Under the pieces are notes generated by a model. That model searched no databases. It was not told the origin of the DNA and saw only the letters and a program-made list of their open reading frames with translations. Positions 1 through 49,763 of a DNA stretch of 49,763 nucleotides are shown here, one piece after another. Every line of letters begins with the position of its first letter. The first letter of the stretch is position 1. A program made the translations under genes and the position numbers. Location of the stretch: positions 1 to 49,763 of IMG/VR virus record IMGVR_UViG_3300042881_003518; one strand, written 5' to 3'. The DNA is from a virus.

Positions 1-32
1 ATAAAGATGGAATAAAAGATTGTAAAAATGTA

Positions 33-1274
33 TCACATTAATCGTTTATATTTATCAAAGAAAATTTTTGGTATTTCTAAATGGTTATAACTTGAAGAAT
101 CTACTAAATCAGATACTCCAGAATTTTCCATTTTAGTTAACACTTCTTTAACCTTGGGATACCCTGTCCAATTTTTAGCACGACTCATCATTTTAGTATT
201 TGAAGGTAAACTTGAAAGTTCTTTATCAATATATGGATCAATTAGTCCTATAAATTTATACTTTCCAGATTCCATCGCTCTTAAAGTATTTGGTCCTCCA
301 CCTGAAAATCCACTAACTGAAGTAATTTTAGCATTTGGATTTGTTTTTTCTAGTACTTTTTCAATTGTAGGTATTGATTTTTCTTTATCTGCATAAATAA
401 CATTTTTATCTGATAAAATATTTTTTCCTTGTTCTGCCATAAATTTAGCACCATATGTACTACTTGGGTGCCCACCATAAACTAAAGCATATTCATTTTT
501 GTTTTCTGTAGATTTTATTATAATACCATCTTGTGCTATACTTTCAATTCCTTGATTTTCAATTTTAGGTTTTTTAATTCCACTTTCTCCTGTTACAGGG
601 AATTTAAACTCAATATGAACAGTATTATTATTTTCTTCTCTAACAACATATTTAACACCAGAATTTGGTGATTTACTTAATTTTTCAGCGACATCCGCTA
701 AATTACTATCAAAAGGAGTGATATCAATAGATAAACCTAAAATATGTTTACTAATCAAAGTTCTATTTTTTTTATCTTGTTCTTTAAGATAATCCGCATA
801 TTGTTGTTGAGTCATATTACCTTTAACAAAAGAGTCCCATTTTTTAACAAGTTCACAATTTGAGTTACCCCCACAATACCAATTTATAATATCGGTTCTA
901 CTATTATTTCTATTAGTTCTGGCTTGGTCTTCATAAGTTCTTAAAGTACTAGTTATGGTGATTTTTGATTTATTAGCTTTTTTGGCTATACTTTTCACTA
1001 ATATTTCAGCATCATTATTTAATTGTATTGCCTTTGAAGTATATTCAATAGTAACTGTGTCATAATTAGGATGAATATAATATTCACCTGGGTCAACAAT
1101 TATATCACTATCAGTATTTTCTGAGTCTCTATTATATTCTTCATCCTCATCTTCTTCTTCATCTTCATCTTTATTTGGTGATAAAAAATTTAATAATTTA
1201 CCAAGATATGATTCTTGTTCTTGTATATTTTGAATAATTTTATTATATTGTGATTCTGAAATAATAATTTTCAT
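33..1274 (-). CDS. M15-type peptidase fused to an alpha/beta-hydrolase domain
   Basis: This 413-residue protein appears to join two enzyme folds. Residues ~85-225 resemble the M15 (D-Ala-D-Ala carboxypeptidase/VanY) fold: STLRTYEDQA around R112, then SKHILGLSIDI giving H177-x-x-G and D184, then VHIEF with H220, the usual zinc-ligand layout. Residues ~260-413 look like an alpha/beta hydrolase: nucleophile elbow GFSGG (S324), LIDPY (D346) and YNHLE (H398) could form a Ser-Asp-His triad. An acidic low-complexity linker lies at ~36-60. I chose the ATG at 1274 because the peptide then starts MKIIISESQYNKIIQNIQE, the N-terminal tag seen on other proteins here, and a TATTTATT box lies 22 nt upstream. 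The longer reading to 1334 adds 20 unlikely residues. It may cut cell wall or act as packaged cargo; substrates are unknown. Confidence 0.75.
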   Translation of the reverse strand: MKIIISESQYNKIIQNIQEQESYLGKLLNFLSPNKDEDEEEDEDEEYNRDSENTDSDIIVDPGEYYIHPNYDTVTIEYTSKAIQLNNDAEILVKSIAKKANKSKITITSTLRTYEDQARTNRNNSRTDIINWYCGGNSNCELVKKWDSFVKGNMTQQQYADYLKEQDKKNRTLISKHILGLSIDITPFDSNLADVAEKLSKSPNSGVKYVVREENNNTVHIEFKFPVTGESGIKKPKIENQGIESIAQDGIIIKSTENKNEYALVYGGHPSSTYGAKFMAEQGKNILSDKNVIYADKEKSIPTIEKVLEKTNPNAKITSVSGFSGGGPNTLRAMESGKYKFIGLIDPYIDKELSSLPSNTKMMSRAKNWTGYPKVKEVLTKMENSGVSDLVDSSSYNHLEIPKIFFDKYKRLM

Positions 1275-1288
1275 TTTTATGATTTTAT

Positions 1289-1296
1289 AATAAATA
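1289..1296 (-). promoter_or_regulatory. Putative late promoter box (TATTTATT)
   Basis: On the minus strand TATTTATT starts 22 nt before the ATG at 1274. The spacing matches the same box before many structural genes in this window. Confidence 0.45.
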
Positions 1297-1320
1297 TTAT
1301 ATTTTATATTTAAAAATGGG

Positions 1321-1328
1321 TATATTTG
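1321..1328 (+). promoter_or_regulatory. Possible Bacteroidota -7 box (TATATTTG)
   Basis: TATATTTG matches the Bacteroidota housekeeping sigma -7 consensus TAnnTTTG. It lies ~50 nt before the first plus-strand gene of the 1.4-3.5 kb run. No good -33 TTTG is seen at the expected distance, so the call is weak. Confidence 0.3.
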
Positions 1329-1377
1329 GAACAAATCATCAATTCATTATGTTATTAGATTATTAAAACATTTTACT

Positions 1378-1554
1378 ATGAAAACCAAGAATAAACTTAA
1401 AGTTACAATTGACGCCATAGGAAATGGTGCTAGATTGGTGTATTTAGAGAATAACCCACATGGGTTTGTATCAGTAACTAAGGTACACAAAAGTTCAAAA
1501 CAATATTCACGTAAAAACAAGAGTAAAAATGAAATACAAAATATATTTGGATGA
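1378..1554 (+). CDS. Small basic hypothetical protein (58 aa)
   Basis: ATG at 1378 opens a 58-codon frame ending at TGA 1552-1554. It encodes a lysine-rich peptide beginning MKTKNKLKVTIDAIGNGARL with a basic tail (YSRKNKSKNE). The last 26 nt overlap the start of the cREC gene in another frame, so the two may be translationally coupled. I do not recognise a family. Support is an open frame of plausible composition that fills an otherwise empty gap behind a possible promoter. Confidence 0.5.
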   Translation: MKTKNKLKVTIDAIGNGARLVYLENNPHGFVSVTKVHKSSKQYSRKNKSKNEIQNIFG

Positions 1555-1951
1555 TGAAAGAACTCCTAATGACAAAGATTGGATTGTTGTTAGAAATTAC
1601 AATCAATTCATCAAAAAGATTTCTGAGTTAGGATTAGAGAATATCGATGTTATTTCATTTGACCACGATTTGGGTGACACTGCGGTTGAAGAATATTACA
1701 CAAATGTAATGAATAAAGGTGTATTAGATTATGATAACATTGAAGAAAAAACTGGATATGATGCAGTTAAATGGTTGGTTGGACACTATATGGACAACTT
1801 TACAAGTCCTTTCCCTCAAGTATATGTTCACTCAGCCAATCCTATTGGAGCCGCTAATATTGTTAATTATGTTAATCGTTTCCTAAGACATATGGGTAAG
1901 AAACAAACCGCAAAATTAAAAGTAGAACCTTTCACCATTCAACATAAATAA
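1529..1951 (+). CDS. Cyclic-phosphate-processing receiver-like protein (cREC family)
   Basis: This 140-residue protein has the signature of the receiver-like cREC domain: YLDDERTP near the N terminus (D8, D9), then SFDHDLGD (D45, H46, D47), GYDAVKWL, and VHSANPIGAANI (H101, N104, G107). Family analyses have linked this fold to handling of 2',3'-cyclic-phosphate RNA ends in RNA-repair contexts; that role is a published prediction, not a demonstrated activity here. A DraRnl-type RNA ligase lies 4.5 kb downstream on the same strand, which fits an RNA-repair theme. The last codons and stop are repeated at 2566-2604 after the next gene, which suggests a recombination event at its 3' end. Confidence 0.75.
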   Translation: MKYKIYLDDERTPNDKDWIVVRNYNQFIKKISELGLENIDVISFDHDLGDTAVEEYYTNVMNKGVLDYDNIEEKTGYDAVKWLVGHYMDNFTSPFPQVYVHSANPIGAANIVNYVNRFLRHMGKKQTAKLKVEPFTIQHK

Positions 1952-1957
1952 AAATGA
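1919..1957 (+). repeat. Direct repeat copy 1 (39 bp)
   Basis: This copy covers the last eleven codons and stop of the cREC gene and the ATGA of the next start. It matches 2566-2604 at 38 of 39 positions. Confidence 0.9.
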
Positions 1958-2535
1958 TATTAACAGAACAACAAGAAAAATTTCTTGAGTTTGTCAAAGA
2001 ACAACATGGTACTCAAGTGAGAAAATATACGGGAGAACCTTACTGGACTCATCCATTAGCCGTTGCGGAATTAGTAAATAAATATAAATCAGATTCTTTT
2101 AGTAATGCTGAAATATTTACCATAGAAATATCGTTAGGCCATGATTTATTTGAAGATACTCCTTGTACTATTGACACTTTAAGAAAAAAATTAAGTGAGA
2201 TTGGTTATCCCTATTTAAGTGCTGAGTTGATTATTTCAGGCATTATTCATTTAACCAACACCTGCACCAAAGAAGTTTATCCTAAACTCAATAGAACCAA
2301 AAGAAAAACTATGGAAGCCGAAAGGCTTGGGAGAATTCCCGTTTATTGTCAAACAGTTAAATATGCTGACTTGATTGAGAACCTTTCATCTATTGTTGAG
2401 CATGATAAATCTTTTGCAGTTACTTATCTTCAAGAGAAAAAAGAGCTTCTTAAGAATATGAGGGGTGGAAATTTTGATCTTTACTTGAAAGCAATAGAAG
2501 TTTATTTGGAAGCTTTAAAAACTCTTGAGGGGTAA
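1954..2535 (+). CDS. HD-domain phosphohydrolase, SpoT/MESH1-like
   Basis: The 193-residue protein matches the single-domain HD hydrolases related to the ppGpp-hydrolase half of SpoT (MESH1/small alarmone hydrolases). It shows RKYTGEPYWTHPLAVA (H33), the core GHDLFEDT (H63, D64, E67, D68), and VKYADLIENL (D139). These are the expected metal ligands and the ED dyad. No synthetase, TGS or ACT domain is present. If it hydrolyses (p)ppGpp, it would keep transcription and translation running during infection; it could instead act on another nucleotide. The gene sits exactly between two copies of a 39-bp repeat, so it may be an acquired cassette. Confidence 0.8.
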   Translation: MILTEQQEKFLEFVKEQHGTQVRKYTGEPYWTHPLAVAELVNKYKSDSFSNAEIFTIEISLGHDLFEDTPCTIDTLRKKLSEIGYPYLSAELIISGIIHLTNTCTKEVYPKLNRTKRKTMEAERLGRIPVYCQTVKYADLIENLSSIVEHDKSFAVTYLQEKKELLKNMRGGNFDLYLKAIEVYLEALKTLEG

Positions 2536-2565
2536 TAAGGATTTTGATGAAATTCCTTATTGCCC

Positions 2566-2604
2566 AAAGTAAAACCTTTCACCATTCAACATAAATAAAA
2601 ATGA
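2566..2604 (+). repeat. Direct repeat copy 2 (39 bp)
   Basis: This is the second copy of the 3' end of the cREC gene, 647 bp downstream, just before and including the next start codon. It still reads as VKPFTIQHK plus stop in one frame, a remnant of a coding 3' end. Confidence 0.9.
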
Positions 2605-3092
2605 ACATTTTTTTCTTGGACTACGATGTTGTTAAATGTGCAAAATATCATTGTGATAAACATTGTATCAAACAATTATTGGAATCAGCACAATTATTAT
2701 GTGGTGCTCACCATGTAACAAATTCCAAATTGGATATCCCTTATAAATTATCCCACAAAAATCACCCTTGTTCAATATGGGTTAGAGAATCATTATCTAA
2801 CTATTTATACTTATGTAAACTTGGGTTGGAATTGTGTAAGGAGTATACTTATAGGTATGGAAAACGTCATAAGTCCCAAGATGTTATTGAGTGGTGTGTC
2901 ACAAATTTTGTCAATATTTGTGACAAAGGTTTCACTGAACCACCCAAAGCAATGCCTGATGAATATAAGGTTAAAGACGTTATTCAATCTTATAGGAACT
3001 ATTACATTGGGGCAAAAAAAGATTTTGTTTCTTGGAAGAATCGTGATGTTCCCTATTGGTTTTGTGAAGAAAATCACTTAGAATTGGTATAA
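2601..3092 (+). CDS. Conserved phage protein with N-terminal FFLDYD / CDKHCIKQLLESAQLL motif
   Basis: This 163-residue protein begins MNIFFLDYDVVKCAKYHCDK and continues HCIKQLLESAQLLCGAHH, then HPCSIWVRES and a C-terminal YWF segment. I recognise this pattern (D near the N terminus, H-x-DKH-x-x-K, E-x-AQLL) as a family common in large phages with no function I can name with confidence. It is rich in His and Cys at conserved-looking positions, which could bind metal. The start lies inside repeat copy 2, so its upstream region was shaped by the same duplication. Confidence 0.7.
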   Translation: MNIFFLDYDVVKCAKYHCDKHCIKQLLESAQLLCGAHHVTNSKLDIPYKLSHKNHPCSIWVRESLSNYLYLCKLGLELCKEYTYRYGKRHKSQDVIEWCVTNFVNICDKGFTEPPKAMPDEYKVKDVIQSYRNYYIGAKKDFVSWKNRDVPYWFCEENHLELV

Positions 3093-3098
3093 AAAATT

Positions 3099-3359
3099 AT
3101 GACAGAAGAAAAATTTTTTGAGTTAAAATCCTTTATGGATAAAATTGAAAATATGGAAATGAGACTCCATATTATTGATTCTCTACTGAAATATAATAAT
3201 TTAGATATGAAAATTACGGGGATGTCTGATTGTAAATTTAAAATATCAAGATTTTTATATATAGGTGGAGATGATTTAATTAAATCAGTTTTAGAAACTG
3301 AAAGAAAAAATGTACAAGATGAATTATCTGTTTTAAAGGAAGAATTTGAAAAAAAATAA
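3099..3359 (+). CDS. Small coiled-coil hypothetical protein (86 aa)
   Basis: An 86-residue charged, mostly helical protein (MTEEKFFELKSFMDKIENME ... LSVLKEEFEKK) with likely coiled-coil ends. It starts 6 nt after the preceding stop and is probably in the same operon. I do not recognise a family. Confidence 0.65.
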   Translation: MTEEKFFELKSFMDKIENMEMRLHIIDSLLKYNNLDMKITGMSDCKFKISRFLYIGGDDLIKSVLETERKNVQDELSVLKEEFEKK

Positions 3360-3363
3360 AACT

Positions 3364-3453
3364 ATGAATATATTCAATAAAATAATGACAGGAATTTGGT
3401 TTATACTATTTCTTTTATTTTTATTTATAATTAGAAAAAAAAGAAATGAATAG
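3364..3453 (+). CDS. Very small single-span membrane peptide (29 aa)
   Basis: ATG 3364 to TAG 3453 encodes 29 residues: a short N terminus, a hydrophobic segment IWFILFLLFLFII and a basic tail RKKRNE. A second peptide of the same design (hydrophobic core, tail RNKRKA) is at 4870-4938. The pairing of two such peptides, both directly adjacent to neighbouring genes, supports real coding. A role in the membrane is plausible; no specific function can be given. Confidence 0.5.
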   Translation: MNIFNKIMTGIWFILFLLFLFIIRKKRNE

Positions 3454-3476
3454 GATTTATTTTTAATAAATTGATA

Positions 3477-3484
3477 TATTTATT
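3477..3484 (+). promoter_or_regulatory. Putative late promoter box (TATTTATT)
   Basis: The box starts 21 nt before the ATG at 3498, the spacing seen before other putative late genes. Confidence 0.45.
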
Positions 3485-3485
3485 T

Positions 3486-4574
3486 TAAAAAAAATATATG
3501 GGAACAAGTTATTCAAAATTAAGACATATTCAAGAAGCTAATCTAAGATTAGAACAAGAACACCTTTTCGAACTAAGAGGTAATTATAAAGCTATAAGAG
3601 CTGGAAATAAGGCAAACATTCAAGCTAGACTTCAAAATGTAGCAGGGGCGACAAAACTTATGCAAAATCCAAAATTACAAGGATTGCTTGCTCAAGTAAA
3701 ATCTAGAAAAAGTACTTTAGATAAACAATTAACTTATTTAAATACTGAATTAAATAATGTTTTAGCCGAAATTGCGCAATTAAAAACTACAAGACCTGAT
3801 TTTGCAGCTGAAGCTGGACAACTAGAAACGGTAATAAAGGCTTATCAAACTGCGATTGCAACTATGTTAGAAGCTGGTAAACCAATTGAAACATTTGCTT
3901 ATCAAGCAGCACCAACTACAACAACACAAACAACACAAGCACAACAAACAACAGAAACGCAGCCGCAACCTATAACAACACAAGCGAGTAATACTATTGG
4001 GGCTAAAGGATTAAATACATATCAATCAGTACAAAACAGAATGAGTCAAACATTACCAAAATTTAATACTAGTACAACTAGATAATTTTTATATTTTAAA
4101 AAAAATACATGGGAACAAGTTATTCAAAATTAAGACATATTCAAGAAGCTAATCTAAGATTAGAACAAGAACACCTTTTCGAACTAAGAGGTAATTATAA
4201 AGCTAAAAGAGCTGGAACTAAGGCAAATATTCAAGCTAGACTTCAAAATGTAGGAGGAACAACAAAACTTATGCAAAATCCAAAATTACAAGGATTGCTC
4301 GCTCAAGTAAAATCTAGAAAAAGTACTTTAGATAAACAATTAACTTATTTAAATACTGAATTAAATAATGTTTTAACTGAAGTAGAACAATTAAAAACTA
4401 CAAGACCTGATTTTGCACCTGAAGCAGGACAACTAGAAACTGTAATAAAGACTTATCAAACTGCGATTGCAACTATGTTAGAAGCTGGTAAACCAATTGA
4501 AACATTTGCTTATCAAGCAGCACCAACTACAACAACACAAACAACACAAGCACAACAAACAACGGAAACGCAAT
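3486..4574 (+). repeat. Tandem duplication of a ~480-bp coding unit
   Basis: 3486-3963 and 4097-4574 are near-identical copies offset by 611 bp. Similarity starts in the A-rich leader just before each ATG and stops abruptly in the Thr/Gln-rich linker (around codon 155), after which the two genes have unrelated tails. Confidence 0.9.
3498..4085 (+). CDS. Tandem-duplicated coiled-coil protein, copy 1 (195 aa)
   Basis: The protein starts MGTSYSKLRHIQEANLRLEQ. IQE|A would suit a gp21-type prohead protease. A long helical/coiled-coil region covers residues ~15-130 and a Thr/Gln-rich disordered linker ~135-165. The short C-terminal tail ends KFNTSTTR and is unique to this copy. The body is ~90% identical to the gene that follows. 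It may be a virion or internal-head protein, judged only from the tag-like N terminus and the late-type promoter box. I do not recognise a family. Confidence 0.8.
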   Translation: MGTSYSKLRHIQEANLRLEQEHLFELRGNYKAIRAGNKANIQARLQNVAGATKLMQNPKLQGLLAQVKSRKSTLDKQLTYLNTELNNVLAEIAQLKTTRPDFAAEAGQLETVIKAYQTAIATMLEAGKPIETFAYQAAPTTTTQTTQAQQTTETQPQPITTQASNTIGAKGLNTYQSVQNRMSQTLPKFNTSTTR

Positions 4575-4768
4575 CAAATATACTAACACCTGAAGAACAA
4601 GAATTTTTAAAAAAATATCCAGGAATGACTTTAGACCAAGCTAAAGAAGCTGAATGGAATGCAGCAAATAATAATCCTATGAATTATAATCCTGATTATT
4701 CAGCTAATCAAGCACAAATTAATGCACAACTTAATTTAGGTCAACAAGGCGGTTATCCTGTTCAGTAA
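4109..4768 (+). CDS. Tandem-duplicated coiled-coil protein, copy 2 (219 aa)
   Basis: This paralogue of the preceding gene shares the first ~155 residues with few substitutions. It then carries a different, longer tail with the segment LTPEEQEFLKKYPGMTLDQAK and an Asn/Gln-rich end. The tail contains a small helix that looks like a peptide-binding or dimerisation element, but I cannot name it. It is followed by a strong terminator. The divergence only of tails suggests that the shared body has a common partner while the tail sets specificity. Confidence 0.8.
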   Translation: MGTSYSKLRHIQEANLRLEQEHLFELRGNYKAKRAGTKANIQARLQNVGGTTKLMQNPKLQGLLAQVKSRKSTLDKQLTYLNTELNNVLTEVEQLKTTRPDFAPEAGQLETVIKTYQTAIATMLEAGKPIETFAYQAAPTTTTQTTQAQQTTETQSNILTPEEQEFLKKYPGMTLDQAKEAEWNAANNNPMNYNPDYSANQAQINAQLNLGQQGGYPVQ

Positions 4769-4793
4769 AAATTAAATATAATATAGATAAAAA

Positions 4794-4832
4794 AACAACA
4801 ATAATTTTTAACCATTATTGTTGTTTTTTTTT
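4794..4832 (+). terminator. Rho-independent terminator
   Basis: A perfect 12-bp stem (AACAACAATAAT with ATTATTGTTGTT) around an 8-nt loop is followed by a run of T. It ends the duplicated-gene transcript. Confidence 0.85.
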
Positions 4833-4869
4833 GAAAAATTTATTAAACTTTATAAATAAAAATTATTGT

Positions 4870-4938
4870 ATGACAAATCTAATAACATCGTTATTTATAC
4901 TTTTATTAATTCGTACTAGAAATAAAAGAAAGGCATGA
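4870..4938 (+). CDS. Tiny membrane peptide (22 aa), start-stop coupled to next gene
   Basis: ATG 4870 opens 22 codons: MTNLITSLFILLLIRTRNKR plus KA. It has one hydrophobic stretch and a basic tail, as in the peptide at 3364-3453. Its TGA overlaps the next ATG (ATGA at 4935-4938), a typical translational-coupling arrangement that supports it being translated. Confidence 0.45.
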   Translation: MTNLITSLFILLLIRTRNKRKA

Positions 4939-5174
4939 AAGAAAAATTAACAAAGTTCCAAACTAAGGTTTGGCAAACAATTGAACCCATAATTAAAAAA
5001 GAATCTTATCAAGTTAATTTGACATTTGATGACGAATTTGTAATAACCAGAGATTCTAAATTTACAATTAAAATTTTTCCCAAAAAAGAAATTTCAATAA
5101 CACAAGACAATACAATAATTTTTGAAGAAAAAAATATAACTGAATTCGTAAAATTTTTAGAAAATTTAAATTAA
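4935..5174 (+). CDS. Hypothetical protein (79 aa)
   Basis: A 79-residue protein, MKEKLTKFQTKVWQTIEPII..., with a helical start followed by alternating beta-like segments (VNLTFDDEFVITRD, FTIKIFPKKEISITQ) and a helical end. It is coupled by ATGA to the upstream membrane peptide and 4 nt from the next gene. I do not recognise it. Confidence 0.65.
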   Translation: MKEKLTKFQTKVWQTIEPIIKKESYQVNLTFDDEFVITRDSKFTIKIFPKKEISITQDNTIIFEEKNITEFVKFLENLN

Positions 5175-5178
5175 AAAA

Positions 5179-5484
5179 ATGACCATTAATGAAGCGTATG
5201 AGTTTGTTATGAACAAACTTAAAAGATTGAAAAATGAGGGGATTGATTACACGATGAATGAATCAATTAAAACTACAGTATTGATTGAGAAATATGATAA
5301 ACCAAACAGATTACCAGTTGATAAGTGGATTAATATCGCATTCAACTTGGAAAATGAAAGTGATATAAAGAAAATTCACGATATGGAAAATCTGTGTAAA
5401 ATGGTTGGGATTTATTTTGATACTAGATTTGGAAAAGTCCAACGAGACTGGGAAATAGATTGGTCATTTAGATTAAATTCTTAA
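5179..5484 (+). CDS. Hypothetical protein (101 aa)
   Basis: A 101-residue acidic protein (MTINEAYEFVMNKLKRLKNE ... DWEIDWSFRLNS). The tryptophan-rich end and mixed alpha/beta pattern suggest a small globular fold. It is followed by a terminator whose loop also holds the promoter for the next gene. I do not recognise a family. Confidence 0.65.
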   Translation: MTINEAYEFVMNKLKRLKNEGIDYTMNESIKTTVLIEKYDKPNRLPVDKWINIAFNLENESDIKKIHDMENLCKMVGIYFDTRFGKVQRDWEIDWSFRLNS

Positions 5485-5486
5485 AA

Positions 5487-5524
5487 AAATCCCCATTTAA
5501 TTTTGATATTAGGTGGGGATTTCT
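5487..5524 (+). terminator. Terminator hairpin (AAATCCCCA / TGGGGATTT)
   Basis: A 9-bp stem with a loop of about 18 nt is followed by a T-rich stretch. The loop overlaps the -33 element of a host-type promoter. Confidence 0.7.
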
Positions 5525-5532
5525 TAATTTTG
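5502..5532 (+). promoter_or_regulatory. Host-type Bacteroidota promoter TTTG-N19-TAATTTTG
   Basis: TTTG at 5502-5505, exactly 19 nt, then TAATTTTG at 5525-5532 match the Bacteroidota primary-sigma consensus (TTTG / TAnnTTTG). The ATG follows at 5558. It probably drives early transcription of the MGTNYY gene and the RNA ligase by the host polymerase. Confidence 0.65.
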
Positions 5533-5557
5533 TGAAACAATTAAAACGAATAAAACA

Positions 5558-6046
5558 ATGGGAACAAACTACTACAGAATTCCAAGTGTGGAAGAAATGG
5601 AGAAAAGAAAACAAGAATTGATTGATACCATTAATTCTTTAGATATTCATCCATTTTCAATTCAAAGAAACTTTAGAACAATTAAAAAACAAATTGATTC
5701 TATTGATTATTACTCAATTTGGGATTTGTTTACTGATGGAACAAACATTCATTTAGGTAAACGTAGTAGTGGATGGAAGTTTTTATGGAATTTCAATGAC
5801 AAAAAATTTTATTCAAATAAAGAAGAATTATTGAACTTTATAAGAACAGGTAGGGTTATAGATGAGTATGGTAAAGAAATGGATGTTGAGGAGTTTATTA
5901 CAATGGCGTTAGTATGGGAACAACCTGATGGATATGATTTAAAACGTTATAGACAAGAACATCCACGACAATACCACTATGATTTTGAAATAAAAGAAGA
6001 ATATATTGATGGATTAAGAGTTTCACCAAATAATGAATTTAGTTAA
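5558..6046 (+). CDS. Conserved phage protein, MGTNYY family (162 aa)
   Basis: It begins MGTNYYRIPS and contains NIHLGKRSSGWKFLWNF, the hallmark of a small protein family common in large phages and some bacteria. The function is unknown to me. It lies first behind a good host-type promoter and 1 nt before the RNA ligase start, which suggests early expression together with it. Confidence 0.75.
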   Translation: MGTNYYRIPSVEEMEKRKQELIDTINSLDIHPFSIQRNFRTIKKQIDSIDYYSIWDLFTDGTNIHLGKRSSGWKFLWNFNDKKFYSNKEELLNFIRTGRVIDEYGKEMDVEEFITMALVWEQPDGYDLKRYRQEHPRQYHYDFEIKEEYIDGLRVSPNNEFS

Positions 6047-6047
6047 T

Positions 6048-7058
6048 ATGGAAAGAAAATTAGCGAGTATACAAATAGTAAAAGAAGTTAGACCAATAGT
6101 TGGGGCTGACGCTATAGAAGTTGTTAGAATAAACAATTGGGATGTTGTATCCAAAAAAGGAGAATACAAAGTTGGAGATTTTTGTATCTATTGTGAGATT
6201 GACTCCTTCTTACCAATCAAAGAAGAATTTGAATTCTTAAGAAAAACATCATACAAAAAAATGTCTGATGGTAGTGAAGGATTTAGATTGAGAACAATAA
6301 GATTAAGAGGACAATTAAGTCAAGGTCTATTATTACCAATAAGTGTTCTTCCAATTGATATGGAAATAACCGAAGGAGAAGATGTTACTGAAATGTTGGG
6401 TATATTTAAATACGAACCCCCAATTCCAGCGGAACTTCAAGGTAAAGTTAAAGGTATGTTTCCATCTTTTATAAGAAAAACAGATGAAGAACGCATCCAA
6501 AACTTATCAAGTGAATACGAAAATATCAGATTGTCAGGTAAGGCATTTTATGTGACTGAGAAGTTGGATGGATCGAGTGCTACATTCTACTACAAGGATG
6601 GTGTATTTGGGGTGTGCTCAAGAAATCTTGAGTTGTTGGAGACTGAGGATAACTCCTTTTGGAAAGTTGCAAGAGAATTGAATTTGGAGGAATCTTTATC
6701 TAAATTGGGTTATAATGTATGTGTTCAAGGTGAAATCATCGGAGAAGGAATCCAGGGTAACCCATACAAGATAAAAGGTCAAACAGTTAAATTCTTCAAC
6801 GCATTTAATATTGATGAACAAAAAAATATCCAATTTACTAAATTCCTAATGTTAATGGAAGACTTGGGTTTAAAAACAGTTCCAATATTAAATTACGAAT
6901 TTGTACTTCCAAAATCAATTGATGAATTATTGTTATTTGCTGAAGATAAATCTCAACTTAATGGGAACTTTGATAGGGAAGGAGTTGTTATAAGAGCATA
7001 TGATAGAAAAATATCATTCAAAGTTATATCAAACAAATTTTTGTTAAACGAAAAATAA
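6048..7058 (+). CDS. RNA ligase, DraRnl (Rnl5)-type
   Basis: The protein (336 aa from the ATG at 6048, or 341 from 6033) has an N-terminal OB-fold-like region (residues ~1-125, with RLRTIRLRGQLSQGLLLP) and a C-terminal nucleotidyltransferase. Motif I is TEKLDGSS with the predicted AMP-accepting lysine (K177 counting from 6033), followed by VCVQGEIIGEG (motif III/IIIa region), DREGVVIR (motif IV) and SFKVIS (motif V). DraRnl enzymes seal 3'-OH/5'-phosphate nicks in duplexes where the 3' end is RNA. I prefer 6048 because it avoids overlap with the upstream gene. Together with the cREC protein it may repair RNA cleaved by host anti-phage nucleases. Confidence 0.88.
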   Translation: MERKLASIQIVKEVRPIVGADAIEVVRINNWDVVSKKGEYKVGDFCIYCEIDSFLPIKEEFEFLRKTSYKKMSDGSEGFRLRTIRLRGQLSQGLLLPISVLPIDMEITEGEDVTEMLGIFKYEPPIPAELQGKVKGMFPSFIRKTDEERIQNLSSEYENIRLSGKAFYVTEKLDGSSATFYYKDGVFGVCSRNLELLETEDNSFWKVARELNLEESLSKLGYNVCVQGEIIGEGIQGNPYKIKGQTVKFFNAFNIDEQKNIQFTKFLMLMEDLGLKTVPILNYEFVLPKSIDELLLFAEDKSQLNGNFDREGVVIRAYDRKISFKVISNKFLLNEK

Positions 7059-7066
7059 ATAAAACT

Positions 7067-7360
7067 ATGGCTAAGAGACTTTCATATGAAGAAAAAAAGG
7101 AAAAATTGTTTGTTGACATCATAAATAAGATGTTTGAAATCGCTGGTCACAAGGTTACATTTGAGGATATCAAAAATCGTAAGGATGCTTGGTACAATGA
7201 TTGGACAATGACTGAAGACCAATATAACGAATGGAGAAAATGGGGAAGTAAAGAATTAAAGAAAAAACTGAAACTTACAGATGTCTATGCCGACAGACAA
7301 ATGTCAATGATTGGTTTAAATTGGGGATTGAAATTTGAAAAAGAAAAAAATGAACATTAA
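7067..7360 (+). CDS. Conserved hypothetical protein (97 aa)
   Basis: A 97-residue basic, Trp-rich protein (MAKRLSYEEKKEKLFVDIIN ... YNDWTMTEDQYNEWRKW ...). The pattern of a helix pair around a WYNDW/YNEWRKW segment resembles small phage proteins of unknown role. It is 8 nt after the RNA ligase and likely cotranscribed. Confidence 0.65.
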   Translation: MAKRLSYEEKKEKLFVDIINKMFEIAGHKVTFEDIKNRKDAWYNDWTMTEDQYNEWRKWGSKELKKKLKLTDVYADRQMSMIGLNWGLKFEKEKNEH

Positions 7361-7451
7361 AATAATGTAAGTTTGTTGAACTTTTATATCTCAACTTTTG
7401 TTGTATCTGATAATAGAAAATTATTTTATCAAATTTTAAAAAATTAAAAAT

Positions 7452-8255
7452 ATGAAAACATTTGTAGTATTGTTGATTGTAGTTGCAATAACAATTTTTA
7501 AAGGTGGCGATACTAAATTTTATCAACCACAAATTAAGATTAGTGTTGATAGTTTAGTTAAAATAGGTTATCCAACAAGAATAAGTGAAAAACTAAAAGT
7601 TGTAATTGAGAATCGAGAAAATAAGGGTAAACATTTTTTTATTGCGGATACCAAAGAAAATTTGATATATTTTTTTAGTCCAAAAGGAAATTTTATCGCC
7701 AAATCACCAACAATAGATGGTGCTGAGAAACAAATAAATAGTGGAATTCAAAAAGAGAAAGCACTTAAATCTTTTTGGGAAACTGTAAATGATATGGGAT
7801 TTAAACACGAAAATGGTAAATGGATTGATTTTACAGGTAAAAATAGAACTTACAATCATAGTCTATTTTATAATTACATAGCTAATTCAAGGACTAGATT
7901 TTTCCCAAGTGGTACTTATAAAATAAGTAAGATTACAACACATACAAATTTTATTGGTGGTGAAGGTAATACTTTTAACATAGTTGATTCAAATAATAAA
8001 GAACTAGCTCTAGCCATACATGGTTTGTATCAAAGTCAATATCGAATTGATAGAATGAATGAATTAACAAAATTAATCAAAACTAGTGTTGATTCTCCTA
8101 AAGTTCCAATTGAATATAGAAAACAAATATTAAACAATATCAATAACACTTACTACAATAATTCATTTGGTTGTGTTAATGTTCCTAAATATTTTTTGGA
8201 TAAAACTAAACATCTGGCGAAAGGTTCATTCTTATTTGTTTTGGATGAGAATTAA
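7452..8255 (+). CDS. L,D-transpeptidase-like (YkuD-type) exported protein
   Basis: The 267-residue protein has an N-terminal hydrophobic segment (FVVLLIVVAITIF) acting as signal or anchor. Residues ~60-110 resemble the opening strands of a YkuD domain (HFFIADTKENLIYFFSPKG). The active-site pattern follows: AIHG with H190-G191, then about 50 residues later SFGCVNVP with C241, close to the canonical H-x(n)-SHGC-x-N. The canonical His of SHGC is Phe here. YkuD enzymes form 3-3 peptidoglycan cross-links or attach proteins via a catalytic cysteine. A second phage protein with the same C-terminal domain follows. It could modify host peptidoglycan during infection or lysis. Confidence 0.7.
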   Translation: MKTFVVLLIVVAITIFKGGDTKFYQPQIKISVDSLVKIGYPTRISEKLKVVIENRENKGKHFFIADTKENLIYFFSPKGNFIAKSPTIDGAEKQINSGIQKEKALKSFWETVNDMGFKHENGKWIDFTGKNRTYNHSLFYNYIANSRTRFFPSGTYKISKITTHTNFIGGEGNTFNIVDSNNKELALAIHGLYQSQYRIDRMNELTKLIKTSVDSPKVPIEYRKQILNNINNTYYNNSFGCVNVPKYFLDKTKHLAKGSFLFVLDEN

Positions 8256-8288
8256 AAAAAAGACACATTATGTGTCTTTTTTTTTTTG
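8255..8288 (+). terminator. Rho-independent terminator
   Basis: AAAAAGACACA and TGTGTCTTTTT form a strong stem around a short TTA loop, followed by a long T run. Confidence 0.85.
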
Positions 8289-8294
8289 ATTTGA

Positions 8295-8302
8295 TATTTA
8301 TG
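8295..8302 (+). promoter_or_regulatory. Putative late promoter box (TATTTATG)
   Basis: GATATTTATG lies 24 nt before the ATG at 8319, right after a terminator, so a new transcript is expected here. Confidence 0.45.
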
Positions 8303-8318
8303 TGATATATTAAATATT

Positions 8319-10178
8319 ATGAAAAATTTATTAAACAATTTATCACAATCTGAAAAAAATAGAATTTTAGAACAATACAATAATTCATTATTGGTTGATA
8401 CTTCTAAATTTAAAAAACTATTGGAATCAAAACTTGGAGATGTTAAACCTCTGATGGAAAAAAAAGAAAATTTAATTCTTCTTAATGAAGAAACAAGTGG
8501 ATTTGATGGTAAATTTTCTTGTGTTAAAAGATTTGGGACACCAAAACCTTCAACAACTTATCCTGGAAAATATTATGTTGAATACATAACAAAAAAAGGT
8601 GAAACACCTCCTTTTCCTATGTTATTTTATGGAACAGATATGACATTCTATGATAATGGTTATTATTATACTAAATTAAGTAGTGGTACTAGATCACCTA
8701 GTAATGAAAATGAGTTTAGAGTATATTATTGCGAAAATGGTTATGTAAAACAAAAAGATGGTATTGTGACTATGGGAAAAACATCAAATACCACAAAAAC
8801 ATCAAATACTACAAAAACACCATTTAAGAACAATACTGAAGGTGATGAATTTAGACAATGGGTAAATAAAAATTATAAGGATATTGCCACGTCTTTATTA
8901 GACTTGGATCCAATTGGAAAATTTCCTGATTCATATTATAATCCAACAATTCAAAAAGCTTTGAATCATAAAGTTGGTAACTCTACATTAGGAGAAATAT
9001 TTATGATGCAAAAAATAAAAAAAGGTTTTGGTTTTGATTTTATGGATAAGATTTCAAACGACCCTGTTTCTAAAAACAAATATGAAGATTATGTTGCAAA
9101 ATATAAAGGTAGTAATTGGTATGGTATTGACCCAGAAGCTACTAAAAAATATTCTAAATTTTCAGAAGCTGAACCTGAAGATTATTATGGCACTAAAGGT
9201 TATCAAAAACGTTCAATTGAATTAAATCCAAATATAACTGGAGAATTTTCAGGTGAAGGTGAAAGAATAAATAAAGAAGTTTATTATATTAAACAAAATA
9301 ACAAAAATAAGGGAAAACCATTTTTAGTTGTTGACCCAAGAATGAATATTGTTGCTGCATATAGTTCAAATTATAAATTAATTGATTATTCACAGACAGT
9401 GAAAGGAAAAAATACAGAACTATTAAAACCCCATACATATTCTGATTGGTGTAAAGATAGTAAAGGTATAGAATATAAGGGTGCTTGTATTAAACCTGGT
9501 AAAGAAGCTGAATATGATAGAATTAAGAGTGTTAAAATGTCTGAATTGTCAAACGCTAAAGGAGATTTGAAAAAAATGGAACAAATAGAACAGAAATACC
9601 AATCTGACTTACGTAAGATTAAAGCTTTAGATTATAATGCCTTAATTGGTACTGCTGCGGCTTCACCAGGTGTTTTTGTTGGGGTTGACCCAAAATTTGA
9701 AAAATATGGTACACCCATAGAAGGTATCCCAAATTTAATATCTCTTCAAACACTAGCAGGAGAAACACTACCAACGGCAATACATGGATTAGCTGAACAT
9801 GCAGTTGGAAGGAAAGAGTTTGATAATGAATTAAAGGCTTATTTAAAGAAAGAAAAACAATTTGGAAATATCCCAAAAGAATATGAAGATTTAGTTGAAA
9901 AAATGGCAGATACTAAAAGATATGGGGTGAGTTCTGGATGTTTTAATGTAAGTAATACATTTATACAAAATCCTAAAGTAACAGAAGTACTAAATCTTAA
10001 ACCATATATATTTGTAATGTCACAAGAAGAAGATTATTATCTAGTTCAAATGGATGCTAATCAAGGTACTAAATTCTTTAATGAGTTAAAAGGAGATGGT
10101 GAATTTTGTAGAGATCCAACATCTATAGCAACTGAAGTTGGTGGGCGTCCAATGGATGTTAGAATGGAAATGAGTTAA
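8319..10178 (+). CDS. Large tagged protein with cysteine-pair module and C-terminal L,D-transpeptidase-like domain
   Basis: The 619-residue protein starts with a tag-like helix (NLSQSEKNRILEQYNNSLL). A cysteine-pair module follows at residues 66-140 (FSCVKRF ... YYTKLSSG ... VYYCENGYV; C68 and C138), then a Thr/Asn linker. A YkuD-like C-terminal region runs from about 320: KPFLVVDPRMNIVAAYSS, then TAIHG (H489) and SSGCFNV (C541). The module with C68/C138 recurs in the genes at 35347 and 36625. There is no signal peptide, so export would have to come by injection or lysis. The tag suggests packaging in the head, but this is inference. Confidence 0.7.
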   Translation: MKNLLNNLSQSEKNRILEQYNNSLLVDTSKFKKLLESKLGDVKPLMEKKENLILLNEETSGFDGKFSCVKRFGTPKPSTTYPGKYYVEYITKKGETPPFPMLFYGTDMTFYDNGYYYTKLSSGTRSPSNENEFRVYYCENGYVKQKDGIVTMGKTSNTTKTSNTTKTPFKNNTEGDEFRQWVNKNYKDIATSLLDLDPIGKFPDSYYNPTIQKALNHKVGNSTLGEIFMMQKIKKGFGFDFMDKISNDPVSKNKYEDYVAKYKGSNWYGIDPEATKKYSKFSEAEPEDYYGTKGYQKRSIELNPNITGEFSGEGERINKEVYYIKQNNKNKGKPFLVVDPRMNIVAAYSSNYKLIDYSQTVKGKNTELLKPHTYSDWCKDSKGIEYKGACIKPGKEAEYDRIKSVKMSELSNAKGDLKKMEQIEQKYQSDLRKIKALDYNALIGTAAASPGVFVGVDPKFEKYGTPIEGIPNLISLQTLAGETLPTAIHGLAEHAVGRKEFDNELKAYLKKEKQFGNIPKEYEDLVEKMADTKRYGVSSGCFNVSNTFIQNPKVTEVLNLKPYIFVMSQEEDYYLVQMDANQGTKFFNELKGDGEFCRDPTSIATEVGGRPMDVRMEMS

Positions 10179-10204
10179 AGATTATGTTTATTTATAATAA
10201 TATT

Positions 10205-10235
10205 AAAGTGTGGGAAATTATCTCACACTTTTTTT
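10205..10235 (+). terminator. Rho-independent terminator
   Basis: AAAGTGTGGGA and TCTCACACTTT pair around an AATTA loop and are followed by T7. Confidence 0.85.
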
Positions 10236-10246
10236 ATTTCTATTTA

Positions 10247-10254
10247 TATTTATA
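10247..10254 (+). promoter_or_regulatory. Putative late promoter box (TATTTATA)
   Basis: Two overlapping TATTTATA boxes (10241-10254) lie after a terminator; the second starts 19 nt before the ATG at 10266. Confidence 0.5.
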
Positions 10255-10265
10255 ATAAAAATCAT

Positions 10266-10835
10266 ATGAAAAAAATTGATCGTTCACAATCTAATGATAT
10301 TAAATTTGATACGAATGTTAGTTATAATGATAATTTCGCTGATTGGTTAACTGAAATGGTTGACCGTTGGGCAAAGCACTATACTGGATGTACGTTTGAA
10401 ATTAGACAAGTTGGAACTGAAGGGACACAAGTTGAGATTGAGTCAATACCAAAACCAAATATAAATTTTGATTGTAGTAGTAGTTTAAATACAGATTTAA
10501 GTAATATTAATAAAATAACATACACAAAAAAACAAAGTGAAACTAAGACTTATTATGTTGTAACTTGGAAAACTGAATCAAAGACAACCCCAAAAAAAGA
10601 AGATTCTCTATCCACAAAAAAATCTAAAGATAAAACAGAAAAAAATGAGCCAGACAGATATGCTCAAATGTTTGGTGGTATGGCTAGTAAGGCTATGGCC
10701 GCAGTTACTACTGGAGTTAAAGGTGCAGGGGTTGATGTTGCGGATACTGATAACGAAGGACCAGAACTAAAGGAACATCAAATAAATAAAAGATTATTAG
10801 AAGAAATTCATAGAATTAAAGAATTATTAAAATAA
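10266..10835 (+). CDS. Hypothetical protein with C-terminal RIKEL helix (189 aa)
   Basis: The N-terminal half (residues ~20-115) looks globular with beta-strands (CTFEIRQVGTEGTQVEIES ... TYYVVTWKTE). It is followed by a lysine-rich linker and an Ala/Met/Gly segment (MFGGMASKAMAAVTTGVKGA). The C terminus HQINKRLLEEIHRIKELLK resembles the N terminus of the gene at 35347 (LINEIRRIKEI), as if the same docking helix were placed at opposite ends. A late-type box precedes it. The function is unknown. Confidence 0.65.
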   Translation: MKKIDRSQSNDIKFDTNVSYNDNFADWLTEMVDRWAKHYTGCTFEIRQVGTEGTQVEIESIPKPNINFDCSSSLNTDLSNINKITYTKKQSETKTYYVVTWKTESKTTPKKEDSLSTKKSKDKTEKNEPDRYAQMFGGMASKAMAAVTTGVKGAGVDVADTDNEGPELKEHQINKRLLEEIHRIKELLK

Positions 10836-10836
10836 A

Positions 10837-10869
10837 AAAATCCCCATTTCAATTAAGAGTGGGGATTTT
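10837..10869. terminator. Bidirectional terminator between convergent genes
   Basis: AAAATCCCCA pairs with TGGGGATTTT. A and T runs flank both sides, so it can serve the plus-strand gene before it and the minus-strand lipoprotein gene after it. Confidence 0.75.
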
Positions 10870-10886
10870 AATTTTTAACCTAAATA

Positions 10887-11087
10887 CTATTTTTTTCCTT
10901 CAGTAGTTTTACCTTCAGGTTTAACTGTTTCAACTTTTGCTGAATCAACAGATGGAGTTGTTACTGTAGTTACTTCAACCTTAGTAGAATCTTCAGTTGA
11001 TTTAACTTCTTCAGTTTTAGTTTGTGATTCACAAGATGTGAATATAGTACCAAGTACCAATGCAGTTCCAAAAATTACTTTTTTCAT
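10887..11087 (-). CDS. Small lipoprotein (66 aa)
   Basis: MKKVIFGTALVLGTIFTSC is a lipoprotein signal peptide with lipobox IFTSC. The mature part (~47 residues, CESQTKTEEVKSTED...) is Thr/Val/Lys-rich and probably disordered. Negative residues soon after Cys recall the surface-export signal of Bacteroidota lipoproteins. It lies alone on the minus strand next to membrane/coiled-coil genes. It could be an envelope-modifying accessory gene or the outer-membrane half of a spanin pair; its size is like lambda Rz1, but neither role is shown. Confidence 0.75.
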   Translation of the reverse strand: MKKVIFGTALVLGTIFTSCESQTKTEEVKSTEDSTKVEVTTVTTPSVDSAKVETVKPEGKTTEGKK

Positions 11088-11221
11088 TTTTCGTTGTTTT
11101 TAAATGTTTTAAAATTGATTTGTTATTTTTTATAAACAATAAATAGGCAATATTTTCAGAGAAGTCAAATGGTTTTAACATTTTTTTAAAAAAAATTATA
11201 ATTATAAATAAAACATAAAAT

Positions 11222-11575
11222 ATGAGTTGGAAACACACCCTAATTATTGTGGTATCAATTTTGTTCTTAGGTATTATTCTTGGTTATATGATGAATACAA
11301 ATCATCAAGATAACAAGAAATTACAACAACAAATTATTGATGCTGAAAAGAAAACCATAGATTCTCTATATAAAAAATTGGACATAATGAAATTTGAAAG
11401 AGAAAAAATGGAATCCCAGTTGGATATCTTAACTACAAACATTCAAATGAGTGAAAGTAATCTAACATCAAAAATAAACCAATTAAAAATTCAAAACAAT
11501 GTTAAGATTGACGCTATTATTAATAGTTCTAATGACCAACTCTTGGATGGTTTACGCACAAGGTTTAACCAATGA
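11222..11575 (+). CDS. Membrane-anchored coiled-coil protein, i-spanin-like candidate (117 aa)
   Basis: One N-terminal transmembrane segment (LIIVVSILFLGIILGYMM, residues ~7-24) is followed by a long periplasmic coiled coil and the end LLDGLRTRFNQ. Short bitopic proteins with a coiled coil and an 'LR' motif near the end are typical of Rz-type inner-membrane spanins. The next gene starts 77 nt before this one ends, in the +1 frame, as Rz1 does inside Rz. Spanins fuse inner and outer membranes at lysis. No sequence family match can be claimed. Confidence 0.6.
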   Translation: MSWKHTLIIVVSILFLGIILGYMMNTNHQDNKKLQQQIIDAEKKTIDSLYKKLDIMKFEREKMESQLDILTTNIQMSESNLTSKINQLKIQNNVKIDAIINSSNDQLLDGLRTRFNQ

Positions 11576-11990
11576 CACAGACACAATTAAACCCAAAATT
11601 GACTTAATAGTTGTCAATGGTGATACCTCTTTTGTTATCAATAGAAAATTTGCAGATAAAATTGCAATTCAATATGATTCATTGAAAATTGTGACAGCCA
11701 AACTATCTGAGTATAAAATTGTATTGGATGATTGTGTTAAAGTAAAAGACCAATATAAGATAGCCTTGGACAAATCAATGGACATTACAGATATGTTAAA
11801 AAGAGAGGCTGAAACCAAAGACCAAATTGTTCAAGGATATAAGAAAATTGAAGAGTCACAACAAAAGATTATTACCGATTTGAATACTGAATTTCGTAAA
11901 GTAAAAAATAGGAATAAATGGTTAACTGGATTAAGTATTGGTGGGGTAACATTTGGATTTACTTCATTTATCCTTTTACTACTAAAATAA
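11499..11990 (+). CDS. Exported coiled-coil protein with C-terminal membrane anchor, embedded start (163 aa)
   Basis: The start codon lies inside the preceding gene in the +1 frame. The N terminus MLRLTLLLIVLMTNSWMVYA is a good signal peptide ending in the Bacteroidota-like YAQ. A helical coiled coil then runs to residue ~135, and a C-terminal transmembrane segment (LSIGGVTFGFTSFILLLL) follows. Lack of a lipobox cysteine argues against a classic o-spanin. The topology is closer to a unimolecular spanin or a periplasmic tether. The start could also be a later Met (codon 12 or 17), but that would destroy the signal peptide. Confidence 0.6.
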   Translation: MLRLTLLLIVLMTNSWMVYAQGLTNDTDTIKPKIDLIVVNGDTSFVINRKFADKIAIQYDSLKIVTAKLSEYKIVLDDCVKVKDQYKIALDKSMDITDMLKREAETKDQIVQGYKKIEESQQKIITDLNTEFRKVKNRNKWLTGLSIGGVTFGFTSFILLLLK

Positions 11991-12043
11991 GTTTATTATA
12001 TTTTTTAGGTCTTTGGACATAAAAAATTAAATAATTTATTATT

Positions 12044-12358
12044 ATGGGAATTACTTATTTTGCTTTAGGTATGCTCTCGATGTTGGCTCTAATATTTGTT
12101 GGAGTTATTGTTTGGGGTTTGGTTAAGGTACTAAGAATTGAAAGGCAGATTGTTGCCATAAAAGAAAATCAAAGATTTGATGTTGATAATGTTCAACGTC
12201 AATTTGATAGTGTTTATAGAGCTATTGGTGACCACAGAGATGATTCAAATAAGGCTATGGACAACTTGTGGAGAGATATTACTACCAAGTTTGATGAATC
12301 AATACGTTATACCGACAAAAGAATTGATAAAACATTAAATCAAAAAGAAATTCAGTAA
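12044..12358 (+). CDS. Small bitopic membrane protein with coiled coil (104 aa)
   Basis: The N-terminal transmembrane segment (FALGMLSMLALIFVGVIVWGLV) is followed by a charged helical region with heptad character (IERQIVAIKENQ ... YTDKRIDKTLNQ). It is the third membrane/coiled-coil gene in a row, which supports a shared envelope role such as lysis. I do not recognise a family. It ends at a strong terminator shared with the tmRNA. Confidence 0.65.
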   Translation: MGITYFALGMLSMLALIFVGVIVWGLVKVLRIERQIVAIKENQRFDVDNVQRQFDSVYRAIGDHRDDSNKAMDNLWRDITTKFDESIRYTDKRIDKTLNQKEIQ

Positions 12359-12363
12359 AACAA

Positions 12364-12397
12364 AAAACCCCTTCTTAACGGAGGGGTTTCTTTTTTA
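12364..12397. terminator. Bidirectional terminator between membrane gene and tmRNA
   Basis: AACCCCTTC and GGAGGGGTT pair (with a wobble) around a short loop. A T run follows on the plus strand and TTTTTTG on the minus strand, so it can end both the plus-strand operon and the tmRNA transcript. Confidence 0.75.
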
Positions 12398-12399
12398 AA

Positions 12400-12780
12400 G
12401 GTGGAGGTAGAGAGATTTGAACTCTCGTGTTGTCCGTTTTAACTATTAAGGACTACATGTTTAGGACAACATTATTCGCAGTGTTCCGAGCTATTTGATT
12501 TTTATACACCCAAAATCAACAAAATCGGTCAATTCATTTTTGGGGATGAGAATTGAGTAGACAACCCTATAGTGCTCCTGTTCCTGAGTTAACGCACCCC
12601 GACTCGAAAGTAATACCCTATTGACTAGGCTACTACTGCTTCTTCAGCACGGATTAAACCTACTGCAGAAAGTTTGTTGATAACGTTGCCGTGTATCGTT
12701 TCAAACCAGTTTAACAGACTTAGTTTAGGTCTGACATGCCCCGAATAACTAACAACGTCAGTCAATTCCAGATTACCCCC
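12400..12780 (-). ncRNA. ssrA: tmRNA (transfer-messenger RNA)
   Basis: Read on the minus strand, the 381-nt RNA has a full tRNA-Ala-like end. The acceptor GGGGGTA (12780-12774) pairs with TACCTCC (12409-12403) and includes the G3-U70 wobble recognised by alanyl-tRNA synthetase. The T arm is GAGAG-TTCAAAT-CTCTC (12426-12410) and the discriminator is A. The 5' D-like region contains TCTGGAATTGAC. The conserved AAACATGTAG is at 12462-12453. Pseudoknot pk1 can be drawn (CAGAC/GTCTG with AAACT/GGTTT), and 12 nt after it a GGC codon opens a tag frame ending in TAG. The terminal CCA is not encoded (CCT), so the A must be added. tmRNA rescues stalled ribosomes and tags their products for proteolysis. 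Phage-borne tmRNAs are known (for example in Bxz1-type mycobacteriophages) but uncommon. Confidence 0.95.
12625..12690 (-). other. tmRNA tag-peptide reading frame
   Basis: From the proposed resume codon GGC (12690-12688) the frame encodes 21 residues starting GNVINKL and ending RAEEAVVA, then TAG (12627-12625). The other two frames either give a shorter peptide ending in LQ or run on without a hydrophobic end. Typical tags are 8-15 residues ending in LAA; this one is longer and ends VVA. Confidence 0.75.
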
Positions 12781-12797
12781 TTTTGTAAAGTACTACA

Positions 12798-12826
12798 ATA
12801 ATAAATATAATGATTGATAATTCCAA
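12798..12826 (-). promoter_or_regulatory. Putative tmRNA promoter TTGGAA-N17-TATTAT
   Basis: On the minus strand TTGGAA (12826-12821), a 17-nt spacer and TATTAT (12803-12798) end 17 nt before the tmRNA 5' end. The -10 region also reads TATTTATT, so late-factor use cannot be excluded. Confidence 0.5.
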
Positions 12827-12836
12827 GTTTTGATTA

Positions 12837-12844
12837 TATTTATT
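12837..12844 (+). promoter_or_regulatory. Putative late promoter box (TATTTATT)
   Basis: The box starts 23 nt before the ATG at 12860, within the divergent region shared with the tmRNA. Confidence 0.4.
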
Positions 12845-12859
12845 TTAATAAAAAAATGT

Positions 12860-14227
12860 ATGGATTATTCTAATAACGATATATTGTTTGAAAATGACAA
12901 ATACTTGGCCATTAAATCTCCAAATATGGAAGAGGGTTTAAAAGTAGGTCCAGAATTCTTAACTACAACAAGACATGGTAAAGATGTCTATAATAATAGA
13001 ACAGTATACTTTTTCATTAATAAAGAAGAAAAAGATACTAGATATGGAATTATAACTCTAGCATTTGGAGAATATTTTGAAGTCTATGATAATTATGGCG
13101 ATGATATTCAATTAAGGGATGCTTTCCATTATTTTCCAGATTTAGATAAAACAATTACAGACATAGTCGGTAATGTTGATTTAATCACAACATTAGTCTT
13201 GATTGAGAATGGGAAAAAATTTAGTGAATATCAATTAAAACAAATAGATTCTAATATCAAATCTGTTCAATATACAAGAATACCAGATAATTGTAAAATT
13301 TATTTAGAATTTGATGGTGACGCAGGTATTTTGAGTTTAATGGATTTTGATAGTAATGATCTTTACTATATTGAGGCTGTTTTAAATAGATATGGATATG
13401 GTTCTAATTTATGGGAAGGAGATACAGATTACGATTGGAAAGAAGGTAATTTATTACATTATTTTAATGATGGAAGTAATAAACTTTTGGATAAAATTGT
13501 TTCATACATTAAACCTGAATTTTTTAATTGGAGGGATGATTATAATATAAAGGGTGAATTATGTGAATTATTATATAATCAATTTGATAATGAAATAAGT
13601 AGAATACTAGACGATTATAGTAATCATTATGAACAAGCTGGGATTAATGCACTAAAAGAAGAATTATATAGTGATTTTTGTAATCCATTTGATGGATATC
13701 AAATACATGTTGTTAAAAGAAATGAAATAGTTAGATGTTTTTATGAATATCGTACTTGGGTTTCACAATTAAAAGATTTATTAATCGCGACTAATACTAG
13801 TACTATTGAAGAGTTGATAACAAAATTATCTGAGTTCGTTGGTGGTGGTTTAAGAACTGAGATTTACGAGTATCCATATCGTGGTGAATTTGACACAGAA
13901 TCTTTTAATAGAGAAGTTGAATACGAACTTGAAAATATAATTGATAAGATTGAAGAAAATCCTGAAAAATATTCCAAGAATCTTAGTGAAAATTTAAAAT
14001 TAATACAAATAATTAAAAAGTATCAATTGAATACTCCTGTCAAAATTGATGATGAAAGAGGTTCATTTATTATCACAGGAATTAAAGATGGAAAACTTCT
14101 TGTAACACACATTAAAAAGAATGGTGTAACAAAATATAAGAGTTTCAATTTTGAAGAATTTAATAATTTTATGTCAATGGGTGAATTATTTGAACATTTA
14201 GTTAGAAAATTAAAAAGAATGTTGTAA
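12860..14227 (+). CDS. Hypothetical protein (455 aa)
   Basis: A long acidic protein starting MDYSNNDILFENDKYLAIKS. No signal peptide, membrane segment or catalytic motif that I recognise is present. Aromatic-rich alpha/beta segments run through the first 200 residues (VYFFINKEEKDTRYGIITLA, a small-protein-like beta pattern). A helical middle follows, then a short SH3-like beta region near the end (TPVKIDDERGSFIITGIKDGKLLVTHI). The upstream start at 12830 would add a hydrophobic leader through promoter sequence and is unlikely. It is transcribed with the M20 peptidase 9 nt downstream. Confidence 0.7.
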   Translation: MDYSNNDILFENDKYLAIKSPNMEEGLKVGPEFLTTTRHGKDVYNNRTVYFFINKEEKDTRYGIITLAFGEYFEVYDNYGDDIQLRDAFHYFPDLDKTITDIVGNVDLITTLVLIENGKKFSEYQLKQIDSNIKSVQYTRIPDNCKIYLEFDGDAGILSLMDFDSNDLYYIEAVLNRYGYGSNLWEGDTDYDWKEGNLLHYFNDGSNKLLDKIVSYIKPEFFNWRDDYNIKGELCELLYNQFDNEISRILDDYSNHYEQAGINALKEELYSDFCNPFDGYQIHVVKRNEIVRCFYEYRTWVSQLKDLLIATNTSTIEELITKLSEFVGGGLRTEIYEYPYRGEFDTESFNREVEYELENIIDKIEENPEKYSKNLSENLKLIQIIKKYQLNTPVKIDDERGSFIITGIKDGKLLVTHIKKNGVTKYKSFNFEEFNNFMSMGELFEHLVRKLKRML

Positions 14228-14236
14228 TATTGTGTT

Positions 14237-15052
14237 ATGAAACACAATTACGATTTACTCAAAAAGGTTTTGTCCATACCTACCAAGACATACAAAGAGG
14301 ACTTAATGATTCAATTCCTATGTGAATGGTTAACAGAAAACAATATCCCTTATCAAGTTGATAAGATGGGTAATGTTTATGCGACCAAACAAACGAATGA
14401 TATTGAATATTTCCCTTGTGTTGTTGCACATACCGACACAGTACACGAATTGGATACAATCAACATTAAAGAAATGATGTTACCCAATGACCAAAAAGAA
14501 TTAAAACCAGCATTAAAGGCATTTAATGATAAAGGAGAACCAACTGGAATAGGTGGTGATGACAAATGTGGTGTTTATGTATGTTTGGAATTATTAAAAA
14601 ATTTACCAAATGTAAAAGCCGCATTTTTTGTCTCAGAAGAAACTGGTTGTCACGGTTCAAAGAATGCTGATAAAGAATTCTTCTCAAATGTTGGTTATGC
14701 TATTCAATTTGACGCTCCAGGTAATTGGATGGTTAGTGAATATTGTATGGGAACAAAATTATTTGATAAGAAGTCCGAATTCTTCAACAAATGTGACAAG
14801 GTGTTAACTGAGGGATTTGATAACCGAAACAAATATCAATCACATCCTTATACTGATGTTTATGCACTTAAAAATCAATTTGATTTTTCTTGTATAAATT
14901 TTGCCGTAGGATATTATAACTACCACACAAAACATGAATATGTGATTGTTGAGGATGTTTTTAATACATTGGATATAGCAAAGAAAATGATTAATGATTT
15001 GGGGAATGTGAAATATTTTGAGGAAGTTAAATCAAATAAATTTTTACTATAA
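14237..15052 (+). CDS. M20-family metallopeptidase (peptidase T-like)
   Basis: The 271-residue enzyme shows the M20 metal-binding series: VAHTDTV (H65, D67), GGDDKCG (D108), SEETGCHGS (E134/E135), QFDAPG (D159) and a C-terminal HTKHE (H230). This is the order of two-zinc exopeptidases such as peptidase T. It is shorter than the usual ~400 residues because the lid/dimerisation domain appears much reduced. It probably removes N-terminal residues from short peptides in the cytoplasm. Its place between the tmRNA and the Clp-type unfoldase suggests a role in recycling peptides into amino acids. Confidence 0.8.
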   Translation: MKHNYDLLKKVLSIPTKTYKEDLMIQFLCEWLTENNIPYQVDKMGNVYATKQTNDIEYFPCVVAHTDTVHELDTINIKEMMLPNDQKELKPALKAFNDKGEPTGIGGDDKCGVYVCLELLKNLPNVKAAFFVSEETGCHGSKNADKEFFSNVGYAIQFDAPGNWMVSEYCMGTKLFDKKSEFFNKCDKVLTEGFDNRNKYQSHPYTDVYALKNQFDFSCINFAVGYYNYHTKHEYVIVEDVFNTLDIAKKMINDLGNVKYFEEVKSNKFLL

Positions 15053-15080
15053 AAAAAGGGACTATTCAGTCCCTTTTTTC
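15053..15080. terminator. Bidirectional terminator between convergent genes
   Basis: AAAAAGGGACT and AGTCCCTTTTT pair around ATTC. It overlaps the stop of the minus-strand Clp gene and ends both transcripts. Confidence 0.8.
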
Positions 15081-17092
15081 TTTTTTGATTTTTTAACTTC
15101 TTTTTCTTTAAACACTATATTTTCTTCATTGGTTGTGAGTTCATATTTTTCATTCTCAGCAACATTTCCGTTAAGTACTTCCTCTGATATGAAATCTTCA
15201 ATTTTGTCTTGTATGGCTCGTTTTATTGGCCTTGCACCATACGTTTCATCAAATCCAACTTTTGATATTAAATCATAAACAGATTCATCACAAGTTATAT
15301 TATAATTTAATCCATTCAATCTATTAATTAATTTTTCAATTTCAAGTTTTACAATTTGTTTAACTTCTTCTTCTTTCAATGTATTAAATACAATAATTTC
15401 ATCAATACGATTTAAGAACTCTGGGGCAAAAAACTTTTTAAGTTCTTTCTTAAGCATATCCCTTTTTTCTTCCTCCTCAATATAAGAATTTGAACTTGTT
15501 TTAAATCCAACACCAGTTCCAAATTCTTGGAATTTTTTAACCCCAAGATTGGAGGTCATAATTATGATACAATTTTTGAAATTGATTTTTCTTCCTAGTC
15601 CATCAGTAAGATGTCCATCATCCAATACTTGAAGTAATGTTGAGAATACATCTTTATTAGCTTTTTCAATTTCGTCAAATAGAATAACTGAATATGGTTT
15701 ATTTTTAACTTGTTCAGTTAATTGCCCACCTTCATCATAACCAACATAACCTGGAGGAGAACCTATCAATCTTGATATTGAATGTTTTTCTTGGAATTCT
15801 GACATATCAACTCGGATAAGGTTTTCTTCACTACCGAATATTTCTTTGGCCAATTGTTTTGCTAAATACGTTTTACCCACACCAGTTGAACCCAAGAAAA
15901 TAAATGAACCTATAGGTTTACTTGGGTCTTTGATTCCAAGTCTATTTCTACGGATTGATTTGGCAATTTTGGATACAGCTTCAGATTGACCAATGACTTT
16001 GGAAGATAGATTATCAGCCAATGATGAAAGTTTATTTGTTTCATCTGAGTTCATTTTTGATACGGGTATTTTGGTCATATTAGATACAACTTCATAAACC
16101 AATTCAAATGAAATATCTTTCTTCTTGGTTAATAAATCAGATTCAAATTTTTTCTTTTCTGATTCTAATTTATCCAATATTTTTGTTTCTTTATCTCGTA
16201 AATCTGCAGCTTGTTCATAATTTTGACTTTTAACAACCTCAATCTTTTGTTGTTTAATATCCAACGCTTGAAGTTTCAAGTCTTCAATTATTTTAGGCAT
16301 TTTTATTTCCACTTGACTTCTTGCTCCAACTTCATCAATAATGTCAAAAGCTTTATCAGGGAATTCTCTATCAGTGATATATCTTTCAGCCAAATCAACA
16401 CAAAGTTTTAGAATATCATCACTATAACTTACTTTATGATAATTTTCATATTTGTCTTTAACATTAATTAAAATCTGTAAGGTTTCTTCTTTTGTTGAGG
16501 GGTCAACAATTACTTTTTGGAAACGTCTTTCTAATGCCCCATCTTTTTCAAAATTCTTTCTATATTCATCCAATGTTGTCGCACCAATACATTGTATTTC
16601 ACCCCTTGCCAAAGCTGGTTTAAAAATGTTTGAGGCATCCAATGAACCTGATGAATTACCAGCACCAACAATTTGGTGTATTTCATCAATGAAAAGAATT
16701 ATGTTTGGGGCAGATTGTAGTTCTTCAATGATAACTTTCATTCTTTCTTCAAATTGTCCACGATATTTTGTCCCAGCAACAATTGATGTCATATCCAAGG
16801 ACATAATTCTTTTATCCATCAAATTTCTTGGACATTCCCCATTTAATATTTTTAAAGCCAAACCTTCCACTATGGCAGTTTTACCACAACCAGGTTCACC
16901 TATTATGATTGGGTTATTCTTTTTTCTTCTTGATAATATTTGAGCAATTCTTGTTATTTCTCTATCTCTACCTACCACGGGATCCAATTTTCCTTCTTCG
17001 GCAAGTTTGATTAAATCCTTTGCAAAGTTATTTAACACTGGGGTATCACCTTTACCTTTTGTTGAGTAATCTCCATCTTTTGATTCTATCAT
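15062..17092 (-). CDS. clpC: ClpC-type AAA+ unfoldase lacking the N domain
   Basis: The 676-residue protein has two AAA+ modules. D1: Walker A GEPGCGKT (65-72), Walker B ILFIDE (132-137), pore loop AGTKYRGQFE. D2: Walker A GSTGVGKT (401-408), Walker B VILFDE (469-474), pore loop GYVGYDEGG. Between them is a short ClpC-type middle region with a UVR motif (NYEQAADLRDKE, ~291-303), not the long ClpB coiled coil. A VGF tripeptide (528-530) sits where ClpC/ClpA carry the ClpP-docking loop, so it could feed host ClpP. The N-terminal Clp_N repeat that binds adaptors is missing; the chain starts ~20 residues before D1. A UVR protein is encoded divergently next door. Confidence 0.92.
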   Translation of the reverse strand: MIESKDGDYSTKGKGDTPVLNNFAKDLIKLAEEGKLDPVVGRDREITRIAQILSRRKKNNPIIIGEPGCGKTAIVEGLALKILNGECPRNLMDKRIMSLDMTSIVAGTKYRGQFEERMKVIIEELQSAPNIILFIDEIHQIVGAGNSSGSLDASNIFKPALARGEIQCIGATTLDEYRKNFEKDGALERRFQKVIVDPSTKEETLQILINVKDKYENYHKVSYSDDILKLCVDLAERYITDREFPDKAFDIIDEVGARSQVEIKMPKIIEDLKLQALDIKQQKIEVVKSQNYEQAADLRDKETKILDKLESEKKKFESDLLTKKKDISFELVYEVVSNMTKIPVSKMNSDETNKLSSLADNLSSKVIGQSEAVSKIAKSIRRNRLGIKDPSKPIGSFIFLGSTGVGKTYLAKQLAKEIFGSEENLIRVDMSEFQEKHSISRLIGSPPGYVGYDEGGQLTEQVKNKPYSVILFDEIEKANKDVFSTLLQVLDDGHLTDGLGRKINFKNCIIIMTSNLGVKKFQEFGTGVGFKTSSNSYIEEEEKRDMLKKELKKFFAPEFLNRIDEIIVFNTLKEEEVKQIVKLEIEKLINRLNGLNYNITCDESVYDLISKVGFDETYGARPIKRAIQDKIEDFISEEVLNGNVAENEKYELTTNEENIVFKEKEVKKSKKKKGTE

Positions 17093-17109
17093 ATTTTTCT
17101 TTTTAATTA

Positions 17110-17137
17110 ATTATAATATTTATTTTTACATTTTCAA
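17110..17137 (-). promoter_or_regulatory. Putative promoter for the Clp gene, TTGAAA-N16-TATAAT
   Basis: On the minus strand TTGAAA (17137-17132), 16 nt and TATAAT (17115-17110) precede the ATG at 17092. Confidence 0.45.
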
Positions 17138-17176
17138 CTATGTTAAACTGACAATTTGTTAATATTATTTTTATTC

Positions 17177-17205
17177 TTGACTAGTTAATTTAATTGATAT
17201 ATAAT
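17177..17205 (+). promoter_or_regulatory. Putative housekeeping promoter TTGACT-N17-TATAAT
   Basis: TTGACT (17177-17182), a 17-nt spacer and TATAAT (17200-17205), extended as TATAATTG, lie 43 nt before the ATG at 17248. This is unlike the late box and suggests host-polymerase transcription. Confidence 0.6.
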
Positions 17206-17247
17206 TGAATTATAACAATAAAAATAAACTTTAAAAAATATATTATT

Positions 17248-17682
17248 ATGAACGGAAAAGATTTTCATAAAAGATTCGAGGAATTTTTCAATCAATTTTT
17301 CAATCAAGACAATCAAAAATTTAATACACCTATGGATGGATTTTTAAAAGCATTAAATCCAGATGACATTTCAAACGAAATGAAGAAATATAGAAAGTCG
17401 ATTAAAGAATCTAATGATGGGTTATTTACAACTATTAGTTTCATTTTTACTAATCCACCATTTAGCGATAAGAGTGAAGTTAATGAGTTGAAATCTAAAT
17501 TAAATGAATGTGTATCAAATCAAGATTTTGAGGAAGCGGCAAGATTAAGAGATAAAATTAAAGAACTTGAAAATAACTCATCTAAGGTCAAAGATTTGAA
17601 AAAAGAGTTAGATGTTGCGATTAAAGAACAAAATTTTGAAAGAGCAATTGAAATCCGAGATGAATTAAAAAAAATAAACTAA
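17248..17682 (+). CDS. Protein with two UVR motifs (possible Clp adaptor)
   Basis: The 144-residue protein ends with two tandem UVR motifs: LNECVSNQDFEEAARLRDKI (~91-110) and a second with NFERAIEIRDELKK (~127-142). The first 85 residues are Phe/Asn-rich and unrecognised. UVR motifs mediate helical-hairpin contacts in UvrB/UvrC and occur in ClpC's middle domain and in its adaptor/activator McsA. Because it is divergent from a ClpC-type gene, an adaptor role is the simplest idea. There are no zinc-finger cysteines as in McsA, so it is not a true McsA. Confidence 0.75.
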   Translation: MNGKDFHKRFEEFFNQFFNQDNQKFNTPMDGFLKALNPDDISNEMKKYRKSIKESNDGLFTTISFIFTNPPFSDKSEVNELKSKLNECVSNQDFEEAARLRDKIKELENNSSKVKDLKKELDVAIKEQNFERAIEIRDELKKIN

Positions 17683-17686
17683 TCAT

Positions 17687-17713
17687 AACCCCTCGTAATT
17701 GAGGGGTTTTTAA
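17687..17713 (+). terminator. Rho-independent terminator
   Basis: AACCCCTC and GAGGGGTT form a perfect 8-bp stem with loop GTAATT and a trailing T run. Confidence 0.85.
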
Positions 17714-17724
17714 ATTTAAAAATT

Positions 17725-17967
17725 ATGGCAATATTAAGAGAAGAAATCAGAGGTACAAAAATTATTAATGAAATTCAGTCAAGTAATATTAGAAAGACAG
17801 AATTTGATACAGAATCAAAAGAGTTAATTGTGGAATTTAACAACGGACTCATATATTCCTATGAAAATGTTCCTCATCAATTGTATACCCAATTTAGGAT
17901 GTCGGAATCCCAAGGTAAGTTTTTTAATTCCAAAATAGCAAAAGTATATAAATACAAAAGATTGTGA
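17725..17967 (+). CDS. KTSC-domain protein (80 aa)
   Basis: The whole protein matches the small KTSC domain: SSNIRKTEFDTESKELIVEF, then NGLIYSYENVPHQLYTQF, then SQGKFFNSKI and YKYKRL. KTSC domains occur as stand-alone proteins in phages and bacteria and appended to some lysyl-tRNA synthetases. Their biochemical role is not established; RNA or nucleic-acid contact is suspected. It starts right after a terminator. Confidence 0.8.
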   Translation: MAILREEIRGTKIINEIQSSNIRKTEFDTESKELIVEFNNGLIYSYENVPHQLYTQFRMSESQGKFFNSKIAKVYKYKRL

Positions 17968-17999
17968 TAATTATAGTGGTACACTAATATTTATCATTT

Positions 18000-18746
18000 A
18001 TGGAAAGTTTAAATAAAGTTATATCTAGTTTTAAATTAAATTCAACATTACAACCAAAAATTTGGGTTGATGGTGGTTCAAGAATGAATCCAAATGTTAG
18101 AAAACATTTACTAGAAATTGCAAATCAATTCATTGATTCTTTTGGGGTGGATGTGGTAATTGATGATATTATTGTTAAAGGTTCAATCGCAAATTATAAT
18201 TGGTCAGAATATTCGGATGTTGATTTGCATATATTAGTAGATTACAAACAATTTTCAGATAAACTCAAAGATATGTATGTTGAGTATTTTGACTTAAAAA
18301 AAATAGTTTTTAATCAAAAAAGAAACATAAAAATTTTTGGTTATGATGTTGAAACATATGTTGAGGGTATTGATGATAAAGGTGTTAGTGGTGGTATTTA
18401 TTCTATTCTAAATGATGAATGGATTAAAAAACCAACCAAAGAAAAAATGAAAGCTAGTAATGAAGACATTACAATTAACGTTAAAAAATGGATGCGAATT
18501 ATTGATAATTTAATTAAACATTTGGAAGGTGAAGATATTGAAACAATTCGTAATGGTGTAAAAGTGATTAAAGATAAATTAAAAAAATATAGAATAAGTG
18601 GTTTAGATAAATCTGGTGAATTGGGGGTGGAAAATTTAGTCTTTAAAGTTTTGAGACGTAATGGTTATATTGAGAAATTATATAATACTCCAACAAAAGT
18701 TATTGACAAAAAACTTTCTTTGGATGAAAAATTAAGAAATAAATAA
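18000..18746 (+). CDS. Nucleotidyltransferase-fold protein (248 aa)
   Basis: The motif VKGSIANYNWSEYSDVDLHI (G61, S62, D73, D75) is the polymerase-beta-type nucleotidyltransferase signature GS-x(n)-SDxDL. A third acidic residue is likely in YDVETYVEG. A helical region with NVKKWMRIIDNLIKHLEGED follows. Similar predicted nucleotidyltransferases sit near structural genes in T4-like environmental phages. The substrate is unknown; it could be AMP or CMP transfer to RNA or protein. Confidence 0.75.
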   Translation: MESLNKVISSFKLNSTLQPKIWVDGGSRMNPNVRKHLLEIANQFIDSFGVDVVIDDIIVKGSIANYNWSEYSDVDLHILVDYKQFSDKLKDMYVEYFDLKKIVFNQKRNIKIFGYDVETYVEGIDDKGVSGGIYSILNDEWIKKPTKEKMKASNEDITINVKKWMRIIDNLIKHLEGEDIETIRNGVKVIKDKLKKYRISGLDKSGELGVENLVFKVLRRNGYIEKLYNTPTKVIDKKLSLDEKLRNK

Positions 18747-18753
18747 TTCTGTA

Positions 18754-18761
18754 TATTTATA
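18754..18761 (+). promoter_or_regulatory. Putative late promoter box (TATTTATA)
   Basis: The box starts 27 nt before the ATG at 18781, at the head of the putative structural operon 18.8-23.0 kb. Confidence 0.4.
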
Positions 18762-18780
18762 TTATAAAAACAAAAAAATT

Positions 18781-20052
18781 ATGGGAAAATTAAGACCTAT
18801 TGGTAGTGAAAAATTAAAAGGTGTAGATATGATTAATCGTATCCTTGAAATATCAAATTATAAATTAAATATTCCAAAACCAATAAATGAAGATTCTTCA
18901 TTTGAATATAAAAAAACTTTGGTTGATGGGTACGCATATCATATCGTTAAAGAAAAAAATGGATATGTTATTAAAAAGGGATTAAATGAATCAATGTCAG
19001 AATACATTGAACCAATGAAAAATAGAAAGTTTTATCCATCGTATTCTCAAGCTTTAAAAAGATTAAATTTAATAACTAAAGAAGTTAATTATAATCAAGG
19101 TTTTGAAAAGAATATTTCATTATTTGAATCCGATGAAGACACACAATATGTTTTAAAAACTGGTGGAGAACAAACCGAACAAGCTCAGACTCCTGCACCA
19201 CCAGTCCCAGCTCCACAACCAGCTCCACCCGCACCAGCTCCACCCGCACCAGCTCCCGCACCACCAGCACCTATGTCCGGTGAAGAAGGTCAAATGCCAG
19301 AACCTGAAATGGAGATGCCTGAACCTGATATGGAAATGGATGAACCTGAAATGGAAATGGATGAACCTAATATGGATGATGAAGAAGAACAAGTTACTTT
19401 TAAAACAATACAAAAATTAACTGGTAAGTTAGGTCAAAAAATTAGAACATTTTTATCTGATGAAGAAAATGAAATGTCATCTAAGGATATTAAATATGTT
19501 ATTAATTCTGTTTTATCGGCATTAAACTTAGATTCTTTGGAAGAGGAAGACAAGGAAGAAATTATTGGTAAGTTTGAAGGAGGTGATGAAGGTATGATGG
19601 GTGACGAAGAAATGCCAATGGGTAATGAAGGTATGATGGGTGACGAAGAAATGCCAATGGGTGACGAAGGTATGATGGGTGACGAAGAAATGCCAATGGG
19701 TGACGAAGAAATGCCACAACCTGAAGTTCAAGAAACTTATCATAATGGTTCTATGAGAGATAGACAATACGAAAAAAGAATGGATAATATGTTTGAAGAT
19801 ATGGTTTCGGAGTCTAAAATTGACAAATTATTAATGAAATATTTTCAACCAAACGTTGAGAAAAATAACACTAATAAAATGTTAAGACAAATTGAAAACA
19901 TATCAGAAACTCATATCCAAGAAAGTTCAGCAAGAAAAATAGTTAAAAACTATCCTAAAATTAAATTACTTGGTAAAAACTCAAAAAATCATTTAGTATT
20001 TGAAATTAATGAAGAAAGAATTAGTGTAACACCAAAAGGAAATATTTTATGA
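18781..20052 (+). CDS. Putative head-core protein with Pro/Ala and acidic repeats (423 aa)
   Basis: The N-terminal region (1-120) carries two possible gp21-type sites (RILE and PINE|D). A Pro/Ala linker (PAPPAPAPAPPAP) follows, then Met/Glu/Asp-rich repeats, a helical segment (TFKTIQKLTGKLGQKIRTFL), three 13-residue repeats (GMMGDEEMPMG) and a basic C terminus (KNHLVFEINEERISVTPKGN). Composition and site-rich layout resemble phage scaffolding/core proteins. It lies ~3 kb upstream of terminase and overlaps the next gene by ATGA. Confidence 0.6.
   Translation: MGKLRPIGSEKLKGVDMINRILEISNYKLNIPKPINEDSSFEYKKTLVDGYAYHIVKEKNGYVIKKGLNESMSEYIEPMKNRKFYPSYSQALKRLNLITKEVNYNQGFEKNISLFESDEDTQYVLKTGGEQTEQAQTPAPPVPAPQPAPPAPAPPAPAPAPPAPMSGEEGQMPEPEMEMPEPDMEMDEPEMEMDEPNMDDEEEQVTFKTIQKLTGKLGQKIRTFLSDEENEMSSKDIKYVINSVLSALNLDSLEEEDKEEIIGKFEGGDEGMMGDEEMPMGNEGMMGDEEMPMGDEGMMGDEEMPMGDEEMPQPEVQETYHNGSMRDRQYEKRMDNMFEDMVSESKIDKLLMKYFQPNVEKNNTNKMLRQIENISETHIQESSARKIVKNYPKIKLLGKNSKNHLVFEINEERISVTPKGNIL
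19588..19716 (+). repeat. 39-bp tandem repeats (3 units plus partial) in a coding region
   Basis: Units at 19588-19626, 19627-19665 and 19666-19704 encode EGMMGDEEMPMG(N/D). They are almost identical at DNA level, so expansion is recent. Confidence 0.9.
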
Positions 20053-20456
20053 GTTATTTGATATATGTCAATAAATTAGGTCAAAATTATAAAGGAGAAA
20101 ATTTATATGAATTTATTTTCTCAGATAGTTTGGAAAATATGTGGGGAGAATCTTGGGAAAGTAAACCAGCTAATGGATATCCATCACCACCTAATATTGA
20201 ATTTATTACAAAAGTAGGGGTGTTAAAAAATACTTTAGATTTGGAAGTATTACAAAATTCTGATATATTTTCAATGATTGATGGAATGGATGATGTAATT
20301 GCTTTGGCTTGGGAAAACGAATCTGAAAATGTTAATTTTGATATGAAAAAACGATTGGTTTTTAGATTTGGAGAAAACATTGAAATAATAAAAAATAAAT
20401 TATACGAAAGAGACATCGTATTAGAATTTGAAAGAAAAGTACAATATGAATCTTAA
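20049..20456 (+). CDS. Conserved phage protein (135 aa)
   Basis: MSYLIYVNKLGQNYKGENLY followed by EFIFSDSLENMWGESWESKP recalls small proteins found next to structural genes in T4-like environmental phages; no function is known to me. It is start-stop coupled to the preceding gene (ATGA) and its end overlaps the next start by 11 nt, so all three are cotranslated. Confidence 0.7.
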   Translation: MSYLIYVNKLGQNYKGENLYEFIFSDSLENMWGESWESKPANGYPSPPNIEFITKVGVLKNTLDLEVLQNSDIFSMIDGMDDVIALAWENESENVNFDMKKRLVFRFGENIEIIKNKLYERDIVLEFERKVQYES

Positions 20457-21714
20457 TAAAAAAATTGGTTTCTTATTAGATAAAGGTTTAAATCCTGATT
20501 TTATATCTTCATTAAATGAAAATAAAATTAATTTTTTGTTTGAGACTTTATCTAAGAAAAAAGAAACTTCAGAACAATCAACAGTACCACAAAATACAAT
20601 TCCACGTACAACAACAACAACAACGTATGAAGTAAAACCTAATTCAACAACTTTAATAAATGGGGTTGAGATAGATACTACAGGAGGGAAGACAAAAGCA
20701 ACCCCAATGAAAGAGATTAAAGATTCTGAAGAATTAGATGAAAAATTTGAATCTAAAGCTCAACAAGGATTATTTTGGGCACGTTGTAATAAATGTAAGG
20801 ATAAAGATTGTAAGTGGTGTAAAATGGCAAATGAATTTTCAAAGAGTACATCAAAAAAACAATATGAAAAAATGCCAGAAAAAAAACATCCTGAAAAGAC
20901 TGTAAAATATAAAAAAGAAACTAAAGAAGGTTATTTAGATAATGTTGGTAAAAAAGTTACTGACACATATGCTAAAAAATTAGCATCATTTAAACCTGGT
21001 TTAGCCTGGGGAGGATTAAAAGAAGATTATAATAAAATTATTGAAAAATATACACAACCAACAATGAAAAAAAGAGATTTATTAAAACTTATTGAATCTG
21101 AAATCAAACGTAAAAAAGGTTTGAATGAAGATTTTTATTTTGATGATAGTAGTGAATTAGGGGAATCATCATATGGTGAACCAATGACATTAGACCCTAT
21201 GACTACATTTGATACAGAAACTGACATTGAAACTAAGAGAGAGTTATCAAAAGTTGCTGAGGTTGAGGATTGTGAAACTGGTCAAACATTTTATATTAAA
21301 CCAAAAAAATCTACTAGTCCTAGTGACATTTATATGATTAGTGATGGTGGAAGTAACTATTGTGTTCAAGTTATCAAAATGGTTAAAAAAGAACCTAGTG
21401 ATTTTAGAATAATTGAATCATATAGTGAATGTAATGATTGTATAATAGATTTAAAACTTAATAAAAAAGAAGGAGGTGGTAAATCACAATTTGGGGTAGA
21501 GACATCTTATGGTACAGATACTAGTAGTGATAGTAGACCTAGAATAAAAAAATTTGGTAAATTTACACCAGATGTTGACAAACATAGTACTATTGATCCA
21601 GACACATTAAGGTTACCAAAAGCTGGTCGTGAAAATACATCAAAATTTACGGCAAGTTTTAGAAGAAACTTGGATAAAATAAATGAAATTTTAAACAGAA
21701 GAAATAATATTTAG
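20446..21714 (+). CDS. Putative structural/core protein with tag-like segments (422 aa)
   Basis: I take ATG 20446 (MNLNKKIGFLLDKGLNPDF) rather than 20428, because it reduces the overlap to 11 nt. The N terminus contains SLNE|N, and there is a second tag-like helix in the middle (RDLLKLIESEIKRKKGLNED, ~210-230). A Cys-rich patch RCNKCKDKDCKWCKM (~112-126) looks like a small zinc-binding knuckle. A beta-rich region follows (VEDCETGQTFYIKPKKS ... YSECNDCIIDLKL) with a further CxxC. Probably a virion protein; I do not recognise the family. Confidence 0.6.
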   Translation: MNLNKKIGFLLDKGLNPDFISSLNENKINFLFETLSKKKETSEQSTVPQNTIPRTTTTTTYEVKPNSTTLINGVEIDTTGGKTKATPMKEIKDSEELDEKFESKAQQGLFWARCNKCKDKDCKWCKMANEFSKSTSKKQYEKMPEKKHPEKTVKYKKETKEGYLDNVGKKVTDTYAKKLASFKPGLAWGGLKEDYNKIIEKYTQPTMKKRDLLKLIESEIKRKKGLNEDFYFDDSSELGESSYGEPMTLDPMTTFDTETDIETKRELSKVAEVEDCETGQTFYIKPKKSTSPSDIYMISDGGSNYCVQVIKMVKKEPSDFRIIESYSECNDCIIDLKLNKKEGGGKSQFGVETSYGTDTSSDSRPRIKKFGKFTPDVDKHSTIDPDTLRLPKAGRENTSKFTASFRRNLDKINEILNRRNNI

Positions 21715-21732
21715 TTATTAAAATTATATAAA

Positions 21733-23046
21733 ATGAAAAGAATTTTGTATGAAGCCCCAATTGATGATTTTATCAATAAAGAATCAATGGAAAAAATAAA
21801 CGCGGCTCAAATTAGAAAATATAATACCAACAAAACTGAAGGTGGTAGTAGTTATGAAATGGAAAATTTAATGCGTGGGTTACCAAATAAGGAAGCACCA
21901 TACAAAAGACAATTAATCCAATTGGCCATTGATAAATTTTTAGAAAATTTTTATGAGATTAAAGAAAAGATAGACGAGGGATTAGTTTCGTTAGATGTTC
22001 AAATTTCAACAACACCAGCCGCTAGAGGACCTCAAAAAAAGGTTACACCGCAAGAAATAGAGCAAGCACAAAAAAAAGACCCATTATTTAATGAACGAAT
22101 AAAAGGAAGAAATTTTCAAAATGCTATAACACAAGGTAATAGTTGGAATCGTGGTTTTGATTTTGAAAATGATAAAGAATTTTTAAATGATATTAAAAAT
22201 ATAAATCCACAATTAGTTGAAAAATATAAAAATTTTGGCAAATCCGCAACAGTTTTTTATAATGATAATTTAGCTCAATTGGAGGAAATGGCAAAAAACG
22301 CGGTAGGTATTTCTGCGTATTGTGAAATTGTTGATGACCCAACGAATCCTAAAGCTCATATATTAGTAGTTAGAGCCCCTAACTTTCCTTTATTAATGCA
22401 CGAATTAGAAAAAGTTGGTGAGGATTTTCTAACTTATCTTTATATGTCAAAAGATAAATTTGTAAAAGATGCTCTTGTAAAAACAACTGATGTTCATGAC
22501 CATGAAATAAGAAATATGCTTACAGGTAAACAAATAAGTTTAGGACTTAATTATCATATTAAACCTCACATTGATACAGCAATTAATCAATTTATAAAAG
22601 AAAAAAGATTACCAACCAATGAAAAAGGTGAAGTAACTGAATCAACTATAAAAAAATATGAAAGATGGTTATATAATATCATAATCAAAAATTTCAACAA
22701 ATTGGCAAACGATGAAATATTAATGTATAATATGATTATGTATGATGGTGTTATTGATGGAAAGAAGGAAGTTAAATTTGAAGGTGAAATGGTAAATCCA
22801 ATGGAATATTTTGATGAATTTATTGAAATGATTATATATGGTGGAGATGGAAATAAAGGTGCTGTTGATGTTTTACCAATAATGCAAACAACAACGAGAA
22901 CAACAACGAGAACAACAACGACAACAACAACTCAAAAATATGAACCTCCAACTTATGATTTTGATGACGAAGATGATGATGATGATGATGAACCTCCAAC
23001 AGATGATATTGATGACGAAGATGGAGAAAGATGGTGGGAAGATTAA
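21733..23046 (+). CDS. Putative structural protein with poly-Thr/Arg and acidic tail (437 aa)
   Basis: It starts MKRILYEAPIDDFI (LYE|A as a possible protease site). The central region ~60-370 looks globular (FPLLMHELEKVGEDFLTYLY, LGLNYHIKPHIDTAINQFI). The end has TTTRTTTRTTTTTTT and an Asp run (DEDDDDDDEPPTDD). Similar 'HELEKVGE' proteins occur next to terminase in T4-like phages of marine bacteria as I recall, without a known role. It is the last gene before a terminator and the terminase. Confidence 0.6.
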   Translation: MKRILYEAPIDDFINKESMEKINAAQIRKYNTNKTEGGSSYEMENLMRGLPNKEAPYKRQLIQLAIDKFLENFYEIKEKIDEGLVSLDVQISTTPAARGPQKKVTPQEIEQAQKKDPLFNERIKGRNFQNAITQGNSWNRGFDFENDKEFLNDIKNINPQLVEKYKNFGKSATVFYNDNLAQLEEMAKNAVGISAYCEIVDDPTNPKAHILVVRAPNFPLLMHELEKVGEDFLTYLYMSKDKFVKDALVKTTDVHDHEIRNMLTGKQISLGLNYHIKPHIDTAINQFIKEKRLPTNEKGEVTESTIKKYERWLYNIIIKNFNKLANDEILMYNMIMYDGVIDGKKEVKFEGEMVNPMEYFDEFIEMIIYGGDGNKGAVDVLPIMQTTTRTTTRTTTTTTTQKYEPPTYDFDDEDDDDDDEPPTDDIDDEDGERWWED

Positions 23047-23049
23047 AAT

Positions 23050-23083
23050 AAAAACCCTCATTTAGAAATAAGTGGGGGTTTTT
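23050..23083 (+). terminator. Terminator hairpin before terminase
   Basis: AAAAACCCTCATT pairs with AGTGGGGGTTTTT, including two G-T wobbles. The T run merges into the next promoter box. Confidence 0.65.
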
Positions 23084-23084
23084 A

Positions 23085-23092
23085 TATTTATA
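23085..23092 (+). promoter_or_regulatory. Putative late promoter box (TATTTATA)
   Basis: The box starts 20 nt before the terminase ATG, immediately after a terminator. Confidence 0.55.
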
Positions 23093-23104
23093 TAAAAAGA
23101 TTAT

Positions 23105-24874
23105 ATGAGTTTAACAAAAGAACAAGTAATGATTGAATATGTTAAGTGTATGAAAGATACCCCATACGCGTTAAGAACATATTTGGAAACCTATGACAAT
23201 ACTGTCTCAAAATATGTCCCATTAGAGTTATTTCCAGACCAAATATCATTATTAAAAGATTATGAAGATTTTAATGAAAACATCGCATTAAAGTACAGAC
23301 AAGCTGGTGTAACAACAGTAACTGCGGCTTGGGTATCGTTAAAAATTGCTTTTGCCAAAAAGACAAAACCTGAAAAGATTCTAATCATTGCCAACAAATT
23401 AGATACATCTATGGAGATGGCAAATAAAATAAGAATGTTTATTGGTCAATGGCCTAGTTGGGTTGGAATTGATTTTTCAACTGATAAAAATTCACAAAAA
23501 CATTACAAGACAAACAATGGATGTGAAGTAAAAGCTGTGGCAACATCAAAGGATGCTCTACGTGGTTTTACACCAACAATCCTAGTATTTGACGAGGCAG
23601 CATTTATTGACGCGGATTCAGACTTTTGGGCGGCTTGTATGGCCTCACTATCAACTGGGGGTAAAGTTATTGTAGTGTCAACTCCAAATGGATATGACCC
23701 AATTTATTATGAGATTTATAACCAAGCAAATAGAGGAATGAATGATTTCAAAATTTCTGAAATGTATTGGTTTAGAGACCCAAGATATACAAAAGATTTA
23801 TATCTAGTCAAAACACAAGATGTTGTTCATTATCTTCGTAATAAAACGGAATATAGTGATAGTGATGTTATAAGTTGGGAACATATTCCATTTGAAGAAA
23901 GAAATTACGAGGAACTTAAATTAATGATGAATTTAGGGTACAAACCTTGTTCATCTTGGTTTGAGGGAATGGTAAAGAAACTTAAGTATGATAAAAGAAA
24001 AGTTTCCCAAGAATTAGAATGTAATTTTCTTGGGTCAGGTGATAATGTATTTGATTCTCTTTTAATGCAGAGAGTTAAAGAAAATATGATTAAAGAACCT
24101 CAAAATAAAATGATGGGTAATTCTCTATGGATATGGAAAGAACCTATGATGGGACATAAATACGTTATGGGTGTGGATGTCAGTAGAGGAGATAGTGAAG
24201 ACTTTAGTTCTTTCCAAATTATTGATTTTGACACAAGAGAACAAGTTGCAGAATATGTTGGGAAATTACCTCCAGATACAATGGCTGAAATATGTTATAA
24301 GTGGGGTAATATGTACAATTGTTTTATTGTAATAGATATAACTGGTGGTATGGGAGTTTCAACATCAAGGAAGTTACAAGAGTTGGGTTATAAAAATTTA
24401 TATGTTGATGGGGTTGATTTAGCTAACAAATGGAAGTATGACCCCAAGGCATTGGATAAAATTCCTGGACTTAATTTTAATAATAAACGTGTTCAGATAA
24501 TTGCATCATTTGAGGAAGCAATGAGACATGAATTTAAGATATATAGTTCAAGGTTATTTGATGAGATGAATACCTTTATTTATGTAAATGGAAGAGCTGA
24601 CCACCAAAAAGGACAACATGATGACCTTGTTATGTCAATCGCAATGGCAACTTATGTTGCAGAATCATCATTTAGTAGTTTGGAAAAAGTCACTGAACGG
24701 ACAAAAGCAATGTTGGAATCTTGGTCTGTAAGTAATAATGAAAATATGGGAAAACAATTGGACTTTAATCCAGTAATTCCATTTGGACACGATAGATTAC
24801 AACAAAGAAATCAAAATGTATCAAAGGAAGATTATATGAAATACTCTTGGTTATTTGGAAACCAAAGGAGATAA
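23105..24874 (+). CDS. terL: Terminase large subunit (T4 gp17-type)
   Basis: The 589-residue packaging motor has an N-terminal ATPase with Walker A-like RQAGVTT (65-71), Walker B ILVFDEAAF (159-167, D163/E164) and coupling motif VVSTPNG (190-196). The C-terminal RNase H-fold nuclease has metal ligands in MGVDVSRGD (D358), FIVIDITGG (D411) and GQHDDLVMS (D506/D507). Length and motif spacing match T4-type TerL. It pumps DNA into proheads through the portal encoded just downstream. No small terminase is obvious in this window. Confidence 0.97.
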   Translation: MSLTKEQVMIEYVKCMKDTPYALRTYLETYDNTVSKYVPLELFPDQISLLKDYEDFNENIALKYRQAGVTTVTAAWVSLKIAFAKKTKPEKILIIANKLDTSMEMANKIRMFIGQWPSWVGIDFSTDKNSQKHYKTNNGCEVKAVATSKDALRGFTPTILVFDEAAFIDADSDFWAACMASLSTGGKVIVVSTPNGYDPIYYEIYNQANRGMNDFKISEMYWFRDPRYTKDLYLVKTQDVVHYLRNKTEYSDSDVISWEHIPFEERNYEELKLMMNLGYKPCSSWFEGMVKKLKYDKRKVSQELECNFLGSGDNVFDSLLMQRVKENMIKEPQNKMMGNSLWIWKEPMMGHKYVMGVDVSRGDSEDFSSFQIIDFDTREQVAEYVGKLPPDTMAEICYKWGNMYNCFIVIDITGGMGVSTSRKLQELGYKNLYVDGVDLANKWKYDPKALDKIPGLNFNNKRVQIIASFEEAMRHEFKIYSSRLFDEMNTFIYVNGRADHQKGQHDDLVMSIAMATYVAESSFSSLEKVTERTKAMLESWSVSNNENMGKQLDFNPVIPFGHDRLQQRNQNVSKEDYMKYSWLFGNQRR

Positions 24875-24882
24875 TATTTATA
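24875..24882 (+). promoter_or_regulatory. Putative late promoter box (TATTTATA)
   Basis: The box starts 21 nt before the ATG of the small gene at 24896, overlapping the end of terL. Confidence 0.45.
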
Positions 24883-24895
24883 AAATAAAACAAGT

Positions 24896-25057
24896 ATGGG
24901 TTTAATAGATAGAAAAAAATCAGGTAAAAAATTTGATGGTTCAAAATTAATTGTGGAAGGACAAGGAATATTAACAAAAATAATTAGTCCCCCTAATAAA
25001 ATTCCATTTGGAAAAAAAACAACCTCAAGTTCTAATCAAAATCCGAATAATCAATAG
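24896..25057 (+). CDS. Small basic hypothetical protein (53 aa)
   Basis: ATG 24896 to TAG 25057 encodes MGLIDRKKSGKKFDGSKLIV and a Pro/Lys/Ser/Asn-rich end (SPPNKIPFGKKT). It fills the gap between terminase and portal and has a late-type box at the usual distance, which supports real coding. It is probably an unstructured virion or assembly peptide; no family is recognised. Confidence 0.6.
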   Translation: MGLIDRKKSGKKFDGSKLIVEGQGILTKIISPPNKIPFGKKTTSSSNQNPNNQ

Positions 25058-25100
25058 TTTAAACTATTTAATTATTGATTTTAATTTTTAAAATTAATGT

Positions 25101-26906
25101 ATGGAAAATAACGAAAAAAATATGACAGTATGGCAGAGGTTATCACAAGCCTTTGGACCAAACGCCCTCTTAAATCAAGATTACCCAACGTATAAATTTG
25201 ATAAAAAAGAACTTTTAAGGACTACATCAAAACAAGAATACGAAAAAGAATTATTACAAGCACAACAATCTTATTATTTAGGTAATCAATGGACAAAAAT
25301 TGAGAGTAATCTTTATACTCAAGCCGTATATTACGAACCAACAAGATTGGCATCATTTTATGATTACGAATCTATGGAGTTTACTCCAGAAATATCAACA
25401 GCTTTGGACATTTATGGTGAAGAGTCAACGACAGTTGACCATAATGGTTATATGTTACAAATATATTCCGAATCAAAACGTATTAAAGGAATATTGGCCG
25501 ACTTATTTAATAATAGTTTAGACATTAATACCAATCTACCAATGTGGACAAGAAACACTTGTAAGTATGGTGATAATTTTGTTTATTTAAAACTTGACCC
25601 AGAAAAAGGTGTTGTTGGTTGTATGCAATTACCAAATATTGAAATTGAACGTTTTGAAAGGGGGATGACAGTTCATGGAGGTAGACAGAGTGTTGAAGAG
25701 CCCGCAGACCAAAAAGGATTAAGATTCAAGTGGAAAGTGAAGGATATGGAATTCAATTCTTGGGAAATCGCTCACTTTAGATTGTTAGGTGATGATAGAA
25801 AACTTCCGTATGGTACATCAATGTTGGAAAAAGCAAGACGTATTTGGAAACAATTGTTGTTATCTGAAGACGCAATGTTGATATATAGAACATCAAGAGC
25901 CCCAGAAAGAAGAGTATTCAAAGTATTTGTTGGTAATATGGATGATAAAGATGTTGAACCATATGTACAACGTGTAGCTAACAAATTTAAACGTAGTCAA
26001 GTTGTGGATTCTCAAACAGGTAATGTTGATATGAGATTTAATCAAATGGCGGTTGACCAAGATTATTTTATCCCAGTAAGGGATGCCGCGGCAGCAAGTC
26101 CAATTGAAACTTTGGCGGGTGGTACAAACTTAGGTGAAATTGCTGATATTGAATATATCCAAAAGAAATTATTAACGGCATTACGTGTACCAAAAGCATT
26201 TTTGGGTTTTGAAGAACCAGTAGGTTCTGGTAAGAATCTTTCATTGATTGACATAAGATTTGCCAGAACAATAAATAGAATTCAGAAATCTATGATTGCA
26301 GAATTAAATAAAATCGCAATTATACATTTATTCTTATTAGGGTTTGAGGATGAACTAAATAATTTTACACTAGGATTAACAAATCCATCAAGTCAAGCTG
26401 ATTTATTAAAAATTGATGTTTGGAAAGAAAAATTTACAACTTATACGCAAGCAACAACAGCTGACCAAGTTGGTTTTATGCCTGTATCAATTACTTGGGC
26501 TAAAAAACATATCTTAGGATTCTCTGATGAAGAAATAAAGATTGATTTACAACAACAACGTATTGAACGTGCTGTTGGTGCTGAATTAACTAATACCGCA
26601 ACAATTATAACTAAAACAGGTGTATTTGATAATATAGATAAATTATATGGTACTATAACTGGGGATACCCAAGGTGGAGCTCCACCACCTCCTCCTGGTG
26701 GGGGAGAAGGGGGAATGCCACCACCACCACCACCTCCTGGAGGAGAAGGTCCTGAATTAGCTCCAGAATCATTCAAAAAGGATAACTTGAATATTTTATT
26801 AGAAAATGAATCATTGATTGACACTGACCAATTTATTGATTTATCTAGAGCAAAAAATTATTTGGGTGAAATGGAGAATCAATTAAAAAAACTTCTTAAT
26901 GATTGA
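25101..26906 (+). CDS. gp20: Portal protein (T4 gp20-type)
   Basis: The 601-residue protein carries T4-type portal signatures: a clip/stem region with YRTSRAPERRVFKVFVGNM (~275-295), MNQMAVDQDYFIPV-like text (FNQMAVDQDYFIPVRD), and AGGTNLGEIADIEYIQKKLL with RVPKAFLGFE. The portal forms the dodecameric vertex for DNA packaging and tail joining. The C-terminal tail has Pro/Gly runs (GGAPPPPPGGGEGGMPPPPP), an unusual disordered extension, then LGEMENQLKKLL. It starts after the small 53-aa gene with a short A-rich leader. Confidence 0.95.
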   Translation: MENNEKNMTVWQRLSQAFGPNALLNQDYPTYKFDKKELLRTTSKQEYEKELLQAQQSYYLGNQWTKIESNLYTQAVYYEPTRLASFYDYESMEFTPEISTALDIYGEESTTVDHNGYMLQIYSESKRIKGILADLFNNSLDINTNLPMWTRNTCKYGDNFVYLKLDPEKGVVGCMQLPNIEIERFERGMTVHGGRQSVEEPADQKGLRFKWKVKDMEFNSWEIAHFRLLGDDRKLPYGTSMLEKARRIWKQLLLSEDAMLIYRTSRAPERRVFKVFVGNMDDKDVEPYVQRVANKFKRSQVVDSQTGNVDMRFNQMAVDQDYFIPVRDAAAASPIETLAGGTNLGEIADIEYIQKKLLTALRVPKAFLGFEEPVGSGKNLSLIDIRFARTINRIQKSMIAELNKIAIIHLFLLGFEDELNNFTLGLTNPSSQADLLKIDVWKEKFTTYTQATTADQVGFMPVSITWAKKHILGFSDEEIKIDLQQQRIERAVGAELTNTATIITKTGVFDNIDKLYGTITGDTQGGAPPPPPGGGEGGMPPPPPPPGGEGPELAPESFKKDNLNILLENESLIDTDQFIDLSRAKNYLGEMENQLKKLLND

Positions 26907-26918
26907 TATTTATAAATA
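26907..26918 (+). promoter_or_regulatory. Putative late promoter, palindromic TATTTATAAATA
   Basis: This full palindrome contains both TATTTATA and T4-like TATAAATA. It starts 20 nt before the ATG at 26927 and overlaps the portal stop. Confidence 0.55.
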
Positions 26919-26926
26919 AAAAAAAT

Positions 26927-27640
26927 ATGAAATTTGGAATTATAAAATCAAAGATAGAAAAATTACTAACAGAATCTTATTCAACTAATAAGTTTAAATC
27001 TGAAATGAAGACATTTAAAATCTTGGTTTTAGAAAATAAAAACATAAATAAATTATTTTACTTATATGATGAGTTGAATAATAATAAAGGAATGAGTGAA
27101 AATATTGTTAATGATTACATAAATGAATGTATAACAATATATGAAAACACAATTAACAAAATATCTAAAAAAGATATAAGTTTATTGAAAATGTGGATTT
27201 CAGATGTTAAATCTGAAAATACATACGAAAAAATTGATAGTTTGTTCGATTCAAATGTATTAACTATTGAGAATAAAATTATAAATAGAAAATTAATTGC
27301 TGAGTCGTTGAGGAAATCTCAACCAAAATCTAACGATATTATTAATTTACCAATTAGTTCGATGGTAAATTTGGCAAATAAAACAATTAATAATTATATT
27401 GAAAATTTAAACGAATCGGACAAACAAGAGTTAGTCAATTTTTTAAAAACAGATGAAAAAGATATGGAAAATTCATATCAAGAAATTAAAGAAAATGTTT
27501 TGAAAAAATTAAATAATATGTCAATTGATTCTGATTTAGAAACCAAACAAAAAATTGAAGAATCAATAAATAAAATTAAAGTTGAAAAATTTGATAAGTT
27601 AAATTTTTTCAGACTTAAATCATTAAACGAAAATATTTAA
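26927..27640 (+). CDS. Tag-bearing helical protein, possible prohead core (237 aa)
   Basis: With the ATG at 26927 the protein begins MKFGIIKSKIEKLLTESYST, a short amphipathic helix ending in LTE|S. The start at 26903 would begin inside the promoter box. The rest is Lys/Glu/Asn-rich and helical throughout. In T4 the small core proteins (gp67/gp68) lie between portal and protease, and this gene occupies the equivalent place, so a prohead core role is likely. Homology to those proteins is not visible by eye. Confidence 0.6.
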   Translation: MKFGIIKSKIEKLLTESYSTNKFKSEMKTFKILVLENKNINKLFYLYDELNNNKGMSENIVNDYINECITIYENTINKISKKDISLLKMWISDVKSENTYEKIDSLFDSNVLTIENKIINRKLIAESLRKSQPKSNDIINLPISSMVNLANKTINNYIENLNESDKQELVNFLKTDEKDMENSYQEIKENVLKKLNNMSIDSDLETKQKIEESINKIKVEKFDKLNFFRLKSLNENI

Positions 27641-27828
27641 TTAAATTTACCTTTATTTTTTTCAGTATAAATTGCTTTATTAATTATATTTCGTTTAATA
27701 ACCGATGGTTTAGAAAATTCTTTTTTATTTCTTAATTCAGACATCAATTTAGTTTTTATTACCTTGCTCTTAAATAATTTAAGAGCTTTTTCTATTGGTG
27801 TCTTATTATCTACGTGTACAATTAACAT
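27637..27828 (-). CDS. rpsU: Ribosomal protein bS21
   Basis: The 63-residue protein matches bS21: MLIVHVDNKTPIEKALKLFK, then SKVIKTKLMSELRNKKEF, then SKPSVIKRNIINKA. The KF/KK, ELR-x-KKEF-x-KPS and R-x-x-x-x-KA positions are those of bacterial bS21, close to the Bacteroidota form. bS21 sits by the 3' end of 16S rRNA; in Flavobacterium it helps hide the anti-Shine-Dalgarno sequence. Phage bS21 genes are known in some large and marine phages and may replace the host copy to bias translation initiation. It lies alone on the minus strand within the head block, its stop overlapping the previous gene by 4 nt. Confidence 0.93.
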   Translation of the reverse strand: MLIVHVDNKTPIEKALKLFKSKVIKTKLMSELRNKKEFSKPSVIKRNIINKAIYTEKNKGKFN

Positions 27829-27924
27829 AAGTTTTAATTTTATTTTGATTTATTATTGTTTTTGACTTATTTAATAAATTTAATTACATTTAATTAAAAT
27901 AAACAGAAATTAAATTTTTTTTTA

Positions 27925-28374
27925 ATGAAAAAGGGTAAAACCTCAAAGATTATAGGATTCAAAAACACTAAAGTTACTTATGGTACAGTTGATTCATTTG
28001 AATTGAAATCAATTTACTTAAATATCCAAACTTGGGTTGAACCACATAAAGATTCAGATAATTGGAACAGAGTGGTTTTAAATCAATCTAGGTCAATAAA
28101 ACATACGATATTACGTTCAATAAACCACAATTTATTTAAAGAAAATTTTATAGTAGATTTAGACCTAAGACATAGTGGTATTAGCTTAGGGAAAAAATCA
28201 TTCTTAAATCTTGAAATTAATTTATTCACAAATATTGATAATCTTGACTTTAAAGATAATTCAATAAAAGAGTCTTTAAAGGAGTTAACAAAAAATATAA
28301 TTAATTCAAATTTTAACAAAAATGATTATTTTGAATTCTCAATAACTAAAAAGACTAAGTCCTCAAATGTATAA
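27925..28374 (+). CDS. Hypothetical protein in head block (149 aa)
   Basis: A 149-residue protein starting MKKGKTSKIIGFKNTKVTYG with a beta-rich middle (DSFELKSIYLNIQTWVEP, ENFIVDLDLRHSGISLGKKS, FLNLEINLFT). Its position between bS21 and the prohead protease suggests a head-assembly or core role. I do not recognise the family. Confidence 0.6.
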   Translation: MKKGKTSKIIGFKNTKVTYGTVDSFELKSIYLNIQTWVEPHKDSDNWNRVVLNQSRSIKHTILRSINHNLFKENFIVDLDLRHSGISLGKKSFLNLEINLFTNIDNLDFKDNSIKESLKELTKNIINSNFNKNDYFEFSITKKTKSSNV

Positions 28375-28389
28375 ATATCAAATTTATGA

Positions 28390-28397
28390 TATTTATG
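28390..28397 (+). promoter_or_regulatory. Putative late promoter box (TATTTATG)
   Basis: The box starts 21 nt before the ATG of the prohead protease. Confidence 0.5.
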
Positions 28398-28410
28398 TTA
28401 AAAAACACAT

Positions 28411-29127
28411 ATGGACTTAAAAATAATTAAACCTGGAGAAATTGGTAAGGGAATTTTAATTGAAAATGACGGATGGATATCTCCAAGAACTGAACATAAT
28501 TCATTTATATTAGAACAAAAATCTTATTTAGATTACTCTAAACCATTTGAATTTTATGCTGTATTACAAAAATACAATACTCCAAATAGAAATGGTAGAA
28601 TTTATCCAGAAAAAATATTAAAGAGAGAGGCAGAGAATTATAAAAAGATGATTCAAAAAGGAACATCTTTATCTGAATTAAATCATCCAGAATCATCTTT
28701 AATTGACCTTGATAGAGTAGCCCATATCATAAATGAAGTTTGGTGGGAAGGCCCAATATTAATGGGTAAATTAAAGTTATTAACAAGTCCAGGATTTCAC
28801 GAGAGAGGTATAGTATCAACCAAAGGTGATATGGCGGCAAACTATTTAAGACAAGGTGTTACTCTAGGTATATCTTCTCGTGGTGTTGGGTCACTTAAAA
28901 AAGTTGGAGAACAAAATGAAGTTCAAGATGATTTTGAATTAATTTGTTTTGACCTAGTTTCTTCACCATCAACACCTGGTGCTTATCTTTTCTTAAATAA
29001 AGAAGATAGAGCTAGTTTAGATGAGAATTTAGATGATGATAAAAAAATGTCAATTGAAAGGAATGTTGGTGATAGTGGTAATAAATCACTTGATTTAATG
29101 AAAAAATTGTCTAAACTTGGGTATTAG
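28411..29127 (+). CDS. gp21: Prohead maturation protease (T4 gp21-type)
   Basis: The 238-residue serine protease has the T4-type order: NGRIYP near the start, SELNHPESS with His92, and LGISSRGVGS with Ser155/156. FDLVSSPSTPGA follows (D181), completing the usual block. The enzyme is made inside the prohead and cleaves scaffold, core and capsid proteins after [I/L]xE. Its predicted sites include INE|A in the capsid protein and the [I/L/V]xE ends of many N-terminal tags in this window. It lies between core and scaffold genes as in T4. Confidence 0.93.
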   Translation: MDLKIIKPGEIGKGILIENDGWISPRTEHNSFILEQKSYLDYSKPFEFYAVLQKYNTPNRNGRIYPEKILKREAENYKKMIQKGTSLSELNHPESSLIDLDRVAHIINEVWWEGPILMGKLKLLTSPGFHERGIVSTKGDMAANYLRQGVTLGISSRGVGSLKKVGEQNEVQDDFELICFDLVSSPSTPGAYLFLNKEDRASLDENLDDDKKMSIERNVGDSGNKSLDLMKKLSKLGY

Positions 29128-29150
29128 TTAATTTAAAAAAATATATTAAT

Positions 29151-29366
29151 ATGGAAGATGGACAAAAATATTTTGTAGCGAAAATCTCAGAAGAATTTAC
29201 TGACGAAGAAACTGGAAAGAAAAAAAAGGTAAAATTGGAAAAATTGGTTATGGGGGTTTCACCAACAGATGTGGAAGCTAAAGTAACCAAAATTTACGAA
29301 CACTATACCTTTGATTGGAGAATTACCGCAATAGTAGAAAGTAAAATTGATGAGGTGATTGAATAA
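29151..29366 (+). CDS. DUF4494-like small protein (71 aa)
   Basis: MEDGQKYFVAKISEEFTDEE then TGKKKKVKLEKLVMGVSPTD, VEAKVTKIYEHYTFDW and a closing VESKIDEVIE fit the layout of the small DUF4494 family found mainly in Bacteroidota (E-x-GK-x-KKV, V-x-A/G-x-S-x-TDVE). Its function is unknown. The match supports gene exchange with a Bacteroidota host. It ends at a strong terminator before the scaffold gene. Confidence 0.6.
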   Translation: MEDGQKYFVAKISEEFTDEETGKKKKVKLEKLVMGVSPTDVEAKVTKIYEHYTFDWRITAIVESKIDEVIE

Positions 29367-29383
29367 AATTCACAAATTATTAT

Positions 29384-29412
29384 GGGGAGACATTATGTCT
29401 CCCTTTTTTTTT
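29384..29412 (+). terminator. Rho-independent terminator
   Basis: GGGAGACAT and ATGTCTCCC form a near-perfect stem and are followed by T10. Confidence 0.88.
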
Positions 29413-29491
29413 TGCCATTATTCAAATATTTATAATTGTTAAAAATATTTGGTTAAAAATCCATTTAACTAACTTTTTTTAACATCGTATA

Positions 29492-29499
29492 TATTTATA
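29492..29499 (+). promoter_or_regulatory. Putative late promoter box for scaffold/capsid genes
   Basis: TATTTATA starts 35 nt before the scaffold ATG. The leader is longer than elsewhere and rich in A and C, a feature shared with the capsid gene leader. Confidence 0.5.
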
Positions 29500-29526
29500 T
29501 AATAAAATAAACAAAAAACCAAGAAA

Positions 29527-30981
29527 ATGGCTAAAGAAAATAATATTTTAGAAGAAGCAATCATTCAAATGAAAAATTTGGAAGAAGCGGTTGCTCAAAA
29601 CGCAAAAGGAATACTTGCTTCAACTATGAAACAAGAAATCAAAGAATTGGTAAAAGAATCTCTTAACGAACAAGATGACGAAGAAATCGAAGACGATGAA
29701 GAGGTTGATATGGAAGATTCAGATGTCGCTGATGTTGAATTCCCTGATGACGAAGAAGAGGAAGAAGACGAAGAATACGAAGAAGAGGAAGAATATTCTA
29801 ACGATGAATCAATGATGAATTCTTTAGATAATGAAGATGATACATTGGATTTAACAAATATGGATACAGATTCTGTTGTTAAAATTTTTGGGTTGTTAGA
29901 TGCTAACACTGATATTGAAGTCGTTCCTGACCAACAAAAAGGTAATGTACATTTTAAAGATAATCGTACTAATAAAGAATATATTGTTGTAACGGAAAGT
30001 GATGAAGATATGGGTATGTATTCTGAAGAAGAAATGTACGAAGAGAATATGGATATGATGGAAATGGATTCTGATGAAATGATGGGTATGTATTCTGAAG
30101 AAGAAATGTACGAAGAAGATATGGATATGATGGAAATGGATTTCGATAATGAAGAAGACGAAATTGTGTACGAAATTGAAATGGATGACGAAATGGGTGA
30201 TGGTTTTTATGATGAAGAAGAGTTTGTAACTGAAGCCAAAAAATCAACTAAACCAAAAGGAATGGGTATGGGTTCAGCTTCTAAATTCAAATATGGTTCA
30301 AAACCAAATATGTCTGGTGGGTTTAAAGAAAATATGAAACAAGGCACTAAAGGTGTAGGTATGGGTAAAGGACCTAAAAAAGATATATATAAATCTGACT
30401 CTCCAAGTTTTGATGGTGAATTTTCTAAGAAGCCAACCAAATCAAAAGAAACAAAAGGAAGTATGATGATGAAGCCTAAAAAAGTAGAAACAAAAGAGGC
30501 TGCACGTACTTATGGAAATGGTTCTAAAAGTGGTCGTGGTCTTAGAAAAGGAATTACACCTAACAGAAATCTTACTTTCGAATCCGTAGATTCACAAGAA
30601 CTAGAATTACTTAGAGAGAAAAATGAAGAGTACAGAAAAGCATTAAATGTTTTTAGAACTAAATTAAATGAAGTCGCAATATTCAATTCTAATTTGGCGT
30701 ACGCAACTAGATTGTTTACTGAACATTCAACGTCAAAACAAGAAAAAATTAACATTCTACAAAGATTTGATGGTGTTGAAACTCTTAAAGAATCTAAAAA
30801 TTTGTATAAAAGTATTAAAGACGAACTTACGACAACTAAGACTAGTCAAATTACAGAATCAATTGAAAGAACAATCGAAAAAACACCTTCAACAGGTTCG
30901 GCAGTTAATTTAATTGAATCAAAAACATATGAAAATCCTCAATTCTTAAGAATGAAGGATTTAATGTCAAAATTAAAATAA
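29527..30981 (+). CDS. gp22: Prohead scaffolding/core protein (gp22-like position)
   Basis: The 484-residue acidic protein sits directly between prohead protease and capsid genes, the place of T4 gp22. It has an N-terminal helix with VKESLNE|Q (possible cleavage), a long Asp/Glu region (~50-240) with two 24-residue repeats around MGMYSEEEMYEE, and a basic Gly/Lys middle. A helical C-terminal part (LELLREKNEEYRKALNVFR) ends SKLK. Assembly cores of this phage group are typically acidic and heavily processed. Assignment is by position and composition, not sequence identity. Confidence 0.8.
   Translation: MAKENNILEEAIIQMKNLEEAVAQNAKGILASTMKQEIKELVKESLNEQDDEEIEDDEEVDMEDSDVADVEFPDDEEEEEDEEYEEEEEYSNDESMMNSLDNEDDTLDLTNMDTDSVVKIFGLLDANTDIEVVPDQQKGNVHFKDNRTNKEYIVVTESDEDMGMYSEEEMYEENMDMMEMDSDEMMGMYSEEEMYEEDMDMMEMDFDNEEDEIVYEIEMDDEMGDGFYDEEEFVTEAKKSTKPKGMGMGSASKFKYGSKPNMSGGFKENMKQGTKGVGMGKGPKKDIYKSDSPSFDGEFSKKPTKSKETKGSMMMKPKKVETKEAARTYGNGSKSGRGLRKGITPNRNLTFESVDSQELELLREKNEEYRKALNVFRTKLNEVAIFNSNLAYATRLFTEHSTSKQEKINILQRFDGVETLKESKNLYKSIKDELTTTKTSQITESIERTIEKTPSTGSAVNLIESKTYENPQFLRMKDLMSKLK
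30007..30150 (+). repeat. Two 72-bp tandem repeats in the scaffold gene
   Basis: 30007-30078 and 30079-30150 each encode a 24-residue acidic Met-rich unit (MGMYSEEEMYEE). The DNA copies differ at few positions. Confidence 0.88.
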
Positions 30982-31017
30982 ACAATAAACAAAATTAAAA
31001 CAAAAATCAAATACAAA

Positions 31018-32886
31018 ATGGGAGCATTATTAGAAAGCGGTCTTGTTGGTAACATTGGTTTAAAACACCTTAAAGTTATCAAAGAAGATACTATTAACAA
31101 ATGGGATAGATTAGGATTCCTTGATGGCCTTAGAGGTCACCTAAAAGAAAATGTTGCACAGTTATATGAAAACCAAGCATCATTCTTAATCAATGAGGCA
31201 ACAGCTGATGGAAGTTCTGGTTCATTCGAAACAGTTGTATTTCCAATCGTTAGACGTGTATTCTCTAAATTATTAGCAAATGATATCGTATCTGTACAAG
31301 CTATGAACTTACCTATTGGTAAATTGTTCTACTTCGTACCTAAAATCCAAGGTTATCAAGAAAGTAATACTTATGGGCCACCTTCAACTGAATTTTCTGG
31401 TGACCATTATGCACCTGTTGGAGCACCAAATGGTCCTACTAATGTAGGAGCTGGTTATGGTCCTAATGACGCTTATGCTTATCAAAAAAATCTTTATGAT
31501 TTATTTTACGAAGGTAATGAACCTAGTTTAAATCCTGCTGGTCTTTTTGATTATTCAAAAGGTCGTTGGTCAGCAATTACAACTGGTGCTACAGTTCAAG
31601 TTTGGAGTAATGGTCTATTAACTGGTGCTACAGACCAATTTACAGCTAACACTACTATCAGAAAAGTAATCGTTAAACTTTGTGGGTTTGCTAACTTAGG
31701 TGTTGGTAAACTTATCGCACCTGATGGTAATGAAATTGACACAGAATCTTTCTTGTCTGATTTAAAACTTATTGCTGCTGACGCCCAAGGTTCTTCAGCA
31801 TTCTCATCAGATACTTGTGATGCGATATACAATGCAGATGGAAGTAAAAAATCATTATTGTTTAGAGTTGTAACTCAACAATATGGTAAAGGTATTGTTT
31901 CTCCAACATCAACACCAAATAAAACTTCATGGCCTTCTAATGGTGGTGGCGGAACATTCAATGACATTTGTGGTCAAGATGGTTGTATCTATTTAGAAGT
32001 TGACCTTTCTTGTCCAGTATGTGCAACTTGTGATAATTCTAACACAATTGATGGTTACACTGGTACAACTTTAACAAGTACTTTATCTGGAGACGCTTTC
32101 ACAGCTGTTTGGAGAAGATACGAAGAACTTGAATTCGAAGATAAAATTGGTGAAGTTTCTTTCGACCTTGAATCAGTAACTGTTTCTGTAACTGAAAGAA
32201 AACTTAGAGCTCAATGGTCTCCTGAACTTGCTCAAGACGTTGCAGCATTCCATAACATTGATGCTGAAGCTGAATTGACGGCTCTTCTTTCTGAACAAGT
32301 TGCTGCTGAAATCGATAGAGAAATCCTTCGTGACCTTAGAAAAGGTGCGGCTTGGAACTTGAGATGGGACTACAACGGATGGAGAAGAATTCAAAATACA
32401 ACTTCTTACACTCAAAAAGACTGGAACCAAACGTTGATTACTGCTATCAACCAACTTTCAGCTCAAATCCACAAATCAACTCTTAGAGGTGGTGCTAACT
32501 GGATTGTTGTTTCTTCTGAGGTTTCTGCAATCTTTGATGACTTGGAATATTTCCACGTATCAAATGCTTCACCTGAGCAAGACCAATACAATATGGGTAT
32601 TGAAAGAGTAGGTACATTAGCTGGTAGATACCAAGTATATCGTGACCCTTACTTCCCACCTAACCAAGTGTTAATCGGACATAAAGGTACTTCACTTCTT
32701 GATACTGGTTACATCTACGCTCCGTATGTTCCACTTCAATTAACTCCAACAATGTATAATCCATTCAACTTTACTCCTATCAAGGGTATTATGACTAGAT
32801 ACGCTAAAAAAATGGTGAACAACAGATTTTATGCCAGAATTACAGTTGATGGTGTTAGAACATTTGACTTACAAGAATTGAGATAG
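31018..32886 (+). CDS. gp23: Major capsid protein (T4 gp23-type)
   Basis: The 622-residue protein has an N-terminal propeptide ending FLINE|ATADG, giving cleavage after E60 by the gp21-type protease. The gp23 core follows: SFETVVFPIVRRVFSKLLAN, VQAMNLPIGKLFYF and a conserved C-terminal part (RLRAQWSPELAQDVAAFHNI-like text and NPFNFTPIKGIMTRYAKKMV). A Cys-containing insertion (DGCIYLEVDLSCPVCATCDN, ~325-345) may be a lineage-specific surface loop. Codon use is less AT-extreme than in neighbours, as expected for a highly expressed gene. The leader is A/C-rich with no Shine-Dalgarno. Confidence 0.95.
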   Translation: MGALLESGLVGNIGLKHLKVIKEDTINKWDRLGFLDGLRGHLKENVAQLYENQASFLINEATADGSSGSFETVVFPIVRRVFSKLLANDIVSVQAMNLPIGKLFYFVPKIQGYQESNTYGPPSTEFSGDHYAPVGAPNGPTNVGAGYGPNDAYAYQKNLYDLFYEGNEPSLNPAGLFDYSKGRWSAITTGATVQVWSNGLLTGATDQFTANTTIRKVIVKLCGFANLGVGKLIAPDGNEIDTESFLSDLKLIAADAQGSSAFSSDTCDAIYNADGSKKSLLFRVVTQQYGKGIVSPTSTPNKTSWPSNGGGGTFNDICGQDGCIYLEVDLSCPVCATCDNSNTIDGYTGTTLTSTLSGDAFTAVWRRYEELEFEDKIGEVSFDLESVTVSVTERKLRAQWSPELAQDVAAFHNIDAEAELTALLSEQVAAEIDREILRDLRKGAAWNLRWDYNGWRRIQNTTSYTQKDWNQTLITAINQLSAQIHKSTLRGGANWIVVSSEVSAIFDDLEYFHVSNASPEQDQYNMGIERVGTLAGRYQVYRDPYFPPNQVLIGHKGTSLLDTGYIYAPYVPLQLTPTMYNPFNFTPIKGIMTRYAKKMVNNRFYARITVDGVRTFDLQELR

Positions 32887-32908
32887 TAAATCTTAATAAA
32901 AAATGACG

Positions 32909-32939
32909 AGAGGGACAAGGTTTTGTCCCTCTTTTTTTA
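32909..32939 (+). terminator. Rho-independent terminator after capsid gene
   Basis: AGAGGGACAA and TTGTCCCTCT pair around GGTT and are followed by T7. Confidence 0.88.
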
Positions 32940-32981
32940 TTAATTTAACATAAATAATTGATTTTATGTTCTTATTTCATA

Positions 32982-32989
32982 TATTTATA
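32982..32989 (+). promoter_or_regulatory. Possible late promoter box (TATTTATA), short spacing
   Basis: The box starts only 12 nt before the HNH gene ATG, closer than for other genes. The transcript may be almost leaderless, or the match may be chance. Confidence 0.3.
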
Positions 32990-32993
32990 TTAT

Positions 32994-33674
32994 ATGAAAA
33001 GAATAGAATTAGATAAAAACGTTATTGATGAAATTATACGATTATACAACGAGGAAATGTTGGGTAGTCCATCTATATCCGAAAAATTGGGTATAAATAG
33101 ACATATTGTTTTACGAGTACTTAAAGAAAATAATATTAAGGTTGGAGTACCTGGTCAAAAGTTTAAAGGTGGGAAATATGTTTCATATAAAAGAAATTGT
33201 CATAAACATAAAGATAAAAAAAATGAGTATCATAAAGAATGGTCAAAACAAAATAGAGACAGACTTAATGAATACCACAAAGTGTGGAGAGAAAAGAATA
33301 TTGACAAACATAGAGAGAATAAACGTACCTATCAAAAGAACAAAAGACACACTGACCCAATCTACAAACTCATTTCTAATTTTAGGACAGCAATTTATAT
33401 TGTTCTTAAAGAAAACAAGTTGGATAAGTATTCTAATTATTTTAATATGGTTGGGTATTCTGCGGAACAACTAAAAGAACATTTAGAGAAACAATTTACT
33501 GATGGTATGACTTGGGACAATTATGGTGAATGGCATATTGACCATATCAAACCAATATCTTCATTTACGTTTGAAACTTGTGATGATGAACAATTCAAAG
33601 AATGTTGGTCTTTGGATAATTTACAACCAATGTGGGGTGTTGAGAATATAAAGAAAGGAAATAAAATTAATTAG
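32994..33674 (+). CDS. HNH homing endonuclease with N-terminal helix-turn-helix
   Basis: I use ATG 32994 (MKRIELDKNVIDEIIRLYNE); the frame extends upstream only through a TTG. Residues 1-50 form an HTH-like region (SISEKLGINRHIVLRVLKEN), then a basic linker, then the HNH motif WHIDHIKPISSF (H181, D183, H184) and LDNLQPMWGVENIKKGN (N209). It is a free-standing mobile endonuclease of the kind common in T4-like phages, inserted right after the capsid gene. It probably spreads itself by cutting related phage genomes lacking it. Confidence 0.88.
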   Translation: MKRIELDKNVIDEIIRLYNEEMLGSPSISEKLGINRHIVLRVLKENNIKVGVPGQKFKGGKYVSYKRNCHKHKDKKNEYHKEWSKQNRDRLNEYHKVWREKNIDKHRENKRTYQKNKRHTDPIYKLISNFRTAIYIVLKENKLDKYSNYFNMVGYSAEQLKEHLEKQFTDGMTWDNYGEWHIDHIKPISSFTFETCDDEQFKECWSLDNLQPMWGVENIKKGNKIN

Positions 33675-33696
33675 TATTTTTTTTGTATGATAGTGA

Positions 33697-33708
33697 TATT
33701 TATAAATA
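33697..33708 (+). promoter_or_regulatory. Putative late promoter, palindromic TATTTATAAATA
   Basis: This is the same 12-bp palindrome as at 26907, starting 22 nt before the ATG at 33719. Confidence 0.55.
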
Positions 33709-33718
33709 AAACTTTTAT

Positions 33719-35323
33719 ATGCAAAATAAATTATATTTCCTAGATGAAAGTGAAAGAAGTAGGATACTTAATTTACATGAAAATAGGACTAATAAAAAAT
33801 ATTTGGGTAATAATGTAATATCTGAAATTGAATCATTTATTTGGGGAGTATCAAAAGATGATAAAATTTTATTTACTGAAACTAAAATATTTTTTATGGA
33901 GGGTGAAACTCCAAAATCATTGGAATATAATTTAGAATCACTTCCATATCTTTTAAATGTTTTAAAAAAAGAATACGATAAAAGATTAACCGAAGGTAGT
34001 ATTAATTTGGTTAAATATTTTTCAATCCCTAGAAAATTTTTATCTGAAATTACAAAATCTTTAGATTCTGATATCCATAAAAAAATATTAAAAGAATGGG
34101 ATAACAAATTTAATAATAATTTCCGATTACTTAATGAGAATGTTGAACTAATTACTGAGAGTTTAAAGACCAAAAAATTGTGGGATGAAGTTAGTTTAAT
34201 TTGTGAAAGAACTTGGGCTGAATGGGGAAAACAAACTTGGCAACGTGCAAAAAATGTTGGAAAGGCTATAGGTGGTGCAATCACTAAAGGAGCTAAGGCG
34301 GTTTGGAGTGGAATAAGTAGTGCGGCTAAAGCTATTATAATGCCAATTATAAATCAAGGTGTTATACCATTTTTAAGATGGCTTAGAAGAAATTTAAATA
34401 CATATATGGGGATGATTGTTGATATTGTGGCTTCAATGTTTCCTACATATATTGTTATGAGAATTATTTGGGGATTAATTGTTTTAATGGATATATATGA
34501 AATTTTAAAAAATGATTATGACCCTAAAGATCCATCAAGAAAAGAAATGCCATTTATTGGTTTAATTGGTGATGTATTATCTTTGTTATTTACTGCTGTG
34601 GTAGGAAAAACTACAAAAGCTGCATTAAAGACTGCTATAAAAACAGGTGTGACTAGTGGTACAACAAAAAAAGTTTTAAAACAATTAATAGATAATTTAC
34701 CAAAATTAAAAGGATTTTTGGATAACGCAAAATCGTTTATAGATAAATTTTTTGGTAAAGCGGCTGGAGATATTGTTTCATTTATATTTAATGGTGTTGA
34801 TACAATCATTACCAAATTAATTAATTTCATTAAATCAACATTCAAAATTGGAACAAATATTGCTAAAGCTACAGGAAAAGAATTTGTAACAAAACAAGGA
34901 GCTATTAAATTAGCTTTTGGTGTTGGTGCTGGAGCGGGTATTGGACACTTTATGAAAGAAAAAACATTAAGAGAAGGTCAAATTAGTCCTTTGGTTAAAC
35001 AGGCTAAACAAAGTTTATTATACCTTATTAAATTTCCTGAAGATAAAGGAGGGTTACCTTATGTTAAATACAATGGACCAATTGATGAAAAGTTTGATTC
35101 AAACTTAACAAACGCAATAAAAAAAATACAAACAAGATGGAAATTTCCTATTACGGGTCAAATAAATCCAATTATGGCTATGGCTCTTGGGGTTGATTTA
35201 GGTCCTGGTAATTTAGAAAAACTTATAGGAAAACAAAATTTTGAGAATTTTGGTAAAAAAATGATGGCAGCTAATCAGTACTTGGAAAGTATTTTTGGTT
35301 CAGCTAAAGGAACTTTGGCATAA
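33719..35323 (+). CDS. Tagged, membrane-active-looking protein with C-terminal peptidoglycan-binding-like domain (534 aa)
   Basis: The N terminus MQNKLYFLDESERSRILNLH is a member of the tag family (site LHE|N). The middle (~175-410) is hydrophobic and glycine/alanine-zipper-like: GKAIGGAITKGAKAVWSGIS, MIVDIVASMFPTYIVMRIIW, IGLIGDVLSLLFTAVVG and KLAFGVGAGAGIGHF. The last ~90 residues (LTNAIKKIQTRWKFPITGQI) resemble a PG_binding_1-type helical fold. No signal peptide is present. The layout would suit an ejected protein that enters the host envelope, but no homologue can be named. Confidence 0.65.
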   Translation: MQNKLYFLDESERSRILNLHENRTNKKYLGNNVISEIESFIWGVSKDDKILFTETKIFFMEGETPKSLEYNLESLPYLLNVLKKEYDKRLTEGSINLVKYFSIPRKFLSEITKSLDSDIHKKILKEWDNKFNNNFRLLNENVELITESLKTKKLWDEVSLICERTWAEWGKQTWQRAKNVGKAIGGAITKGAKAVWSGISSAAKAIIMPIINQGVIPFLRWLRRNLNTYMGMIVDIVASMFPTYIVMRIIWGLIVLMDIYEILKNDYDPKDPSRKEMPFIGLIGDVLSLLFTAVVGKTTKAALKTAIKTGVTSGTTKKVLKQLIDNLPKLKGFLDNAKSFIDKFFGKAAGDIVSFIFNGVDTIITKLINFIKSTFKIGTNIAKATGKEFVTKQGAIKLAFGVGAGAGIGHFMKEKTLREGQISPLVKQAKQSLLYLIKFPEDKGGLPYVKYNGPIDEKFDSNLTNAIKKIQTRWKFPITGQINPIMAMALGVDLGPGNLEKLIGKQNFENFGKKMMAANQYLESIFGSAKGTLA

Positions 35324-35346
35324 ATTAATAATTATAATTAAAAAAT

Positions 35347-36621
35347 ATGAATGATTTAATAAATGAAATAAGAAGAATTAAAGAAATTTTTGGATATGAA
35401 AATATCTTAAATGAGAGTATTGTAAGTTCGATAGCAGATAACGTAGTTATAGATGCCATAAAAGCAGCTTTAAAAACTGAAGTGGATAATGTTATACGTG
35501 ATGCAGTTAAAAAAGGAACGTCAGCTTCTGTGAACACTCTTGATAATGCAAAAAGATATTTTAAAAGTATAAAACTTGATAGTTATAGTGACAATTTGTT
35601 TAATAAAGTATTAAATAATTTGCCGCCCGAAAAAGTAAAAGAATTACAACAATTTGAACTTTCCGCAATTAGATCTGAAGTGGGTAAAATAATTGGGGGA
35701 CAGGTTGAAAGCTCTAAAGGAGTTTACGATGATATAATTCAAAAAAGTATAAAGGCTAATACATTTTCAGCTGCTAAATCGTCAAGACTTATAACTAAAC
35801 CTATACAAGATGCCGTTGAACAAGCAATGGCCGATCCTAAAGTTGCAGCCGAAGCTGGTGAAATAGCGACAAGAAATCCAAGATTAAAAATCGGCTTAAC
35901 TAATGCTGCAAACGCAGTTCGTCAGGCTTCCTCTCCCGATGGAAAAAGTTTGGTTTTCGCTGCTGGTACTACACCACCAATAAATAGAGTTTTACCACAA
36001 TTAGCTGATGCTGGATTAACTCAAACTACAAAAAAAGGAATAGAAATAACGACAAAAAACTTAAAAAAAGCAGCATTTCTTATTGGAGGTGGTACTTTAG
36101 CATTAGCTTTAATTGGTTATTTATTAGATAATGGTGTTACTGTTCAAGATGATTCTGCCGATGTAGACACTACTTCATGTCTCTCTAACTTACAAGACTC
36201 AACAAATCATCCTGGTTTAAAATATATTAAAGTTGGGTTTGGTGAATCAACAGCTTATTATTATACTTCTGGTGCGTATTATATGATTGACCCTACTAAA
36301 ACACAATATCCAAAAGGTTCAAATACCTATTATAGATTTTATTGTCAAGGTAAAACTGTGGTTCCAACTAAAGAAATCGTTGATATTAATGGTAAGCCAT
36401 TTGGATCAACAGACGATGGAGAAAATAAAGTAAGACTAGATGGTGGTGGAGAAGGTGGAGGAAGTTATAGTGGTGGTGAAAGAAAATGGAGGTCAATGGG
36501 TCGTAGTTATGATTCTCAAATTTTAACAGCTCTTGGGAAAACTGGTAGTGATACATTGACTGATGATGATATCAAAGATATTTATAATAAACTAAAAGCC
36601 GCTGGAAAAATTAAAGAATAA
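35347..36621 (+). CDS. Tagged protein with transmembrane segment and cysteine-pair module (424 aa)
   Basis: It starts MNDLINEIRRIKEIFGYENI with LNE|S just after. Residues ~30-230 are helical and Ala/Lys-rich. One transmembrane segment lies at 241-260 (AAFLIGGGTLALALIGYLL). A cysteine-pair module follows (SCLSNLQD at C278, YYYTSGAYYMID, YYRFYCQGKTVV at C333) matching modules in the genes at 8319 and 36625. The end is Gly-rich plus a small EF-like helix pair (TDDDIKDIYNKLKAAGKI). It is cotranscribed with its neighbours. Confidence 0.62.
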   Translation: MNDLINEIRRIKEIFGYENILNESIVSSIADNVVIDAIKAALKTEVDNVIRDAVKKGTSASVNTLDNAKRYFKSIKLDSYSDNLFNKVLNNLPPEKVKELQQFELSAIRSEVGKIIGGQVESSKGVYDDIIQKSIKANTFSAAKSSRLITKPIQDAVEQAMADPKVAAEAGEIATRNPRLKIGLTNAANAVRQASSPDGKSLVFAAGTTPPINRVLPQLADAGLTQTTKKGIEITTKNLKKAAFLIGGGTLALALIGYLLDNGVTVQDDSADVDTTSCLSNLQDSTNHPGLKYIKVGFGESTAYYYTSGAYYMIDPTKTQYPKGSNTYYRFYCQGKTVVPTKEIVDINGKPFGSTDDGENKVRLDGGGEGGGSYSGGERKWRSMGRSYDSQILTALGKTGSDTLTDDDIKDIYNKLKAAGKIKE

Positions 36622-36624
36622 ATT

Positions 36625-37323
36625 ATGAAAAGATTTACAATAACAGAAAACGAAAGAAAAAACATATTAAAAAGTCATGGTATTCTAAAAGAAGAAGACG
36701 AGGCAACCATAATGTTGGATAAAATCCAAAAAACATTAGGTACTACTAACGATGTTATAATTGGTCCACAAACAACTAAATTAATTGTTTCTGCTTTAAA
36801 AGATGCACCTAGTACAACATCTGATTTTTCTTGTGTTACTAAGTATCCAAATAAACAAGTTGTGGAATATGAAGATGGTAAATATGGTTACAAAATAAAT
36901 AATTTAATATTTGATAAAAGTGGTAATTATTGGGTTGAAAACGATTTGACTAAAAAATATACTTATAAATGTAATGGTACAACAATTCAAACAAGTAATA
37001 ATAATGATATTACAAGTGAAACCAAAAAAGATAATACTGAAGAAATTAAAAAAATGATTACACGATTACGTGATGAACGAGAAGCTAACGATGAACAATT
37101 GAAAAATGCTTTATTAAAAAAATATTCTACAGAAGACATTATAAAAGCAGACCCAAGTTTAGCCCCATTATTTGGTACTACTAGTACTGAAACAAAACCA
37201 GAAGCTAAGGTTGAAACCAAACCACAAATGTCATATGGTGAAATGCTTGGAGATGAGGATAATGTTTTTAGTCCAATTTTAGATAAATTTGGACGTAAAC
37301 CCAATATTACACCTGGTAAATAA
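36625..37323 (+). CDS. Tagged protein with peptidoglycan-binding-like helix and cysteine-pair module (232 aa)
   Basis: It starts MKRFTITENERKNILKSHG and then ILKE|E. Residues 28-58 (LDKIQKTLGTTNDVIIGPQT) resemble a PG_binding_1 repeat. The cysteine-pair module spans 69-117 (FSCVTKYPNKQVVEY, NYWVENDLT, YTYKCNG; C70 and C116). The C-terminal region is Lys/Glu-rich and probably disordered. It starts 4 nt after the previous gene. Its last 17 nt overlap the end of the convergent minus-strand gene. Confidence 0.65.
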   Translation: MKRFTITENERKNILKSHGILKEEDEATIMLDKIQKTLGTTNDVIIGPQTTKLIVSALKDAPSTTSDFSCVTKYPNKQVVEYEDGKYGYKINNLIFDKSGNYWVENDLTKKYTYKCNGTTIQTSNNNDITSETKKDNTEEIKKMITRLRDEREANDEQLKNALLKKYSTEDIIKADPSLAPLFGTTSTETKPEAKVETKPQMSYGEMLGDEDNVFSPILDKFGRKPNITPGK

Positions 37324-37513
37324 CCCTAATACATTTTGAAATGACTTCAGCTTCACCGATACTATAGATTCCAGAATGGTAAGCGTGTTTGACAGCTTGA
37401 ATTAAAAGGCGTATTGATTGCTCTTTATCCAAAGTTTCTAATAATGTTTCTAAATGGGTTTCGGTAAGTAAAGGAACTGAATTAAATAATTTACCATAGA
37501 TATTTTCTTCCAT
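37307..37513 (-). CDS. Conserved hypothetical helical protein (68 aa)
   Basis: MEENIYGKLFNSVPLLTETH then LETLLETLDKEQSIRLLIQA and VKHAYHSGIYSIGEAEVISK form a compact helical protein. I have seen similar short sequences in T4-like phages without a function. It lies alone on the minus strand, convergent with the preceding gene and divergent from the next. Confidence 0.65.
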   Translation of the reverse strand: MEENIYGKLFNSVPLLTETHLETLLETLDKEQSIRLLIQAVKHAYHSGIYSIGEAEVISKCIRVIYQV

Positions 37514-37527
37514 ATTTTTTTTATAAA

Positions 37528-38421
37528 ATGATAAACAAAATAAAAAGTATAGTCAAACAAATATTAAAAGAGGCAACTAGTGATGCTAGTGGTAGTAGAG
37601 GTTCATTTATTACTCCTCTAAGAATGGGAAAGAGAATATTTAAAAAATCGGAATTAAGACCATATAGTGAATCTGTATCAAAATATTATAGTCAAGAATT
37701 AGCAACTGATAGTTATGATGGTAAAATGGATACATCCAAGAAGGACATCAAAAAAATTGAATCTAAGGCAAAAAAAACTTCAATCTATGCCAAGAATCAT
37801 CCAATACAAAATGATGACGATGGTGAGGTAATTAACCCCTATCCAAAGGGTAAATCAAAGAAAATAAATGAGGCGACATTTGGATATGGTGGTGAGTACA
37901 ATGCACCGATTGAGATTGGGATGAAAAAATGGAAGAATCCTGAATTACAACCATTTTCAGATTTTGTTGATACTGAAGCAAATATAAATAAAGTTAAGTC
38001 AACAACCAAAAACAATATAAGAAGAACTGTTGGAATGTGGGAGAAAGGGAAGGATGGCAGTTATAAAATTGATAAACATTATGTCCATACGGTTAATGAG
38101 TGGGATTATGAAGAAGCTCCAATATTAACTGAAGATTTGGCTGTATGGTTTGGAACAAAGAAAAAACCCAAGGGGTCATCACAACCAAAAGGACCTTGGG
38201 TTAATATCTGTAGAAAAGTTGATGGTAAACATCCCCCTTGTGGAAGAAGTGAAGCTGACACCAAGAGTTACCCTAAATGTAGGGCAGCAGGTGTAGCTGG
38301 TAAGATGTCAGATTCAGAGAAGAAATCGGCTTGTGCTCAGAAACGTAGGGCTGAAAAGAAAGACCCCAAAATTGGTACTGGTAACAAACCAACAATGACT
38401 TCTTATAAACCTAAGAAATAA
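37528..38421 (+). CDS. Tagged structural-type protein with internal repeat and Cys/Lys-rich C-terminal domain (297 aa)
   Basis: The N terminus MINKIKSIVKQILKE|ATS is a clear tag with a gp21-type site. A second site KINE|ATF occurs at E115, and the ~35 residues after each site are similar (pattern P-x-x-x-G-x-K, ELRPYSESV versus ELQPFSDFV), an internal duplication. The C-terminal ~90 residues (WVNICRKVDGKHPPCGRSEA, YPKCRAAGVAGKMSDSEKKS, KRRAEKK) match a basic cysteine-containing domain of the DUF5872 kind known from phage proteins. It is probably a processed internal or head-associated protein that binds DNA through its basic tail; that role is inferred. Confidence 0.68.
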   Translation: MINKIKSIVKQILKEATSDASGSRGSFITPLRMGKRIFKKSELRPYSESVSKYYSQELATDSYDGKMDTSKKDIKKIESKAKKTSIYAKNHPIQNDDDGEVINPYPKGKSKKINEATFGYGGEYNAPIEIGMKKWKNPELQPFSDFVDTEANINKVKSTTKNNIRRTVGMWEKGKDGSYKIDKHYVHTVNEWDYEEAPILTEDLAVWFGTKKKPKGSSQPKGPWVNICRKVDGKHPPCGRSEADTKSYPKCRAAGVAGKMSDSEKKSACAQKRRAEKKDPKIGTGNKPTMTSYKPKK

Positions 38422-38835
38422 TTATTGTTTTATTTTATTAAGTATTACGTCCAAGGAGTGAACAATTTGTGACATAATTTCATCTTCATCTTTTTGACGT
38501 ATTGTTTCAACTTTTTCATCATACATTTTTGTGAACCTATCATAATTTCTATCACTTATAACTATATCGTGATGATGAACGTGGTTTGTTATGCTTAATA
38601 ATCTTCCATCCAATATTAAAAATAACCCCAAAGTTTTATTTATGATATATCTTTTTTTGCTTAAAAAAGTAAGTCGAAAACTAGAATCTGGATGTAGAAT
38701 CAATAATCTTGCAATTGACATACATTTTTTTTGAGTCTCGGAGACTTTGTCATAATCTGGGTTATTCATTTTTCTATTGAAAAGAACCCATTTAACGTAA
38801 CTACGTTTTAAAAACCTTTTTATAAATTTTTTCAT
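38422..38835 (-). CDS. Conserved hypothetical protein (137 aa)
   Basis: A basic N terminus (MKKFIKRFLKRSYVKWVLFN) is followed by alpha/beta text (DSSFRLTFLSKKRYIINK, GLFLILDGRLLSITNHVHHHDIVIS) and a helical end. Similar small proteins occur in T4-like environmental phages; no function is known to me. It has a host-type promoter element that is shared almost word for word with the gene at 40157-40501. Confidence 0.6.
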   Translation of the reverse strand: MKKFIKRFLKRSYVKWVLFNRKMNNPDYDKVSETQKKCMSIARLLILHPDSSFRLTFLSKKRYIINKTLGLFLILDGRLLSITNHVHHHDIVISDRNYDRFTKMYDEKVETIRQKDEDEIMSQIVHSLDVILNKIKQ

Positions 38836-38859
38836 AAGATATTATTTTTTGATTCATCA

Positions 38860-38891
38860 CAAATATAAAAAGGTTTTCATTATAAAACAAA
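38860..38891 (-). promoter_or_regulatory. Host-type promoter TTTG-N20-TATATTTG
   Basis: On the minus strand TTTG (38891-38888), 20 nt, and TATATTTG (38867-38860) precede the ATG at 38835. The downstream leader TGATGAATCAAAA recurs at the 40501 gene. Confidence 0.6.
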
Positions 38892-38920
38892 AAAAGGTAG
38901 AAATATTTTTCTACCTTTTA
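38890..38920 (-). terminator. Terminator hairpin (AAAAGGTAG / CTACCTTTT)
   Basis: It ends the OmpA-like gene transcript on the minus strand. A nearly identical hairpin follows the gene at 41138. Confidence 0.75.
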
Positions 38921-38944
38921 AAAAAAAATTATCTAATCTTTCTT

Positions 38945-40123
38945 TTATCTTTGTGTAACTTCACCAGTTGGTGATATTACAATTGGTTTTTGCGGATTTA
39001 TGGTTTGACCTTTTCTAAAAGTATATTTAGTCATATTTAAGTCTTTAATAAAGGTAACCGTACCATCTTGATTTTGGGTAATTGAATTAGAATTTTTAAA
39101 GACATCTGTTGCATTACTAGGAAGTCGGAGTTCAGTTCCAATAGTATATGTTGGTCTACCATATTCATCCTTTGTTTCTTTTCCAACACCAACTGCTTTT
39201 GAAGAAAGTAAAACTTTTGTCGCACATTTATCTAATTGTAAAAGAGGTCTATCTTTACCTTTACCACCTTGTAAACTAGAACAACATCCATGAAATATAA
39301 CATTACCTTCAGGGTCTGTTATTCTTACTTCAGGAACATCATCGTGAGGTTTATCATCAATTCCTTCCAATGATAATAATATTTTGTCAGAGTTACCACC
39401 TATTGCAGTTGCTTGTTCTGAGTTGACTATTAATGTTGCAAGTCTACTCTCACCATCTTTAACATTATTTAAATTAGCTTCACCTATTACAACTCCGTTC
39501 AATTTTACATTAAATCTTGCTTTATCACATCTATGTTTTCCTCTACATGGAAATTCTGCCGTTGCGGGACTTTTATCATAAATAACTTCAATTTTTAGGC
39601 CACTTAGACATAAACCTGGGACATTTAAATCTATAACAACTTCAACAAATCTATCCTTAAATTGATTGCCAGTTCTACCTCTCCAAACATTTGTTCCAAC
39701 TATATTTGGGGTTTGACTAACATTTGGTAAGTTTTCAAGACCTGAATTTTGGAAGTAATTGTTTAGGAATTCAAGCATTTTATTTCTTCTAAGATTTGCA
39801 AGATCCATATCTTTTAAACTGACCTTTTTCTCATTATCGTAATTAGGCGTTGCCGATTCACCCGCTCTTACATCAATATTTAATTTAGTATTAGGATATT
39901 GTTTTAATATCGGTAATAATTGACTATCTAAAGTTGACTTAAATTCATTTTCCTTATCTTTAGTTATTGAGTAAAATCCATCGGCATAAAGTCGCCCTAA
40001 ATTAATTATTTTTTCTTGTTCGTTGGTTTTTATTTTATCTGTTTCTAAGATAACACCATACATACCTAAAATATGTTTTCTGTCTTCTTCAGTAATTATT
40101 ATTCTTTTATTACAACATGTCAT
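38945..40123 (-). CDS. Tagged protein with OmpA-like peptidoglycan-associating domain (392 aa)
   Basis: The N terminus carries the tag (IIITEEDRKHILGMYGVILE|T). Residues ~40-165 resemble an OmpA C-terminal domain: a strand with LNIDVRAGES, the helix start LANLRRNKMLEFLNNY (OmpA pattern LS-x-x-RA-x-x-V-x-x-YL), and a final strand FKDRFVEVVIDL. Residues 172-392 are beta-rich (KIEVIYDKSPATAEFPCRGK, HDDVPEVRITDPEGNVIFHG) and unrecognised. No signal peptide is present, so wall contact would need injection or lysis. It is preceded by a TATTTATA box. Confidence 0.65.
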   Translation of the reverse strand: MTCCNKRIIITEEDRKHILGMYGVILETDKIKTNEQEKIINLGRLYADGFYSITKDKENEFKSTLDSQLLPILKQYPNTKLNIDVRAGESATPNYDNEKKVSLKDMDLANLRRNKMLEFLNNYFQNSGLENLPNVSQTPNIVGTNVWRGRTGNQFKDRFVEVVIDLNVPGLCLSGLKIEVIYDKSPATAEFPCRGKHRCDKARFNVKLNGVVIGEANLNNVKDGESRLATLIVNSEQATAIGGNSDKILLSLEGIDDKPHDDVPEVRITDPEGNVIFHGCCSSLQGGKGKDRPLLQLDKCATKVLLSSKAVGVGKETKDEYGRPTYTIGTELRLPSNATDVFKNSNSITQNQDGTVTFIKDLNMTKYTFRKGQTINPQKPIVISPTGEVTQR

Positions 40124-40139
40124 ATATTTTCGTTTTATG

Positions 40140-40147
40140 TATAAATA
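40140..40147 (-). promoter_or_regulatory. Putative late promoter box (TATTTATA)
   Basis: On the minus strand the box starts 24 nt before the ATG at 40123. Confidence 0.45.
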
Positions 40148-40156
40148 TATTAATTA

Positions 40157-40501
40157 TCATATATCTACACAATTTAGTAAAAAAGAATTCGGATATTTTT
40201 CTTTGCATTTTTCCAATAAACTATTTAAATATTCTTCACACTGTATTTTAGGTTTTAAAAAATACATATATCTATAAATTGCCGTATTGTTAGATTGATA
40301 CATTAAAGTATGTTCAATTAAAATGTCTTGGTCAAATAATTTTTCTTTTGACATATTAATATAATCATTGCTATCAAATAGTACTATTGTTTTATATATT
40401 AAAATAGTAGTATCGTTTTTGGTTTCAGTGTCAACATTAGATTGTGCAAATACACCAAAACACAAAAGTAATAGTACAATAAGACTAATTATTTTTTTCA
40501 T
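40157..40501 (-). CDS. Exported protein with Bacteroidota-type signal peptide (114 aa)
   Basis: MKKIISLIVLLLLCFGVFAQ is a clear signal peptide with the FAQ end typical of Bacteroidota. The mature ~95 residues (SNVDTETKNDTTILIYKTIV ...) contain two cysteines near the end (C238-type spacing not applicable; seen as IQCEEYL and EKCKEKY, plus LLNCV) and show no known motif. It is probably a periplasmic or secreted accessory protein acquired from a host, expressed from a host-type promoter early or constitutively. Confidence 0.7.
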   Translation of the reverse strand: MKKIISLIVLLLLCFGVFAQSNVDTETKNDTTILIYKTIVLFDSNDYINMSKEKLFDQDILIEHTLMYQSNNTAIYRYMYFLKPKIQCEEYLNSLLEKCKEKYPNSFLLNCVDI

Positions 40502-40525
40502 AAGATGTGATATTTTGATTCATCA

Positions 40526-40533
40526 CAAAGATA
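40526..40533 (-). promoter_or_regulatory. Host-type -7 box (TATCTTTG) with shared leader
   Basis: TATCTTTG fits TAnnTTTG. It is followed by TGATGAATCAAAA and CATCTTATG, nearly identical to the region before the gene ending at 38835. The -33 element is poor. Confidence 0.45.
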
Positions 40534-40558
40534 AATGTTCTTTTTGAATAAAAAAAAA

Positions 40559-41053
40559 TTAATGGATATTTTTTTTCAGTATGTCTAAAAACTCTAACCA
40601 AGTTTCTAAATCATTTTCATTTCTACCTATGTTTGCTGTATAACAACAGATTACTATATTATCTTTAGTATAACCTTTAGTTCTATCTAATCTGTCTAAA
40701 GAGGGTTGTAGTGGATATTTGTGTTTAGGTGATGGTGTTAATGGAACTCCAAACCAATAACAAAGACCATTTTGTTTTTCATAAATCTCTTGGAGGTCAT
40801 CAATTGTTATTGTGTGTTCAACGTTTCTTCTTTTTGAGTCGTGTACTAATGTATTGAACCAAAGTCTAACACGTCTTTCTTTTTGTTTTTCACCCTCTTT
40901 TTTTCTAAAATTGGAGTCTTTTCTTTTCTCTTGTTTATATTTTCTTGTTATTTCTAAAGTACAAGTAATACATTTAGTACTTCTCTGAGATTTGTAAAAA
41001 TTAGATTTGTTTTTGACTAAATTACAAATAGAACATAATTTTTGTGTATCCAT
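40559..41053 (-). CDS. HNH-type endonuclease with N-terminal zinc knuckle (164 aa)
   Basis: From ATG 41053 the protein begins MDTQKLCSICNLVKNKSNFY and has a second pair CITC, forming a CxxC-x(n)-CxxC zinc ribbon. A basic helical linker leads to an HNH-like region: NGLCYWFGVPL, then PSLDRLDRTKGYTKDNIVIC and CCYTANIGRN. The D-R-x-D-x-x-x-GY-x-x-x-NI pattern is typical of GIY/HNH group-I-type phage endonucleases. It is probably another free-standing homing endonuclease. Confidence 0.75.
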   Translation of the reverse strand: MDTQKLCSICNLVKNKSNFYKSQRSTKCITCTLEITRKYKQEKRKDSNFRKKEGEKQKERRVRLWFNTLVHDSKRRNVEHTITIDDLQEIYEKQNGLCYWFGVPLTPSPKHKYPLQPSLDRLDRTKGYTKDNIVICCYTANIGRNENDLETWLEFLDILKKNIH

Positions 41054-41057
41054 ATTA

Positions 41058-41065
41058 TATAAATA
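41058..41065 (-). promoter_or_regulatory. Possible late promoter box (TATTTATA), short spacing
   Basis: The box starts 12 nt before the ATG at 41053, the same short distance as for the other HNH gene at 32994. Confidence 0.3.
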
Positions 41066-41086
41066 TCGGTTATACATTAAAAAGAC

Positions 41087-41121
41087 AAAAAAAAGGTAGA
41101 ATATTTTTCTACCTTTTTTAT
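41087..41121 (-). terminator. Terminator hairpin (AAAAAAGGTAGA / TCTACCTTTTTT)
   Basis: It lies after the stop of the gene at 41138 on the minus strand and is near-identical to the hairpin at 38890. Confidence 0.75.
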
Positions 41122-41137
41122 ATGAAAAAAATAATAA

Positions 41138-41608
41138 TTAACAATAAGGTGGTGAACATTTCTTTTTACCATCTAATCCCTTGAATCTACCCTGACACAC
41201 TTGTACGGCAAACGCATTAGAATAAGCTGAGGGATAGACTTTATATTTAGCTTTTGCTGCTTTATATCCTCTTGAACATAATTCAGTTCCAGTTTTCTTT
41301 TTTCCTTCATTCATAACCATATCTTCTTCTTCATCATAGAATTCATCAGCATATTGAGTTTCGTTCATAAGGAAGTCAAATACTTGGTCTAGGTTTTCTT
41401 TTGCGACTGTAATATGGTCATCAGCCCAATCGTGACCATCTTGAAGAATTTGTTCTACTTGCATTGGGTCTAATTCCAATAACATTTGGGCTTGTCTTAT
41501 CATTTGTTCAAGATTACTAAAAAACATATAGTTTTGTACTTTTCCATAATCTTTTTCGTTAACTATTTTTTTAACTAGATTGTTAAGTTGTGATTCTGTG
41601 ATTCTCAT
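41138..41608 (-). CDS. Tagged protein with C-terminal KYKVYPSAYSN motif (156 aa)
   Basis: It starts MRITESQLNNLVKKIVNE|K, the clearest tag. A helical acidic middle follows, with MNE|G and a Cys-containing C-terminal segment GTELCSRGYKAAKAKYKVYP then SAYSNAFAVQVCQGRFKGLD. This VYPSAY-x-N motif recurs in virion-associated proteins of T4-like environmental phages as I recall, without known function. Its last cysteines (CSPPYC) could bind metal or form disulfides. It is likely packaged and processed. Confidence 0.7.
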   Translation of the reverse strand: MRITESQLNNLVKKIVNEKDYGKVQNYMFFSNLEQMIRQAQMLLELDPMQVEQILQDGHDWADDHITVAKENLDQVFDFLMNETQYADEFYDEEEDMVMNEGKKKTGTELCSRGYKAAKAKYKVYPSAYSNAFAVQVCQGRFKGLDGKKKCSPPYC

Positions 41609-41613
41609 ATAAT

Positions 41614-41796
41614 TTAACTATTTAATCCATTAACCCCGCCCAATGTAATTGCATTTAGTTGGATTACTACTTTATTTTGGCCATCAGTCCAAATTGGATG
41701 TGGGGGTGTAATTTCTACAGCTGAACCATCGCAAATTTCACATATAATAACTTCGGTATTTGCACTAGTACCTGTTGGATAAAAATAATTTGACAT
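41614..41796 (-). CDS. Small hypothetical protein (60 aa)
   Basis: MSNYFYPTGTSANTEVIICE then ICDGSAVEITPPHPIWTDGQ and a hydrophobic end (VVIQLNAITLGGVNGLNS). A CxxC motif is present and the composition suggests a small beta-rich virion component. A palindromic TATTTATAAATA lies 19 nt upstream, fitting late expression. No family is recognised. Confidence 0.6.
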   Translation of the reverse strand: MSNYFYPTGTSANTEVIICEICDGSAVEITPPHPIWTDGQNKVVIQLNAITLGGVNGLNS

Positions 41797-41803
41797 AATT
41801 TTT

Positions 41804-41815
41804 TATTTATAAATA
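41804..41815 (-). promoter_or_regulatory. Putative late promoter, palindromic TATTTATAAATA
   Basis: This is the third exact copy of the 12-bp palindrome, starting 19 nt before the ATG at 41796. Confidence 0.55.
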
Positions 41816-41823
41816 TTTACTTT

Positions 41824-43290
41824 TTATTTATAGTTCACAATTTGGAACTTTATTTGTCTTTTATATGTATTAACTTCCCCACTACTTTCAACTTTAATAT
41901 CAATATAATATTCATTTGGAATTTTATCTCTTGTATCAAAGATGAAATAGTATTCATTTGGAGTTCTATTAATTTGCGTCCAATCTTGAACTTGGACTTC
42001 GGTTTGACCTTCTCTTACATATACACGATAATAAGCACTTACTTTTGGTAATAGTCTGTTTGTCGTATAGGCTTGTTTAATAATAACCCCAACTTTTCTT
42101 ATATCGGTATTGAATATCTTTTCATCTTGTTTAATACCATAATAATCAAAGCCATATATTTTAGGGTCTTGAGAACTTGTGCCAATTGTAAATCCATTCT
42201 TAAATGGTTGTAATGTAAAATCATTAAGTACATTAGGTAATGAGAATCCATTGTAAGTTAATCCAGTCCATTTATCTGAGAATGTACAAGGTGTTTTATA
42301 ACCAATAAGTGGTGGTATTGTAACTTCATAAACACCTTGAGTTTTTTGACAACTTGTTAACGCGGATAAACTTGGTATGACATTTCCTGTGTTATCAAGA
42401 ATTGCGACATTTGGTGGGGTATCTAAATTTATTGGTTTACCATCTTCGTATAAATAAAGATATAATTTATTAACTTTACCTAGGCTGAATAAATTTCTAT
42501 CGTCCTCAATTAAATCATTATAAGATGTTTCCAAATATGGTTCATAGAATGTTTGAGTATGTCTTGTAAAGAATTGAACTTCATAAGTTTCACTTAATCC
42601 ACCCAATAATTCAACTTGTGGTTTAAAGGCTATCCCCCATCCTGTGACACCAGTTAGACTACCATTTAAGATATTATTGATTTCATTGGACATATCAAAA
42701 GAAATATCTTCATTTCCAAATTCAAAATGTTGTTCATCAACAATGGTTAAAGCGGAATAAGGAGTTGAACCTGTATTTATATTTGAGTAAATACCTGATT
42801 GTTCCCAAGTACCCAAAGTTGTTGTTTCATACCAATTAGAAGGTCTTGTTGAATAATTTCTATCAACCCCACTAATATCATATTGTAAATCCGCATAATC
42901 ATACCCAACACCTTCGTCCCAATATTGTGGACGTGAAGGGTCATTATCAATAAAAGGTATTCTAAATAATATTAAGTCAAATGATGTTGCACGTCTTCTA
43001 CCTTGTGAAGTAAATGTATTAATCAATTCTAAATCAAATGTTGATGTATTTGTCATTCTAAGGGTGTGTACTAAATTATTAGTACAACCTGTTGATATGA
43101 TTTGATTTAAAATTTTTTCTTTTAGTAGAGTCAAATTTAAATCAAATATAAATCGGCTATAACCAATTGGATATTGTGATGTTGGTAAATTACCGTAGAA
43201 TAGCTCAGTTACAGGATTTCTTCCAGTATTTGTAAAACTATTAAATATTATTGTATTATTCCTTTTGAAATAAGAATTATTAATTGACAT
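41824..43290 (-). CDS. Putative virion (tail/baseplate) protein (488 aa)
   Basis: The protein is beta-rich, Asn/Thr/Tyr-rich and low in Cys, typical of tail or fibre-associated phage proteins (SRFIFDLNLTLLKEKILNQI, LEYDISG-like strands, IGYKTPCTFSDKWTGLTYNG). The C-terminal ~110 residues look like an immunoglobulin-like strand set (DIRKVGVIIKQAYTTNRLLP ... EYYIDIKVESSGEVNTYKRQ). It lies next to the gp5-type gene on the same strand. I do not recognise a named family, so the assignment is by composition and context. Confidence 0.6.
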   Translation of the reverse strand: MSINNSYFKRNNTIIFNSFTNTGRNPVTELFYGNLPTSQYPIGYSRFIFDLNLTLLKEKILNQIISTGCTNNLVHTLRMTNTSTFDLELINTFTSQGRRRATSFDLILFRIPFIDNDPSRPQYWDEGVGYDYADLQYDISGVDRNYSTRPSNWYETTTLGTWEQSGIYSNINTGSTPYSALTIVDEQHFEFGNEDISFDMSNEINNILNGSLTGVTGWGIAFKPQVELLGGLSETYEVQFFTRHTQTFYEPYLETSYNDLIEDDRNLFSLGKVNKLYLYLYEDGKPINLDTPPNVAILDNTGNVIPSLSALTSCQKTQGVYEVTIPPLIGYKTPCTFSDKWTGLTYNGFSLPNVLNDFTLQPFKNGFTIGTSSQDPKIYGFDYYGIKQDEKIFNTDIRKVGVIIKQAYTTNRLLPKVSAYYRVYVREGQTEVQVQDWTQINRTPNEYYFIFDTRDKIPNEYYIDIKVESSGEVNTYKRQIKFQIVNYK

Positions 43291-43305
43291 GTATATGTTT
43301 TATTA

Positions 43306-43313
43306 CATAAATA
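43306..43313 (-). promoter_or_regulatory. Putative late promoter box (TATTTATG)
   Basis: On the minus strand the box starts 23 nt before the ATG at 43290, directly after the stop of the gp5-like gene. Confidence 0.45.
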
Positions 43314-44891
43314 TCAATTAATTCGAATATTTTGATTTAATATAGTATTTCTTGCATTAGATAACAACTGACCAATTTCAGCAATTGATTGTCCATTTTT
43401 GGTTGCAATAGGTACAGGTCTCATACCATGAAAAGGATGTACGTGTCCTTCAATAAAGTCATAAATTTTATCTAATAATTTTATTAATTCTTCACCTCTA
43501 ACTGTGGCATAAGTTTGGGATTCAATACTAGTTGTAGGGTCACCAACGAATTTATCTTGCGGTATTCCATACAATGTATCTTTTAATGAAATTTTTTTAC
43601 CCACAGGATTTGCGGAATCTTGAGATAATAAAAATATTTTTTGTGCTCCCATAACACCATAACTTATTGGTTTGTCTATAAATGTAATAGGTTGAACTTT
43701 CTCAATTATTGGTGTAAATTGTTGACCAATTAATGGTGCATCATTATTACCTTTACCTGAAACCAAGAAAGAACCTGAAACACCATTACCCTCAACTATT
43801 TTAATTTTATTTTTAAAACTTAAATAATTATTTGTTTCAGTTATTTCAGTTATAGTACCTCCAGTTGAAAATCTTTCTCCTTTCTCATAAGTTTGTTTAG
43901 ATGGTGTTACGAAAAATGGAATTGTATTTTTAAAATTTGTTTGGTTAAAAGTATACCCAACAATTATAATCTCTTGTTGATAAGAACCTTTAATAAATGA
44001 ATTTATTAAATAAACTGCATCATCTAATGTTTTTGAACTAAATGTCAATGTATCTAAAGCTGTACCAAAATTAGTTCCAACTGAAAGTTTAGTTATACTT
44101 TCACCATTAAGATTAGCTGTATTAACTTCTAACGATGGGATTGTGTTATGAATACTTACAGAACCATTAAAATTGTTAAATTGTGTATCTAAATTATCAA
44201 TATTCCAAATTATAATTTTTTTGGCTATTTGTACATTTTCTCTAAATGATGTTCTAGTTTCTTCATCACCCAAAACTTTATCTTGAGTGAAATTTGATAA
44301 TTGTATAAAAGCTCTAAATTCATTAGGTGTAGGTAATGTCTCAGGACTTAAATTATTTGATTTTCCTGCACGTATTAAAACTTCATTATCTTTTAATACT
44401 AAATCTGAACTACCTCTACTCAATAAAGCATTATCACCAGGTTTTGGGAATATACCTTCAACACCCAATTTATAACTACCATCTAATGGATTTCTAAGAC
44501 TTAATGTTTCTTGATATCTTACACCTGTTGCCAAATATTTTTTCGCACCTTCAAAGTATTCCAAATTGGAACTTAATGGTGACGAAAATGGTCCTTGGAT
44601 ATAAAACTTATTTTCTTTATCAAATTTTTTATTTTGATAAATTATATGAACATATTCTTGTTTTTTAGGTATTTGACTTAAAAAGAATGGTAGTAGTGGT
44701 AAGAATAAGATTGGGTCACGACTAGTCCATTTGTCAGTTTCTTCATTCCAATTTTCAACTGAAGCAAGTAAAGCACTATAATCTTCAGTCTCAGGTATAA
44801 CTCGTAATCTACCCAACATCATTGGGTCATCATTATCGTATACTATACCTGGGAATATAATTTGATGTTCATTTTCAGGTCTTATATTCAT
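43314..44891 (-). CDS. gp5: Baseplate hub protein, gp5 OB-fold type (no lysozyme domain seen)
   Basis: The N-terminal ~100 residues match the gp5-type OB fold: PGIVYDNDDPMMLGRLRVIP, a WTSRDPILFLPLLPFFLSQI segment and EYVHIIYQNKKFDKENKFYI. In T4, gp5 forms the hub and carries tail lysozyme; here I see no lysozyme catalytic E-x8-D-x5-T pattern. The C terminus (IEGHVHPFHGMRPVPIATKN) resembles the region before the spike in related phages. The middle is beta-rich. It overlaps the upstream 70-aa gene by 4 nt. Confidence 0.78.
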   Translation of the reverse strand: MNIRPENEHQIIFPGIVYDNDDPMMLGRLRVIPETEDYSALLASVENWNEETDKWTSRDPILFLPLLPFFLSQIPKKQEYVHIIYQNKKFDKENKFYIQGPFSSPLSSNLEYFEGAKKYLATGVRYQETLSLRNPLDGSYKLGVEGIFPKPGDNALLSRGSSDLVLKDNEVLIRAGKSNNLSPETLPTPNEFRAFIQLSNFTQDKVLGDEETRTSFRENVQIAKKIIIWNIDNLDTQFNNFNGSVSIHNTIPSLEVNTANLNGESITKLSVGTNFGTALDTLTFSSKTLDDAVYLINSFIKGSYQQEIIIVGYTFNQTNFKNTIPFFVTPSKQTYEKGERFSTGGTITEITETNNYLSFKNKIKIVEGNGVSGSFLVSGKGNNDAPLIGQQFTPIIEKVQPITFIDKPISYGVMGAQKIFLLSQDSANPVGKKISLKDTLYGIPQDKFVGDPTTSIESQTYATVRGEELIKLLDKIYDFIEGHVHPFHGMRPVPIATKNGQSIAEIGQLLSNARNTILNQNIRIN

Positions 44892-45100
44892 TTCTTAATT
44901 CTATTTTCGTATTCCTTTAGTATTGTATTATAAGTTAACTCCAACTTATCCAAATGGGTTGTTAATTTGATTAATGTTTCTTTTGTGTTTTCAAAATCTT
45001 CTGAAATAAAATCTAAGGCAAACATCAAATCTTTATTTGAATGTGATTTATAATCTTTGACTATTTTTAATACTTTTTCAGCACTTTCTTTCTTATCCAT
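44888..45100 (-). CDS. Small helical protein in baseplate operon (70 aa)
   Basis: From the ATG at 45100 the product is MDKKESAEKVLKIVKDYKSH and a coiled-coil end (LIKLTTHLDKLELTYNTILK). I prefer 45100 over 45118 because it leaves a 1-nt gap instead of a 17-nt overlap. Its stop overlaps the gp5-like start. Its location suggests a tail-assembly helper; no family is recognised. Confidence 0.6.
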   Translation of the reverse strand: MDKKESAEKVLKIVKDYKSHSNKDLMFALDFISEDFENTKETLIKLTTHLDKLELTYNTILKEYENRIKK

Positions 45101-45101
45101 A

Positions 45102-47003
45102 TTATAAAGATTTACCAAATGCGTTTGATGGTAATGATATACCAGCAGGAGTAATTGTCAATGGTGGAATAGCTACTTGTAATTTCCCATTTTCAGCGGT
45201 TTCGTTTGCCACGGCTTTTAATTGACTAAAAATACTAAGTATACCTAAATTTGGACTTCCATCAGGTAAAGCTCCTGTTGGAATACCTATTTTTTGAAGT
45301 CCTTCAATTGTTCCAATAAATGCTCTAGTTTCAGAAAATCCATCCAATAAACGAGTACCAAATAATAATGGTAATGGTATTTCGTTACCAAAACCTGTTG
45401 TTGCTATCTTTAATAACCATAATAATTCATCAATTACACTTTTACATTTCCTCCAATCACTAATAAATTCTGCAACAACAATTAAAATTTGTATTAATTT
45501 TAGAATCATAATTAAACGCTTATCAGATTTCTCTTTTGTTAAATCTAATATTATTTGTTGGATTAGATTTTTGATGTCTTTTTTAATTAACTCAAAAAGT
45601 TCTTGAACAAATATTGCCCCTATTTTTGAAACTATATTAATGAAGAATTTCTTAAATTGTTTAACGAAATCAACATAATTGTTAATTTCATCAAGAAGGG
45701 TCTGCCCTATAGCTTTTAACATTATAAAGATTGGTAAAAGTACTTTAGGTGATAATAATGCAGTTACAACTCCTTGTGCGATTAATTTAATAAAATTAAA
45801 ATCAACAGCAGCTTGAATATTCCCTGTTATAGCTAAACCTTGCCATTGTGGATTATTTGTTAATGTGGTTGTTATAGAATCGGCAGCATTTATTAAATCG
45901 TTATCAGGTACTAATCTTAAATTTTCTAAGGCCTCTAAGACAGCCACAGAATCAACTGGTAGTTTAACATAATCACAATTTTCATATTCCACAACACCAT
46001 TTAGTATGTTATCGATATTTTGTTGTATATTTCTTAAATCTAAATCAGTGAATTCAAAAAATGATTCATCAATACCATCCAATTCAGCCACTTTTGCAAC
46101 ACCACTGACATCAATTTCTTGTCTATTATCAAAACAAAGTCCTAAAACTCTTTGTAACAAAATTCCAAATTTTGTGGCATTCTCAACTTGAGTTATTCCA
46201 AGTGACGCTTGGATTGATACCGCCCCAGTTAATGATTCTAATATCGCTGGAATTATTGTTTCAAATTCAATTACTTTAATAGTTCTATAATAGTCAGTTA
46301 AGAATTCACCAACTTTATTAACCCCCGTTAATCTATTTGATAAATTAATTTTAAACCACCCACCAGGTTGACCAAGATATTGGTCAAAGAATTGGATGTT
46401 AAATAAATCTTGACCAGATTCCCCTTTATATAATTGTCCGTTATCTACAGAATATGGTTGTGTACTTTGAATCCTTTGATATAATTCCCTATTCATTGAG
46501 AATGGGGTTGTTTGAACTTGAATTGGTAGTTTCTCATAGAGAACTTTACCAGGACTTTCATTGGGATCTAATTTTAATAAATTAGCGATATCTATTGAAC
46601 TAACTTTAATCCAAATTTCACTAGGGTCAAATGTTTGTTGTTGGTCACACCCAATCGCATTAAGAGCTTCTTCATTTAATATTTCAGATATTTTGGGTTC
46701 AATATTTTTGATTGTTTGAAGAAGGAGTCTTTTAATATACCTAGTTGAGTTACTTCCTTTTCCCCCAGTTATATTATTAATATCTAATAATTGTTCAAAT
46801 TGATTTTTTAAATCTCTTTGATATTTTTTTTTAGTTTCTTTTAATTTGTCAATAGTTTCAGTAACACCAACTTTGGATTCTTCAAAGGAATCTCCAGCGG
46901 ATTTTTGAATCCCATCATAATCCTTTTTTAATTCTTTGTAAGCTTTTGTTGCCTCAATTTTATCCTTAACTTTTTTATAATCAAATTTTAAATCTAATGA
47001 CAT
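45102..47003 (-). CDS. Large baseplate/tail-associated protein (633 aa)
   Basis: An N-terminal charged coiled coil (~1-75: YKELKKDYDGIQKSAGDSFE, LKETKKKYQRDLKNQFEQLL) is followed by a mixed region with SILNEEALNAIGCDQQQTFD-like text. A long hydrophobic/helical region lies at ~405-520 (LLPIFIMLKAIGQTLLDEIN, IFVQELFELIKKDIKNLIQQ). The C terminus is Pro/Gly/Ser-rich (VAIPPLTITPAGISLPSNAF). Coiled coil plus amphipathic helices would suit a baseplate wedge or hub scaffold. It lies between the gp5-like gene and the sigma factor. The function is inferred from position only. Confidence 0.6.
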   Translation of the reverse strand: MSLDLKFDYKKVKDKIEATKAYKELKKDYDGIQKSAGDSFEESKVGVTETIDKLKETKKKYQRDLKNQFEQLLDINNITGGKGSNSTRYIKRLLLQTIKNIEPKISEILNEEALNAIGCDQQQTFDPSEIWIKVSSIDIANLLKLDPNESPGKVLYEKLPIQVQTTPFSMNRELYQRIQSTQPYSVDNGQLYKGESGQDLFNIQFFDQYLGQPGGWFKINLSNRLTGVNKVGEFLTDYYRTIKVIEFETIIPAILESLTGAVSIQASLGITQVENATKFGILLQRVLGLCFDNRQEIDVSGVAKVAELDGIDESFFEFTDLDLRNIQQNIDNILNGVVEYENCDYVKLPVDSVAVLEALENLRLVPDNDLINAADSITTTLTNNPQWQGLAITGNIQAAVDFNFIKLIAQGVVTALLSPKVLLPIFIMLKAIGQTLLDEINNYVDFVKQFKKFFINIVSKIGAIFVQELFELIKKDIKNLIQQIILDLTKEKSDKRLIMILKLIQILIVVAEFISDWRKCKSVIDELLWLLKIATTGFGNEIPLPLLFGTRLLDGFSETRAFIGTIEGLQKIGIPTGALPDGSPNLGILSIFSQLKAVANETAENGKLQVAIPPLTITPAGISLPSNAFGKSL

Positions 47004-47378
47004 CTATTTTTTCATTTTGTAAGTATTATCAGTTTTTGAAATATCTCTTTCCATTAAATCTTTGATTATATCATCATCAACATCTATGTCTGAAATAGAA
47101 AATGATTCTTTAGTATTGTTTGTTTTTTCCCAAACTGATGATTGTAATTTGGATAGGGTCAATTTTTTTTCAACACAATCATTTATTATCTTTTGTTGTT
47201 TTTCAATTACAGGACCTATAAGAGTCATATCTTCAGGTTCTTTCATCATTGTTAACATTTTATTTTGAATTCTAATTGCGGTATTTCTTTGTTCAACCAA
47301 TTCATTATAAATCTCTTGCATCAATGAAAGAATGGATTCTTTTGAGAGGTTAATTTCTTTTTTTTGTGGTCTAGGCAT
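47004..47378 (-). CDS. Coiled-coil hypothetical protein (124 aa)
   Basis: MPRPQKKEINLSKESILSLM followed by helical heptad-like text (EIYNELVEQRNTAIRIQNKM, VIEKQQKIINDCVEKKLTLS) and an acidic end. It abuts the large baseplate gene directly. It may be a chaperone or minor tail component. I do not recognise it. Confidence 0.6.
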   Translation of the reverse strand: MPRPQKKEINLSKESILSLMQEIYNELVEQRNTAIRIQNKMLTMMKEPEDMTLIGPVIEKQQKIINDCVEKKLTLSKLQSSVWEKTNNTKESFSISDIDVDDDIIKDLMERDISKTDNTYKMKK

Positions 47379-47383
47379 ATTTT

Positions 47384-48133
47384 TTATTCTTTAATCATTT
47401 TATCTATCATATCCACATAAATAGTTTTAAATTTTTTTATTGAACTTCGAATTTCTTTGGTAGATAAATTAGTCATTTCTCTTAATGAAAGAAGAATAAT
47501 ATTTTTATTAAATTTGTTATTTGATGTCCCAACAAATATTTTATCATAATTTAAGAAAATTTCATATAAGGCTTCACCTAGTTTTTTTTCACTTTCATTC
47601 AAATTTTCTCTTCGTAAAAAATTTTCTAATGATAACAAAAAATTTTTAATGATATCCATAGAATCAATATTATCATTATCAATTGAATATGAATATTCTG
47701 GATTGTTTTCCAAGTCAGTTGAAATATCTTCATAAGATATTTTTTTGTTCATATCTTTTTGGTCTTTAATAATTTGACCCATAAGATAGTTTTTACAAAT
47801 TGTACCAAAATAAGAATAAGCCTTTTTTTCTTTGGAAGGCTTAAACTTATCTATTTTGGTCATTAAAAAAGAATGTGTGTCGGTGTGGAGTTCGTTAAAC
47901 TCCATATCCTTTCTATATAATTTATATCTTCGTATTATTGAAGATATCATTTTATCTAAAGGGTGTCTTAAAAAATCATTGTAAATTTTGTTTTTTTCTT
48001 CAAATGTGGTTGCGTTTAAATAATTAACAACTGCGATTTCTTCTTCAACATCAAAATAATTTTTTTGTTTTGACTTTCTTTTCTTTTTTAATTCTAAATT
48101 TGTTTCACCAGATAATACTATTGTTTCAGACAT
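47384..48133 (-). CDS. gp55: Late-transcription sigma factor (T4 gp55-like)
   Basis: The 249-residue protein has the compact region-2-like core of T4-type late sigma factors: HPLDKMISSIIRRYKLYRKD, then ELHTDTHSFLMTKIDKFKPS and KKAYSYFGTICKNYLMGQII (the YSYFGT segment is characteristic). The C-terminal ~80 residues are helical (LLSLREMTNLSTKEIRSSIK), HTH-like. gp55 directs host RNA polymerase to TATAAATA late promoters; here many genes carry TATTTATA or palindromic TATTTATAAATA. The start overlaps the glycosyltransferase stop by one base. Confidence 0.85.
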   Translation of the reverse strand: MSETIVLSGETNLELKKKRKSKQKNYFDVEEEIAVVNYLNATTFEEKNKIYNDFLRHPLDKMISSIIRRYKLYRKDMEFNELHTDTHSFLMTKIDKFKPSKEKKAYSYFGTICKNYLMGQIIKDQKDMNKKISYEDISTDLENNPEYSYSIDNDNIDSMDIIKNFLLSLENFLRRENLNESEKKLGEALYEIFLNYDKIFVGTSNNKFNKNIILLSLREMTNLSTKEIRSSIKKFKTIYVDMIDKMIKE

Positions 48134-48936
48134 TAATTGGGTTGTGATTCAAAATTTATTTCTCTGTCTTTAATGAAGTGATATTCTTTCTTAGCTGAAT
48201 CCAACCAAAATTTTACTTCATCCTGACTTAATGGATTATCACCATTTTTGTAATTCCAAAATATTGACCCATCTCTTAGATTAGTATGTTTGTAACCAAT
48301 CTTAGGGATTGACATTATTTTCAAAGAGTTATTAGTTAATCTTAAAAACATTTCATATCCAAATGTTAATTTAAAGGATGGTTTTAATCCACCATAATCT
48401 TCAAATGATGATTTTTTAATTACCATACCTGATAGCTGAAAATTTTGGAAATCTTGGAGTACTTCATTACTTAATATTCCCATTTCATTAGTAATATTCA
48501 ATGCGAATGTTGCTTCATTAGTGAATCCTACAAATTTTCCCATTTGGTCAGTATCAACCACAATAGGTAAGAATGCACCAACTTCAGGATAAAACTCAGA
48601 ATATTTTTTTACATTTTTAAACCAAATGTTTGAGTATTCATCATCAAATTCATAGAAAGAAACCCACTTAGAATTTGCAATACTTACACCATAGTTTATT
48701 TGTGCTGAGAAATTGCAAGGTTTAGTCCAAACAGATTTAACAACATTTAATGTTGAAAAATCATACGAATCCAAAAATTCAACTAGAGTAGTTTCATCTG
48801 AGTGAACAATAATCAACTCATTAATTTGAGTTTTTTGTTCAGTTAGAGATTTTATTGCTTTTTCAAAATATTCAGAAAAGTTTTGAGCTTTTGCTGACTT
48901 AATTGGTAATATTACCGATACATCAAATTTTTCCAT
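48133..48936 (-). CDS. Family 2-type glycosyltransferase (267 aa)
   Basis: It has the GT-A opening VSVILPIKSAKAQNFSEYFE, a mid-domain SKWVSFYEFDDEYSNIWFKN with acidic DD motif (probable metal/UDP-sugar site), and a later FQLSGMVIKKSSFEDYGGLK followed by GYEMFLRLTNNS. This is the usual layout of inverting GT2 enzymes. It could glycosylate phage DNA, virion proteins or host envelope; T4-like phages use glycosyltransferases for DNA or fibres. It is in an operon with the next glycosyltransferase and the late sigma gene. Confidence 0.82.
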   Translation of the reverse strand: MEKFDVSVILPIKSAKAQNFSEYFEKAIKSLTEQKTQINELIIVHSDETTLVEFLDSYDFSTLNVVKSVWTKPCNFSAQINYGVSIANSKWVSFYEFDDEYSNIWFKNVKKYSEFYPEVGAFLPIVVDTDQMGKFVGFTNEATFALNITNEMGILSNEVLQDFQNFQLSGMVIKKSSFEDYGGLKPSFKLTFGYEMFLRLTNNSLKIMSIPKIGYKHTNLRDGSIFWNYKNGDNPLSQDEVKFWLDSAKKEYHFIKDREINFESQPN

Positions 48937-48941
48937 ATTTT

Positions 48942-49763
48942 TTATTCTGTTTCTTGAAATTTATTTAATTGTTCTTCGAATGAAGAAACTCTTTTTGAGA
49001 TATAACCACTAAAAGTCTCAACAACTAAAGATTGGAATTCTTCTTTAGTTTTTTCTTCACTAATTGTTTTCTTCATACCCTCATACATTTCATCACTGAT
49101 ATTGTCTTCCAACCAATTTTGTAAAAAGTCAGCAACGAAATCTACAATTTGGATTTTATTATTAACCCAAATTCCATTTTCTTCATTCATCCAATGTGGT
49201 ACTAAATTTGATGCTAAACCTAATACAGGTACACCTACTTTCATAGATTCTAATGGGAATGTACCGTAACCACTTGTATCGTCAATCCAAACAGATAAGA
49301 AACAATCTTGAAGAGTCTTTCCAAAATCAGCTTCACTTAGACCTCTCATATCTTTAAATGTAATCCATCTATATTGAGGAAACTTAATATAAAAACTTTT
49401 GATTAGATTTAATGTATCTCTTTGGTCTCTAGAATGAACCGCGATAATTGGTTTTGCTGGGAATTTTTGAGGTTCAAAGTTATCAGAAATGTATGGTGGA
49501 ATTACATCAATTGATGTTCCTCTCATAACATTACTAATAAATTCTTTTTGGAATTCAGATGTTGTTATACATTTATGAAACCCATATTGTCCCCAAGTTG
49601 TACCTGGTTGTAATGTTTCTAACATATGGTCATATGCTTGACATAAAACAATTTTACCACAAGGTAAATTTTTTATTTGTTCCATAACAAAACCATAAAG
49701 TTCTGGTATGATAATAAAATCTTCAGGTGAAATCTCAAGATTTTGACCCTCAATTGATTTATG
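48942..49763 (-). CDS. Glycosyltransferase (GT-B type), truncated by window edge
   Basis: The frame stays open past the internal Met at 49685 to the window end. The extra 26 codons read ...EISPEDFIIIPELYGFV, clearly coding, so the true start lies outside. Visible features are a GT-B/GT4-like C-terminal half: HSRDQRDTLNLIKSFYIKFP and SGYGTFPLESMKVGVPVLGL (nucleotide-sugar-binding acidic motif), ending in a helical tail. It is probably paired with the GT2 gene downstream to build or transfer a glycan. The acceptor is unknown. Confidence 0.8.
   Translation of the reverse strand, partial: HKSIEGQNLEISPEDFIIIPELYGFVMEQIKNLPCGKIVLCQAYDHMLETLQPGTTWGQYGFHKCITTSEFQKEFISNVMRGTSIDVIPPYISDNFEPQKFPAKPIIAVHSRDQRDTLNLIKSFYIKFPQYRWITFKDMRGLSEADFGKTLQDCFLSVWIDDTSGYGTFPLESMKVGVPVLGLASNLVPHWMNEENGIWVNNKIQIVDFVADFLQNWLEDNISDEMYEGMKKTISEEKTKEEFQSLVVETFSGYISKRVSSFEEQLNKFQETE

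Follow-up and report, generated by a model that had tools for sequence, protein, structure and literature searches.

The window, by which we mean the whole stretch of 49,763 bases analysed here (an IMG/VR record), includes genes for a terminase, a T4-type portal (gp20-type), a gp21-type prohead protease (28411–29127, + strand; phrog_207, E = 6.6e-42) and a gp23-type major capsid protein (31018–32886, + strand; phrog_138, E = 8.6e-67). Relatives of this capsid protein are encoded on at least 599 viral contig stretches; one of the nearest that carry a name is from Flavobacterium phage vB_FspM_immuto, at 42.5% across 38% of the query. The gene content and this kinship indicate a T4-like virus, whose host is likely a member of the Bacteroidota. 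Two adjacent open reading frames, ORF A (7452–8255) and ORF B (8319–10178), lie on the + strand where the initial annotation had placed a pair of L,D-transpeptidase-like proteins. Both genes are present, in the same order, in a sister contig (IMGVR_UViG_3300032304_001472), with 96% identity for A and 76% for B. A terminator-like hairpin of 14 pairs followed by a T-run (8254–8284, + strand) sits between them, so the two genes are probably transcribed as separate units; seven terminator-like sites were detected in the region versus 1.4 expected. The sequence TATAAATA, which we take to be the T4 late promoter core, was counted 31 times over the whole window against 12.7 expected. Since these sites are not positioned at either ORF, we drew no conclusion of late expression for A and B.

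ORF A encodes a protein of 267 amino acids, with a predicted signal-anchor segment (residues 1–19) and a putative YkuD-fold domain (residues about 37–267). The N-terminal segment, MKTFVVLLIVVAITIFKGG (7452–7508, + strand), has a mean hydropathy of 1.96, compared with 1.06 for the best segment in B, and in this respect the annotated signal or anchor was recovered as a sequence feature; a clear signal-peptidase site was not seen by eye. The AIHG motif is invariant in 17 relatives and contains His190-Gly191 (codons at 8019–8024, + strand), and S-F-G-C-V-N is encoded at 8163–8180 (+ strand), with Cys241 at 8172–8174; its Ser238, Gly and Cys241 are also invariant. His190 and Cys241 are 51 residues apart. 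The comparison with the sister contig (dN 0.018, dS 0.149) shows that ORF A is under purifying selection.

ORF B is longer (619 amino acids) and consists of an N-terminal tag, a variable region, a repeat-type domain and a putative YkuD-fold domain. The tag (8319–8495, + strand) combines LSQSEKNRILEQY (type T1) with FKKLLESKLGDVKPL (type T3) and includes two candidate LxE sites, LME and LNE; the sister protein reads PLLNE before G. The alignment with the sister delimits a domain, FKNN..FRQWVNxxYKDIA..LDLDP (8817–8970, + strand), present once in ORF B and twice in the sister, for which the search gave no match beyond the sister. The YkuD-fold domain (9249–10046, + strand) carries AIHG (His489) and S-S-G-C-F-N (Cys541), separated by 52 residues, so that the spacing of about 50 residues noted in the initial annotation holds for both proteins. 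This domain shows a dN of 0.056 and a dS of 0.146 relative to the sister, and the N-terminal part is far more variable. ORF B does not have a signal peptide; therefore, release into the periplasm, and not into the cytoplasm, would be needed for it to meet peptidoglycan.

The designation of both domains as YkuD-like had to be reached indirectly: neither A nor B matched PF03734 up to E = 1, and no YkuD match was obtained for them in direct Pfam, PHROG, NCBIfam or PDB sequence searches. Thus, the profile check against this family failed for the individual sequences, and the part of the claim that stands is supported by a chain of homologues and by the fold. BLASTP aligned residues 39–266 of A with residues 312–569 of B (23% identity, E = 4e-6 in one comparison), which argues that the two domains are homologous and not an accidental pair of motifs. 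Further capsid-related contigs yielded relatives when searched with a profile made from A, B and their sister sequences, and later rounds added more. When the window was left out, a profile of three of these relatives (L088, L101 and L128) detected A (9e-42) and also B (2e-26); the L103–L110 group, used by itself as a profile, found A (4e-9) but missed B. One member of this group, L110, exceeded the PF03734 YkuD cut-off (23.5 versus 23.4 bits, E = 9e-5, positions 2–134 of 146). These results support that A and B are joined to PF03734 through a chain of phage relatives. An hhalign comparison with eight bacterial L,D-transpeptidases was weak (P = 0.005), although the register was correct in the combined alignment. 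No match was obtained with tblastn of A, B and their relatives against named phages or with the family profile against five named phages, and two scans of bacterial genomes gave no relatives.

In the alignment of the family, A-I-H-G and S-x-G-C are invariant in 17 of 17 sequences, with identities to A as low as 24% and several relatives in the range of 24–33%. In addition, relative L147 includes a PG_binding_1 domain between the tag and the enzyme domain (30.9 bits, cut-off 23), and L149 has a similar region at the same place that falls just below this cut-off (22.0 bits). This supports peptidoglycan as the substrate, which may also be that of A and B themselves; the family likely acts on the cell wall. 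We conclude that A and B are tandem members of a divergent, phage-borne branch within the YkuD-fold enzymes, and that this conserved family is genuine.

An AlphaFold2 model of domain A, obtained with the 17 sequences, had a mean pLDDT of 79.7 and a pTM of 0.79, the poorly predicted part being the insertion between His and Cys. The model of domain B, for which four sequences were used, was discarded (pLDDT 39). Structural alignment of the domain A model with PDB chains gave Csd6 as the best match (Z 12.3, 128 residues, 2.6 Å), with YkuD (Z 11.8), Pgp2 (Z 11.4) and then Ldtfm and LdtMt entries among the other top matches; the best 50 rows were all YkuD-fold enzymes, with Z values of 9–12. Foldseek by itself gave a weaker result (best E = 1.3e-3, Pgp2). 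The structure prediction suggested in the initial annotation thus bore out the proposed fold, which is supported for domain A by this model and for domain B by its homology to A. Like other members of the superfamily (PF03734; YkuD 1y7m, LdtMt2), these domains would share the fold and the HG plus S-x-G-C arrangement, a TPxG-like segment before the HG strand and, in some phage relatives, PG_binding_1; they differ in being phage-encoded, in lacking a direct Pfam match and in having F or S in place of the His of SHGC. The distance between His and Cys is about 18 residues in the published motif HXX14-17(S/T)HGC, in contrast with 51–52 in A and B. The group most similar in structure to the domain A model is that of the LD-carboxypeptidases (Csd6, Pgp2, Bd1075), led by Csd6. 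In Csd6 and Pgp2, however, an NTF2 domain lies beside the catalytic domain and the residue two after Cys is Ala, whereas A ends with the YkuD domain, neither A nor B matched an NTF2 domain in the profile search, and both carry Asn at this position.

The initial annotation regarded such an enzyme as unexpected in a phage. This view has to be tempered, since a viral structure library contains LDT-like domains in other phage proteins, among them a P-TIM68 protein, a LysM protein of Virus NIOZ-UU157 and an L,D-TPase protein of Podoviridae sp. ct53O25, which limits the novelty of the pair. The protein of Prochlorococcus phage P-TIM68, a T4-like cyanophage (L158, 6787–8658), has 623 amino acids and a C-terminal LDT-like region with IHSDIDPYGTLGCIG, in which the motif reads IHS...TLGCIG. 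Unlike A and B, here the LDT-like domain forms the C-terminal portion of a large protein, in which no tag of this kind was seen; P-TIM68 gave no match to the A/B family profile or to a YkuD family. To our knowledge, the wall enzymes of phages are known almost entirely as lysins. A literature search that covered few subscription papers turned up no account of a phage L,D-transpeptidase, and the pairing of a putatively virion-packed with a putatively membrane-anchored copy was not found described in the searchable papers.

Regarding the packaging-type tag attributed to the second protein, the first 60 residues of ORF B do match the starts of unrelated proteins from related phages (E = 3.5e-5 to 0.04), and tags of a similar kind occur at the N-terminus of 40 protein clusters whose bodies are mostly unrelated. 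LxE was found within 18 residues after 22 of 23 T1 tags, compared with 21% of control windows, a count that may partly mirror the conserved ending of the tag itself; the LxE counted for B is inside the T3 tag, and either LME or LNE could be the site in this protein. The N-terminal part of the gp23-type capsid protein contains ...FLINE before ATADG, a possible maturation site. In T4, the internal proteins and Alt bear an N-terminal capsid-targeting sequence of 10–20 residues that is cut by gp21, and they enter the host with the DNA (PMC7411985); beyond this sequence, the internal proteins have little in common (PMC3012670). The arrangement in ORF B closely resembles that of T4 IPI-III and Alt in the short common tag, the unrelated bodies, the LxE-type end and the presence of a gp21-type protease in the same phage, and the window protease is a candidate processor of the tag; the comparison is one of tag layout, and it differs in that the cargo of B is a wall enzyme. 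By this analogy, we infer that B may be delivered in virions and that its tag may be cleaved by the gp21-type protease after LxE. ORF A does not have the tag and has a hydrophobic N-terminus in its place, hence A and B appear to be routed differently.

The short N-terminal tags are possibly a general virion-targeting system of these phages. The patterns LxExEKxRILxLH..YLxE, IITESQ and LLESxxGxVKPL are common to many otherwise unrelated proteins, many of the loci are near the capsid gene, and in the window the tagged ORFs include 33719–35323, 36625–37323 and 38945–40123 (− strand). It is also conceivable, though doubtful, that the tag directs proteins somewhere other than the capsid, such as the tail or a phage compartment. 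Many tagged proteins have no assigned location, including that at 33719–35323, which has weak tape-measure similarity and a PG_binding_1-like score of 20.4 bits, below the cut-off of 23; against this, a short N-terminal segment on unrelated bodies, with an LxE end and a gp21-type protease, parallels the T4 internal proteins.

The replacement of the His in SHGC, already pointed out in the initial annotation, was confirmed: this position is F in A, S in B and Y in some relatives, and the canonical (S/T)HGC, with His before Gly-Cys, is found in neither protein. The residue two after Cys is Asn in A and B, and Gly or Asn in their relatives; Asn at this position fits the HGC-h-N form of the canonical motif. 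Bacterial proteins annotated as L,D-transpeptidases also bear SSGC or SNGC; therefore, a protein can be a member without the His of SHGC. The YkuD fold covers LD-transpeptidases, LD-carboxypeptidases and the Lpp amidase DpaA (PMC10653827), and two residues after Cys there is Ala in Csd6 and Pgp2 and Arg in most LD-transpeptidases (PMC8938487). In Tlde1a, the H129A change kept the exchange activity, partly reduced the carboxypeptidase activity and greatly reduced cross-linking (PMC9638812); we read His129, which lies two positions ahead of Cys131, as the His of SHGC. The idea that loss of this His means inactivity was rejected, given the SSGC and SNGC bacterial homologues, the motif invariant in 17 sequences and the Tlde1a mutant. 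In A and B, the lost His and the Asn after Cys are two sequence cues that conflict on the reaction and, together with the SSGC and SNGC homologues, they led us not to commit to 3-3 links. Since cross-linking by Tlde1a leans on the His of SHGC, stem trimming or D-amino-acid exchange would be, by analogy, at least as likely as 3-3 cross-linking.

A plausible reading, although we place it short of even, is that these enzymes are mainly LD-carboxypeptidases or D-amino-acid exchangers, like Tlde1a, which would remove or swap the fourth residue of tetrapeptide stems and so starve host cross-linking or loosen the wall before lysis. The LD-carboxypeptidases Csd6 and Pgp2 are among the best structural matches, the His129 mutant of Tlde1a spares exchange (PMC9638812) at the position that is F, S or Y here, and Tlde1a itself has a YkuD fold with added elements and is delivered by a contractile injection machine. 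Tlde1a differs in that it keeps SHGC, no sequence match between it and A or B was found, and the delivery of B is deduced. Carboxypeptidase activity is disfavoured by the Asn after Cys, where Csd6 and Pgp2 have Ala (PMC8938487), by the fact that no NTF2 domain follows in A, and by the Tyr/Trp D-Ala pocket of the LD-carboxypeptidases (PMC10653827), which was not recognised by eye near AIHG of A or B. It is unlikely that the enzymes form 3-3 cross-links, the activity suggested in the initial annotation, and so reseal the wall after DNA entry or make it stiffer against lysis from without. This activity would agree with the fold, with the invariance of Cys and His, with PG_binding_1 in relatives and with the Asn after GC-h, and repair at the entry site would be a fitting task for a virion-delivered enzyme; but, if Tlde1a H129A is a guide, weaker cross-linking is to be expected where the SHGC His is lost, and nothing in the loci demonstrates a repair role. 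The combined picture of a virion-packaged transpeptidase that re-links the wall at the entry point and a membrane-anchored copy that remodels it during infection appears quite unlikely.

Another use of the fold, attaching proteins to peptidoglycan or cutting them from it in the manner of LdtA-C and DpaA, would anchor a phage product or detach the outer membrane. Alphaproteobacterial annotated L,D-transpeptidases with SSGC or SNGC resemble the phage motif and DpaA has the same fold, but a candidate protein partner was not identified, and we consider this activity very unlikely. A role limited to peptidoglycan binding, with no catalysis left in the domains, would agree with the loss of the strict SHGC motif and with the stretch of about 30 residues inserted between His and Cys; it is made highly improbable by the His, Gly, Ser, Gly and Cys that stay invariant at 24–33% identity and by the purifying selection on A.

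The explanation that we favour, with a confidence somewhat better than even, is that A and B are a diverged pair of phage-specific YkuD-fold thiol enzymes acting on the peptide stems of peptidoglycan, B being delivered by the virion and A being made in the infected cell. The tag of B, laid out like the T4 capsid-targeting sequence, would draw the protein into the prohead, where the gp21-type protease would trim it after an LxE site, and B would be released into the host envelope along with the DNA. A, produced in the infected cell, would be anchored in the inner membrane so that its enzyme domain lies in the periplasm. In both proteins, the Cys, activated by the His of HG, would take the stem, and the acceptor to which it is then passed would be water, another stem or a free D-amino acid. 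The wall would thus be altered at entry by B and during infection by A. If true, these proteins would form a new class of wall editors associated with virions, with a parallel in the T6SS effector Tlde1a. The basis for this view is that the YkuD-fold family recurs across T4-like phages behind a packaging-type tag, sometimes with a peptidoglycan-binding domain and often adjoining the gene of a putatively exported zinc protease. Two small proteins would make it testable how the wall stays intact, or is made ready, when a phage enters.

This neighbouring gene, whose product is a zinc protease of the M54 archaemetzincin type and has a hydrophobic N-terminus, is located 15–43 bases downstream of the tagged YkuD-fold gene in seven loci from six distinct relatives; the protease ORFs include L096 5266–5868, L130 4856–5458, L128 3134–3808, L147 4268–4891, L148 4850–5497 and L149 4816–5388. 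The window, like the 60 kb of the sister contig that were searched, gave no HExGH ORF of this type; instead, both contain ORF A. Also near the YkuD-fold gene, L148 (2914–3519) and L149 (1467–2129, − strand) encode proteins with signal-like N-termini and YDKGHM/FDRGHM motifs that resemble exported DNA/RNA non-specific endonucleases.

Other features were observed in the window and in the sister contig. The adjacent ORFs at 3498–4085 and 4109–4768 have nearly identical starts (MGTSYSKLRHIQEANLRLEQEHLFELRGNYKA), as in a recent tandem duplication. A possible lysis cassette of three ORFs is located at 11222–12358: the first encodes a membrane coiled-coil protein with weak matches to Rz-like spanins, the second overlaps it and has a signal-like start and a C-terminal membrane segment, and the third is a membrane ORF. 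In the sister contig, a ClpB-like gene (L002 9411–11636, − strand) starts with an intein-like C-terminal part (ISNGIVSHNCGKT), whereas the copy in the window (15062–17092, − strand) looks uninterrupted.
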